Both the position numbers and the translations under genes were made by a program. Below the pieces are notes generated by a model. That model was not told the DNA's origin and searched no databases. It worked only from the letters and a program-made list of their open reading frames with translations. Positions 1 to 64,000 of a DNA stretch of 64,000 bases are shown here, in pieces. The stretch is from Microthyrium microscopicum (lineage: Eukaryota > Ascomycota > Dothideomycetes > Microthyriales > Microthyriaceae). Numbering within the stretch: the first letter of the stretch is position 1; every line of letters starts with the position of its first letter. The DNA is taken from contig MU004235.1 of assembly GCA_010405405.1 (NCBI GenBank), positions 758,538-822,537 on the forward strand. Reading direction: 5' to 3'.

Positions 1-2556
1 CTATTGTGCATGCTTCTTGGAGCAATAGCACGGCGGCCTTGGCGAATACGCGGATCAGGATTGCTGTCCATGGCTCTGTGAGTAGTGCGCCGGCATTGAG
101 TGTCGGATGGAAGTTTTTGAGTGCGCCGTCTTCGCGTGGTGTGGCGCAACGTGCTAGATCAGAGACCATGTGTGCGTTATGTCGGCGTAGACAGCGCACG
201 AATGCTGTGCTGGTGCGCATATGCGCGTGCTGTGGATCGCCGAGACCAGCGGCGTCTATGGCAGCGATGACATCTGCGAGGAGTAGGGTGGCAAGGTGCC
301 AGTGGGCAGTAACGCAGATGTACCAGGTTTGTATACGGGGGTGGAGATGGTCGTGGTTAGTTATACAGTCTTGCACGAATGGCTCATACATGTTTTTCCA
401 ATGGTCATATATGCGGCGTGCATCGGTGATGGCGTCTTCAATTTTGCGGCATTCGGAACCACGGCTGAATAGGCTTTGGAGGAGGGTGACTTTGCGGTAG
501 AGAAGGACTTTTATGGGGGCAGCATCTGTAAGGGCGGCAGCGGCTTGGTCGTAGGTGCATGGGTAGCGTGGTTGGACACCGCGTCGGTTGGAGCGCTCTT
601 GGAGGAAGAAGTAGTCGTTCCAGAGTCGTGAGCCGGATGGTGTCTTGGGTGCTGTTTCGTCGGCGGAGAGGTTGAGGGCTTGGATGGATTCGGGTAGTAC
701 GTCACAGTCGTCATCGGCTACCACGAGAGGCCGCTGGTGCATAGCTGATGTGAGGGATTCGAGCATGTAGCCAAGCCATGCCATGAGGTCGACGGTCGCG
801 CGATCTTCAGAACTGAGAAGCGGTGTTGTGGGAATACCGCAGTCATTCATAGTCTTTGACTCACGCTCCCGGCGTTGTAATTTGTGTCGTAGCGAGTGCA
901 TGTTACGGACTCCCTGTTCGAGATAGATGGGTGGGCCATCCTCTTCAATGATTGCGTCTATTTGCTCTTCGAGGCTGTCGAAGTTGAAAGGATCGCTGGG
1001 GTTTGTGAATGGAGGCGTTGATCCGCGTCTTATTTCTGCTTGTTGTTCGGCACTCATAGGCTTTTGTATCAGTGAGAAAACAATGCAGGCGAATGCAACT
1101 TTGAATGACTCCATGTCTGCGCAGTCTACCAGCGCCTGTCTTGCATCATACCACATCTTTTCCTGCATTCTGCGGTCGTATTCCGGATGTGACGAACCAG
1201 CCTCGTCGGCTACGTGTGCGGCCGCACTTCTTCCAACCATCGATGGATGTTCTTCTCTGCTCCTTCTACTGCCTTGGGCCCATTGTGTTCCAAAGGCAAG
1301 TATCACCAAGTACAAAGCTTTCGAAGCCGCCTCCCCTTCTCGAACCGTAAGCGGTCGATTCCTTAACTTGCCTGCTGTGCGATCGAGAGCGTTGACGCGA
1401 TGGAATATTCGGTTCGGCCAATCTTTAGACCATGCTTGCTGCAGTGCCTGATTTGTGCTATCTCCCGGTCCATTTGTGATTGCTTTCATTCGATAAGGAC
1501 AGGTTCTTTCGTTGAGCCAACATGACAAGGCATTCTCCATGCTGTCGTGATAAATCTTCATCAAGCTTTTATCGATTAACTGTTTATTAGCGGTCGCTGC
1601 CAAAAGCTCGGATTGCGAAAAGTGAGAAAGATCAACATTGCATTGAAATGACTGGAAATCGAGCTGGTCCGGTTCTTCTTCGTTTGTGTCGGTGTCATAC
1701 GTTAGTAATCGTTTTTTGGTGTACAAGTATGATATGTCTGTTGCCAAGTCACTTGTCATTGATGATTGCGATCCTGCATAAGGTGGTTGAGGATATAAAA
1801 GCGACTGTGGAAGAAATGGAGGAACGGCATTTGGAAGCAATGAATGTCCGTACTGATCGTTCATGAGAGCTAAGTCTTGTTCTGGCGGCGGAACGGAATA
1901 GACTTCGCTGGTGGATGGAATGTCGAAGAAAAATTGGGGTTGGTATTGACCATTGCTGCCAGGAGTTGCTTTGACAGAATCATCGCTTGATTGGGAGTAC
2001 GAGGAGGCTGAGCCTTCCCGAAATGAATCTGGGGTTTCGACTTTTTGTTTCTTGGTCGGCCTGAAGGGTTCCTGGGGATTGTTGTCTTTCTGAGGTTTTG
2101 ATATTGGCTCATGGGATTTGAGCCATTCGAAGGTGCAGTTCTTTTTGGTCTTGGTGCAATAAGTGCAAGGTCCTGGAGTTTGCTGGGATTGCAGCCCTGT
2201 CATTGATACTGATTAGTTCTCAAGGCTCATGTTCCTTAGAGTATTGTGCAACAGCATTTAGCATTGCTACTTCACTTACCAGTATCCGAGCTGTCATATT
2301 GTGCTTCTAGAGAGTTTGCGTCTTCCTCCTTGACTTGCTGATCGCGCAGGACGACAGCGTCGCATCTTCGCTTGCCTTTCCGACATTGATCACAGCTACG
2401 ATTCTGTCGGCGAATAGGACCATTGCCGTTTTCTCGTACGGCACTGGTATTGGCTTGCTGCAAAGAAACAGTCGATGCGCCAGCAGTGTTGATTATCGCA
2501 GTATTCAAAGTGGAGGTTGGGTCAAACACAGAATAAGCAAAGCTGGCGCTTTCCAT
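1..2556 (-). CDS. AlcR-type Zn2Cys6 transcription factor, 3' end beyond the left edge
   Basis: Nuclear fungal transcription factor. Exon 1 is 2280-2556 and exon 2 is 2195 down to 1, still open at the window edge; the intron is 2196-2279 (GTAAGT...ACAG). The start is the ATG at 2556, because the reading frame upstream of it has no ATG. The N-terminal zinc cluster has a CDQCRKGKRRC half in exon 1 and a CTYCTKTKKNC half followed by TFEW in exon 2, with 37 residues between cysteines 3 and 4. Motifs QNRSCDQCRKGKRRCDA and NCTFEWL match the AlcR family (ethanol regulator of Aspergillus), which also has an extended linker (16 residues). The rest resembles a fungal TF middle-homology region and stays open for more than 700 codons. 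AlcR-type fold is confident; a role in alcohol metabolism is only inference, as no alcohol dehydrogenase gene is visible here. Confidence 0.85.
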
Positions 2557-4900
2557 GATTTTGGCGCGAAGGCGCGGGTCCGCAGGTGTGTTAGTAAAGA
2601 AAGGGGCAATGCGCAGTCGAGGTTGATGAGTGATCAAAGGCGCAATGAAAGGATAATAATATGTTGGTTGTCAGACGACAATGATGAGACGAGAGATGCG
2701 ATGCAGACAGATACCGGTAGACAGTAGAACCTACTAAGATTAGACTAGAATCCCCGCAGAAAGGGTTTGCCTCTTAGTCTTGATGTCGTTTTGAGTCTTG
2801 CCGCTCTCCACATCATACATGCATGCCATCCAATTCCAATGCACCGCACCGTGGGACCCTTGGCCAGATGCGGGGGAGATGGCAGCTTTGGGCGAGCTTT
2901 CTAGACGGTAGTCGCTACTCATGCAGATATTGGTTCCGCCGCCGCGCATTCATTTCACTTGACGGAAACGATGGATAACGGAACCTAGACTCAATCCAGT
3001 ATCATGGCAGAATGAAATTGATCGAATTGAACTACGGCAGGGCTCGCAATTGGTTGTGCGCCGGGAGAGCCGCGCGTGACTTTGGAAACCATTATGCTTT
3101 AGTGATGCTAAGAGTTTTGGGAAGGGGAGCTTATTCGGGGCAACGGGCGACGTCCTGCACTGTGGTTGTGTGGTTGTCTTGGCTCAAGTTGTGCTGTCTG
3201 CTCTCTGGGTGCATGTGGTGTATGGTTAATCGCGCCAGTTGGCCAAATTGTGCAGGCCATAGATGATAGTGCGCATCGCTACATCGCTGCGTCGCTGCAG
3301 TGCTGTACTGAAGAGAAGAGAGAAGAATAATGAGATGGTGGTAGGTCAGGGCGCAAAGTATCCACTATGATCGCTACTGCCTTTGCTCCACACTTCAACC
3401 ACCATCCGACCTTCCAAGCCATCCAATCTGCTTTAAACCTTTAACCGTTTGAGCAATATCGAGGACAAGCACTTTGATAACCACCACCGCCATCTGCAAC
3501 GACTACAATTCGATAGAGCAACGACAACTCAATATAATAGACTCGGATCGAGTCAAGCCCGAGACGATGTCTTGGCTTCCTGACTCTGGCTAGGTAGCTA
3601 AACAAGGGAATTTCTCGATTAGACTTTGCTTCGGACTACTACTACCTAGAGTATTAGGTTTTCAGGAGCGGTCTGCAAACAGGCCAAGAAACTAGCCATT
3701 TAGGCTTTTCAAAAACTAGTTGACATGCAGAAAGAATATTCGAGAAAACCAGGGTCGACTGGGTCAGTGGGTACTAGAGTTCACACTGACAGCCAGGACA
3801 ACAGGCCAATAATGATAGCTTGGGTCGCAGTTGATTTATGTGGCCAGGATTAAGTCAACGGATTGACCGTGTCGTGAAAACTTGTCTATCAAGCGCATTA
3901 CTGGCGATGGCGACAGTGGACATGAAGCACTTGATCGTACCTCCCAGAACACAATAGTTTGCATATATCATAGTCGATCATTGGTTTATGCGAAGAATAA
4001 CATTTTGCTTGTCCATTGGCAACCTATCGCGCTCAAGATGCCACAACTGATGAAAGCATATCTATCTAACTGTGTACATTGTACACAAATATAAAAGCTT
4101 TTTGTTCTTTGTAACTGGTCTTTTTTACTATGTAGTATCAGTGGATTCTGACGGTGAAAGTAACCAATCTTTGACGTCTTTCCTACTTTAGTGCCAGCAC
4201 ATATCAAATACAACAGTACTCTATGGACCATAAGCTATCTTTGCACAATTTCCGTCCAACTCTAATATAGAAGATGAACTCTATACCATTGCAGAAAGTT
4301 TCACGCCTGTGTCATGCTATTCGATACTTAGATTATTACTTGACAATGTAAGGGCATGGCAAGTTTGAGGGTGCTCTCATCATTTATTTTGCTTTTTGCT
4401 TTTTGCTTCACATTGCGACTATCAATAAGCAAGTATACGTTCGTCAGAATATTCCCCTGACACATACGATAGTATATTTACCAGGTTGGAACCTTAACCA
4501 TTTTTAAATGATCAAGATCTTCCCCCACGCAACTCTCCAAGGGTTGTCAAGTTTGTCAAGTTTGTCATTCTCATTCTTCAAGATGCCAGCGAAGACGCTA
4601 ATCGAAATGGAGAAGCAGCATACTGATTCAGCTTTTGCGCTAGCCATCTTCAGTTTAGCTTTGTATTCTAAATTCAACGGCTACATTGTTTTTTATGTTT
4701 TCAACCGTGAAAATTCCCTAATTGGGGTCACGATAATTTGATTCGTGATTTTTGATCTGCAGCATTTAGAGAAAAGATGCTGCACACGGAGCGCAATGTA
4801 TCGCTCTACATCCACATTAAAATATACAGCTCTATTTATACACCGGCTCCAGAATTTCACACCATTATAAAATATGTCGTAAGAGAAATTTGTGATCCGC
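2557..4900. other. intergenic region between the AlcR-type gene and the laccase
   Basis: About 2.3 kb with no convincing gene. The part near 3300-3550 is pyrimidine/CT-rich and looks like promoter or UTR of the zinc-cluster gene. The part near 4100-4890 is AT-rich and probably holds the laccase 3' UTR. Short open frames here have no recognisable domains or consistent introns. Confidence 0.5.
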
Positions 4901-7900
4901 TTACACGCCAGAGTCCAAGACGGTGACCTGGTTCGCGTTTGCGAAAGTCTTCCAGGCAGCACAGGTGCCCGTAAGAGAGCACGAGTCTGATACTCCGCCA
5001 CCTGACACAATCTGGCTTTGCATTTCAACGAACTGCAGCGCGAAGCCCATGGATGTATGCTGTGAGTTGTTAGTTTGAGACTCAAAAATAGGACGATTGA
5101 GGAACTTACCCATCCAATGTGGCAATGAGCTAGCCAGACACCTGGGTTGTCGGTCACGAAGGCAATGACAACGTAACCTGCAGTGGGCATGAGCACAGTG
5201 TCTCTACGTGGAGGATTGACCAAGTTCAGAACTGTGCTTGAGCTATAGGTGCCAGCGCCAGATGCCAGGATCAAGAAATCGTGACCGTGGAGATGGATGG
5301 GATGTGGCAGAGGGATTGGCGATTCGATGATTACGTAGACCCATTGATCCTTCGTGGGAAGAGGCAGAAGGAGTGAGCCAGAGTAGTTGGTGGTCACGTT
5401 GTTCTCGGCGATCTCGTAAAGAGTTGGGTCGTCGTACTGCGAGAAGAAGGTTTGTCCGTTGAGGTACCACTTGAAAAGACTGGCTTGGTTGGCGGCCTGT
5501 TCAGCGCAGTTAGATTTCAGTACTTGGAGAGTGTTTCTAGTAGACTTACAATGACGACGGTCAGAGGACCTTCAGTAATGTCAGCTGTACCAGCATTCTT
5601 TGCAACATAAGGAACGAGAGAAGCCAAAGGCTCGTCGATACAAGCATCAGTGTAGTTGAAGCCAGTGGTGGTTGGAGTTCCTGTAGAGTTGAGTCCAGCA
5701 TAATTGAAGACAGCCTTGATGTCGCGGTTCTGGATGGTGTGAGCGCAAGACTCTTGGTTGTCAGCACGAAGCCAGTAGGAGCCCGCGGTCTGGTTAGCAT
5801 GGATGATGATATCATAACGCTGACCAATGTTGATGTTCAAGATGTTGGTGGTATATGGAACAATGGGCACCAGATCGTTGGCGATAACGTCGAAGGAATG
5901 TCCATCAAGAGAGAACTTGTATGTAGATTGAATGGCAACATTGACAAGTCTCAAACGGTAGGATTTGCCTTGTTGGATGTTATTGAAGGTAAGACGAGTT
6001 CCAGAAATTGCAGTTGCGTTGGTAGCTCCGCTGACACCATTATCCCATACGTTTTGGCCGTTGAGAAGACCTGTATCCATAGTTTGAGGTCCGCCGAAAG
6101 TGGCTCCGGTGGCAGGATTGGTGGTGGCATTTTGAGCCATATCATACATGCTGTCAACAGTGCGGTGAGTCCAATCTTGAATCATAAGTGGGCCAAGATC
6201 TTCATCGTAGGCTTTGGTGGACGGGCCGTCAATAACAATTGGACCGAAAACACCTTCCCAAGTTTGAATGGCAAAATGACTGTGATACCATGAGGAGCCG
6301 TATTGCTCAGCGACCCAAGTATAGGTCATGGAAGATCCAGGGGCAATTGGGCATTGAGTGATTGATGGAACACCGTCCATCATATTGTTATTGAGTTGTC
6401 GGATTCCGTGGAAATGGATGCTGGTTCCGTTCTTCGAAGTAGTCAGTTTGTTGTTTACTGTCACAACAACGGTATCACCCCAGCTAGCCTCGATAGTTGG
6501 GCCTGGCATTTGACCATTGACAACCATTGCGAAGCGTGGGACGCCATCTGGGCTGAGCTTGGTTTCGGTGATATCAAAGTTGTAGTGAACAACCTTGCAA
6601 GTCTTTGGTGGTGCCGTAGTATAATAGTCAGTGGCGATGGTCAAGCCGCAGTACTTGTCAGTTCCTGGTTGTCCTTGGCAAGGAGTACAATTAGGAAGCG
6701 TGCTGGCGCTTGGAGCCGCAGAGCTAACACAGGTCGCCGCACTGCTGGAGGAGGATGACGACGAAACTGTTGAAGAGCTTGCTATCGAGCTTGATGATGA
6801 TGCTGGGAAGCATGAGATATCGTAGAAGAGATATGGACTCGCGGCATTAGCGTTGAAGTTGCCAGCAACAGCAGCTGTGTAAGTAAGACACTCTGTGCCA
6901 CTACCACCGAAAGCGAATGACAGACATGACTGGGTTCTGCAGATAGCAGCACAGCTGGCAGTATCGGCAACGGTTCCACTGTAGTATGCTGCGGCAGGAT
7001 TTCCAGCATCGTACCCAGGTAATCCACAGGATGCGCTGACGGATGGAACTGCTGAGCTCAAGGTAGCCGATGATGTGATTGAAACCGATGAGGCGAGGCT
7101 GGAGGAGACTGGCGCGCTGGAGGAAACTGGTGTACTGGAGGACGCTGGAACCGACGAAGACGCGCTGGAGGAAACTGGGGCAGATGATGAAGCCTTGCTG
7201 GACACTGATGCACTCGACGAGGCAGGTACTGATGAGGACGCCTTGCTGGACGACACTGGCGCGCTTGATGATACAGGTGTCGATGATGACGCCTTGCTTG
7301 AAGACACTGCTGCACTGGATGAAACAGGTGCTGATGATGACGCCTTGCTAGATGAGACTGGTGCACTGGATGATGCTGGCACTGACGACGACGCTTTGCT
7401 GGATGATGCTGGCACGGACGACGACGCTTTGCTGGATGAAACCGGTACTGACGATGATGCCTTGCTAGAAGATACTGGTGTGCTCGATGGGACCGACGAG
7501 GGTGCCTTGCTGGATGATGCTGGAACAGAGGATGATGCTTTGCTCGAGGTCACTGGCGCAGACGATGTTGGCTTCACAGACGACGATGTCTTTACTGACG
7601 AAGAGGATGGGGCGCGGGTAGAGGAGCTAACTTTAACGCTCGACGAGCTGCTCACTCCGCAAGTGCCAAAGGTCGATTGGCAACCAGTTCCGCAAGAAGC
7701 GGCGTCTGAGCCACACGTGCCAGCCTGTTTATTGTTAGTTGATAGCTCTTGTTAGGGCATGCGGCATTTTGAAGTCTCGTAAGACATGGAACGACGAAGG
7801 AGCTGCACCAACATCTCCGATTTGATATGCACTGAGTGGGATAGATAACGTACCTTGCTACAGCAGTTACCAAAACCACTTCCTTCGCAGTTTGGCCCGA

Positions 7901-8514
7901 TTCCAAAAGAACCGCCGCATTTGCCATTGGAGCTACAGATACGTTAGCCAGATCGATTGGAAGACACACCCGATAAATATATTTCGCTTCCGAAGTATGA
8001 GGCGACGCAGGCTACACGCTAGAATCGTTATCCACTTCAATGTTGTATCAATCCTCGACCATTGATACCTTGTCCACAACTTCGAGGAGAGTAACAGCAT
8101 TCATAAAATAACTCAAAGACAAGACACGTACCTGACGGTTTGTAGGAAGCCAATATCAGGGCAGTATCCGAAAGATTCCTGGCAACCTAGAAATAGAGTC
8201 AATTGTCATGTCAAGAGAGCATAAAACAAAGCCTTGAAAACCACAGGAAACAAAGTTTCAAGAACTTTCAATTCTTTTCGTGGGCCAAACCAAGGTGAGC
8301 AATCTTGAGATTGATAGCACTTACCAGTACCGCAGTAACTAGAGCCAGTACCACAAAAGCCGAACGCTGAGCAACATTGACCTGAAGCGCACTTGGCGCC
8401 GAATGCGAGAAAACCACAAGTAGAGCCACGCTCTTCGAGTGACACTAGATTACTTGGGGCTGCGAGAACGCTGCCCACCCGTAGGAGGACAAAAGCTGCG
8501 AGGCTAAACCTCAT
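4901..8514 (-). CDS. modular secreted laccase: two hevein domains, Ser-rich stalk, PAN-like domain, multicopper oxidase
   Basis: Secreted blue-copper oxidase (phenol oxidation, O2 to water). Six exons: 8325-8514, 8132-8186, 7854-7932, 5550-7724, 5110-5496, 4901-5059; about 1014 aa, phases all close. Order: signal peptide (RFSLAAFVLLRVGSVLAA), hevein/CBM18 domain 1 (8 Cys, split by intron 1), hevein domain 2 (8 Cys, exons 3-4), Ser/Ala/Pro-rich repeats about residues 128-335, a Cys-spaced PAN/apple-like module about 340-414, then three cupredoxin domains from about 455. Copper motifs: HFHG (~542), WYHSH (~587), HPIHLHGH (~895), HCHIGWH (~957-963). The residue at the type-1 axial position is Phe (~968). 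The chain ends in DSGV, the C-terminal plug typical of ascomycete laccases. Chitin anchoring, perhaps to the fungus's own wall, is inference. All copper ligands are present. Confidence 0.9.
7060..7640 (-). repeat. degenerate Ser-rich coding repeats in the laccase stalk
   Basis: Coding tandem repeat with units such as SSSKASSSVPA and SSSAPV, built from TCC/TCG/AGC-rich blocks. It gives an O-glycosylated-type linker between the chitin-binding and catalytic parts. The long open frame on the opposite strand here is a by-product of this composition. Length variation between strains would be expected. Confidence 0.8.
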
Positions 8515-11500
8515 TGTGAGTTTGATATACTGATCAGATAAACGAGTGACTGAAAAGTTGGTAAATTAAAACGACTAAAAATTTAAAGAAAGACTGAAGT
8601 GAATGACATCCAAACGAGTGTGATGTTTTGAGGAAAAGCGACGATGAATTTCGCAAAGCAAAGGAACCTCGAGCGAGAGAAAGGTCTTAAGGTATGTGAA
8701 CGTTCAAGTCCTACCGTAGCCAGCCTGATTCCACAGTTCGCCAAAAACAACGCCACGACAGACACGGTCGGAAGTGGCGTTCTGTATCCCTTTAGTTTGG
8801 TGGAGGTGAGCCAAACTGTCAAGAGTCAAGACTTAAGACTGGAAGCAAGAGCATGGTTGTAGGATATCCACAATAAGGGAGGTTCTCGATAATAATGGTA
8901 ATGATTACACGCACACAAGAATCCTCTAACTGTGATGGTAATTCAGAGTCAGACAAAGAGGATTGACCGGACCCCGTAGACTTCTTCCATAGTGTGTTCG
9001 TGATTTCACCATGACTGCTATCATGAAGTCAATTGTGCACCACAGTTGTTCGGGGCTCAAAAGTACACAAGCACTGGTCCAGCAGCGATGTATATCTCGG
9101 TAGTCACTACTTCCTAGGACTTGAACTCGTCTCAAGTCGGGAAGTTCTCGTAGTTTTACTTGCCTAGAATCCAAGATATTCTTAGATCTGTCAACGTCAA
9201 TATTGAACGGTAGAGGATAACAGTGGACGAATGATAACACAAACGACCTCCTTGCGAAAGGGGAAGTCTAAGAGGCTTGGCAGGTACCACCCCCAGAAAC
9301 CGGTCGAAAAGCACGCCAATCCAAGAATGAAAGTCGATCGACAAGGCTGATGCTTGCTTAGAGGAGTTCTGGAGCGAATAGGAGAGAATAGCTTTGCGAT
9401 TGAGCACGGAGAATTTTGTGGTGGCGTAAGGTCTGTCAACCCCTGCAAGCAAACAAAGCAAGGAGAAGTTGACTCCTGTTGAACAACCGTGGCGGCTTAA
9501 AGATCACAACCATCCCTCTGTCTTTGGCGCGTCGTGAAATGTTCAACGGATTCTTGGATTTCGTGGTCAGCATCATGCACGCTGATTTTGAACATACGGA
9601 TAATAGACAAAGTGCCTAGTAGAAGGAGCCGCACCGCAAGTATTACACTGGCGTATAGCTTCACTGTGCCTGAGAGTACCGGGTAACCGAGACCGGTTGG
9701 CATCGAATGGTATTATGGTACGGGTAATGGTAGCTTTCCAAGCTTCCAAGTTTGGTGATAGGTAGTATTTGGCAAGTCTTGAGCTGGCCTGGAGTCCTGG
9801 ACGTGTTCGTCTCACTTTAGCACCGCACTTCCCCACATGATTCCCATGGCATACGGTAGTCACATCAGTGATTAATCGCTCTGGAGCGCTGAGCGTGTAC
9901 TGGTACTGGATCCACTTGGGATGGGAATCGACTTTTTGCTTGTTCAAAGTGTTACAAACATTCAACTGGTATCATAGGTTATGATCGATGAGCATTATTA
10001 AGGGCAGCACCCATATCCCGATCATTATCATAATCATAATGCTGCACTTGCGCTGACTCCTGAGAAACCATGCATGATGCACTGGCCCACTTTAAAATGT
10101 TGCATCATGCCATCAACGGTCCACAATTCGCATGACAGGTCGCAGTGTAATTGAGGATTCAGCATAATTTCTAACGCAAGCATGAGGTTCCATAAAATTC
10201 ATGTTGTAGCTGCTTCGCAGTGTGACGGTGTGATAGAAACATCTGTCAAATTTCAATGGGATCACCACATGAAGTGTGCTGAAGTAAACAAGAGTCCAGA
10301 TCCAGATCCCGATAATCAAGATTCGAGACGATCTTTTAACTCTACTCACGCGTGCAAGGCTAAGTTCCTCGGCTTTTCTAGCGTGATTCTAGAGTGTCAA
10401 ACTCGCGGAAGTTCTGGATTGGCGCGAGGCTTGGTCCTTTTCCAAGGGTCCTTTCACATCCACAACTTTACACCGTCAAGCCTCACCGTTCCCTAGAAGA
10501 GCTCGGCCACGCGCCTCCTGTGAGTCCTGTCAGATGGTCACCTTTTCGACCGTTAGTCCCATTGGTTGTCGACATCGTTCGTGACTCGTTCTGGCCCCCT
10601 GGGCTCGTGGTCCTCAAAGTCAAAGACCCGAAGCTTTGATATTCTCCTTGTGAAACATTCTGCGCCGGCTCGCAGTCTGGAGGGTCGGCAGCTGAAATCT
10701 TTAATAAGCTAAAGTTTGATAACCCCTTCGGCGTTTTATAAAGCTTACCAAACAACTTTAAGCTTGTAATAGCAAACGTTACTTATCAAGGAATAGCTAA
10801 TCCACTTTCGATCCACTTCCCGTTAGGAAAATATACGGAACTTAAGGAACCAAGCAGTTTTGAGGCTTAAATCTATTATATAGCGCTAATGGATTACGTT
10901 AGCGCTATATAAGTACCATTGTTTTTTGAGTAACACCTTACTTGATCAGGCGACGGATCAGGTTCTTATTATTACGGATCCGGGTTGCCGACCCTCCAGA
11001 GTAATCTGATATTCCAAGATAACAGCGGCTAGATAATTCTGGAACCGAATCGTTACGCGAAGATCAAGTTGTAAGGCGTCGGAGTAGGCTCCGCGCGGCT
11101 GATTGACTTACCGCAGAAGCTAGAACTATTACCATCAACTCTACCAAGAGCTGAAATAAGGTGATAGACTGATGTTCAATACGTCACGCAAACTCTTCTT
11201 TTCAACATTGTTAGTTTTTTCTAAAAGGCCTTGGTAAGGTTTTTGAACCAACATATCAACAAAATCAACTGCAAACTAAGGAAATACATCAGGAATCCAG
11301 GAAGCACATGACAAGTCAGTTGTGTGCTGCGTGGGTTGATAGTATAATAAGGAGAAGCATCAAAGTATTGTCAGATTCTTCTTCTGATAATGTGCTTCTA
11401 ATGATGGAATGGTTCGTCTTTCTACCCATTGATACTCTACTGTCTGGTATCTAGTATTGGCCAGAAACCAAAGGTGCATATATGAAACCCTCTGCGGACA

Positions 11501-12049
11501 ATGGGTCGGGGAAAGCAACGAGACTGAGGTGCTTTTAGTATTTTGACACATACACAAAGAGTCAAAGCAGCTGTCATACATAGAAAGCGTTGCGCATCTG
11601 ACCCTGTGCATTCTTTCTGCTTCTGCAGCAGCGCCAGATGATGAAAAGTATTTCATACGAGGAACATTACCACGACGGTTAGAACCATGATCAATCACGT
11701 TCAACTGTCGGAAGCATAGCAGCGTTTGGTCACATAGAAGGCATGATGATGGTGGTATATTCCCCGAGGTGGAAAGTCGGCGCTCTTTTTGACGTTTGGC
11801 GGCACAAACAACCACCTTTCCTAAAGCCTTTTGGCGTTTTATCGAATTCGGATATCATTACCTGGCAGCCTGCACCAGATCAAGATTTCATATCACATAT
11901 TGTCCATTCAATTGACTGCGATACCAAAGACATATGAGAAGCTTCCAAAGTGGGGATTTGTCCCAACAAGCGCTGCATGTACACTGTATTCATAACTCCT
12001 GCGGAAATATACAAAGAAGACAATCGGAGCAGAACTCGTATGGAAGAAT
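8515..12049. other. gene-poor region containing one MITE-like element
   Basis: About 3.5 kb without a supportable gene. Apart from the inverted-repeat element at 10676-11000 I see no structured feature. The open frame at 11360-11815 (minus) is Cys-containing but shows no recognisable domain or intron signals; it may be chance. Confidence 0.45.
10676..11000. mobile_element. MITE-like non-autonomous element with 15-bp terminal inverted repeats
   Basis: The ends are perfect 15-bp inverted repeats: TCTGGAGGGTCGGCA at 10676-10690 and its complement at 10986-11000. The 325-bp interior has no coding capacity, is AT-rich, and carries a perfect 14-bp stem with a 9-nt loop (TTATATAGCGCTAA at 10876-10889 pairing with 10899-10912). 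This is the layout of a miniature DNA transposon. No clear target-site duplication is visible, so the superfamily is undecided. I see only one copy in this window. Confidence 0.55.
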
Positions 12050-12580
12050 CTATGCAGAAGCACCAGCTTTCTCGGGAACTGCATCCTCACTCTCCGCGGA
12101 CGCGCCCTTGGGTCTCGCAAGAATCTCGATGCTGCCTGTAATCCGCTTAGTACTTGCAACCTATGTCGATATTCGGAGAGATACATACGCTGCACCAAGC
12201 TCAAGTTGGACTTCTTTTGGCCCTCAGCATCGTCGTATGAAGACATGCGCGCATCTGCATCCAAATGGATCAGTGTTCTACACCCCGTCAGCATAAGCAT
12301 TTCTTCCACTGGTTATCATGTCCTACCCCTTTTGTAGCGAGAGCAGAAAGTCTCGGGCGCCGCCTTCCGCAAAGCTGGCAACACGGAACCAGCTGGTCTT
12401 GCGATCGTCTGATGGTCCATAGCTCGATGCGACAACGTAGCGAACAAGTTCTTTGCCGGTGCTGGTGGCGACGAGCTCGGGTTCAGCGCCTAGGCGGCCG
12501 ATGACTTGCATGCGCGCGAGGTTCGGACGAGGGGTTGTGCTGAAGGCGCGGCGAAACATTGGGCGCATCATTGTGGTCAT
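12050..12580 (-). CDS. rim1: mitochondrial single-stranded DNA-binding protein (Rim1/mtSSB)
   Basis: OB-fold protein that coats single-stranded mitochondrial DNA during replication. Exons 12327-12580, 12189-12277, 12050-12135; 142 aa, phases close. It begins MTTMMRPMFRRAFSTTPRP, an Arg/Ser-rich mitochondrial presequence, then the SSB core: MQVIGRLGAEPELV, VRYVVASS, TSWFRVASFAEG, then HLDADARMSSYDDAEG after intron 1 and a C-terminal SIEILARPK. The C-terminal tail is acidic/Ala-rich as in fungal homologues. Two in-frame ATGs lie four codons apart near the start; the first is used here. Confidence 0.9.
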
Positions 12581-13289
12581 TGTGATGGAGAAGGTTTAAT
12601 GGAAGAGGTAGTTGATGATTGATAAAGTTGCAATGGGGTGTCGTTGAGAATTGTATAAACGCGAGGGAAAGGAGATGCGCAGAGTCGCGTATGCGTGTCG
12701 CATGTGGTGTCAACCGCGATTGCATCAGGCAGCAAGGCAACTTTGGCCTAAATTATGTCGCGACTGTATGGCCAATCAGAAGCTGTGAATGCCGATTCTC
12801 AGATCTCATATGATTTCGAGATAGTGTTTGAGGTTTTCACCATTTCCATCGAATATTGAAGGCAATTGATCGTTTCTCGAGCTTGCGAGTCCATTTCCAG
12901 TCTCTGTCAACCAGACTGATTCTTTTCTGCAACACGTGTATACAAAGGTGTCGTCCAGAGTGAGAACTCAGAACTGTCAAAACTGGAACTGCACAGCTGC
13001 AATCCCTAAGCGAGCAACCATCGCAACGGCCTCTCCTTGTCCGGCAGGGCCCTAAAGCGAAGCGGAGGGTTGAATTATACTCAAGAACACTACTTAACAT
13101 AAGGTTTAGGATACATTCAAAGCACCTGGCCTCTCCGGCCTGAGGAGGCTTGTAGGGCCGAACATTTAGAAAATACTACATAAAAGCGGCCGCCAGCCAA
13201 CAAAGTCATGGGAGCTCGTCTTTCATGTGTTCAACACCAAGACATACAGTACCTCATGTTTGTATTCTAAGAAATATGTAGAAGACGAC
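12581..13289. other. intergenic region upstream of rim1
   Basis: About 700 bp holding the rim1 promoter and sequence downstream of the decayed MGCGP-family copy. A GC-rich palindromic patch lies near 13125-13150. No gene is visible. Confidence 0.4.
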
Positions 13290-14422
13290 TCATACAGCTG
13301 ATGCAAAAGACGCCAACGCCGTACACGAAGACCAAAAACAACCAGTGTGCGTGTCACCAAATAAATAAAGAACGCAACAATACCAGACCCGAAATGCTCG
13401 TAGCCCGTAGGCAATCAAAACTCCTGCTCTAAAGACTGACTTCGCAACAGAACTCTCCAAAACACACTCCAAGAAAAACAAACTCCAAGAAAAACTCAAT
13501 AGTTTACCCGGGTCGTCAAAGGTGTCGATTCGGGTCTTTTTGAACCCTTCGGGAAGGCGTGATATGTCTACTTTGGGCTGTCTTTGTAGCTTTGGTGTGG
13601 GTCGCGGTACCCGCTTTGGGAGGCCGCGCGTCGTCGATAGTGGTGAGATGATGATGATTTCGAAGTTTCTACTTGAGCATTAGTATATCATACAAAGAGA
13701 GAGTTACTTATTTATCAGCAAATCGCAAATGTTGGAGGGGCTTTTCCCTCGAATGGAAAAAGCGAGAGAGCCGTCCATATTTGGCTCGCCCGAGCCTGCT
13801 CTTTGATCCTTGGTCGAGGGCTGGGAGGTGGCAACCTCTGTCTATCAGAGTGTTAGCTGAAGCTGGTTAAAGAGCGATGAGGACCATAAAACTCAGAGAG
13901 ACATGAGGTCAATGGAGCTTTGCGGACCAGGAAATGTCATGAGTGATGGTACTGTGGTAGTGATGGAGTTGTGGGAATGTTGGCGCTGTAAGGTTGATGG
14001 AGCTTTGAGACCTTTGGCTATGAATGACAGCTTTGATTTGGGCGGGTCGTGGAGAATGATGGAGCGGTGAGATTCGTACGAGCTGTGAGATAGATGGGAG
14101 CTGTGAAAGCGCCGAATGTGGTTGTGAGAGAGATGGGCTCGCGAGGATGAAGGTGACGTGAACTTAGAGACTTACCGTTGAGGCGGCTATGCCGTAGTGT
14201 AAGCAGAAGGCCGATCGTTGTTAAGGATGCGTTATGGATACGGATATTGATGGAAAAAGGATATAATGTGAGTGATGGATGGACTGTGGAGTTCTTGAAA
14301 TGAAGAGGGGTTGAGAACGAGACGGGATGAGACTGATTCGCAAGACATGGGCCGAATGAAAGAAGTGAGGCGATGGAAGTACCAACCTGGTAGTAATTTG
14401 GGAGGAAGCAGAGATGTGGCAC
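13290..14422 (-). pseudogene. decayed MGCGP-family paralogue, copy 2
   Basis: Related to the plus-strand gene at 21545-22960 and the minus-strand copy at 33150-34160. The last exon (about 13290-13690, minus) gives LPKRVPRPTPKLQRQPKV..., then SRLPEGFKKTRIDTFDDP and a hydrophobic tail with AKSVFRAGVLIAYGLRAF. The upstream exon (about 13690-13840) contains SRLGRAKYG, matching TRLGRAKYM in copy 1. The connecting intron acceptor (CTAATGCTCAAGTAG) is nearly identical in all three copies. A longer upstream intron (about 13840-14175) is filled with degenerate units around CTCCCATC and CTCACAG. I find no MGCGP first exon here, and the reading frame across the exon junction does not hold, so it is probably broken. 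Function unknown. Confidence 0.6.
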
Positions 14423-15500
14423 ATAAAGGTTGTCTTGGGTAGAAGTAAAGGAAGAGCTACGTTGATAAAGCCTAGCGGCACTAAGATACTCTTGACTAAA
14501 AAAGAGAATTAATTTACTGGGCAGCAGGAGAAATGTAGTTCATTGCGGCTGTGTAGCGTGTACAGTACTGTATGCTCAATACAATCTCGTCTCGTCGAGG
14601 TTTTGGAAATTGTTCAAATTGGAGTGAGTGGCAGTGATTTCTTTGACCTTCATTGTTGACGCTTGTCTACCATCAGATACATTTCAACTACAATTTGAAA
14701 CATGGAAACAGAGGCTTATGCTTGGAGGAATACTCTGGCAGCTGGCATAATTATCGAAGGGACAACGCAACTAGTTTACAATTGTTGACGCAAAAGGGGG
14801 GGCCTGTACTTACGTTGTTGTAGTCGGTACTACCTTAATGGACCAAACTCCTTTGTAGCTTTCATCTTTTTTGCAAGAACATATGATCAACAGCCAGCAC
14901 GGATTGGGACTCTCTGACTTGTCTGACTGAGTAAGTAGGTACACCTAGAGCACCTTCGCAGTTGGGTTGATACACAGCTGAAGCTAATTATGCCTGCCAA
15001 TAATGTCTTTATACACGTATCATGTATGAGATTTCCTGGGCTAATCGGCAGTGACTACAAGGCTCTTATGATTTCTAGTTCCGTAGACTTTTATCATGCC
15101 ACACCCAAACACAACGGCTTGATTGCCAACCCTTAGAAGGTGACGAAGCGGAGAGGCTCGGCATGGCAGACAGATTCAGTCTGTGGACGAATTGCTACTT
15201 GTTAGATACACGAAGGAGGCTTCTACTGTATGCAATTTTCAATTGCCCATCTCAAGTGCATCCGTCCCTTCGCTTAACTCTAGGCAAGACACCCTGTTTG
15301 GGAAGGAACAATGAATCATTCTGATATTACGTTCCACCGTCTTGGGAAAGAGCATTCTGAATTTCTGATGCTATCAAAATTTCAAGATGTTCCTTCCTAG
15401 CTCATCCTCTCGTCTCTCTTGCATCCTCCTCTCTGTTTTTTCCTGTCTGCTCTCTCGCCTCTTCAAAACATCTTTCTCCCCTCACTTTCATATCTCTTGT
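14423..15500. other. intergenic region between copy 2 and the decayed repeat array
   Basis: No gene seen. The sequence becomes strongly pyrimidine-rich from about 15400, which is the entry into the decayed array. Confidence 0.4.
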
Positions 15501-17640
15501 TCCGCTCCCTCTACTTTGTCTAGCCTTCCGCCATTGTAGACAGGCACTGTATGATGACAATAGATATTACTTCACCCCCGATCTAATATCTCATCATTCA
15601 ATTGGCGGCTTGACCAATTGTCTTATTCTAAAGCAACGGGATCTGGTCTTGGTGAGCCAGTAACCGTCCACTGCTATCATCCTTTCAACTTTTCAACCCT
15701 TTTTCAACCTTTTTCTTCTTTTTTCCGACAATTCTCAACACATTTCTCATCACACCCATCCGCCAACATGGGTTGTGGACCGACTCTAGCACCATCCGAG
15801 TACGAAATTTTGATTATATTCGATGGCTTGGCCAGCAGCTTCAATGATTTCTTCTTCTTCTTCTTTTGTCTAGCCCTCACGCAATGTGGACAACAGGTAT
15901 TACTGTGGCCCCTGGCAAGCCCGCCATTTTTGCAGACCCAGCATAATGACAATAGGTATGCATGTTCTCGTCCCACCCTCCTACCATCAAGATTCTTCTC
16001 CTCTATCTGCTATGAGCTGACTTCTACTAGATATAGCTGAACCCACGGCAATATCGAATCTGATTGTTGGCTTAAGCAATCAGTTTCAATCTAAAGCAGC
16101 TGTCCCTGGTGTGGTGAGCCAGAACTGTCGACTACTATCACCTCAAACCAACTTCTTCAACTTTTTTCCCACTTTTTTCTTTACTTTTCGACATTTTTCA
16201 ACCCTTTTCTTTTCATCCATCCTTCAAAATTGGTTGCGGACCGTCCAGCATCATCGGAGTACGATATCTCGACCTTATGTAGTGGCTGGACCAGCAGCTT
16301 CCATTAGCAACGGGTTCAATTCTTATTGGAATCAGAGCTATAACCCTGGTCAATTATCACCTCAAATCAGCTCCAAGCATCGGAGCCCTTCTGCTTCCTC
16401 TTCGTTTCTCCTTCTTCTTCTCCTTCTTTTGTCCAGCCTTCGGGCATTGTAGACAACAGGTATACTCCTGCGGCCCTGGCAATCCTGCCATTCAGGTCTG
16501 TATCTTCTAATCTCATTCTGCTATCATCTCACCCTCACGCAATCTCGCCCTTCTATCATCAAGTCCCTCTCTCCCATTGGCCATATGCTAACGTCTACCT
16601 AGTTGTTGCTGCACCCGAGTGATAACGGCACTTTGGTTGGTGGCTTGCCAGCAGCAGTTCCTGGCCCGATGAGCCAAGAACTTTCGACCACAGATCAATC
16701 TGTTCTCGGCCTTTTCTTCTTCTTTTCGAGAGTGAATAGCCTCTTCTTCTACACACATCATTCGAATCAGGTTGTGAATCCTCTAGATCCTACTGCGACC
16801 CCGGCAATCTAGCAGCAGGATATTGTCTGCAGACATAGGTATATATCTTCTTATGCTACTCTACCCTTGTATTATCAAGATTCTTCTTTTCTATAGGCCA
16901 TATACTATGACTATCAACCTTTCTCGCATTATACCCACCCGCCGACATAGGTTGTGGACCCACTTAAGCACCATACGAGTACGAGACCCTATTTGGTGGC
17001 TAGACTAGCAGCGTTAATGATTTCACCATCTTCTTATTTTGTCTAGCCCTTACGCAATGTAGACAACAGGTATTACTGTGGCCCTGGTAATCCAGCACGC
17101 AAGGCACCGCGTGCGGGCAATAGGTGTGTTCTTATCTTACCCCCTATCATCAAACATCAAAGTTCTCGTTCATTGCACCTTATGCTAACTTCTGCCCAGT
17201 TGTTGCTAGTCTTCGAAAATATCGACTCTATTTGGCAGCTTGACCAAACAGTTTTGAACTATGGCAACCGGGTCTAGTTCTGGTGAGCCATTACCGTGGA
17301 CTGCTATTACCACAAACTCTCTATCAACCACTTCCTCCTCTCAGGCTTCAGCTATTTGACAATATGGGCTTAAGTTTAACGATGCCATCCGGACATGATA
17401 TGCCGATTCTACCTAGTGGCTCGCCTTGGTACGTACGTCCAAGACAAAGCGGTACTTCCTGGTTCAGACGAACCGGGACTGTCAATGCCTATCATCATTC
17501 ATCACCAGTCAATCCTCCAGCTTCATCAAATCTACTGAGTGCCTCAACGGCCACTTGCACTGAGCAACGTTCTCTGGACTTAGTAAGGCAGAGTCGTGTA
17601 GAAGGTATCATCGTTCGCCAGATCTGAATTGTTACAAAAC
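15500..17640 (+). repeat. array of decayed MGCGP-family 5' units
   Basis: A unit of roughly 500-700 bp recurs with heavy divergence. Landmark A (TAGCCCTCACGCAATGT then GACAACAGGTATTACTG) appears near 15870, 16435 and 17043. Landmark C (GGCGGCTTGACCA, then AAAGCAACGGG and TGGTGAGCCAG) is at 15604, about 16065 and about 17231, with partial forms near 16290 and 16635. Landmark B, the MGCGP start context (ATGGGTTGTGGACC, then a GAGTACGA block), is at 15769, about 16230 and about 16950. Each unit also has a CT-rich stretch before B and intron-like ends (ATGCTAACTTCTACTAG type). The same A-C-B order lies just upstream of the intact gene at 21545. I read it as old tandem duplications of that gene's 5' part. 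None of the units looks intact. Confidence 0.6.
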
Positions 17641-18649
17641 TATCTTCCTCATTTCATTTGCCAAAGTGGGCTGGTTTTCTTCCGAATTGCCACACGACTG
17701 TTATGTCGGTAAGTTTTCATTTGGCTATCACCAGCCCGATGGCCATTCAAGCCTTGACAAGACTATTCCGTCAAGGATAACAAGCTGATTCTGACAGTTG
17801 CATCTTGGACATTATCCGAGCTTCCCACTAGCAAGTACACAAATCTTGCCTCCCGTCGCTCTTGCAGCATATCTCGCCACCTTTGAACCTTTACCTTCGA
17901 GCTCATCTCCATACCGAAGGCTACTCAGACTATACGCGTTTTCGAACCTACCATTCATGAACCTGTGCTCTTATGGATGAGAATATGGCAGCCTCATTGG
18001 CTCAATCACCATTCCTGCTCCAGCGCCTTCTGTAATACAGTCCATGGAGTAACGAGAAACCATCAAATGAACGTGCCAACCAGGCCGAAGTCTTGATCGA
18101 TCAGGACTTGAAGTCGCTCCACCGTATCGTGACGCTGGTTTGCGGTGAAGGTAATTGATGAATTGCGTTGCAGTCAAGTTTACTCTGGGCTTTGATTTCG
18201 GGGCTGTTTTGGAATCTCCGCTGGGGTTTTGCTTGGAATTGTTGTAAGATCTAGTTCTAGAATTTGCCGTGGCGAATTGACTTGAATTTTGCCTCGAGAC
18301 CTGTATTAATCGTATCACTTTGGCTTCCGAATGTGTCTACAGGTTTTTGCTTCCTTCTCCAGGACACAACGCGTGAGATGTTACGTTACACAGCAGCAAT
18401 GGTCCCGAAGGGCGGCCACTTTCTCTTGGGAAGGATCCCTACCGTCAAGGCTGGAATTCTACGCAGGCTGGGCAGCTGAAGATACGCAGTCCTTCTTGCG
18501 TTTCCAGGCCGCACCGTTTGCCTTTGGTATGGACCGGGATCTGTATTTGATACTACTAAGCTAGGCAATTCGCGTTCATATTAACGCCAGTACTTCCCTT
18601 TTTTCTTACCATTTTCAAATATTGTAACGACGATTCTCTTTTTTTTTTT
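17641..18649. other. unassigned sequence between repeat array and Thr/Ser-rich remnant
   Basis: About 1 kb with no recognisable gene. It may contain further decayed coding sequence, since short open frames are Pro/Ser-rich and a T-tract (18638-18650) marks the boundary. Confidence 0.3.
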
Positions 18650-19360
18650 TTGCCGGCCTTCAACCTACTACGGCTCAATTTCACTGCAATGTCGCTAATG
18701 TTGTCGATTCCCGTGCACCGTCAGGTGGGTTCAGTGGTGCATCGGCTTCAAACTGGCTCCCAGATGCAGGTGTTGAATATCTGGTCGACTCAATCAAAAA
18801 CAAAAGCGACAAGTCAGCCCAAAGGTCGACTGCGCGAGTACAGCCTATCAGACTGGTGCCAGTTGTTATGTCATTTCCGGCTTCTACGTCTGGTCAATCT
18901 CACTTCGGGCGACTTCCTGGACAGTAATGGGGTCACTGGCAACTTGAAGAACAATATCTACACCATGGATAATGGACAAACAACTACACTTGCATCATCC
19001 GTCACGGCTTGCCCAACTCCTAGCCCCGCTGTCAGCGCTACCAACACACCCAACAGGTCGAGTCTGAGTTCGGACTTCGGACACGGACATAATTGGAACA
19101 TTCTCTCACTGGGATTGGGACCATGACTGGAATTCTAGCAATCTTGGGCAACGCTCGATCGAGATGCGTTCAGCTCAAATACGTTCCAGAACTAAGGCAC
19201 GAGGAGCCTTAACGTTCACAGGCCTCGGACGGCTACGGCACAGGATCAGGCAATTGGAGACACCGGCCTGCAGGAAAGAACTAGTTTCTTGGTTGTCACG
19301 CATAGTGCGGGAAGAATATATGAAGACTTCTAAGTTATATTTGAACCCCCAATTCTAAGG
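18650..19360 (+). pseudogene. remnant of an unrecognised, possibly secreted, protein gene
   Basis: Different reading frames show protein-like stretches: YSLSDWCQ, SGDFLDSNGVTGNLKNNIY, TMDNGQTTTLASSVTACPT followed by a Pro/Ser/Thr-rich tract, and GHGHNWNILSLGLGP. They resemble an extracellular domain with a glycosylated linker, but coherence is lost between frames, so the gene looks broken. I do not recognise the family. Proximity to the decayed array suggests the same gene-poor, fast-changing compartment. Confidence 0.35.
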
Positions 19361-21180
19361 TGTTTCTAACCAAGTAGCTGTGGATCAAGGTTGTGCTAAC
19401 AATAAAATCATGGGTTCTCTAGATTTATTTTAGCATGGGATTTTAGCATGGGATGCCTGAGCCAGGCACAACGATTATAACTCCTACAACTCGCAGCATA
19501 TTATTCTAACTGACACAAATCAAGCCGCTTCTAGAATATCAAAGTGAATAAAATACTTCTCAGGTCAAGTACCTTAAACCGCGATGCACAAGCAGCCAAC
19601 AGCCTTTGATCCGAGTTGCGGTTCGATGGTCTTCTTTTTGTGCGGATGTTACGTGACCCAACATGATACCCTTCATATACTGTCAAAGCCATGATGATGT
19701 TCAAGACGGAGAGTGAAGAAGCACGAGTACGTTTGCAGCACCACAACGTATGATCAGATGCCATAGGTAGAAGAGTACAAAACGCGCTTATGAGTTATAA
19801 CCTCGAGGAGAAGATGTATGGAAGCAAATCGGTGGTACATATGTTGTTGACGCTGCACGTGTTTGTCGCAAAGGTCTTTGGTTTCCGGGAATCTAGTACA
19901 TGATAGCGTCGCGGAGGACCGTCAAATCAGACGTTTCAGTATAGAGAAATACCGAGGGGAAGGTGAGCTTGGAAATGCTTGGAACGCTATCTGTTGGTTG
20001 ACTAAATAGTGACACAACCACAATCTCGCGTACCGAGGCAGGTTATTGACGCCAGAGCATTGGAGTACACAGAGATCGACATGATGATCTTGAGGAGCAT
20101 GATTTCAGAATAAGGGGTGGAAAGATATCGATAAGGGTAGCCAGTAGGTGGGCCGAGTAACGGAGCTGCATTTACTTCATTGGATTGTCCGCGCTTTGGC
20201 ATTTTGGAAGTCAAAGGGCATGCTACTGAGAACTCGAGGCGGTACCTGTGTAGAGGTGGCAGTCATGGTTCCGAGTAGATCGCGTGCAGAAATCGCTAAA
20301 TTCCACAGGGGGCAGGGGCGTAGCATGCAGGCGGGTAGGCGGGAAGGGCTGGCGGATGGGCCCGCTATCTCACCGGTTGTGGCAGGCGCGCTCTCGATGA
20401 CAGGGTTGACACATTTGTGTGGGGATCTTTAGACGACATGTCTTGATTCCAACTTCATGTGAAATCGTTTACAGCTGCTTATTCATTCTCCCCAGCTTTT
20501 CATTTGTAAATGCTGCTATGATTGCTGTGGTGGAGGTATACCGCTAGGTCAGTGGTCATAGCGAATGTCAAAATACCGATGTGTGCTAAGTAATATATGC
20601 GCTGCGCAGCCATACGTAATCCTCGCTCGCAAAGCTCAAGGTGCCCACTATCTTTCGCATCAATTGCAGTTCAATTCTATTGAGATCGAAATAAACTGAA
20701 AATCGGGTTGCTATTATTGTAATTGAGTACTTGGGTATTTTCAATTCCTCAAAATTGGGTCCAACATCTCATAATGTTTCAGTGACTTCGAAACAATATT
20801 GGAATATGGGTGCGCTGCTCCATAAATTTATTGTGCTTAATTTTGCATACACAGAACTAATTTCTGCTCATATCAGACGACACATGCCTTCCTTATTGCG
20901 CTTAGCGTAGCAATGCGTTATGTCGCAGATGCAGTGTTCATGGGTACGCAAAGCTGTTTGATGGTAAGCTAAAATTCTTGACCTGGCATCAACGCAACCT
21001 CTAAGGCATACGATTCGCGAAAAGCCTTTCCCGCAGCATCAACTCCACTTCTAGTGTCTGCGATTGGTGGTCAACCATACACTGCAACAAAACGGCATAA
21101 TAATTGATTTGCACCATAGCAATGCACCACATCACGTATGGTCCAAGCGGCTACTGGAGGGGTATAACCGCCCGTCCCTT
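19361..21180. other. intergenic, no gene seen
   Basis: About 1.8 kb of mixed composition. A short direct repeat (TTAGCATGGGAT twice, near 19430-19453) is the only structure noticed. Open frames are short and domain-free. Confidence 0.4.
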
Positions 21181-21544
21181 CTCAATTTTCTTCCTCTCTT
21201 CTTCTTCTTTTTTCCAGCCGGAAGGCACAGTATGCAGACAACAGGTAAGCAGCCTCCCATCACACATTCCCATCAAACATGATCTTTCCCATCTCACTTG
21301 AACTTTCCCATCGCATTTGAACTCATATGCTAACTTCTACTAGATATAGCTCAACCCCGTAGTATATCTGACTCCGTCCTGGCGGCTTGACCAGGCGGTT
21401 TGAATCTAAAGCAACGTGACCCAGTTCTGGTGAGCTGGCAGCGTCGACTATTATCACCACCCCCAATTCTCAACACTTTTTTTCCCTTTTTTCATTTTTT
21501 TTTCGACAATTTTTTTACCTTTTCATCTCTACCCATCCTTCAAA
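21181..21544 (+). promoter_or_regulatory. upstream region of the intact MGCGP-family gene
   Basis: Carries landmark A (GCAGACAACAGGTAAGCAG near 21232), an intron-like block ending ATGCTAACTTCTACTAG (about 21328-21345), landmark C (GGCGGCTTGACCAGG at 21381) and a long T/C tract (21470-21540) directly before the ATG. All of these recur, decayed, at 15.5-17.6 kb. The A and C blocks may be 5' UTR exons or an upstream exon that I cannot join with confidence. Confidence 0.4.
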
Positions 21545-22960
21545 ATGGGTTGCGGACCATCCAAACAGCAGTATGACTGCTGGGACAGTAAGTTGCTAAC
21601 CTCCCATTGCACTTCATCTTTCCCATTACACTTCATCTTTCCCATTGCACTTCATCTTTCCCATTGCACTTCATCTTTCCCATTGCACTTCATCTTTCCC
21701 ATTGCACTTCATCTTTCCCATTGCACTTCATCTTTCCCATTGCACTTCATGGCTACCATCGCATTTGATGGCATTCCATCGACGAGATCCAAAAACTGCA
21801 ATTTTTCGCAATTTTGGCATTGTCCCATGAAATTCCATCACCCTTCCTGGCGCCCATCTCACCTCATGGCACCCATCTCACTTCATGGCTATCATCGCAT
21901 TCGATGGCATTCCATTGACGAGACCCAAAAATTGCACTCTTGTGCGATTCTGGCATCGTCTCATCACCCCTCATGGCGCCCATCTCACTTGATGGGTACC
22001 ATCGCATTCGATGCTTTTTCATTCCAAAGATCCAGAATCTGCATTTTTCACAGTTTTGCGCTCTTCTCGGAAACCTCCATCACTTTTCATGGGCCCCATC
22101 GCGGCTCATGGCTACCATCGCATTCGATGGGATTCTACAGCAATTTCCGCAATGATCATTTTCTTGACATTTTTGGATCTTGTTCTGCCACAACATCGCT
22201 GCCTCTGGCGCCCATCGCACTCAATGGATACCATCGCACTCGATGGAATTTCATGTCAGAGACTCAAAATCTGCTTTTTTCCGCAGTTTTGGCATCTGGT
22301 CATGAAATGCTATCACCCTTGATGGCTCCCATCGCAATTCATGGCTCTCATCGCACTTCATGGCTCCCATCGCATCTCATGGGAATTTTGACTAACCTCA
22401 TTTCAGAGCTAGATCTTTTCCTGCCGACAGATGTCACGACGTTTGAGACCTCGACAAACGGCAAAATCTCAGAAAAATGTCGTTTGACAAGGCTCGGACG
22501 AGCCAAATACATGGCTCAAGTGAACCCAAAACCAACCTTGACACGAAAACCTGGAATTTTCTCGCGGGTTTTTCGAAAGCCCGAGGAAAAACCCTCAAAA
22601 GAAGTCCATTTTGATGATGAGTAAGTGATCTCTTCTTTCCCATCCACTTCGCTGGCCAATATCACCTTCGGTATTGATCAAGCTCTCTCTCTCCCCCATT
22701 GCACTCGATGGGAATTATCGACTGCTTTCTTTGCCATGGCATTTGATGGAATATGCTAACGCTCAAGCAGAAATATCAAATTCATCATTATCTCGCCACT
22801 CTCAACATTCCGCGCACTCCCAAAGCGCACACCACGACCTATACCACGACCAAAACCGCAACAGCAACCGCACCGACTGCCAAAAGCAGCAACATCACGA
22901 CTTCCGAAAGGAGTCACCAAACCCAAAATCGACACCTTGGACGACCGGGTCAACCTTTGA
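21545..22960 (+). CDS. MGCGP-family protein, apparently intact copy (function unknown)
   Basis: Not a family I recognise. Spliced model: exons 21545-21587, 22407-22620, 22771-22960; 148 aa. It starts MGCGPSKQQYDCWD: Gly2 and Cys3 with Ser6 fit N-myristoylation plus palmitoylation, as in fungal G-alpha (MGCGMS). Then come a basic middle with TRLGRAKYM and SRVFRKPEEKPSKEV, an acidic FDDE, and an Arg/Pro/Gln-rich end (RALPKRTPRPIPRPKPQQQP) closing at KIDTLDDRVNL. Introns: 21588-22406 (819 nt, GTAAGT...CTAAC...CAG) and 22621-22770. Intron 1 is a multiple of three without in-frame stops, so a retained form would read 359 codons from the ATG to 22624. Relative to copy 2, the hydrophobic tail (FFAKSVIGAGVFIAYG) lies out of frame after the stop, so this copy may be shortened. 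A membrane-attached cytoplasmic protein is inferred. Confidence 0.55.
21604..21755 (+). repeat. 19-bp tandem repeat, about 8 copies, inside intron 1
   Basis: Unit CATTGCACTTCATCTTTCC repeated head to tail with almost no divergence (one copy has ATTACA). The low divergence suggests recent expansion. Because 19 is not a multiple of three, all three frames are read in turn, and none contains a stop. Confidence 0.9.
21749..22400 (+). repeat. imperfect ~110-135-bp tandem repeat, 5-6 units, inside intron 1
   Basis: Each unit opens near ATGGCTACCATCGCATTCGATGG (starts about 21749, 21884, 21993, 22108, 22224, 22341), passes through an AAAAATTGCA / CGCAATTTTGGCAT block, and ends CATGGCGCCCATCTCACTTC. 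Divergence between units is about that of old duplicates. Related CTCCCATC/CTCACAG units fill the introns of copies 2 and 3. Confidence 0.75.
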
Positions 22961-23020
22961 GTTTTTTGGAGAGTTTTTTGGAGAGTGTTTTGGAGAGTTT
23001 TTTGGAGAGTTTTTTTGCAA
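22961..23020 (+). repeat. 12-bp tandem repeat (TTTTTTGGAGAG)
   Basis: About five units of TTTTTTGGAGAG, one reading TGTTTTGGAGAG. In one frame it encodes Leu-Glu-Ser-Phe repeats that lead into AKSVIGAGVFIAYG. It sits just after the stop of the intact-copy model. A degenerate equivalent is in frame in copy 2 (SLFFLECVLESS). Confidence 0.8.
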
Positions 23021-23080
23021 AGTCAGTCATTGGAGCGGGAGTTTTCATTGCCTACGGGCATTTTTGGGGCTTGTAGATTA

Positions 23081-23721
23081 GCATTTTTCAGTATTCCATC
23101 ACTCTGCACATTCGCTTGTAGAAATGAAAGTCATTCACTGAAAGAATTGTACAATTGATCGTGTGCACTGAACAAACAAGTCAACTAATTGCTAAGCATA
23201 GCCCATGTCGTTTTTACCCATACAAATAAACCGTCAATCAATACAGCATCGCAATCATGCAGTTCCCAGTCGCCAACAAAAAGAAAAACTAACTATTTCA
23301 AACACTCGGAGCACTTGCTGTAGTCTTGTGCGCAGAGAGATGAGCAAGAGAAGACAAGGTCCACCGAAAAGTTAGAAAAGCAAGTGGGTATTTCCATCAT
23401 CATTAATCGTGTTGACCTTGGGGTCTGCCAAAAACATGTGTCAAGTTCCATTCCATTGCGCCGTTGCAAATGATACTGTCGAATCGTGATTACAAAAAGA
23501 AAAGAGGATGGTCGGTCATAGTGATATCGTGGGGGATCATATGAGTGTCGTTTCGAGTAACAGCATGCCCAGAAGTGGCGTGATGCAAAATGAATGAGAC
23601 CCATCCAAGGAGTCGTTTGTCCAATGCTGACATGGCGGATCGTAATATAATGATCATCGAGTCGTGCAGTCATAGCATCATGATCGTGCTTCGTGGCCAT
23701 ATTCTCTCCAAGTGAGAATAA
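23081..23721. other. intergenic between the MGCGP gene and the forkhead gene
   Basis: About 640 bp. It most likely holds the two converging 3' UTRs. No gene is seen. Confidence 0.4.
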
Positions 23722-26052
23722 TCAGAACATGGTAGTGGAGCGACGAATGAAGTTGCCCTGATTTGGTCGCGATTGTCGCGATGGACGAGTCGGGCTAGGC
23801 ATGGGAGCTGGATAATCCCAGTGAGGAGGAGCAAGATGCTGAATATTTTGCTGCAATGCTGCAACTGGTGCGGCAGCAGCAGCACCAATGCGCTGGAAAC
23901 CTTGAGTGATATCAACCCCGTTTTCAGAATCATCAGAGGGGAGGTTGAGAGCAAAGGAGATGTCGTCAAACCCATTGTCATCTTTAGTGGTAGCTTCCAA
24001 GAGGGTCTTCTTCAGAAACTTTGGTGTATTGAAAAGAGTTTCTTCCTCCACTGTAGACAAACGCTTGGATGGCGAGAACAAGCGCGGCGGTGAACGAAGT
24101 CCTTTGGTTGGAGACAGTGTAGGGGCTGGTCCCAGCTCAGGAATCGAATTGATCTTGCTGCTTGTGATATTGGCCAGGATATTAGCGGTAGTATTGGCTC
24201 GTTCAAGACGTGGACGTTTGGAGTTGCGTTCTGCTTGGGAGTTGGTACGAGCCCGGAGAGGCGAGCTGCGGGTCGGGGAAGCAAAGCCGTGTTCATCAAA
24301 GGAGAAGAATGTGCCAAAGTCGAGATCAGCCTCCATTGCAGGGGGCGCTGGTTGCATCCAATCCGAAATAGTTTTTGGAGTCGGGGGTGAAATTGGAGCC
24401 CACGAAACGTTGAATGCGTGGTGGCCAGGACTCGGCATGACACCAAGGTTTCTATCTGGCGAACCAAGCAGTCCCTTGAGATTTTTGCGATGCTCGTTGA
24501 GACTAGTGTTTGGAGAGACCGACATGGGGGGTTTGCCAGGCTTCTTAAACAGGCCTGGAGTTAGGGGAGCTTTGTGTGAAACACCATTACGGAATGGTGA
24601 AGATGAGATGCCTCCATTGCTTTGTCGAGGTTTAGAAGGGCTGTCATATGACGAACTACGAATACGAGCAATCTCTTCTTCAGCTCGACCCATTACGCGC
24701 ATTGGATGCTCGTTGTCTGCATCAGAGGTCAAGAATGGTCGGGGATTACGGCTCGCAGATGATTCTATCGATGAGTAGTAGCCGCTATCACCCATGCCAC
24801 CAATGGTTCGCTTTCGCTTGCGATTGGCTCCTGAAAGAGTCTTGGGTATCGCAAACTCTACAGCTGCTGGTGGGGTACCTTCTCGAACAGAAATGGCTGG
24901 AGGTGGTGAGGAATGAATATCTCCTGGGGGAGGCGATGAACGTGGAGCTTTGGCAGGAGGCGGCATTAAACTGGAATCCACAGCGATCCCTTCATGAATA
25001 GCTGGGTCAGAAGCAGGAATCGTGGCATCCGAAGATAATTCATCATCGGGAAATTTGGCCGAATCAACATTTTTTGAATCCACGAGCTGAGATGACATTG
25101 ATTGTGAAGTCGAGGGTCGTTTGTTGTGATTGGGATGAGGCATGCTGGAACCATATGTAGATGCTGGCTTTGGCTTTTCTTTCAAGAAGGTAGCTTCATG
25201 ACCTGGAACCACTCCCCAGTAATTTCCCTTGCCTGGATCGTCTTTTGGTCGAATGATCTTGACAAAAGCCTTGTTCAAGCTCAAGTTGTGACGGATGCTG
25301 TTCTGCCAGCCAGTTTCTGGAGCTCGGTAGAAGCTGTAAGAGTCCTGGATCCATTTGTATATTTGAGCCAGGGTGAGCTTGCGACTTGAAGATCTCATAA
25401 TGGCCGCTGCGATCAATTGCGAGTAGCTTAATGCCGGCTTGTTGCCATCGTCCTCAATGTCAGGCCAATTACCGGGATCAGGAATCGCAACCGGCTCCTC
25501 TGTGGTCTTTTCCTGCGAATGTTGGATCTTCTTTTGCTTTTTATTGGTGCTTTTCTCGCCCAAGGGAGCAGCAATAGCGGAGGAAGCGGATAACTTTCGC
25601 TTCAGAGTTCCTTGGTGCGACTCGTTGCCCACTCTATACACATTCTCCTTATCGAATTGTGTAAACTGAGGGAACGGGTACATGGAGATGTCCTCAAGAG
25701 ACTTTGGCATTACATGATTCGACATGGATTGGGGTAGGAGCTTCTTTTGAGGCGAGTCTGTTACAAATGATGAAGCTTCTGGGGGAGGGATAACTATATT
25801 GCGGAGGGATATCTTAGCATTGGGAAGAATAGAGGACGGCATATGACGCCAGATTTTCTTGGTTGGAGACCTACCACTGGAAGTAGAATATGATCCATGC
25901 TGGTTGTGTGATAGTTCTGATAACGGATTTGGAGGGAATTGATAGTTTATCGGCGAGGTTTCGTACGCAACAGAATGGTCTAGTTGAGTTGACACTGGAA
26001 GCGGATCTTGATAGATATCGAATGACTGCGTCACCCGACGCGTTGGAGACAT
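23722..26052 (-). CDS. forkhead transcription factor, Hcm1/Sep1-like
   Basis: Nuclear winged-helix factor; yeast Hcm1 and fission-yeast Sep1 drive S/G2-M gene expression. Single exon, 776 aa from the ATG at 26052 (MSPTRRVTQSFDIYQDPLP); the open frame upstream of it has no ATG. The forkhead domain is at about residues 205-290: ALSYSQLIAAAIM, KLTLAQIYKWIQDSYSFYR, GWQNSIRHNLSLNKAFVK, GKGNYWGVVPGHEATFLKE. The GWQNSIRHNLSLNKAF recognition helix and the GHEATFL/FLK wing fit the Hcm1/Sep1 branch better than Fkh1/2, and no FHA domain is seen. The C-terminal half is low-complexity with many SP/TP sites (possible CDK sites). Two ACGCGT boxes lie 58-73 nt upstream of the ATG. Confidence 0.88.
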   Translation of the reverse strand: MSPTRRVTQSFDIYQDPLPVSTQLDHSVAYETSPINYQFPPNPLSELSHNQHGSYSTSSGRSPTKKIWRHMPSSILPNAKISLRNIVIPPPEASSFVTDSPQKKLLPQSMSNHVMPKSLEDISMYPFPQFTQFDKENVYRVGNESHQGTLKRKLSASSAIAAPLGEKSTNKKQKKIQHSQEKTTEEPVAIPDPGNWPDIEDDGNKPALSYSQLIAAAIMRSSSRKLTLAQIYKWIQDSYSFYRAPETGWQNSIRHNLSLNKAFVKIIRPKDDPGKGNYWGVVPGHEATFLKEKPKPASTYGSSMPHPNHNKRPSTSQSMSSQLVDSKNVDSAKFPDDELSSDATIPASDPAIHEGIAVDSSLMPPPAKAPRSSPPPGDIHSSPPPAISVREGTPPAAVEFAIPKTLSGANRKRKRTIGGMGDSGYYSSIESSASRNPRPFLTSDADNEHPMRVMGRAEEEIARIRSSSYDSPSKPRQSNGGISSSPFRNGVSHKAPLTPGLFKKPGKPPMSVSPNTSLNEHRKNLKGLLGSPDRNLGVMPSPGHHAFNVSWAPISPPTPKTISDWMQPAPPAMEADLDFGTFFSFDEHGFASPTRSSPLRARTNSQAERNSKRPRLERANTTANILANITSSKINSIPELGPAPTLSPTKGLRSPPRLFSPSKRLSTVEEETLFNTPKFLKKTLLEATTKDDNGFDDISFALNLPSDDSENGVDITQGFQRIGAAAAAPVAALQQNIQHLAPPHWDYPAPMPSPTRPSRQSRPNQGNFIRRSTTMF

Positions 26053-26109
26053 GATGAAGGTTTTTCCAAGGAACCAGCTGGTATAGTCAAAGACTTTTTG
26101 GGCTCGAAT

Positions 26110-26125
26110 ACGCGTCGAAACGCGT
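26110..26125. promoter_or_regulatory. paired MluI cell-cycle boxes (ACGCGT x2)
   Basis: ACGCGT at 26110-26115 and again at 26120-26125, in the context GTCGAAACGCGTCGA. The site lies just upstream of the forkhead start. ACGCGT is the MBF (Mbp1/Swi6) binding core for G1/S genes, and yeast HCM1 is a late-G1 gene. Functional binding is inferred. Confidence 0.5.
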
Positions 26126-28099
26126 CGAGTTGAGGTTGGACGACTCGTCAGACGAGACAAGACCGGTGTTGACGGAGCCGGAGTCAAAGTCGACTGGAGT
26201 GGGCGTAATTGCTGGAAGGTGAGGTGAAGGTAGATTTAGACGGTAATGGAGGATTCCTAGAGCGGAGGTCAGGAATGGCTCTGGGAGGCGGTTGGAGGTG
26301 TGATATAGTGGGATCTTCGGAATTACCTTGAAGGATGGCGCTCTCCTTGCGTCAAGGGCGGTGGACCAAGCGTAGAAATCTGGAACCGGGAGCCCGATGG
26401 CGTGAATCGTAAAGGCGTGAGTTGTAAGTACTGATGCTCTGGAAATAATTGTAGTCAATACTGAGTGGGAGTAGTGGAGGATATGGTGTTGAAATCTAGG
26501 TGGGTGGTGGTAGATAGAGATTGGAGAAAGGTGGGCTGGAGGAGCGAAGCACTTTTGCAAGTGAAGGAAGCGACAATGGAGCTTGGCATCGGGACTGGGT
26601 GACTGGGAGGGGAAGGCACGACAGGCACGAATTCAAGTCAAATCAGGTCCCACTTGCCCAATGCCAACTTCCTTGGTTGTTCTTTCTCTAAAGTGTCTTG
26701 GGTGTACAATATGCAACGTGTATTGCCGGCTCTATCCTTGTTCGTAGCAAGTCCTTTTGCCTTTAGCGCCGTGAAAGCTCCTTCCAAAACACCGTGGCCA
26801 GTCATTAATTCTCAGTCTTCTTTCCATTTTATTTCTCTCAACTGAGCGCTTGACACGTAGCTTCCGTAACTCGTTCCTCAATATCGGGTACCTGGATTGC
26901 CCTGTACTGCAGCTCAGCCTTTTAAACGTTGAATGAAAATTTCTGAAGCCTCTATCCATCACAGCAAAATCGTCTTATCTTTGCGATTCATGCTCGTAAG
27001 GATTCTATGGATATGTAGTACCGTCTCCAAGCTGCACTCTTCATCCGTCTTGCAGATAGCTGTGCATAACCAACGTTTCATCCACTGGCTGATGCTCCGC
27101 CGCCTTTTATCAAGAACTGCAGCCCGACGCGTCAAAACGCGTCGACGAGGTGGAGTAGCGTGACTAGTAAACAAAGCCCCGAGCCTCTCAGCCAATCAAA
27201 CATACCTCGGTCGCGTATCCCTGCAAAATGAGATCCAGATATCTCGCGTTGGACTGCTAGAAACGTCATTAACACGACCGATCGTATGCTTCAGTTCTTC
27301 AATTTGTGCGCTGTGTAGTCTACAAGGCTGCTTTGCCCAACCGTATTACAGTTTCATGCGGGGTTGAAGCCGGCAAGAAATGGTTAAACATGTCATGAAA
27401 TGGTCGGATTCTTCTTGCTATTGGATCGAGATACACTCTCATCGTAGGTGATGTCTACCACTAGGCACGCTGTGAACCCAACTGTTTTCCTAGCGAATGC
27501 GCTGGAACAGGAAGATAGTGTGTTCTGTTACCTGTAGGTTGCGATAATAGGTAATGTAAGTCCATGAAAACACGCCGGTCATATTGTTCCCCAGTTGATA
27601 ACTCTACGGTGTCCGTTTGATATGGAACATTGGCAGCGAAGTTGTCATGACGGTGCATCTCGATTTGATCATTTGATTGTTGCGAGAGTACTCTATTCAG
27701 GGATTCCTAGCACATGCGAACCATATCAGCCGTCCCTTGGTTCTAAGCTCTTCACAACCTCTTGGCCCGAAAGGCTGAGTAGATTGACAGCAAGGACTGT
27801 TTCTGATCCGAACCAAAGAACCTTGACTTTCCGCGTCCCAGTTCCCGTAGAACTATATCGACTCATGGCACCTTGTACCCACTCGCCTCTAAAATGCCTC
27901 CATCGGCCTTCAATATACGATGATCTGCCTTTTTGGCTTCTTGTTCACCACTGATTGGACATCACTAATCTGCTACTCAGCTCTAAGCTTTAAGCAATAT
28001 CTTAGCAAGGCTCACCGCATTCAGATCGAGATGCACATAGCCATGTCATGCATTCTGATTTATTGGCTTCAAACACGCCAACTACTGTCGCATTGTCGC
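26126..28099. other. forkhead upstream region and intergenic sequence
   Basis: About 2 kb without a convincing gene. It contains a second ACGCGT pair at 27127-27142. Open frames near 26650 and 27600 have no domains. The stretch likely includes the long 5' UTR and promoter of the forkhead gene and the BUD31 3' UTR. Confidence 0.4.
27127..27142. promoter_or_regulatory. second paired ACGCGT site
   Basis: ACGCGT at 27127-27132 and 27137-27142 (GACGCGTCAAAACGCGTCGA), the same 10-bp phasing and nearly the same flanks as the pair at 26110. It is about 1.1 kb upstream of the forkhead ATG. Confidence 0.4.
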
Positions 28100-28597
28100 T
28101 CAATCGCTTGATGAACAGCCCCGACATCCACAACTCACACACTGTATCTCATGGTCTTCCTTCATCTGTTCCCGCGGCACACGGCATATGCACGTGCTGT
28201 TGAAGTTGGTTTCTTTCGTTTGTATACAGCGCAGACAGCAGAGTTTCTCGTAACCCTGCTTCTTCCACTTTGCGATCAGGTTTGCGTCTGCGTATCCGTT
28301 TTTAAGGAGCCAATCGTAGAGTTTCTTGGATATCGCTTCTTTCTCATAATATAGATCGTAAATGTATCGTGACCCTGTACATGACATTAGACGTGGACAC
28401 GCAAAGGTGATTCTTGATGACTGACGTTGATGTGTGATTTGGAATATGGGCCATAGCATCTCATGCTTCTTCTTGCCTTCATGCGACGCATTTTCGGCAT
28501 CTTTCATCGCATTTGCGAACTCGAGTAGTGTGTCTTCTATATCGTCGAAGCCATCAGGCGGCGGCTTGCGATTCTTCGCCGAGCGAATTGGCGGCAT
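28100..28597 (-). CDS. BUD31: BUD31/G10 spliceosome protein
   Basis: Zinc-binding component of activated spliceosomes (Prp19/RES-associated). Exons 28426-28597 and 28100-28374; 148 aa, the usual size. Family sequence is plain: KPPPDGFDDIEDTL, HEGKKKHEMLWPIFQI, SRYIYDLYYEKEAISK, KNGYADANLIAKWKKQGYE, then the Cys-rich zinc region LCCLRCIQTKETNF, CICRVP and CVSCGCRGCSS. The 51-nt intron (GTCAGT...TACAG) restores HQRSRYIYDLYY. The gene is divergent from NDUFA6 with 259 bp between starts. Confidence 0.96.
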   Translation of the reverse strand: MPPIRSAKNRKPPPDGFDDIEDTLLEFANAMKDAENASHEGKKKHEMLWPIFQITHQRQSSRITFACPRLMSCTGSRYIYDLYYEKEAISKKLYDWLLKNGYADANLIAKWKKQGYEKLCCLRCIQTKETNFNSTCICRVPREQMKEDHEIQCVSCGCRGCSSSD

Positions 28598-28856
28598 TTC
28601 GTAGAGGGGTATGTCGAAGAAGAGGTCGTCCAGAGAGTAAGGAACAGAAGGTAGGAAACTATGAGGCTTGCATTGATCTGTGAAGGACCTTGGAATTTAT
28701 TGATGTTTTGCCAGAGTTACCAAAAAAAGTTGCCCCGCGAGGTAACCTCACGCGGCTAAATCCAAGCGACTGTCAAACTGCGCGCTGAAATAGGCGCCGA
28801 GCCGCCCTCTTACTTCAACCCCAAAAGCTCAATACCAGGAACTTTAAGCAGGCACA

Positions 28857-29487
28857 ATGGTTCTAAATCCCACGCTATACGCGAAGACGATTCGGTCGTG
28901 TGAGTCTCTGTGTCTTCCTTCGACATAAAAAGCTAATACAAGCTCTAGCCGTGTCCGCGACCGACAGTAAAGACAGAGTACTGCAAGCATATCGACAATG
29001 GCTTCGAGCGGTACGTGAGCTCTGATAGACTCGAGAACACCTCAAACCTCGAACACTCGGACAAAAGCTACCTTGATACTTTGACTCGGAGCTAATGATT
29101 TGTCTTTGCGATATAGGCGCCCGAAATACAGACCATGTACTCCCTCAACATGCCTGTAGCGAGACTTCGAACAAAAATGCGACAGGAATTTGAAAGACAT
29201 CGTTACGTTGCGCAGCTACCAACCGTCGATGTACTCCTCTCAAAATCGGATATGGAATTCCAGGTACATACTGGGCCTCAAGGAGGAAGTGGGTCTACAT
29301 AAGCTAATGCACAGTTTAGGAAACCATGAATTACTGGAAACAAGTGAATCACGTCCTGAAATATTTTGCGGCAGAAGAGAATCCCAATACCAAACTCCCG
29401 CATAACTTCATAGGCGGATTTTTAGAGGTTGGTGCAAACAACTGTTATTGCGAAACTTCACTAACATCTCCGCAGGGACGGAACTGA
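28857..29487 (+). CDS. NADH:ubiquinone oxidoreductase LYR subunit NDUFA6/B14-like
   Basis: Accessory subunit of mitochondrial complex I, a LYR-family protein that binds acyl carrier protein. Five exons: 28857-28899, 28949-29010, 29117-29263, 29320-29427, 29476-29487; 123 aa, all phases close. Sequence: DSKDRVLQAYRQWLRA, PEIQTMYSLNMPVARLRTKM, then FERHRYVAQLPTVDVLL, NYWKQVNHVLKYF and a C-terminal FIGGFLEGRN, all typical of B14. The LYR position reads AYR. The last exon codes only Gly-Arg-Asn. It converges on RPC19 with about 120 bp between stops. Confidence 0.9.
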
Positions 29488-29611
29488 GCATTGACATATA
29501 GCGGTAATTGTTCATAGCAGAAAGTAAATGGCTCAAAGCCTTCGAATTCAAATCATAAACACCAATGTCCTATATGCGCCTTCTACGTTTTTGGGTATAA
29601 TGAATCAGGAA

Positions 29612-30177
29612 TCATGCGGTCATTTGGCTATCCGACTCATTTCGTGCCTCATTAAACTTTTCCACCACTACATCACAAAGATCCGCCAGATCGTCGAGAC
29701 CCTTCTCTAGAACCTCCTGTGCACTAACGTCGTCTGTGATTGCTGTTAGCATTACTGGCTGTTGATCAAGGCCAAAGCGTTAACCATAGGTCTGAATTCG
29801 GATATGCATTTTTGCTTCTGCTGGATGTGGTATGGAGTAGCCGCAGAATTCCACTTGGGGACTGAATATTGGTTAAGATGTATCCTTGAGTCATAGTCAA
29901 ATTCCATACTTCTTCATGATGATATGTCGGAGAGCGTTGCCCAAAGTGTGATCTTCATATCTGAAGAGGAACGAGGCTGCGTTGTCAGTGGCACCTGGAA
30001 GCTGTTTATAGCCTGTTAGATAGAGAACTGCTTACTCAGAGATAATCTAATTACCAGCTCGATTAATTTCTCATCGCCTTTCAGGACTGGTGGCAGTTCG
30101 CTGAACTCTTCGTTGAGACCCTTGGGTTCGTCGTCTTCCTGATCAGCTAGAGAGGGATCTTGACCATCTTCAGCCAT
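29612..30177 (-). CDS. RPC19: RNA polymerase I and III subunit AC19 (RPC19)
   Basis: Alpha-like subunit shared by RNA polymerases I and III, dimerising with AC40. Exons 30055-30177, 29910-30001, 29785-29861, 29612-29742; 140 aa. The acidic N-terminus ([16 protein letters not shown]) leads into [34 protein letters not shown] and [11 protein letters not shown], the core alpha-motif of the family. The C-terminal helix is [21 protein letters not shown]. It shares a 249-bp divergent promoter with HIS3. Confidence 0.95.
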
Positions 30178-30426
30178 TTTGAATCGCCAGGTGCGGGGGG
30201 GTGTTTGTTGCTATATCTTGGAATCTGAGCGAGATATTCGTGGTAGCAAGACTTTGGTTCTGAACAGCAAAGGTGGTGAAGAGGTAGAGTAGAAAAAATG
30301 TATCCAGGATCTAATCTAATCTCCCCGCATCATCATCTTCAAGTGCATCAAAAGTTTTTAAAGGAGTTTCCATCCTGGGATATACAAGCCAATTGTGTCC
30401 CGATTATAACTCCCTTGCCGCTCATC

Positions 30427-31392
30427 ATGCCCGCTCGAACCGCTACAATCAAGCGCGATACTAACGAGACCAAGGTTCACTGCATCGTCAGTATAGATGG
30501 TGGCCCACTAGCTGATGTTCCCGCCGAGTCCAATGGCGAGAGCCGTTCGCATGCGAAGCAGATATCCAAGGCCCAACATATTGACATCGATACGGGCATT
30601 GGCTTCTTGGACCATATGATTCACCAGCTGGCCAAACATGGCGGCTGGAGTCTGTGGCTGCGCTGTTCTGGAGATACTCACAGTATGTCGATCATTTAAT
30701 ATGGATCAGACTTTCTTTCTTGCTATCATCGAACCCTTTACACTTGACCTGCCATAGTATGACCTCGACTATACTAACTTTATTTCAGTTGACGACCATC
30801 ACACGTCCGAGGACACTTTCATCGCCATAGGAACAGCTTTTAAGGAGGCCCTTGGCAGTACCAACGGGCTCAAGCGATTTGGGTACGCTTATGCTCCACT
30901 CGACGAAGCTCTCTCACGCGCCGTTGTGGACTTGTCGAATCGGCCCTTCTGTGTGGTCAATCTGGATATCAAACGAGAGAAGATTGGTGATCTGAGTACG
31001 GAGATGCTGCCACACATGCTTCACAGCTTTGCGATGCATGGAGGCGTGACAATGCACGTAGACTGTATACGTGGCGAGAATGATCACCATCGAGCAGAGA
31101 GTGCGTTTAAAGCATTGGCACAGGCATTGCGAGCTGCAGCAGAAGCAAGACCGGTAAGCTTTCCCCCAACCTTTTCCCTTTTCTCAGAGAGCATGCAACA
31201 TGCTTTAGTATTATTCTACGGTGCGCAACCCACGCCAATGTTGCATATGGGCAGGTGCGCGTGTTTTCGTCTTTTAAGACATCCCATAATCATCGTGTAT
31301 CAAGGCACGAAGAGCGAGCTTTCGGTCACTACGTTCTAACATATTTCCAGGGTATGGAGGGAGAAGTGATGAGCTCTAAGGGTGTGTTATAG
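30427..31392 (+). CDS. HIS3: imidazoleglycerol-phosphate dehydratase (histidine biosynthesis)
   Basis: Sixth step of histidine synthesis, a Mn-dependent dehydratase. Exons 30427-30682, 30789-31153, 31351-31392; 220 aa. Metal-binding motifs: [29 protein letters not shown], and [16 protein letters not shown] with [19 protein letters not shown]. The short last exon gives [13 protein letters not shown], the usual STKGVL-type end. An in-frame ATG at 30298 would add 43 residues, but they are unlike the family, so 30427 is preferred. No TGACTCA (CpcA/Gcn4) site is seen in the 249-bp shared promoter. Confidence 0.96.
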
Positions 31393-32104
31393 AACGGGAT
31401 CTTTGCGAATGTATTGCTGCTATCTGCAGCGAAGAGTCTGGGTTTGGCAGGCTCTGGCACATTGGCTGGCATGGCCTCAGGCGCAGCCTGATTCTGAAGC
31501 CCAGCAGATCAGTAGGAGAAGGACTGAAGAGGCTGGCGTAAGAAAGGGCTCAATCGCCACCGTGTCTGGCAAGGCGCTACTTGTGCTTCCATATGTATCG
31601 CGGGCTGTATTGCTTGAGAGACGCACGCATTCATAAGTAGCTGTGGCGCGGACTGCTCATTGATGATAGTCCCGTAAGCGCATGATCAGGCAGTGATCCA
31701 GTCTAATGGCTGCGAATGTATCATTTGGCTAGCCAGCGGTTGTGATTTTACTCGTCATTGCTATGGTGAATGCATTATATTTCAAAGTTGGGCATGCTAT
31801 ATGTCAAATTATTATCAATGAAGTGTCATTGAAGAAACGCGCGCTAAATTAGGCCAATAGGGGAAATCTCGGCTCGATCCCCTAGGCGGCTTTTGGGCTA
31901 ACGACAGTCCACGACAACATCGTTGCAGGCTAGCCAAACCAAAACCTCCAGGTCACCATCTTCGACAAACGAGCCCACGCTTATCCCAGTTTTCATCTTC
32001 AATCCTGCATTGGCATTTGTGTGTCGTCGCAAACTTCCCATTGGATTCCATATACATCTCGTATTCTCTTGCGGAAACCGCACTCTCCTATCATCAGCGT
32101 CATC
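31393..32104. other. intergenic between HIS3 and SAR1
   Basis: About 710 bp holding the HIS3 3' UTR and the SAR1 promoter. No gene is seen. Confidence 0.45.
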
Positions 32105-33012
32105 ATGTGGATTATCGATTGGTATGTTGCATGGCAAGCTTCTAGTACAAAGTTATGAGCTAACAAGAACGCAGGTGTAAGTTATCCTCGTACAACCAGC
32201 TAGACTCTCGATAATTGCGATTCGTACATGGCCATTACTCACACGCACGACAGTCTGGGACTTGCTCTCATCTCTGGGCCTTGCCAACAAGCACGCGAGT
32301 ACGTTTCCCTACCTACCGCCAGCGCATAAATCACTAAACCATAGTCTTCAGAGCTCCTATTCCTCGGTCTCGATAATGCCGGCAAGACAACGCTCCTCCA
32401 CATGCTCAAGAACGACCGCGTTGCTGTCCTCCAACCTACCCTCCATCCTACCTCCGAAGAGCTGAGCATCGGCAATGTCAAATTCACAACCTTCGACCTT
32501 GGCGGTCACGCTCAAGCACGACGATTATGGCGAGATGTATGCATCACAGCTACCATAGGCTACATACTGTACTAATTGGCGTTGATAGTACTTCCCAGAG
32601 GTTTCAGGCATTGTCTTCCTAGTCGACTCGAAAGACCACGAACGTTTCCCAGAGGCGAAAGCTGAACTCGACGCGCTTGTACGATAATCGAAACTTGCTA
32701 AGTGTCAATTCGTGTACTGACAATGCCATAGCTATCCATGGAAGAGCTCTCCAAGACGCCCATGCTCGTTCTCGGCAACAAAATCGATCGTCAGTTCTGG
32801 CGTTCCTAGTCGTATTATCCACTCACTAACAACGTTCAGATCCTGACGCCATCTCCGAAGATCAGCTTCGCGCAGTCCTTGGTCTTTATCAAACCACCGG
32901 TAAAGGCAAGATCCCGCTCGAAGGCATTCGACCCATTGAAGTTTTCATGTGTTCCGTCGTCATGCGTCAAGGATACGGTGATGGCATCCGCTGGCTCAGC
33001 CAGTACGTCTAA
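32105..33012 (+). CDS. SAR1: SAR1 small GTPase (COPII coat initiation)
   Basis: Arf-family GTPase that recruits Sec23/24 at ER exit sites. Model of 189 aa, exactly the family length: exons 32105-32121, 32175-32176 (2 nt), 32254-32298, 32352-32536, 32589-32678, 32732-32789, 32840-33012. Motifs: amphipathic N-terminus [17 protein letters not shown]-loop GLDNAGKTT, switch [47 protein letters not shown], and C-terminus GIRWLSQYV. The 2-nt exon (GT, between CAG and GTAAGTT) is required: direct joining of 32121 to 32254 gives the wrong frame and loses FWDLL. Intron 1 has a CTAAC branch point 11 nt before its AG. All other phases close. Confidence 0.92.
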
Positions 33013-33149
33013 TACAGCTATTTCAAGGTGTAGCGGTAGATAGGGCATGTAATACTAGCTTGATTTTGTTTGCTGAGAGCTATAATTTAGTCTATTAGCC
33101 AACTATCATAACCAAAATGCGCTATGCCCTGTGAATTCCCTTTCACCCT

Positions 33150-34160
33150 TTATGGGCGCTGGCTCCCAGTGACTCCGGAGTCCGATGCTCCCATCGAATC
33201 TTTCTCTAATACCTGCCATCCCGAAGCGGCGTTCGCCCATAAGTTGCTCATGTGATTAGCTATCGCCCCGAAATAGCTACTGCACAAGAACCAAGAACAT
33301 CCATAAGCAATCGAGACTTCCAACACCAAAACAAAGGGCTGCAGACTTGGAATCGAAGACAAATTCAAAATTGCGCTAAGAACAATCGACCGAAAACCCC
33401 AAGGTAGACCCAAGATGTCGTCCCAAGTCTCGATTTTAGGTTTGGTGACTCCTTTTGGAATTCGTAACGTTTCCGCTTTCGGCAGTCGCGGTTGCGGTTG
33501 CGGTTCTGGTCGTGGTATAGGTCGTGATGTGCGCTTTGGGAGTGCGCGGGTTGTTGAAAGTGGCGACATGATAATGGTTTCCAAAAGCTTCTACTTGAGC
33601 GTCAGCATATTCCATGAAGAGGGGATGACTTACTCATCAAAAGCCAGATGATTGGCAATCTTCTCGTCTTCGAATCAGACGCGTGAAGAATGTCGTTCCT
33701 TCGGTGACAATAAGTGGGAAGCGACAATGAGCAACTCTAAGAAAATGTTAGATTGAAGCCCTCCAGAGTGTGACGTTCACAGTTGACTCATAGGAGCCGT
33801 GAGGGGGCTGGAAAAATGATGGGAGCTGTGAAATGATGGAACCTGTAAGACTGATGGGATGAGTCAGGATGGTAAAATCTGTGAGGACGATGAAGCTGAG
33901 AGGATGATGATCCTGAGAAAGTGTTGCTGCTGACAGAGTTTGGGGACGTACTATAGAGGTTGTTGTTCTATGGTTTGGAAAGGAGGCAAACCGTTGGAGA
34001 TGGCCTTGTAAGATGAAGAATGGATGATCAAGGCGGTAGGGAGATTAAAGTAGCTGGGCAGAGCGGAGACGGAGGTAATTAATAGAAAAGCAGTAGGAAG
34101 TTACTACTGGAAGAAAAAGGCAGGAGAGCGGCACTTACCATTGTTCTCAGCGATGCTTGA
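33150..34160 (-). pseudogene. MGCGP-family paralogue, copy 3 (probably decayed)
   Basis: The last exon (33150-33590) reads IIMSPLSTTRALPKRTSRPI, PRPEPQPQPRLPKAETLRIP, KGVTKPKIETWDDILGL, closely matching copy 1, then a hydrophobic end (SIVLSAILNLSSIPSL, LEVSIAYGCSWFL). Its acceptor (CTGACGCTCAAGTAG) and the upstream exon end (FFTRLIRRRE, ending TTTTGATGA before GTAAGT) match copy 1, but the phase across this junction does not keep the frame. The upstream intron carries degenerate repeats (GCTCCCATCATT, TCACAG, about 33770-33920). The hydrophobic C-terminus suggests that the ancestral protein had a membrane segment there. Whether it is expressed cannot be told. Confidence 0.5.
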
Positions 34161-34830
34161 TCTTCTAGGAAGTCACGAGCAAGAGTCCGCAGCCTCTAGA
34201 TCTTGATTCTTTATAGACAAATCTAAGACAAGCCCTGGTTTTGGAGTTGGATGGAGTGACTCTCGTTTCTTCATCACTTCATAGGCCTTTACATCTTGAC
34301 ACAGAGCACGATCCAATCTTTGGAAGACGACAGGAGCCACGCCACAGTCAGGTAAGCAATCTCTGTTTCAAGACATACAAGGACAAGAGGGACGCCGCTC
34401 ATGAGGATGATTACATGCTAGCGATAAGGCAATTGGAAGACAAATGAATTGCGCGGCCCGTCAGCTTCTTTGGCACCCACTCGCTACTCTGTATCATTGA
34501 CTACTTTGTTTCCCATTGAGTACATAGAAGAGCCCCTGAAATATGGAATACGATGGGCATTGGAGAGCACAATCTCCATAGGATGTGGTGATAGATATCG
34601 CCCTCGGTTGGAGCGTGCCATTTATTTTGTCAGCCAGTTGATCAGAATCAGGCTTGGTGCTTTGACTCAAGTGCAGACATATATTACAGCAGAGTAGTCG
34701 AAACTGTCAATGTTATTAACTTTCATTGCCATGCTCATGATAGGTTGTATCAAATTGTCGTGCGACAAGGTGGTAGAGGAAGGTTATTAACGTGTTATGT
34801 TCTTATGCTTAGGAAGTTACACTACTAGTA
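34161..34830. other. intergenic, no gene seen
   Basis: About 670 bp. Two short plus-strand frames (34241-34447, 34449-34697) lack domains or intron signals and were not called. Confidence 0.4.
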
Positions 34831-36299
34831 CTAGTAGTTCGGCTCATCATTGTAATAAGAAGTGCCTAGTCCGGTTAGCGACGACTTTGACGCTCTGTAT
34901 ATGACTTACCATGCTCGACCTCTTCTCCATCGCTGTGGATCAACCAGTCAAATTTCATGCTGATATATTGCATAAGATGACTCGCCATCTTGATCTGGCC
35001 AATATCTGTTGGATGCCAATTCGGACCCTAGGCGAGTCAGCATGAACCATTTTACTAACATTCATACGCTCACAATATTGTTATACCGCATGATTCCTGT
35101 GGTATTGAAGTAGTGAATCCAGCCCTGCTCCTTGTACTTGTCGTAAACAGCCAGAATTTCGTCCTTAAAAGGGCCATTCTGCGTCCAGTGATCTCCATTC
35201 TCGTAGAATCCATTCGACAAGCTCATCAATATCACCTGTGTTTTTGGCCAAATTGCATGGATCTTTCCCACAAACTCTGTATAGCTCTTCTGAAACTCGG
35301 CCTTGGTGATGTTGAACTTCTCATTATTGTCGTTCGTGCCTAGGTTCACCAGCACTATGTCTGCTGCTGGCTTGCTTGCAAAGTCCCACATCTCATATTT
35401 CTCGCCATATAGTTGATGTGCGCGCCACGCCGGATCTTGTGTTCGGAACCACTGGAACTCCATCCCGTGGTGCTGCCCCCAGCATTCGATGTCGCGCAGA
35501 CAGGTACCGGGATATGCGGATATACTGAACTCGGTTTGGCCGAGACCAGCGCCGAGTGACCATGCCCAGCTAGATAGGCCCTCATAGCGATTATATTGGC
35601 CAGCTGTTAATGAGTCGCCAATGATTTCAAGGCGGCGCGGATAGTCAGGAATGTGCACGAGAGAGCCATCGCTGGCGACGTGGACGCCGGCAATCTGTAC
35701 ACCATAGCTCCAGTTGGTGACGCGCAGCTCAAAGGTCTTTTGGGGATTAGAAGTCTTGTTGAAGCCTGGAGAGGCGCGGGTGACAAATTGGTGAGTTGAG
35801 GAAGCAGAGATGTTGCTGAATTGCCAATCTTCAAAGTTGAGGCGATAGGCGACGAGGACTCTGTTGGTTGTTTCCTTGCCAAATGTGACTGCAACCTTAT
35901 GCACGATCAGCTCGTTGTAAACGCTTCACACGAGGATTGGATACCTACTTTATCCCCAGTGAAGCCGAATTTCAAACCTGGTGCTCTATTAATCTTGCTT
36001 TAGTATTTTCATGTCGTTTCGATAAGCCCGAATCACACTTACGACCAGACTAATGATGGTTAGTTCAAAGCAGACCATGCGAGAGGTAAGGTCTTACAAG
36101 AAATATGTTGGGAATCCCATCTCCCTTTGTACGAAAGCTCGGTCGCATTTGGTGGGAATGACTTCCATCCAGTTTCAGACGCTGTCACCGTCGGTATGGA
36201 AGTGTCTGGATATGTTTCTATCTTGCTTTTCCCATTCTCAACAATCCCACACGATACACCAGAAACGAGCAGAAATGAGAGTGCTGTTGAAACCCACAT
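34831..36299 (-). CDS. secreted SGNH-fold carbohydrate esterase, CE2-like
   Basis: Predicted secreted deacetylase/acyl esterase acting on plant or fungal polysaccharide. Exons 36098-36299, 36043-36049 (7 nt), 35949-35985, 35074-35895, 34910-35027, 34831-34865; 406 aa, phases close. The start is the ATG at 36299 (MWVSTALSFLLVSGVSC, a signal peptide); the frame upstream of it has no ATG. The N-terminal half is a jelly-roll-like region (FWSAPGLKFGFTGDKVAVTFG). The catalytic half has block I GDSLTAGQ (~174, Ser), block III NLGTNDN (~265) and block V NWHPTDIGQ (His ~361). This jelly-roll plus SGNH order is that of CE2 esterases. The 7-nt exon (TCTGGTC) is needed to give SFWSAPG. Confidence 0.85.
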
Positions 36300-36722
36300 C
36301 ACGAATTTTACTTCCAGTGTAAATTCCAAATTTCACATCATTTTGATCGTGAGTAGTAGAAAGGCTAGGATTTATGTGGTTTGTTCTCCCAGGTTTTTCC
36401 GCAACAGGGTCCAGGTGTATATTTTTTTAGATTTGAAATATATTGCTCCGTTCTAGAAGCTATATCAGCGTTTCTATAAGGGTTTATAATTCGTGGACAC
36501 TTACAGCTTTGTTCTTTAACCAAAGACTTTTGATTCTACCAATCCTGGTGTAACCTCCATCTGTCATGATATCAACAATGCAGCAGATGATGGAATGAAG
36601 TTAACATACGTTCACAAGCTCTAAAGAATAGGATGAAATGTTTAGATATGATACAGTCTTGAATACATTCATTAGTAGTACATTAAATGCGAGCCGCTGT
36701 AATGTGATGGTATGTTCGGCTT
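36300..36722. other. esterase promoter and Derlin 3' flank
   Basis: About 420 bp, AT-rich. No gene is seen. Confidence 0.4.
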
Positions 36723-37901
36723 TCAATATTCACCGCCAAGTCTACGACCCGGGCCTCGACCGCTATTCCAACCACTTGTGTTTGCTGTTGGAGGTTCTTG
36801 ACTCGATGGACGGATGAATTGACCATAACTACGGGCCTCTGCGGTACCACCACGCGGCCGGAACCAATTCTGCACAAATGAAGGTGTTGGCACTAAATTA
36901 CGGCCTCCTCCAAAAGTTGGCCAAATGCGAGTAAGGAAGTCATACAAATGTGCAGAAACGAGTCCAGTAAGCTCAATAAACGCACTGGAGTAACCGCCTG
37001 ACACAGCTGAAATGGCCAGGAGAGCATATGGGAGGTATTTGGCGGGAAATGTAAGGATAAACATTGTGACATTCGAATCGGGATTGTCCTGGCTGAATGT
37101 GTAGGCGAGGCCAACCACGAGTGCTTTCATAAGAGCCGCACCTCCTAGAAGGTATCCTCCAGAGAACTAGTTCAAGTCGTTAGCATCAAGCTTTTCCCAT
37201 GAGAAGAAATGAATAGATGGTAGAATGTAGGGAGCCAACACCACCGTATCAGAATAGATGTCTGTACGATTTTCTCAATTAGCATTCCCACCAATCTCAC
37301 ACTCCTACGGCGCCTTGGATTGAGTTTGCGAATGACGGCCACCGCAGGAATGCAAGGATTAATCTCCCTCAGTTTTAGGAACCAACAAGTCTATTTGGGA
37401 AGACGGTGCGGGCAGATATAAGAGGTTCGAAAGTCATGTTTGACGTATCACGAAGCAAGGTGCAAGGGAGTCAAGTGCTTACCGTGATCATGCCCATAAG
37501 GAAGGCCATGTAGACAAAATACGAGCCATGCTCGCGGAATCGAGGAGAATGGAGCTCCAGTGTACTGGAATATGTGTATACTAGGAAATGTTAGGGTCAG
37601 TCGACTGTGACACGGGCCAAAACGTACAGAAATATGCATCCAAAATGATTCCCAGCCCACTTCCAGTTATGCAAAATGCCGACAGAACTCGCCATATTTC
37701 AGGAATCTTCGGGGGCATTTGAAAGACATAATCGGCGTAAAATACCCAGGGCTGGGCGCTGATCATATGAGAATGAATGAGGACGGAAAGAACAACAGTA
37801 GCAACGACAAGGACCCTGACTGATATTAGTTTGCAGCCTGGAGATGGAGCGCTGGATGGTATTTACCGTGTTACAGGAGGCCATGACTGAACGACTTCCA
37901 T
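36723..37901 (-). CDS. Derlin/Der1-family ER membrane protein
   Basis: Rhomboid-pseudoprotease-type multi-pass protein of ER-associated degradation. Exons 37867-37901, 37628-37815, 37483-37580, 36723-37166; 254 aa. Starts MEVVQSWPPVTR (the PPVTR start of Derlins), with WVFYADYVFQMPPKIPEIWR, YTYSSTLELHSPRF, FSGGYLLGGAALMKALVVG, TFSQDNPDSNVTMF and the hallmark HLYDFLTRIWPTFGGGRN. The C-terminal tail is Gly/Arg-rich (SGWNSGRGPGRRLGGEY). The third intron is about 316 nt, long for this window; direct joining keeps the family spacing, so no exon appears to be missing. It is divergent from KAE1. Confidence 0.88.
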
Positions 37902-38283
37902 CGTAGCTGTGGAGATTTGGGGTTTGCTTTGTGAATGGTGATATCGAGTCGCTATTGAACAACCATCACGGTTTCAAGGAATGACGAAGGAGATGAATGA
38001 TGGAGTTGGCAGAGACACGCCCACCCCAAGTGCTCTGGGGAAGAAGACAGCTGGAGGTTGATGGATCCCACGAAAGCTGTTCTTTTTTTGAGGCGAAGCT
38101 TTGGCTGACCAACCACCAGCTGTCTCCCCTGATTGGCTGGTTGTGCCCCACTAAAACACACGGGCCATCCGTTGAGTTGATCTTCAATTGAGCTCACGAG
38201 CTTCAACTTTTGGATCGGAATCAGAAGGTCATACATGAATTATATCACCATTCACGATATATGTTAGATATCACCCTACTATA
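37902..38283. promoter_or_regulatory. divergent Derlin/KAE1 promoter region
   Basis: 382 bp between the two ATGs. It includes a GATTGGCTGGTTG stretch (a CCAAT-box complement near 38130-38142). No gene is seen. Confidence 0.4.
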
Positions 38284-39378
38284 ATGATTGCTCTGGGACT
38301 CGAAGGCTCCGCCAACAAACTCGGCATCGGCATCATTTCCCATCCCTCTCCCACCGCTGAACCACACGTCCTCGCCAACCTACGACACACCTACAACTCG
38401 CCCCCAGGCACCGGCTTCCTACCCAAAGACACCGCACTCCACCATCGCGCCTACTTTGTCCGCCTAGTCAAGCGCGCCCTCTACCAAGCCCACCTTACCC
38501 CGGCTGATGTCGATGTCATTTGCTATACACGCGGGCCTGGCATGGGCGCCTGCCTTACCAGCGTTGCCATCGCCGCCCGCACACTGGCGGCGCTATGGGA
38601 CAAGCCGATGGTGGGTGTAAACCATTGCGTAGGCCACATTGAGATGGGACGCGCAATCACCGGCGCACAGAATCCAGTGGTGCTGTATGTCTCGGGCGGG
38701 AATACTCAAGTGATTGCATACGCAAAGCATCGGTATCGCATATTCGGCGAGGCACTAGATATCGCAGTGGGCAATTGTATTGACCGCGTGGCGCGTGCAT
38801 TGCGCATCCCCAATGATCCGGCGCCGGGATACAATGTCGAGATGATGGCGCGCAAGGCAGTCAAGAGAAGAGGGAAAGAGGGCGAGCTGGTGGAGTTACC
38901 TTATGCAGTTAAAGGGATGGATTGTTCATTCTCTGGTATACTGTCGGCAGTGGAGGCTTTGGTGGGACAGCTGGCGACTGGAGAGGATGATGAGAGAAAG
39001 GATCGATTGAAGTTCTCGGACGGTGTTTTAGTGACACCAGATGATATCTGCCATTCGTTGCAGGAGACGATTTATGCTATGCTGGTGGAAATTACGGAAC
39101 GAGCTATGGCGCATGTTGGCGCGACTGAAGTTCTTGTTGTTGGTGGTGTTGGATGTAATGAGAGGTTACAAGAGATGATGGGTATGATGGCTGTGGATCG
39201 AGGCGGAACCGTCTTCGCGACAGATGAGCGATTTTGCATTGATAACGGCATCATGATTGCCCATGCTGGACTAGTGGCTTATGAAACTGGGGTTCAAGTG
39301 AGTATTGAAGAAAGTGATTGTACACAGAGATTCCGTACAGACGAGGTTCACATTGGCTGGAGAGATAAGGACGGCTGA
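38284..39378 (+). CDS. KAE1: KEOPS complex tRNA t6A synthase subunit Kae1
   Basis: ASKHA-fold catalytic subunit of KEOPS, transferring threonylcarbamoyl to A37 of ANN-decoding tRNAs in the cytosol/nucleus. Single exon, 364 aa. Motifs: [27 protein letters not shown], metal site [61 protein letters not shown] and [14 protein letters not shown]. No mitochondrial presequence, which fits Kae1 rather than Qri7. Codon use in the first third is C-rich, stronger than in its neighbours. Confidence 0.97.
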
Positions 39379-39406
39379 GGGATGACTGAGCTGGTGTCTT
39401 CCTTCA

Positions 39407-41222
39407 TTACTCATCTTGACTTGCACCAGCTGAAATATCAGATTTCACCTCCTTCCCATCAGCGTCATAGTCTCTGCTGCGAATATGTACACGTATATCT
39501 GTTTTGGGCAGAGCAAGGCCGGGCGCATAGTTTGACTCTGGTACCTTAAGTCCCTCAGGGTCGACAGGCTCAACAGTGTACAGCTTGAAGAAGGTTACCA
39601 GAAAGCTGGTGTACACAGTCGTAAGATATGAAGCAAGCGCAGGCATGTGAAAGTCGCCCACTAAATATTGAGTTAGTATTTCTCAGTTCCAGGCTCGGCG
39701 GGATTGAACTTACACTGTTCAATAGCAGCTTTCACCGCGTGTTCAATTACTTCTTCAGAAGTGCCACCATGTGCTGATTTGCCAGCCAGCCAAGGCGCAA
39801 CAACAATAGTGTCTCCTGGTCGCAGATGCCATCGCTGTTTGTTACTCGATAGTTGATCCATCGTGTCTCCCTTTTCTTTAGGTTCTGAGGAGATTGTGAT
39901 ATCGTCCTTGACATCAAATTCAGTCCATCCCCGTTCATACAGATCTATCGTCTCGGTAAACAAACCGTTGAGAGATTCAGCAGCGGGCAATTTGGATGAG
40001 ATTTCCACAGTAGCTGGAGGCTTGAATGCTCCAATGCCAGGTTCCTGATGTGCAGATACCAGGGTTTGCACTACTTCCTCCAGGCCTTTTGAGAACTTCC
40101 CATGTAATTTCGTGCTTGGCGTGATGATTTGTAGAATGGCCCATCCTACAATGGTATGTGGGATGATACTCATGGCCAGAAGATAAAGCATGACTGCAGC
40201 CTGCATACTCTCTGGGGCAGCACGCATACCGGGCGTTTGGAGTATGGCAATAAATGGCGAGTCGGTAGTTGGTACTTCATCGTACTCCGTCATTGTTCGT
40301 TGCTGTTCCTCTGTAGCGTAAACTGCGTCCAAGAAGGGGCCAATATGGGTACTGAGTGTCCGCAAGACAGCCGTAGATCGTGGCGAGATCAATCGCGACT
40401 TATGTAGGAGCTTGTCCAATTCTGATGGCAAGGTCAAAATAAGTGGAACGAGCTCGGGCGTCTGTTCAAATAGGCCCGAGGAGAGGAGTTGCGAAGTGGT
40501 GAAATATGTGAGAAAGGTCTGAACGATTGCCATAAGCCCCGTCTCGGTAGTTTCCATGTCTTCCAAGAGCCATGTCCCACTCACACGCTCCCATTGATGC
40601 TGATCGATAGGACTGGTTGAAAAGGATATCATATCTGGCATCTGCCTCTCGAGTGACTTGATGGCGTCTGTTTCCAGCTTCTTACCAAATTCCTGGTCGA
40701 TGCTTTGAATGTTGTCTCGAAACTCAGGCCACATGTCCATAAACTTGGTAGAGTATCGTAAAGGCATTCCAAACCCACTTTGTAGGAGTCGTAACGTAGG
40801 CTCCGCCTTATCCAGTTTTGATGCGTTATCAGATGAAAGCACATCTTTACTTAGTGTGGATCCGTAGATATAGATCTTCGTTCGAGATCCCTGTTTGACA
40901 GAAAACAAGCCTTGTGGGTATTCATCCCTAGATGCAATGTTAGTGATGCAATTGAAAGCGGACGCTGCAATCACTTTTTCTGGCTAAGAAATCTCTCCGA
41001 ACCGAGCCAGAATGAAGGCAGGCTGCCGAACAATGGGACCCAATATGGAACCTGCGGTGGCCTCTGTCCTTTTTCGGATGCTTCCTTTTCGGCGTACGCT
41101 TGAAATGCGGTGATGATTCGAGTCGATAACACAAACGCTGTGATGAATGCTGCAAGAATTGCAGTTGTTACGTTAATACTGCTTAGCCATGCTGGAAGCT
41201 CTATCGAAGTCGTCTCAGGCAT
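39407..41222 (-). CDS. membrane-anchored cytochrome P450-like protein lacking the heme-binding motif
   Basis: Exons 40975-41222, 39714-40927, 39407-39660; 571 aa, phases close. The start is the ATG at 41222, because the frame above it has no ATG. Residues about 15-45 form an N-terminal membrane anchor (TTAILAAFITAFVLSTRII). P450-like features: the proline hinge and beta-1 start (PPQVPYWVPLFGSLPSFWLG, DEYPQGLFSVK), a helical core, and RPGDTIVVAPWLA in the place of the usual PxGD strand. The K-helix position reads ETIDLYER instead of ExLR, and no FxxGxxxCxG cysteine motif occurs anywhere before the C-terminal strand (ALPKTDIRVHIRSRDYD). The exon 2/3 joint is a 53-nt intron with no room for another exon. 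It is either a heme-less relative or a decayed P450 with an open frame. It most resembles CYP7/CYP8-like fungal proteins. Confidence 0.65.
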
Positions 41223-41669
41223 AACTGATGTGGCAGCAAGAAAGCTGGATATCAAGGAAGATGGTGGACAACAGCGCTTTTAGGTTGGAGAAGGACTCGA
41301 TAGTCGCATAAAGTTGCTCTACATCAATCAGGACGTGGTCTATATTTAGAACAGGCTACGTCGTCAGAAAATGGTATCAACTGCTCTAAATTCATCAAAA
41401 CATGTGTCAAAGGAGTGGATAAGAGGCCCTGATCAGACTCTTGGGCTGCAGAATGAGTATTTGGGATAAAGAGATGAGAAAGGAGTGGAGAGAGGTTGAT
41501 TTGGGTGTCGTGGTGAAGCTCGACCTTGTTTGGAACAAGACCCTGCACAAAATCTCCTTCAAATGTTGAGCCTCATCTCGTGCTCTCACTCCTTTTGACT
41601 CATCCATTTCCATCCACCATTTGCGAAAGTGCCCTTATTTCGGGTCGGACCGTCCATTATTCTCTTGCA
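41223..41669. promoter_or_regulatory. divergent promoter of the P450-like gene and HAM1
   Basis: 447 bp between start codons. No recognised site and no gene. Confidence 0.4.
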
Positions 41670-42437
41670 ATGGCTCCTAAAAAGCTTATGTTCGTCACTG
41701 GAAACGTCAACAAGCTGGCGGAAGTCCGCGAAATACTTGGAGATGTGATTGAGGTAGAAAATCGCAACGTCGATCTTGACGAACTTCAGGGGACTATAGA
41801 ACAAATTACAAAAGACAAGTGCAAACGGGCGGCAGAAATAGTACGTCTTGATCTTTGCTTGTGGGTTCTTGGCCAATCTAATCATACATACTCTACGCCA
41901 GCTTAAAGGACCGGTGCTTGTAGAGGATACTTGTCTAGCTTTCAAAGCCATGGGCGAACTCCCAGGACCATACATGTCAGTTAAACCCGATTAACATTTC
42001 TTCCATTCATTAACTTAGACTCAGTAAATGGTTTCTCAAAGAATTGGGTCCTGATAATCTTCACAAGATGCTTGCTGGCTTTGATGACAAGTCCGCCGAA
42101 GCTATATGCACATTTGGCTACTCAGAAGGACCTGGACATGAGCCCATAATATTCCAAGGACGAACAGAGGCGAGAAATGGAAGACTTTTGACAGAATAAA
42201 ATGGTCTAACTGACATTGCAGGGCAAGCTTGTCCCCGCTCGTGGCCCTCCAACATTTGGTGAGAAGCTTTGAATGTCTATCTACCGGGCACTAATTCATT
42301 TTCTAGGTTGGGATCCTGCATTTGAGGTTAACGGTACTACCTATGCTGAGATGGACAAGGAAGAGAAAAATAAGATTTCTCATCGGTCAAGAGCGCTCGC
42401 GAAGTTGTCAAATTGGCTTGAAGAGCATACAGCCTGA
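41670..42437 (+). CDS. HAM1: inosine/xanthosine triphosphate pyrophosphatase (ITPase, HAM1)
   Basis: Removes non-canonical purine nucleotides (ITP, dITP, XTP) from the pool. Exons 41670-41840, 41902-41975, 42025-42169, 42222-42258, 42307-42437; 185 aa. Motifs: [83 protein letters not shown] and FGWDPAFE, with [14 protein letters not shown] at the end. Intron 3 (42170-42221) begins GC rather than GT (GAG|GCGAGA) and has a CTAAC branch point and CAG end; this GC-AG splice is needed to join RTE to GKLVPARG. Confidence 0.95.
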
Positions 42438-44255
42438 CTTACCTGACAGCCCCATCATCAACATTGGACTCCACAGTATCGAATCAATGGTTCTACACTT
42501 GAAGTCACGAAGTTCATGTCAGACACATGAACAGAATGACTAATGGGAGCTTGACTGACGTATCAAGGTGTCAGATAGCAAGTGGTTTTCAAGACTGAGA
42601 CCCCTGATGCCGAATCGAATGGACACCTTGAAAGATTTGCAATATTTCCCTTCGTGTTGCTAGCACGAGAGACGAAAGATTACCGGTATCTCAGGGGTAA
42701 ATCAACGAGCCATTGTGGGCCGCTCTCATCAACTACGATATCTGCCATAGCACTGCTTAAGATAAGAACACTCCGGTTCCCTGGGAAGCGCATCATATCA
42801 TCGCGAGCTATCGAATGCGTCGGAATCTGAGATTTCAATTCTTCAGATGTCATGGCAAACATGGTAGTCGATAAGCATGTCGTCAAACGGGTTGAAATAT
42901 CTTTCGCGCCAGAGAGATGTACTTGTGTTTCTAGGTTGCGGCACCTCTTATCTCACGCCTCTATTCCTACAGTCACAGCGTCTTCCCTGCTGGTAAGCGG
43001 CTTGTTTGAGCTTGATAGGCCTCTGTATTGCGCTATACCGCTTTACACCAGTCTACTCTACATACAACTTACCCGATCCGACAAACAACCGCCTCACACT
43101 AATAGACGCAACATCATGTCTCCTCGCAGCATTTAATCGGCTCTTTCAACTCTGCTATAGCATTTGAGAATACCTCCGTTCTCAAAAAAGTCAACATAGC
43201 TCGGGTTCTGCATCAAACCACCTGACAACAACTCCCCCGTACATCGGACGCAGATCGCCAAATTTCCAACGGCTAACACTTCCCAATCTGCGTTGGCCAC
43301 CAAAGTCAACCACTGGTACTACTGTTCGCCATCGAAAATATCAGCATGTAACTTCAAGTTTACCGTCAGGGAATCCATGGTAGTACCTGTGGACCATTAC
43401 CTATCCTAGTACTTACGCCAGCTTTAAGCTTAACTTGCTCCTATTGCCGAATAATTCCCTAAGCTTGTGTTCCTCAAGCATGCTTAGCTCCATATTCATG
43501 GAGCACTCGTGTTTTTGCCAGTCGAGTTCCGTCAAAGGCCGTTCACGGTTCAAGGCGATTCAGTCCCGAAACATGTCTTCCTTACTAGCTACGGAAACAA
43601 GTTCCGTTTTTAGGTTTGAGTGATATCACGTTAAACTCTCCATGGCATCGTCCCCGCATGGTGGGATCGCCTCTGAGGTAGAATCAACCTGTTGCTGATT
43701 GGACCCTACTCTGGTCACAAGTATCTCCACTTAAGACTGCTAACATTGGGCTTCCAATTGCAAAGCTACCAAATATCCTTCACTGGTTGGAAGCACCATG
43801 CGATGGAAATGCTACTTAATAGTAACCTCCTGATCTCCTCGATCGATTATCCTTCCCACCACAAGCAACAAACTTCTCTTTGACCGGCTATTTTGGGTTT
43901 TTTTGATGCTTGCCGCCTCTGTTCGTTCATCATCAAGTACTTTTAGCACAAGTATCTGCATTTTCGGTCCTGTCTGCCCTCTTACCAGCACGCCCATAAT
44001 TCTTAGTGCTATCCCGCGTCTTCTCCCAACTCAATCATTGTTGCATATGCTCTTAACCAACCATCCGTTGCACACGTCCGCTTAATCTGCATTGCAAAAA
44101 TTTTCATAGCAGGTTCGTGGCAAGCTGCATATTCGCCTGCATAGGGTTGGATGTTATAGTGCGCGTGTCATATCCTGCATTGAGGTACTTCTGAGTGGCA
44201 TCAACTCAACACCATTCTCTGTTGTATCTCTCGGAATCCGAATTGACCCGCGAAC
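42438..44255. other. long intergenic region, no gene seen
   Basis: About 1.8 kb between HAM1 and the dehydratase. Open frames are short. Two stretches (about 42580-43140 and 43430-43880) have somewhat longer frames but no domains. It could contain decayed sequence that I cannot identify. Confidence 0.4.
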
Positions 44256-46313
44256 ATGAGTCCAGCTGCATTCGAAGATGGTCCTTCCAAACCGCTCTAC
44301 GCTAACCACAAAACCCTCCCTGAAGGAGCTTTGAATGAAGATGGCAAGCCAGCCTTGAATCGATATTCATCAGCCATTACGAGAGGTCATGATTACCCTG
44401 GAGCACAGGTACGTACCTTCATTGAGCCACTCACAATTCGTTCCAATAGTAATGATTATCAAAGGCTATGCTATACGCTGCAGGAGTACCTGACAAACAT
44501 TCCATGAAAAATGCACCTCATGTTGGAATTGCATCTGTCTGGTGGGAGGGAAATCCGTGCAAGTAAGAATTATATTGGGCCAAGATGAAGAGATTTTATA
44601 TCAACTAACATATCTATAGCATGCATTGTATGTTTAATTCCCACTCGAGTACTACTGCTTATATTTGCATTGCTAGTTTGATATTTGCTACTTTTTCATT
44701 GACAACTCCTAGTACTCGACTTGGCCAAAATCACAAAGGATGCTGTCAAGAAAAAGGGAATGCTAGGATGGCAATACAACACTGTTGGTGTGTCCGATGC
44801 AATCACAATGGGAAACGAGGGTAACCACAAATCGAACACAGTTTTGGATCTATACTTACACTCGTCAGGAATGCGTTATTCTCTCCAGACTCGAGAAATC
44901 ATTGCCGATAGTATTGAGACTGTCACTTGTGCCCAGGGCCACGATGCTTGCATTGCACTACCAGGCTGCGACAAGAATATGCCTGGAGCGATTATGGCAT
45001 TTGCAAGACATAATCGGCCATCTATCATGATATATGGCGGCACAATAAAACCGGGTTACAGCAAAACCTTACGCAAACCAATCAACATCAGCACATGCTA
45101 CGAGGCACATGGCGCATGGGTTTACAACACTCTCAGTAGTTCTCATGATCCTTCTGTGACGAAAGATGATATCATTGAAGACATCGAAAAGAACGCATGC
45201 CCCGGACCTGGTGCCTGTGGAGGTATGTATACTGCAAACACCATGTCAATTGCTATTGAAGCCATGGGGTTCTCACTGCCCGGTTCTTCAAGTACGCCAG
45301 CCGTCGAGCCCGCCAAAGCTCGAGAGTGCGCAAAGGCTGCAGACTATATTCAAATATGCATGGAAAAGAACATCAGACCTCGCGACCTTCTTACCAAGCG
45401 AAGTTTCCACAATGCTATGGTCATGATGATGGCCCTGGGCGGCTCCACCAACGGTGTTCTCCACCTACTCGCCATGGCCGGCACTGCAGAAGTAGACTTG
45501 ACGTTGGACGACTTCCAGCGGGTCAGCGATAAGATCCCGTTCATTGCAGACCTAGCTCCCTCGGGCAAGTACTACATTGCCGATCTGTACGACATTGGTG
45601 GCACGCCCTCCGTGATGAAACTGTTGGTTGCCGCTGGCCTACTCGACGGTGACATTCCAACCGTCACTGGCAAAACACTCGCCGAAAACATCGCCTCTTA
45701 CCCCTCTCTACCACAAGACCAGACTATCATTCGCCCCCTTAATAACCCCATCAAGGCCACAGGTCATATTGAGATCTTACGCGGTAATCTCGCGCCAGGT
45801 GGTGCAGTCGCCAAAATCACTGGCAAAGAGGGCATGCGATTCACAGGCAAGGCTCTTGTCTTCAATAAGGAAGCTGAATTGGATGCTGCACTCAATCGCG
45901 GTGCCATTCCATATGGCGAGCAGCTCGTGCTAGTTGTGCGCTACGAAGGGCCCAAAGGCGGACCCGGCATGCCGGAACAGCTCAAGGCGAGTGCAGCACT
46001 AATGGGTGCAAAGCTGAACAACGTAGCGCTGATCACAGACGGGCGTTACAGCGGGGCGAGCCATGGATTCATTGTTGGACATATCGTGCCTGAGGCGGCG
46101 ACTGGTGGGCCAATAGCGCTGGTGCAGAACGGAGATACCATAACCATTGATGCCGAAAAGAATGAGATTAGTGTCAATGTCTCTGATGAGGACATGGAGC
46201 TTCGCCGGGCACAGTGGAAGCCGCCTAAGCCAGTGGTTACAAGAGGAACTTTGGCTAAATATGCAGCGTTGGTTGGCGACGCGAGCCATGGAGCGATGAC
46301 GGATTTGTTTTGA
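44256..46313 (+). CDS. dihydroxy-acid dehydratase-like protein (IlvD/Edd family), no evident presequence
   Basis: Fe-S dehydratase of the IlvD/Edd family; the family enzyme makes 2-keto acids for valine/isoleucine. Exons 44256-44408, 44465-44562, 44621-44628 (8 nt), 44713-44820, 44869-46313; 603 aa. Cluster ligands are present: GNPCNMHL (across two introns), ALPGCDKNMPGAI and CPGPGACGGMYTANTM. Also SIMIYGGTIKPG, GGSTNGVLHLLAMA, GRYSGASHGFIVGH and the C-terminal SHGAMTDLF. The N-terminus (MSPAAFEDGPSKPLYANHKT) is acidic and lacks the Arg-rich mitochondrial presequence of Ilv3. It may be a cytosolic paralogue or act on another sugar or hydroxy acid. The 8-nt exon CATGCATT is needed for CNMHL. 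Confidence 0.9.
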
Positions 46314-47930
46314 GATTTTAGGTGGAGCCAATGTGTCAGAATATGTAACGTCGTTACTCGGATGGGTTGGAATAGAATGTATTGTAAAAGGATGGATATA
46401 GGGACATGTACTTACTAACCTTTGCGACCTTACAGTCTGATACATCCATTGAAATACTTCAATATGCCTCGTGAGCAAGCCAAATGATGGCTAGAACTGT
46501 ACGACCGCAAAGGCCGCCATCAAGTACTAAGGTTCGGATCGGCCGCTGACCTTCATATATTCGTATCTACCTACCTCTCAGGTAGGTGCCGAAGTACTGG
46601 AAGAGAGCTCGTGCATTATGCACCCGCGAGACTGGCTGGCTGCAAAACTCACTTGAGAATGATGAGAATACTTTGAAATATCTTGACCTGCTGATGGAGT
46701 TCCGATAAAGAAAGCGAGAGACAATGCAGGTAGGATGGTCTACAACCAAGCTCTCTTGCTGGTTCTTAAGGTCTTGAAAACTCGAAGTGTAATTGAGGCC
46801 AAGAGCAAGCGCCGCTCTGCGTCCCATGCTCCATTGAACTGATGGCGCATTGCGCATGTTGCCGATTCACGCGCAACTTTTCCTTCGAATGTCAAAGCAA
46901 CAACATCCGCAACTTCCAAGATTGCTCAAGTACAATTCAGAAGCTTTCAGCAAACCCATCACGAGCTACCGTCGCATCTAAATCGTCAACGCCTCCTCTG
47001 TTTCTCACCCTACTAAGACAATGCCACCGATACCAATACATACTGATAGAGGCGGAGATACCATGCTGACAGGAGGGCTGGAAGTCAAGAGTGAGTTGAA
47101 GTCAGGATAAATCTCGAACAACGACGCTCGAGCTTGATCTGGTTTAGCGAAGGAATGGTGTATGTGGGAAAAGATCTAGCTGGAAGCTCATAGGGAAAAT
47201 TTGTCAATGACACACTGCCCTTTCAAAAGCGCAAGATTTTTGCTCGTTGGTGCAATTTGGACTACTCTACTGGAAGAACATTGAATAATCCGGCTGCCTG
47301 TGTCTTCCAAATTTTCCGGTCAGCCTTGTCAGCATCCAAAGACATATTTCCCAGGGCTCAATGATGTGAGTTGGGAAGCCAAAAGGGTGGGCAAATAAAT
47401 GGCACGCTCCCATCAGCCTCGTTGGCTTCCGGACGCTACACTCTTCTTTCGAATGCTTTATTTGCCATGAAGGATGTTCAGATTCGAATGATTCATCGAA
47501 TACAATGGGAAATCCAGCACCTTTTGCTTAAGAGCGTTGGTGGCAGCCATCAGAGTTGATGGGAGCTCGCCACTTATTTTGTCTATCGGTCGGCATGCCA
47601 AAAGCAGACAATCTGTAAGTAGCAAACATTGAGCTTGCCATAATATTTGCTATACCGTATACTGCTGAAAGGTAAGAGGTAACAGCATCAAAGAACAGCA
47701 AAGACAGGTTCCAAGGTTGTATTTATTTACTATTTCCTCTTAGAACTAAACCGGTCCAATGCTCCTTCTGTAAAACACAGTCGAGATTGCTATTTGGGGA
47801 TAGCTTACAGCTCACAGCTCTTTCCAGTCCACCACACATTTGCAAGGTCCCGCCAACCAAATCCTCAAATCCTCTCCTCGAGCTTCCATGTTTTTCTTCC
47901 TCCACAACTCACTCCATCAAGATCAGCATC
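46314..47930. other. intergenic between the dehydratase and the DDX60-like gene
   Basis: About 1.6 kb. A small perfect hairpin (ACCTACCT, loop CTC, AGGTAGGT) is at 46569-46587, downstream of the dehydratase stop; it might be an RNA 3' structure. No gene is seen. Confidence 0.4.
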
Positions 47931-50900
47931 ATGTCCATCCAAGCATGGTACTCGAAGCTGTTCTCCCTGAAGGTTGACCTTGTCGGCGACTACGCAGGAA
48001 GCGAATTCTTCCTTCTCAATGGAGATTCCTTACTTCTCCATGTCTTCGAAAATGAGTACCTGAATTTTGATGACGGACTCCAACTTCTACATGCCTCCTT
48101 TCTTGCTGAGCGTTTCCTTCACTCTTTGAAAACTCGTAATTGCAATTTTGGCGTTGTGTTCTTTGATTCTTTAGCCAACGCATGCATCCCAGCCTACACC
48201 GAACTCTCAGCCCACTCAAAATACCTCTTTGCGAGAGAGGCCATCATCCAGCATTTCGAACATGCCTTGAGCACCACGCACAACATTCCCTTGCGCCGTT
48301 TCACCTCTCCCTGGGATCCCGAATTTTCAGAGTATCTGAGTTTAACTGGTGCCTACTTTTGGATGGTAATATTTCCCCGTGTCAAATCACATTTCTTGAC
48401 GACATCCGTTGGAACCAAAACATCATATCTCCCATCATACTCGATGGTTACCATAGAATGCGTTCTTGATCCAGTGCTATGGAATGCACCGAATACGATG
48501 GGTGTTCTGTGGTTTCACCACGAATATACCATTTGGTCTTTTCGTGGTCTTCGCTCTAATCGTAATCTATACTAACAAATTCCAGGCCCATGATGGAGCT
48601 CTCAACGCCAAAGCAGTCATTGACACAGATGCCAACCCCAAGCTCCAGGAACATCATGTTGAATCCCAAACTATTCTCCGGAAAACAATACATCATCTTC
48701 TCTGCGTTGGTATCAATACGGCACTACTAAACGACCTGGAATTCCGAGATACCAAGATCATGGCTCGGGTCGTCGAGGCCAACAAACGATCAGACGAGAT
48801 TGATGATGAGCCCAGACACAATTCAAGCAATCTGATGACCACAATCGAACTGCCAGACGATCTAGAGGAGTTCAATGAAGCTCTCATCGAGCTAAGCAAG
48901 AAGCTGTCACCTCGTGAAGTTCTCATAATCATGGCTTTGGTGTGCATGGTCAAAACCGGGGCGTTGAAAAAGACACCTGATAATGTCACTCGCATCAAAG
49001 CAACCATTCTTCATTTGACGCTGGTTAAGCATCTCAAGCTCGAAGATCGAGCGGTACGTCAAGCCAAGCATGATTTGGAAGATAACAAATTCCTCAGCCT
49101 GTTGGCTGAAGCTGCGCTTGATGTCTTGAAATCTGATGGCTGGACTACTACGATGGGTGTATCGACGCTTGAGGAATTCGATCTGGCAGATTGCATTGAT
49201 GGCCGAGTCCTCCTAGCAACGATAACAAATTTCACAGTATCTAAGCTTGCATTCGATGACTCAATCAAGGAGGATTTTGCCGCTCTTCTCGCCGCCTTTC
49301 AGGAAGCATGTGGCATCGAGATCACGGTCGATATTAAGTCTTCAGGCATGGCCAACGGAGGTATCTCACAAAAACCGCACGCTTCGCTAGCCAAAGTATC
49401 TGTTTTGCCGTTTGATAACCCTGTGTTTGATAAGCATCTGAAAGATATCCATATCAAGGTGAAGAAAGCAGACACGGCGGACAAGAACAGTACTCGAATC
49501 TTCCAAGAGCTATCTCATTGGCATAATCACAAGCGCTTGCTGGCACCAAAGGCAATTCCAGTGGTAGATCCCAAAACAGCTCGGCGCCTCGAACGTCGAA
49601 CCAATTTTCTCATGGCAGACATGCGCGATTATGCTGTGAGCCTGACAAACGCGGCTGGTGGAATTCTTGAACCAGAGACCATCTTATCGCAGGGCACGGC
49701 AAAAGAAACACCGAAACCTACCAAATCTAAGCAGCAGCAAAATAGCAAGTCTGGAAAGTCCGCAATGAGAACGGAATTGGACACACGCCGACAGAAGCAG
49801 CTGGAAAAGTCTCATGTGGAATGGATAGCAGCCTGGAAGACCAAACTTCAATCGATAGAGATTGTGGATGATCAGCTACAGAGATATTTTTTAGCCAAGG
49901 AAGCCTTGTCCCAACTGAAGAACGATAGACGAAGTGTTGTAGAACCAGAGATCTACTGTTATATGCTTCATTGCGCAGCTACGGCCTGGAAGTTAGCTGC
50001 TCTTAAGAGTGCTCGAGCAGAGTCGCCTGACATTGCGGTGCTGATCTGGTCCATCTCATTGAAGCTGGCTGCACTCGCCGAAGGAGTTTCTACTGCCATT
50101 GCAAAATGCCTTCAAATAACCTTGGAAGCCCTTCATTTGCCAAAGTTACCCCTTTCAACTACTAGCGATCGCAAACTCTCCTTCAAGTTTGTTGAGCTTT
50201 CTCCAACAGCAGAGCTTGCAATCCCCAACCAATCTTCGACACTCGACTTTCAATTGAAATTTGCAGGGCCATACATGGATCGCAACATTGATTCTGAGCC
50301 GGATGCCCGTGTCACTGGCTTTCGTCCTGATAAATGGCAGCGACGGGTCCTGGATTTGATCGACGAGCACAAGAGTTTATTCGTCGTTGCGCCTACCAGT
50401 GCTGGTAAAACATTCATATCTTTCTACGCTATGAAGCAAATTCTTCAAGAAGATGATAACGGTGTTATTGTTTATGTGGCGCCAACAAAGGCCTTGGTCA
50501 ATCAAATTGCAGCTGAAGTAGCGGCCCGATTCTCGAAAACCTTCAAGCATGGAGGCAAATCAGTATGGGGCATACACACACGAGACTACCGCATCAACAA
50601 CCCTACAGGGTGTCAGGTCCTGGTTACGGTTCCCGCAGTTCTCCAAATTCTACTCATGGCGCCGTCAAACGCCAAAAAGTGGTCTACTCGTATCAAGCGG
50701 ATCATTTTCGATGAAGTCCATTGCATTGGACAAGCAGATGATGGTGTGGTATGGGAGCAACTTTTGCTAATGGCTCCATGTCCTATCATCGCGCTTTCTG
50801 CTACTGTTGGTAACCCGTTGGCATTTTGCGATTGGCTTCGCAACACACAGCAAGCCAATGGTATGGAACTGGAGATGGTACAGCACAAGGCTCGCTACTC

Positions 50901-53493
50901 TGACCTTCGAAAATTTTGCTATCAACCGCCGAAAAAGTTCAAGTTTGGAGGATTTACTTTTCCTAAACCGTCCATTCGACTTGGTCTTGATGATGTTCCT
51001 GGATTCAAATTCATACACCCTGTAGCAAGTCTCCAGAATCGCTCTCGGGGAATGCCCGCGGATCTAGATCTTGAGCCTCGAGATGCACTGCTGTTGTGGG
51101 AGGTGATGACAAAACACCAGACGAAAGATTTTCCTGTCGATGACACTTTGAATCCACAGAAGAATCTGCCAGAAGTTCCTAGAAAAGTTGAAGTTGTTGC
51201 ATGGACGTCAAAATTGAAGGACCTCCTCCTAACATGGATGGCCAAGCCATCGTCTCCGTTCGAGAAAGTGGTTCATGAATTTGGCGATGGCGTGCGAAGC
51301 TTTGAATCGCCAACTTCTCAAGAGTCTATTGGTCCATTTGAGAAGTATTCAGAGTACTTGCCAATGGATTTCTCTACAACTGAGCAGCTCACCTACCTGA
51401 AAGAGACCACCTTGCCGCTCATTGCGTCCCTGAATCAGCAGGATGCCTTGCCAGCTCTATTCTTCAACTATGACCGCTCTGCTTGCGAATCAATTGCAAA
51501 ACACATTTTCACACAAGTAAAAGAAGCGGAGAACAAGTGGAAAGAATCCGATCCAACCTGGAAGAAGAAGATCATTGCATGGGAAGCATGGAAGAAGGTG
51601 GACGCAAAGAAGGCAGCCTCTAGTGCCAAGCAGAAGCCCAAGAAAGACGCTTCGACTGACGAAAAAATGAGCAAGGAAGATCGACGACGAGAAGATTCTC
51701 AGGACACAAGTGCATTCGCGTCTTTTGATCCCAATGATCCAATCGATGGATTCCACATGGCCAATACAAAGTTGATGCCGAAATCAGAATTCTTGGAGTA
51801 TAGGAATGACTTGGAGCGGCGAGACATTGCGGAATGGCTGATTGAAGCTCTGCAACGAGGCATTGGCATACATCACGCAGGTATGAACCGCAAATACCGG
51901 CAGATTTGCGAGAGTCTGTTCCGCAAAGGCTACCTCCGAGTCGTGATCGCCACTGGTACACTGGCTCTGGGTATCAATATGCCTTGTAAAACTGTCGTTT
52001 TCTCGGGCGACTCTATCTTCTTAACAGCACTAAATTACCGTCAAGCTGCCGGTCGAGCAGGTCGTCGTGGATTTGATCTTCTGGGTAACGTTGTATTCCA
52101 TGGCCTATCCTCGAATCGTATCTTTCGGATCCTGTCTTCAAGATTACCAGATCTCAGTGGTCATTTCCCTATCACGACTAGTCTGGTCCTGCGAATGACA
52201 TCTCTACTTGCCGGATCGGACCAGTCCACATTTGCGATCAAGGCCATTGATTCTATTTTTGCCTCGCCAAGAATATACCTCGGTGGTCCAGAAGCTAAAC
52301 ACACCGTCCTTCATCATCTGCGATTCTCCCTCGAGTATCTTCGACAGAACGATCTTCTGTCGGAGAAGGGCACGCCGTTGAACTTTGCAGGATTAGTTTG
52401 CCATCTCTATTACACTGAAAACGCGGCTTTTGCATTTCACGCACTCCTACGCGGCGGCTTCTTCCATGAGCTATGCGAAAAGGTCACTGAAAATCCAGAC
52501 GAAGTAATTGACCAGCTGATGCTAGTACTCTCACATATCTTTGGGCGGCAGAATCTCCCACCAGCATTCAGTGAGAGACGTGCGGAAGCTATCAAACAGT
52601 CATCCTCCATTGTCGTCTTGCCTAACTTGCCAGAGGATGCCATTGCTATCATGCGATCACATAGCAGAAATACGCGAGATCTTTTCGCCGGATATGTGAG
52701 CACTTTCATTGATCAACAAGTCAAGGAGCCGGATGTTTACCTACCCTTTACGGGCCAAAAATGCGGCGGGACAAAAAGTGCATCTTCGGTCAAGTCTTTC
52801 CTCGCAACCCGTGAACCGACCAAAATCACATCGCCTTTCATTGCCCTTTCGGGCCATGACGACAGTTGGGAAAGCATCTCCGACCTTTGCCAAACTGTGC
52901 GCAGTGGTGTGTGGCTGGAAGAATCTGCTATTCCTCATGTTGGCATTTATCCGGATGAGGGCGACGCACCACTCAATGCTTACTTGTACGACTTCTTCCG
53001 TCATGGCAACGTCAAGGCTTTGGAAGAAGGTAACGGCATTCGAAAAGGCGAGGTCTGGTTCGCTCTTGATGACTTCTCAAGAGTGCTAGCTACTATTGTC
53101 ACTGGCCTTACCAACTTCTTCAAGCTATCAAGCGATGCCGATATAGAAATGCTCGAAGTCAAAGGTCGCGGTGCAGCTCACGAGGAAGAAGTCAATTTCC
53201 AGGAGCTAGAAGATCTTTCGCAAGCTGTTGCGCTGGGAACAGCAGGTCCGTTGGCATTCAAGGCCGAAGAAAATGTGCCAATTCAACCGGTCAAGGCGAA
53301 GAAAGAGAAGGTGATGGATTCATGGGACGATGGAGATGATGATTCATCAGAGGACGAAGCGGCTGCCGAGGACACTAGCGATGCAGATGGCAGCGTTGTC
53401 GATGATGATACCACACGACTACACAAGGTGCTGAAAGCCTTTCAGCTTCTACGTGGTGACTTTGACACCAAGTTCAAGAAGATGTGGGCTTAA
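47931..53493 (+). CDS. DDX60-like Ski2-family DExH RNA helicase
   Basis: Very large helicase, 1780 aa, exons 47931-48365 and 48586-53493. The N-terminus WYSKLFSLKVDLVGDYAGSE, FLLNGDSLLL and DDGLQLLHASFLAE, with RNCNFGVVFFD, matches the N-terminal domain of DDX60/DDX60L. Helicase motifs: I PTSAGKT (~747), Ib VTVPAV, II DEVH (~854), III SAT, VI QAAGRAGRRG (~1297), in the Ski2-like pattern. A lysine-rich charged insertion lies between the RecA domains (KAASSAKQKPKKD), and the C-terminal end is acidic (DDGDDDSSEDEAAAED). Animal DDX60 acts with RIG-I-type antiviral sensing; the fungal role is not established. The single 220-nt intron joins YFWM to AHDGA, as the family expects. Confidence 0.9.
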
Positions 53494-54082
53494 AAGCGGA
53501 GCGGAGGATATGTTGTATTCCTTATTCTCAATAGACGCCCAATTCATTGGTTAAATTAGAAAAAGCACCAAAGTAGTAATTATAGACAAGATCAATTGCG
53601 TGCTTCTATCCTACTTCCAGTCCTTTGTGACTATCGTTTGGCCCTTACATTCGCTAACACTGCTACCTTCCAGATCTAAGTTCTATCACGCTCTGTGCGC
53701 TTGACGGAATATAATGTTAAGTGTTCTTGATAGCCTAACAAATTTGAGCAAGCTACTGTAAAACAAGCGTGAAATATTGTCGTTATTGCCGTGCTTCTGA
53801 AAGGACGAGCTTATGAAGACGATAGGCATTATTTCCAGTTCCATTGGCAGGGGTGACTAAGCTGACGAACCCATCACTCCGACATGTTCCGAACGTCCGA
53901 CGCCAAAAACATGGCAATTCTCTCAAGAGAAAAAAAAAGGTTGGGAGCCGTTTGCGATCGATCGTCGACTTGTCGCGCTCTACGACTTTCAGTTCTATTT
54001 TTCACAACTTAATTGGGGTCAATTCCCTCTATCAGATTGAGCACCATTGTCAGCCTTGTCAGCCTACTCGCTCCCTCCTGTG
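53494..54082. other. intergenic upstream of fumarase
   Basis: About 590 bp with the DDX60-like 3' UTR and the fumarase promoter. A purine A-tract (about 53929-53939) is the only notable run. Confidence 0.4.
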
Positions 54083-55718
54083 ATGAAAATGTACCGAACC
54101 GCGGCACGCGCAGTTCCAAACTTAAAGCATAAGCTCCTTCACAAGCCGACCGCTCATGCTACAACTTATATCAGGCCTGCATGTCCCTCATTTGCGCCCG
54201 CAGCCTTGCGACTCTCATCCTCCCGCCGCTCCTCGAGATCCTTTTCCTCTACCTCCGCCATGTCTGTATCTACAAGAACAGAATCCGATGCCTTTGGACC
54301 CGTCCAGGTCCCTAGCGACCGATACTGGGGCGCTCAAACGGAGCGTTCCCTCGAGAACTTTCGTATCAACCAACCACAAGATCGCATGCCCCCACCTATA
54401 ATTCGCGCATTTGGTATCCTCAAGGGCGCTGCGGCCACTGTCAATTTGAAATATGGACTTGACCCCAAGATCGGCCAAGCTATACAACAGGCCGCCTCCG
54501 AAGTTGCGCAAGGCAAGCTCGATGACCACTTCCCACTGGTCGTTTGGCAGACTGGCTCCGGTACACAATCGAACATGAACGCCAATGAAGTCATATCGAA
54601 CCGCGCGATTGAATTGCTCGGAGGAGAAATGGGTAGCAAGAAGCCAGTGCATCCCAACGACCATGTCAACATGTCCGCCTCATCCAACGACACCTTCCCT
54701 ACTGTCATGCACATTGCCGCCGTCCTCGAGTTCGAGGAGCAACTTCTGCCGTCATTGATCAGCTTGCGCGATGCATTGGACGCCAAGTCCAAACAGTTCG
54801 AACACCTCATCAAGATTGGCCGCACACATTTGCAAGACGCTACACCTTTGACTCTCGGCCAAGAGTTTTCTGGTTATGTTGCTCAACTTTCCTACGGCAT
54901 TGAGCGCGTCAAGAGCGCCTTACCTGCCCTTCTCCGTCTTGCCCAGGGTGGCACCGCTGTTGGAACCGGCATCAACACCTTTGTCGGATTCGCAGAAGGT
55001 ATTGCTGCTGAAGTCTCAAAAACTACTGGCTACCAATTTGTAACTGCCGCGAACAAGTTTGAAGCACTGGCTGCGCACGACTCGGTTGTTGAGGCTTCAG
55101 GTCAACTCAATACGCTAGCGACCTCACTCTTCAAGATCGCGCAAGATATCCGCTTCCTTGGCTCCGGGCCTCGCTGTGGTCTTGGGGAACTGAAACTACC
55201 TGAGAACGAGCCGGGTTCCAGTATCATGCCTGGTAAGGTGAATCCTACTCAATGCGAAAGCTTGACAATGGTATGCACACAGGTCATGGGCAACCACGTA
55301 GCGTGCACGATTGCTGGTAGCCAGGGCAACTTCGAACTGAACGTGTTCAAGCCAGTAATGATCCGAAATCTCTTACACAGTTCGCGGTTGTTGGCAGACG
55401 CGATGCGCAGTTTTGAGAAAAACTTGGTTGCCGGACTGGAAGCTGATGAGAAGCGCATTGGGGATATCCTAAAGGAGAGGTAAGACTTGAACACCGGATA
55501 CATGGGGATATGACTAACGAGTAACCAGTTTGATGTTGGTGACTTGCCTTAACCCAATTATTGGATACGACATGGCATCCAAAGTGGCTAAGAACGCTCA
55601 CAAAAAGGGCCTGACGCTTAAGCAGTCAGCCATGGAGCTCGAGGCTCTCAGCGAAGAAGATTTCGATAAATATGTACGCCCAGAGCTAATGATTGCACCA
55701 AAGGAGGCCAAGTTGTAA
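54083..55718 (+). CDS. FUM1: class II fumarate hydratase
   Basis: TCA-cycle hydration of fumarate to malate; homotetramer of mitochondria and cytosol. Exons 54083-55479 and 55529-55718; 528 aa. The start is the ATG at 54083 ([17 protein letters not shown]), a basic Ser-rich presequence that ends near FSSTSAM. The mature part opens at Met60 ([20 protein letters not shown]). Family motifs: [58 protein letters not shown] (signature) and [17 protein letters not shown]. The intron sits 62 codons before the stop. Confidence 0.96.
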
Positions 55719-56579
55719 TCAAGCTTGACCGAGTGCTTGATGAAGAGAGGAGCATACAAAACGTATCAGCGACTGGATAGAAGCCAAGCATAGATTTGTT
55801 TTTAGCGGAGGATTTGGTTGTTTAGCGGTACGGTAAGCCAAAATTTGTATTTAGCTAAATCTCATTGTCCGGGACTCATATAGAGTATACCAGGAGCTGG
55901 AGATGCAATAATATCAATATCCAAATGAACGACGAACGGCGAAAATCTGGCCCTCAGATCCTCCTCTACGCGCCTTTTCATCCTTCCCAGCCGCGATATC
56001 TCACCAGACTGAAGGTAACTCGCCTGCTCTCATGAGAACAGCTTGATGCCTCGTCGTTGCACTATGTTTCTCACCGTCAACTCCATTACTGCTCTGTATT
56101 TCCAGACTTCGCAGTGATACTTGCAGCTTGAGGGATTGAAGGAGCTCACAAGCTTTTGACGCCACCAGTACTCTACTGCTCGTAGTTTGAATGGAAGACG
56201 CTTGCCTGTAGTATTGTTTGACAATACTTTAAGAAATAAAAGTATGTGTGGATGGTATGTTTACTTGATAAATTACCTGTACCGATCTTCAGCTGTTGCC
56301 TACCATAATCATACGAAGCGTCTTTTGACCAATTCTTGTTCTTATCAGTACCATAGCCAGGGACAATTTGATAAATGTTGAGAATTGCAAGGGAAATAAC
56401 GTGGTACTCGGAACTTAGGTACCTAGGATTCAATGTCCATATTCCGACCCAGAAACCGCCTAGCCGGCTTCGGAACGTCGATCAGACCTCCATCCACCTG
56501 CTATCCCAACTCGCGTGCTTGGGACCCAGCACAGCGTCGTGCAAACCGATAAGCTTATTCTACGGCCCGTCAAAATGTC
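55719..56579. other. intergenic between fumarase and the transporter
   Basis: About 860 bp, AT-rich around 55800-56430. No gene is seen. Confidence 0.4.
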
Positions 56580-58229
56580 ATGTCGGAATCCTCAACTCCC
56601 CTTCTCCACCCAGAGCGGGTCAAGCCCATGGCACCAAAAGGCCTCGCCAGAATCAAGTCGGCTCTCTGGGGAAACGACCCAAAAGATGCTTCCCTCTTGA
56701 TGAAGCTGGATCTAACAATCCTCCCATACTTTTCAATTATATGGTTTCTCTTTGGCTTGAGCAGGTCAAGCTATTCGACGGCATATATCAGTGGCATGAA
56801 AGATGACCTGAATTTCCAAGGCAAGGACTTCAATTACCTCAATACTGCGTACTATGTAGTATACGCCGTGTGCCAAATGCCTGGTACTTCGCTTCTGACT
56901 GTTGCGCCGCCGAAATATGTGTTTGTCACAGCGAATGTCGCTTGGAGCGTTTTGACTTTGATTACGTTCAAGATGAATCATGTTTGGCAGATTATATTGC
57001 TGAACGCCCTTGAGGGTGGATTCTCGGCAATTGCATAGTATGTGCTTCGCTCTTTGGACATATAGAACAAGTTTAACCATTTGTATAGCGTTGGAGCCCA
57101 CTTTATATATGCATCATGGTACAAGAAATCCGAGCTCGGGACCAGAGCAGCAGTGTTTGTCAACTTCGGCCACCTGGGGAGCATGTCTGGAGGATGGATT
57201 CAGGCTGGTCTAATCAAATCTCTTGCTGGGAAGACTGGTCTACCAGCCTGGCGATGGATATTCATAATTGTGTCCCTCATCACGATACCTACTGCAATAT
57301 TTGGTAAGATACTCTGGTACCCATATAAATTCCCTATACTGACTAGCCACCACAGGATGGGTGGTCATTCCAGGTCTCCCTTCTCATCGCACTGCTTGGT
57401 ATCTTACCGAAGAAGAAAAGGAGCATGCTGCAACACGACTTGGCCAGCCAAAGAAAGTTTCGTGGGACAGAACTGTTTTTAGACGTGTTCTTTTGAGTTG
57501 GCAGTTCTGGCTACTCCCTACCATATTCATGCGTAAGTCTTCCCATTATCTGTGAATGAGGTATGCTTGATCAACTTTATCATAGTCTATTCTCTGGCCA
57601 TACAGATGGAACTCAACAACGTCTTCCCACTCTGGCTTGCCTCTCGAGGCTACACTGTCGTACAGCAAAACAACTATCCTACAGGCATTTACGCAAGCGC
57701 GATCGTAGGCACGATATTCTACTCTGTCCTCTCCGACAAGATCCAGTCCCGCTGGCAGTGTTCCTTGGCCATCGGATTCACCTTTGTCATCGGCAGCGCC
57801 ATCCTTATCGCCAATCCTGCTGCTGACTCTGCTCACTTCTTCGCGTTCTACCTCCTCGGATCCACGTATGCGCCGCAAGCTCTCTGGTACTCGTGGATGG
57901 CAGATGTGACAGCGCACGACTTCCAGCTAAGGGCAATTACTACTGGCTTTATGAATTCGTTCGATTTCGCGTTCGTAACTTGGTGGCCATTAGTGTTCTA
58001 CCCGGTGACGGATGCACCGAATTTCAGGAAAGGGTATATTGCTAGTATAGTTACTGGGTCTTTGATATTACCGCTGGTGCTGCTGATTGCATATTTGGAG
58101 AAGAAAGGTCTGCGAAAGGGTGAATTGGGGAGGAGGTTTGACGAGGTTGAGAATGAAGACGAGATTGAGGATCGAGAGTCGGAAGAGCAAGATTTGAACT
58201 CGAGAACAATTTCGGGTCCAGATAAATAA
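56580..58229 (+). CDS. major facilitator transporter, anion:cation symporter (DAL5/FEN2-like) family
   Basis: Plasma-membrane H+-coupled importer of an organic anion (family substrates include allantoate, pantothenate, nicotinate); substrate here unknown. Exons 56580-57037, 57089-57303, 57356-57532, 57586-58229; 497 aa. Expected about 12 membrane helices: first IKLDL-type helix LDLTILPYFSIIWFLFGLSR, then SGMKDDLNFQGKDFNYLNTA, ALEGGFSAIAYVGAHFIYAS WYKK..., ELGTRAAVF, central loop LPSHRTAWYLTEEEKEHA, and second half MELNNVFPLWLASRGYTV with APQALWYSWMADVTAHDFQL RAITTGFMNS. The C-terminal tail is acidic (EVENEDEIEDRESEE). Typical fungal ACS length. A second ATG lies 6 nt upstream, out of frame. 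Confidence 0.88.
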
Positions 58230-59054
58230 TGTTACTCTGGACCTGAATACGATAGAGCTTTGGAGCAAGGTCGTTCAAGTCTTTCTCAAAACCGATGCAG
58301 CACAAGATATGCTTTTCTATCAACTTCATGAACAGTTTGTAGATTTGGTTCGCCTCCCATCAATTTGATTTTGTACACTTGCTTGTATATGTCGTGTCCA
58401 GTCAATATCCGTTTCCATCAACGCAAAGCAAACGGCGCGCACCGTCTATACTTTTGACAAATTGTCGCATTTTAGCAGACGGTCCCATAATTCTCTCGAT
58501 GTGATACATCGAGGCCCTGACCGCTCAGACGTGATAGTGAGACCTACTACTAACACATTCCATCACCATTGGTCGACGTAGCGGTGAAGTACCTGCTAGT
58601 AGCCATACTAACAACACGCATTGACTCGGCAACGAGGGACACGTCACTAACTCACTGCGGCATTTCTCTACCTTGATGGAAATAAAACCAAAATCACGCA
58701 GAGAAACTAACATATCAAGAGTACGGATGTTGATATTATGCCGACCCAACAATTTCCTTCCGGAAAGATTGGACGATTATGTACATTAGTGGCCGCTCAA
58801 GCAGCCAGCAATAAATTGGTGTTATAGGTTAAGATACAACAAATGAGAATCGAAGGCAGCTTTGGGGGGTATCGTGAAACAAGTGGTAAGGAAATAATGC
58901 AGTCTTGCTAAATGCATGGCCTCTACTTTGTTGGCCTGGCCGTGATGGGGACGCGCTGTCTATGAATGTGCTGGGTTTGGTCGTTAATCATGCAAGTCGT
59001 GAGAATTGTGTATGCTTTCGTTAATGTTGTTGATGCAAATTCGCTGAATGGTGA
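58230..59054. other. intergenic, no gene seen
   Basis: About 825 bp between converging genes. No domain-bearing open frame. Confidence 0.4.
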
Positions 59055-59550
59055 CTATGTTTGCAGCGTCCGTTGGCCTTCATGTGGCGTCTCTTCTTGC
59101 GCGCCATATTGCGGACAGAAGCGCTCAAAGTCAGGAAAGGAAACGTAGCCGCCTGCATTCATGGGTTAGCTTTTGCGTTTCCTAGGTTGATAATGTGTAT
59201 GTCTTACCACTTTGTTCACCGCCGCGCCAGTCGCGTACTTCTTCGACCCATAATTTTTCTTCATGCGCTTCGTGCTCTGGCGGCCCTTGGTATGAGCTGT
59301 GCTTCTCGTTCCGCGCACTTGGGCTGGGACTTGTACGTCGGCTGCTGGGACTGGTGCGCGCGACTTTGGAGAGGAGTGCTGTGGCCTTGGGTGAGGTTTG
59401 TGACCGGTTGAGCTCCGGTCGCGATTGGTAGGCGGTGATGGCAGCGGGACTGACGCAGGGTGGGGTGAGTGGGTAGCGGCGCGGAGAGAGGTGGCGGTGC
59501 CGCGATGGTGGTGGAGATAGGGTGAAGTAGGTTAAACTTGTTGTTGCCAT
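59055..59550 (-). CDS. small conserved-looking protein of unknown function
   Basis: Exons 59208-59550 and 59055-59152; 146 aa, intron GTAAGA...GCTAAC...GCAG with phase kept. The N-terminal two thirds is Ser/Pro/Arg-rich and disordered (SPPPSRHRHLSPRRYPLTPP), and could include a targeting sequence. The end is more ordered: EAHEEKLWVEEVRDWRGGEQ, then SGGYVSFPDFERFCPQYG. The ordered end running cleanly across the intron is the main support that the gene is real. I do not recognise the family. Confidence 0.6.
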
Positions 59551-62044
59551 TGTATGATATGTTGATGTTTGCCAGACTGTGTGTTTGTATCGAGAATAGA
59601 AGTTGCAGTAGGAAGGCTCCAGGAGAAGTGGTGACTTTGATATCCGGCCAGGCGTGTTATGACAAACTGGAATTAAAGATGCTTTCAGTCTTTAGGCGGA
59701 TTTCGGGGTTCTGGATTGTTTCTGGACGAGCTGATGATAAATGTTGCCGTAGGGAGAGTAGGCGGTGTTGAGATGCAGGCAAGGCTGAGCTTAGTGCCAG
59801 ATCTGCTACGTGGTACCTGTAGGCTATTTCTAGGCCGAGGAATGCTTGCATAAGCTCGTTGAGAAGGTAGATTGTCCGAAATGAGGCGGGTGTGTTGAAA
59901 GCTGAAAGCAGATTTTGAGCCGTGAATAAGATTGAAAATAGTATAATTTGAAGACAGGTGTTGTTCGGGGGTTGGAAATATATCGCTTTGAGATCCGTGA
60001 CAGACGCAGTGACGCGACGTGGGTTGGACCGTGTATTATCCCGCGACCCCCGAAAAAGCAATATTCCTTTCAGGAGTATTTTCCAGAAACAGGTTTGCGG
60101 GTTTCCAAAGAAGGAATAAGAGTTAAAAAAGGAGAAGTAACAGACTACTAGTAAACCACGGTCCACTAGTGTGTCTAACGTCACGCTTTGGAGTTGCGTT
60201 CCAGGGAAGAATCAGAGATGAGTTTTCTCGGGTGGCACCGAAGCAATACGCACAGCGTAATCAGATGCTCTCTCTAACCCTCAACCTTACCAACCATACA
60301 ACCAAGCACAGTTAGTGGGCGAATTGGAGACTGCCGGAAGTTATTGAAGGCGGCGACGGGCGATTGCGGTCTGGCAACACGACGTCGTAGTTGATGACAC
60401 AGAATTGATGATGGCAAAGTTGGGTAGGAAAGGAATCGACTGGAACCCTCTTATGTGTGGCACGTCTGTACCATTCAAGATATCAAAGATGTATGAATCC
60501 GATAGCAGAAAGATGCTGCTGCAGGAAAGAACGAGGGCCCCAGTCTTCTTTTCAGCATATCCGCGATCCGCTTTCTAGGGGGAGCCAGGTTTGTCTGCAA
60601 TGCGCATTCTCATGTTCTTCGTTGTCTCTCTTCTTCGCTCCGACGCCCAATCTTCCCTGCGAACGAAATATGCATGCTACGTTTTGGTCAGCAAGCAAAG
60701 TAGCGACACGTCCACCTTTGCTGGTGGACGCCCGAATAGGAACCTTTGGCTCAATGTAACGGCTGCATGGCGGTCCGCTTTGGTGTGAGCAGGGCGTGGG
60801 TGCGCTGCATGCGTGGTTTGCGGAGAAATGGGGGAGAGGACCAGCGAAGGGGACTTGTCTCTCGTTGTCTGCCCTGGCGTGGGTACAAGTGGCACGGCGT
60901 ACTAAGTAAGATGACCCTCAATTCCTCCCCAACTACATCTGATGTTGTTGGAGAGTAAAGGAGGGAGGTGCAGCGGGCCCAGAAGCAGGCAGAACAGTCT
61001 ACAGTCAAATCTTTGACAAGGTGCGAGTGTCGATCAATTCATTCCCCCAGCACGCGAAACCGGGGAGCGTCTTTTGATCTGAGTATCGCAGACAACGACA
61101 TCTCACCACATCAAACGATGCTAGTAGTAAGTGGTTGGCCATGATTGTAGTGGACAATTGTCTATCCTGCCCGCTTTTGGCACCAATAACCCACAACCCC
61201 AGCACAAACCCGTGGAGGATAGACTTTGACGAGCGGGGAAGTGAAGACTATCCAAGCATCAATAACCACTAGATTTAGGACTCTAAAATCGACGATAGGT
61301 ACATGTAGACTCTAGAATTGGCTGTGTGCTGCCCAACTCCAGCAGAGCGGGTTGTAAGTGACCACCCCGTCAGGTACCCGTGAGATGGACATAGTAATTA
61401 CTTTTCGAGCCCGTTGGCTGGAAGAGGTTGATGCACTGCGGGACTGCGCGGGATGCAACAAGTTAGGGTGATGTATCTTTCGTGGAACGATATCATTCGG
61501 TCGTTTTGAGCGACTGAAGACCAGACACGTCAATAGGAGCAGAGCTTTTCGCCAGACAAGAAAATAATGCCTTGGTCACGCTCACTTGCAAACACAAACT
61601 ACATACACTGTATGGGACGTAAGGCGTGGAGCGAGGTATATTATGTTGCATTCTGTTTTATCCTGATAGGGTATGATTCTAGCGAACCCAGTACAACTGT
61701 ACGGTAGACTTCTTCGTTTCTGCCTTCCTTCCACAATATCTACCTATCTTCCCAATTAAGAGCTCGCTTTCAGTCTCTAATCGCCCGTTTGTCTTTGACC
61801 CTTGCTCCCAATCGTGATACTCCCGGATGAGTCTGGATTTTGGTCGTTAGTCCCACAGTCTCATACCGCCTTGCATAAGGTGTGGCTTCGAAGGTAATTC
61901 TAGGCCAGCCCCAGAGAAATGTCAAACTTATACTTGATCTCGTGCACATGATCTTCACCCTATTGCTGGGTTGTCATGAGGACAATAGGTACCGATACTT
62001 TATCGTGTGAGATTGGAGCCAACACACTTTGAGCCACAGATGCT
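59551..62044. other. long intergenic region, no supportable gene
   Basis: About 2.5 kb. A 175-codon minus frame (59657-60184) begins with a hydrophobic stretch but has no recognisable domain and no intron support, and I left it out. GT-rich and GC-rich patches alternate. The right part probably holds the URC1 3' UTR. Confidence 0.4.
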
Positions 62045-63802
62045 TTAGTGCTAAAGAAGAAAAGTCAGCTATGTTAGACCAGAACAGCAATATGCAGACA
62101 ACTTACATCTAGGTCTTCCCATTTGGGGCCATCTTGCGTCCAATTACGGCCCTGGATGTTCTCCAGCTGCTCACTCGTCACTTGCGCTCCACTGGTGAAA
62201 TAGCCTGCAGCAATCTTTGCGCCGATCTCGACCATAGAGTCCTCAGGAATGAGCTCCTGAGGGATTTCGACACGTTTGTGGATTGGGATGCCTTGGCCAA
62301 CGATAGCATCATGCTTCATATCCGACATGGAAACTGGACACGTTAGCGTGAATGGCGGCATAAGGCATGGAATTTGGGAGCTTACGCATGGTATCAATCT
62401 TTTGAATACCCAGCCAGTGTAAGATATCGGGCATCAGTGCTTGAAATCTCATATCCTTCACACCAGCAATGTCTTCGGTTCTCTTGAAGTATTCGCTAGC
62501 TTTATCGAGGCCACGCTTGCGAGCATTGTAGACAAGATATTTGGTCACTTCGCCAAGAGCGCGACCTTCCTTACGGAAGTAGATGATAACTCCGCTACCG
62601 CCTTGCTGAGCTTGCTTGACGGCTTCCTCGATACCAAAGATGAGGTACGGTCTGCATGTGCAGATATCAGAACCAAAGACGTCGCTTCCATTGCATTCGT
62701 CATGTACACGAAGCGCCAATTTTACATTTGGGTCAGACATTTTCGCGGGGTCACCAAATATGTACACAGTCAAGCCGCCAATCGGAGGCATGAACAGTTT
62801 GATATCATCTCGTGTGATCAGCTCTGGATATGAGCCACCAGTCTCTTCGAAAAGCGCGCGTCGTAAAACTTGTTCATCTACCCCACGTTAATGAAATTTT
62901 CACATCATGAGAGCATAAACAGCTTACCAATGCCGAATCGTTCTGCGACTCCGGGCAGATACCAGACTGGCTCTACAGCTACCTTGGTCACGGCAAGCTC
63001 GCCTGTCTCGTTGATGCATATCTGGCCGTCTGGGACAAGTCTACCAGCTTTGACGCTGCTTTCCAGCTCGGGGAGACGCATATGAGCACGAGTGATGGCA
63101 ATGGTTGGACGAATGTCAAGACCCTCATCATCGATGTATTGCTTGAATTGCCATGGAGATATATGTCCCCAAGGATCCATGGCGACGATCTTCTTCTTGT
63201 CTCCCCACTGAGGATGTGGTCCAAGGGTCACAGCAGGCTCGGCGTTGGTGAAGATTGGACGATGGTCAGATTCGAGGTTCTTGCTCGCTACAGCAAGAGC
63301 GTGGTAGATTGAGTAGCAACCTCCGTGGGCGCCAATTGCATTTCGTCGACGAGCGGTACCTTTATGTCTAGATACGACGACTGGTCCTCGCTTGACAGGA
63401 TCTCGATTGCCCCAGTCCATTGACACTGGATTTACGCCGACTTGCTTGGGATAGGTGACTAGAACAATCTTGGGCGGAAATCCGAGTGGAAGAGTTACCG
63501 AACTGGATCTTGCTGGAGATTCGGGGGTGGAAGCAAGAGCTCCATTCGAGTCGTTGCTCATCATTCCGGAAGAGCTGGGTCTATTCTCTGTAGTTGGAGC
63601 TTCATGGTATCAATAAAAGAATTGGAAGTAGGATAAGATAAGTACCATGATGGGGCGTATTAGCATGTATTTTGGCATCGAGCATGTTGATACTATCTTT
63701 CAACTGGGCGTTCTCATTGCGAATAGCAGCGTTGTCTTTGGTCAAAGACTCGAGCTGCCCCTGGATAGCTCCAAGGGCTTTCAACAGGGCATCTTGATCC
63801 AT
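62045..63802 (-). CDS. URC1: URC1, GTP cyclohydrolase II-like uracil catabolism protein
   Basis: Cyclohydrolase-II-related enzyme of the fungal URC uracil-degradation route. Exons 63646-63802, 62928-63599, 62386-62877, 62107-62333, 62045-62050; 517 aa, phases close. The core has the RibA-like zinc site (HDECNGSDVFGSDICTCRPY), GVIIYFRKEGRALGEVTKY, KRTEDIAGVKDMRFQALMPD and LHWLGIQKIDTM. URC1-specific upstream blocks: KIVLVTYPKQVGVNPVSMDW, GAHGGCYSIYHALAVAS, AMDPWGHISPWQFKQY. The last exon codes His then stop (KWEDLD-H); reading into the intron would instead add about ten unrelated residues. The first exon codes a heptad-like coiled coil (LKALGAIQGQLESLTKDNAA) followed by a Ser-rich linker. Confidence 0.9.
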
Positions 63803-64000
63803 GTTGACGTTGGTTGGTTCAAGGAAAAAGCAAAGACGGTGAGGCTGGATGGATATAGAACTCAATAGGACAGGCTATACTTGTATACGCAGGTACGCAA
63901 TGTTTAGTTGTAGCTCTTGTTTCCAAGCTTGATAAGCAAACAACGCTCAACTGCGGCCGAGGTAAGTGCTTTTAGTTGTACTGAAGGAAGAGAGATGAAG

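Follow-up and report, generated by a model that had tools for sequence, protein, structure and literature searches.

What the locus at 21545-22960 on the plus strand encodes, and where its introns come from, are the questions raised by the window, the 64,000-nt stretch of DNA analysed here (contig C6, bases 758538-822537; the genome has 36.9 Mb in 20 contigs). The original prediction had placed an unrecognised MGCGP gene family here, with one intact and two decayed copies. The neighbouring genes in the window matched Pfam families for a multicopper oxidase, a forkhead factor, TsaD, a dihydroxy-acid dehydratase, a DDX60-like helicase and a lyase; the forkhead factor, at 23722-26235 (-), lies directly downstream of the locus (copy 1). 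An acidic tandem repeat with units of ~33-51 bp was seen at 7098-7601 (-), in the frame of the multicopper oxidase ORF region.

Copy 1 was predicted to be a three-exon gene with a 148-aa product (Table 1). It retains the start, four splice sites and an open frame up to the stop. The splice sites have a GTAAGT donor and a CTAAC..AG acceptor side, and the two ends of intron 1 are GTAAGT and CTAAC..CAG. For scoring codon use, a table was trained on eight open frames of the window that did not include copy 1. The CDS scored 20.2 in frame and 4.5 and 4.1 in the other frames, and only 1 of 500 shuffles equalled the in-frame score.

Table 1. Features of the MGCGP family in the window, in order of position; C5 and C2 are contigs with related loci.
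Feature	Position	Strand	Remarks
Copy 2, last exon running into the tail (125 open codons)	13293-13667	-	
Copy 2, exon 2 relic RLGRAKYGRLSRFFHSREKP, GT donor absent at the expected place (by eye)	13707-13870	-	
Array of tandem leader segments that carry decayed MGCGP starts	15487-17317	+	0/200 shuffles for the first start
Copy 1, TATA-like box GGGGTATAA and leader segment ending AGGCACAGTATGCAGACAACAG	21160-21244	+	Common to the C5 and C2 loci
Copy 1, putative leader intron GTAAGC...CTAACTTCTACTAG, one satellite unit	21245-21343	+	Splice consensus by eye
Copy 1, second leader segment	21344-21544	+	Homologous to array relics and C5/C2 leaders
Copy 1, exon 1, MGCGPSKQQYDCWD	21545-21587	+	Collinear with MGCGTSRLGRYSPLDL of the intronless C5 member
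Copy 1, intron 1, 819 nt, palindromic 19-bp satellite	21588-22406	+	Flanks continuous in C5
Copy 1, exon 2, KLDLFLP...LGRAKYMAQVNPKP...EVHFDDE	22407-22620	+	
Copy 1, intron 2, 150 nt, two satellite units	22621-22770	+	3' end common to copies 1-3
Copy 1, exon 3, NIKFIIISPLSTFRALPKR...LPKGVTKPKIDTLDDRVNL, stop 22958-22960	22771-22960	+	
Copy 1, tail DNA, homologous to coding tails of copies 2 and 3	22961-23078	+	Out of frame
Copy 1, 3' flank common to the C5 member	23072-23137	+	74% over 76 columns, E 4.5e-5; 0/500 shuffles as good
Copy 3, last exon running into a hydrophobic tail (146 open codons)	33153-33590	-	
Copy 3, exon 2 relic FFTRLIRRRE	33628-33735	-	Stop codons at end, exon-3-joining frame (by eye)

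A genome search with exons 1 and 2 of copy 1 gave a match at C5:1501135-1501335 (E 1.2e-6, 42%). The matching gene is an apparently intact, intronless member of the family with a 201-codon open frame (L087:336-938), which encodes MGCGTSRLGRYSPLDLD...NGKSIPQIQLTTPGRAKYMEQVKPKP...NEVHF...IWAFVTPGNSYR and lacks an intron at either copy 1 intron position. Its codon score was 31.4, a value that none of 500 shuffles equalled. BLASTP aligned the two proteins at E 3e-11 (31% over 106 columns), collinearly from residue 1 and continuously through the exon 1/exon 2 junction; their C-terminal halves gave no significant alignment, and the reverse query, with full-length C5 protein, recovered copy 1 at E 0.0056 only. 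The two loci have the MGCG.S start and GRAKYM.QV.PKP core in common, as well as leader and 3' flank. Other genome matches of the C5 protein were weak (C19:51314, E 0.91; C1:1098839, E 1.84). Because the C5 member kept the leader, the TATA-like box and the 3' flank, it does not resemble a retrocopy. It independently supports the predicted MGCG start of copy 1 and, since it is collinear over the exon 1/exon 2 junction, the predicted splicing.

Left unspliced, intron 1 is a multiple of three and contains no in-frame stop; 7 of 2000 dinucleotide shuffles were open in the same frame and 24 of 2000 in any frame. This openness would be accounted for if intron 1 were not an intron and 21545-22624 formed one open frame of 360 aa with the repeat part translated. 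We consider that reading highly improbable, as the C5 member runs collinear across the intron 1 site, consensus splice ends are present, and the codon signal per codon was -0.007 in intron 1 (129 of 500 shuffles as good) versus 0.137 in the spliced exons. We examined 18 other long candidate satellite introns, and one, L049, likewise had a stop-free frame. Its satellite is more closely related to that of intron 1 than any other (77% over ~160 nt), so the openness of intron 1 goes with the repeat. The three-exon model of copy 1 is the one followed below.

The family plan comprises the MGCG.S start, LDL, NGK, GRAKYM.QV.PKP, EVHF and then a short hydrophobic strand ending P..S.(F/Y)R; the C-terminal part is rich in Pro, Arg and Lys. 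The pattern for N-myristoylation and palmitoylation is Gly at position 2, a small residue at 6, no Pro at 7 and Cys at 3. It is present in copy 1 (MGCGPSK) and in the C5 member (MGCGTSR), which both have G2, C3, S6 and K/R7, and a relic reads MGCGPTL. The MGCGPS start claimed for the intact copy was thereby borne out, since MGCG.S recurs in the independent, intact-looking C5 member, as expected if the N-terminus matters. Gly2 would be N-myristoylated and Cys3 palmitoylated, and the acylated start, together with a basic and apparently unstructured body, would anchor the protein to the inner membrane face. Peripheral membrane adaptor is the likeliest role that we infer from the acylation-like start and the basic, probably unstructured body. 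Membrane attachment, as in the original prediction, is suggested by the sequence motif and by moderate hydropathy. The doubly acylated G-protein alpha subunits, which are peripheral proteins, have a similar MGC..S start; unlike them, the family has no GTPase or other domain and no Pfam match.

Database searches gave no relative of the family. The best Pfam match reached 11.3 bits (E 0.24, cut-off 25), and the C5 protein gave none at E up to 1. In PDB, copy 1 gave nothing at E up to 1, and the matches of the other queries up to E 1 were at chance level. A last-exon profile, the only query used for these two collections, gave 94 pattern matches in GTDB genomes and 120 in IMG/VR, none of which was confirmed. 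AlphaFold predicted no confident fold (pLDDT 51, pTM 0.26) when given the last exon of copy 3 together with those of copies 2 and 1. The claim that no known family matches thus held within this scope, and as far as can be tested in Pfam, PDB, GTDB and IMG/VR the sequences appear to form an orphan family specific to this genome.

We used the copy 1 last exon as a genome query and obtained three places, copies 1, 2 and 3 (E 3.5e-35, 2.2e-20 and 4.1e-11), in agreement with the three loci first described as having this exon in common. Besides the last exon, copies 2 and 3 have the intron 2 end in common, and each reads in one frame through to IAYG. The last-intron ends of copies 1, 2 and 3 are CTAACGCTCAAGCAG, CTAATGCTCAAGTAG and CTGACGCTCAAGTAG; all three are alike, as had been noted, with copy 2 one base off TRACG. 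The RLGRAKY motif of the upstream exon, which had been assigned to all three loci, was found in copies 1 and 2 and is absent from copy 3. The MGCGP exon was undetectable upstream of copies 2 and 3, where 113 of 200 and 108 of 200 shuffles scored as high; for the relic near 15768, none of 200 did. The best 19-residue hydropathy means were 1.40 for copy 2 and 1.71 for copy 3, both moderate, and 0.53 for copy 1.

Last-exon dN/dS by NG86 was 0.65 for copies 1-3 (57 codons, dS 0.23), 0.34 for copies 1-2 (52 codons, dS 0.74; YN00 0.36) and 0.31 for copies 2-3 (dS 0.96; YN00 0.45). The range of 0.31-0.65 is indicative of constraint or relaxed constraint. The family had also been called young and fast-evolving, a weak description in view of these ratios and of dS values of 0.23-0.96. 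The codon score was equalled by 10 of 500 shuffles for the copy 3 last exon, which has some codon signal, and by 158 of 500 for that of copy 2, which has none.

The hydrophobic IAYG tail had been ascribed to the other copies, and copies 2 and 3 do read to it. It is also present in the copy 1 DNA, at 23047-23058, in a frame other than that of exon 3; copy 1 therefore stops short of the point reached by copies 2 and 3. A three-way alignment with 111 informative sites indicated a mosaic. Before ~22933, copy 1 sided with copy 3 over copy 2 by 37:12, and after it with copy 2 over copy 3 by 49:13; none of 5000 permutations, which treat sites as independent, reached this pattern. Identity between copies 1 and 2 is 87% over the tail (9 differences in 70) and 72% over the exon. 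Exchange between the inverted copies would be the simplest reading; replacement of the copy 3 tail is an alternative that accounts for part of the pattern. Of the nine tail differences between copies 1 and 2, 3 are at third positions, which is no bias; the tail was therefore maybe not constrained as coding sequence since these copies parted, and in copy 1 it may never have been. As copy 1 ends in the stretch of the mosaic switch, within a frame that is longer in copies 2 and 3, its protein is probably truncated. A 12-bp tandem repeat, GAGTTTTTTGGA, with 4.8 copies lies at 22959-23015, immediately past the copy 1 stop, in the tail common with copy 2.

Leader segments recur elsewhere. In the array (15.4-17.4 kb) the repeated segments are 70-83% alike over 57-420 nt. 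Clear GCGP starts were found there at 15768 (MGCGPT), 16229 and 16947, the latter two lacking a start codon, and doubtful ones near 16770 and 17363. The C5 leader is 90.6% identical over 233 nt to a leader on C2 and 80.6% over 191 columns to window 15542-15728, and the leader segment next to the copy 1 TATA-like box (21160-21244) is 82% identical to C5 over 62 nt and 89% to C2 over 53 nt. GGGTATAA stands upstream of the leader in C5, C2 and copy 1. With the C5 leader as the query, C5, C2 and three places in the C6 cluster were found; counts from these genome searches are lower bounds, and the C5 member had been missed by earlier leader and last-exon searches. At the C2 locus (L043, C2:2328000-2337000, ~3350-2400 minus) the leader precedes a different, Cys-rich ORF starting MCYTVVYFCRGCGEEE, in which tblastn with the family found nothing at E up to 1; promoter capture is possible there.

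Dispersed leaders, one of them ahead of a different ORF on C2, and copies in inverted orientation are what pieces of a transposable element might leave. That origin seems quite improbable to us. The last exon was found at three places and the leader at C5, C2 and C6 only (both lower bounds), similarity stops at the gene edges, no terminal inverted repeats were seen, and there was no match to a transposase or any other Pfam family. Further ATGGGNTGYGGNCC starts occur in the genome at C5:476760 (L064) and C1:1397072 (L063). The ORF at L064 begins MGCGPSR, has a Gly-rich end and may encode another MGCGPS protein; it aligned with the family at borderline values (E 0.005-0.035), with composition correction off and the splicing of the query guessed. 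No clear gene was seen by eye at L063.

Copy 1 is shortened and mosaic, copies 2 and 3 have no detectable MGCGP exon, and C5 adds a further member, so the count of one intact and two decayed copies needs revision; the GCGP starts of the array, the C5 member and the satellite filling the copy 1 introns had all been overlooked. The whole set might be a decayed, untranscribed relic in which copy 1 looks intact by chance. Each C6 copy has a lesion or has lost a part relative to the others, the leader array is clearly dead and copy 1 is shortened, all as such a relic would look, but copy 1 has its start, four splice sites, frame and codon signal, the C5 member has 201 open codons with codon signal, and dN/dS is below 1. 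We regard the relic as unlikely. We think it likely, instead, that these are small intracellular orphan proteins with a conserved start, dual acylation and membrane anchoring, whose C6 copies were duplicated and exchanged and are mostly broken. Sequence comparison supports the family, the splicing of copy 1 and the conserved start. Local and inverted duplication, together with exchange between copies, would have produced the C6 cluster and left most copies broken, and copy 1 would have kept its start, splice sites and frame but probably encodes a truncated product. On the best reading, the family is partly decaying and ordinary in kind, and its intron biology is of more interest.

The unit of the satellite in copy 1 is a 19-bp palindrome, CCATYGCAYTYSATGG, with 531 genome occurrences at ≤1 mismatch versus 6 for the reversed pattern. 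At ≤3 mismatches, 25 unit starts fall in intron 1 of copy 1, 2 in intron 2, 1 in the leader intron (counted over 21245-21347) and none in the three exons. At C5 the satellite is located after the stop codon, outside the gene. Elsewhere it is often intronic, with exceptions: 38 of 68 clusters gave a positive-scoring in-frame intron and 22 of 68 none, while 58 of 300 random places in the window were positive. The clusters were deduplicated and lay ≥600 nt from a locus end, and the loci came from the first 100 of the 531 places. This splice-in-frame test replaced a codon-usage test of flanks in 120-nt windows, which had no discriminating power, as 0 of 98 clusters passed the preset threshold.

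Many satellite introns have converging ends, GTAAGATTCC... and ...GTAATCTTATACTRACAAATTCCAG, as seen among the 24 listed out of 46 introns with a GTAAG start and a length of 150-380 nt. The introner-like elements of the genome have the ends GTAAGATTCC...ACTRACAAATTCCAG around a palindromic CCATCGCAYTCGATGG core and lie in many different genes; examples are at L013, L015, L023, L037, L054 and L084. Their 3' end pattern occurred 46 times (≤3 mismatches) versus 0 for the reversed pattern, and one element as the query gave 53 matches, itself included, with 40 of 44 candidates scored. The L023 element folded far better than shuffles (z -5.19). The window contains one such element, 220 nt long at 48366-48585 (+), as an intron of the DDX60-like helicase gene. 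The sequences on either side of it join in frame, its ends agree with those found genome-wide, and its fold is weaker (z -2.00). Related introns in many genes, in-frame spliceability and stable predicted structure characterise these elements, which are, judged by these features, introner-like elements in the sense outlined in PMC4457414, PMC8469720 and PMC9860276. The introns of copy 1 are not full elements of this kind: they have the palindromic unit in common and different ends. Intron 1 of copy 1 likewise folded better than shuffles (z -5.21, 20 shuffles).

Like the Capnodiales introner-like elements as outlined in PMC4457414, the elements here appear as near-related spliceosomal introns in many genes, with canonical splice ends and stable predicted hairpins. 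They differ from that outline in carrying the 19-bp palindromic unit, a distinction drawn from the descriptions, and in that this unit is also arrayed as long satellites within introns and, at C5, past a stop codon. The symmetrical sister stwintrons of Hypoxylaceae, in the account of PMC8469720, are likewise proliferating introns with internal inverted repeats. Their palindrome is given there as WTTCTAGAAA, with terminal repeats of 45-55 nt, whereas the palindrome here is CCATCGCAYTCGATGG, internal and tandem.

The C5 member is intronless with its flanks kept and has the same satellite just outside the gene, and copy 1 has satellite in all three introns and none in its exons. A bold reading of these two observations, to which we give a rather low probability, is that the C6 copies acquired their introns and that these were built from the satellite; loss of the introns in C5 is the main alternative. 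The family itself is one more orphan with a probable lipid-anchor start, relevant mostly to annotators of this genome. If the C6 introns were indeed made from satellite, a palindromic satellite could become spliceosomal introns, and the introner-like elements of the genome would be the streamlined form of the same satellite-to-intron process. Of wider use is the pair formed by C5, intronless with satellite outside, and C6, with satellite-filled introns: in a genome whose introner-like elements carry the same palindromic unit, it offers a small testable case for the origin of new spliceosomal introns.
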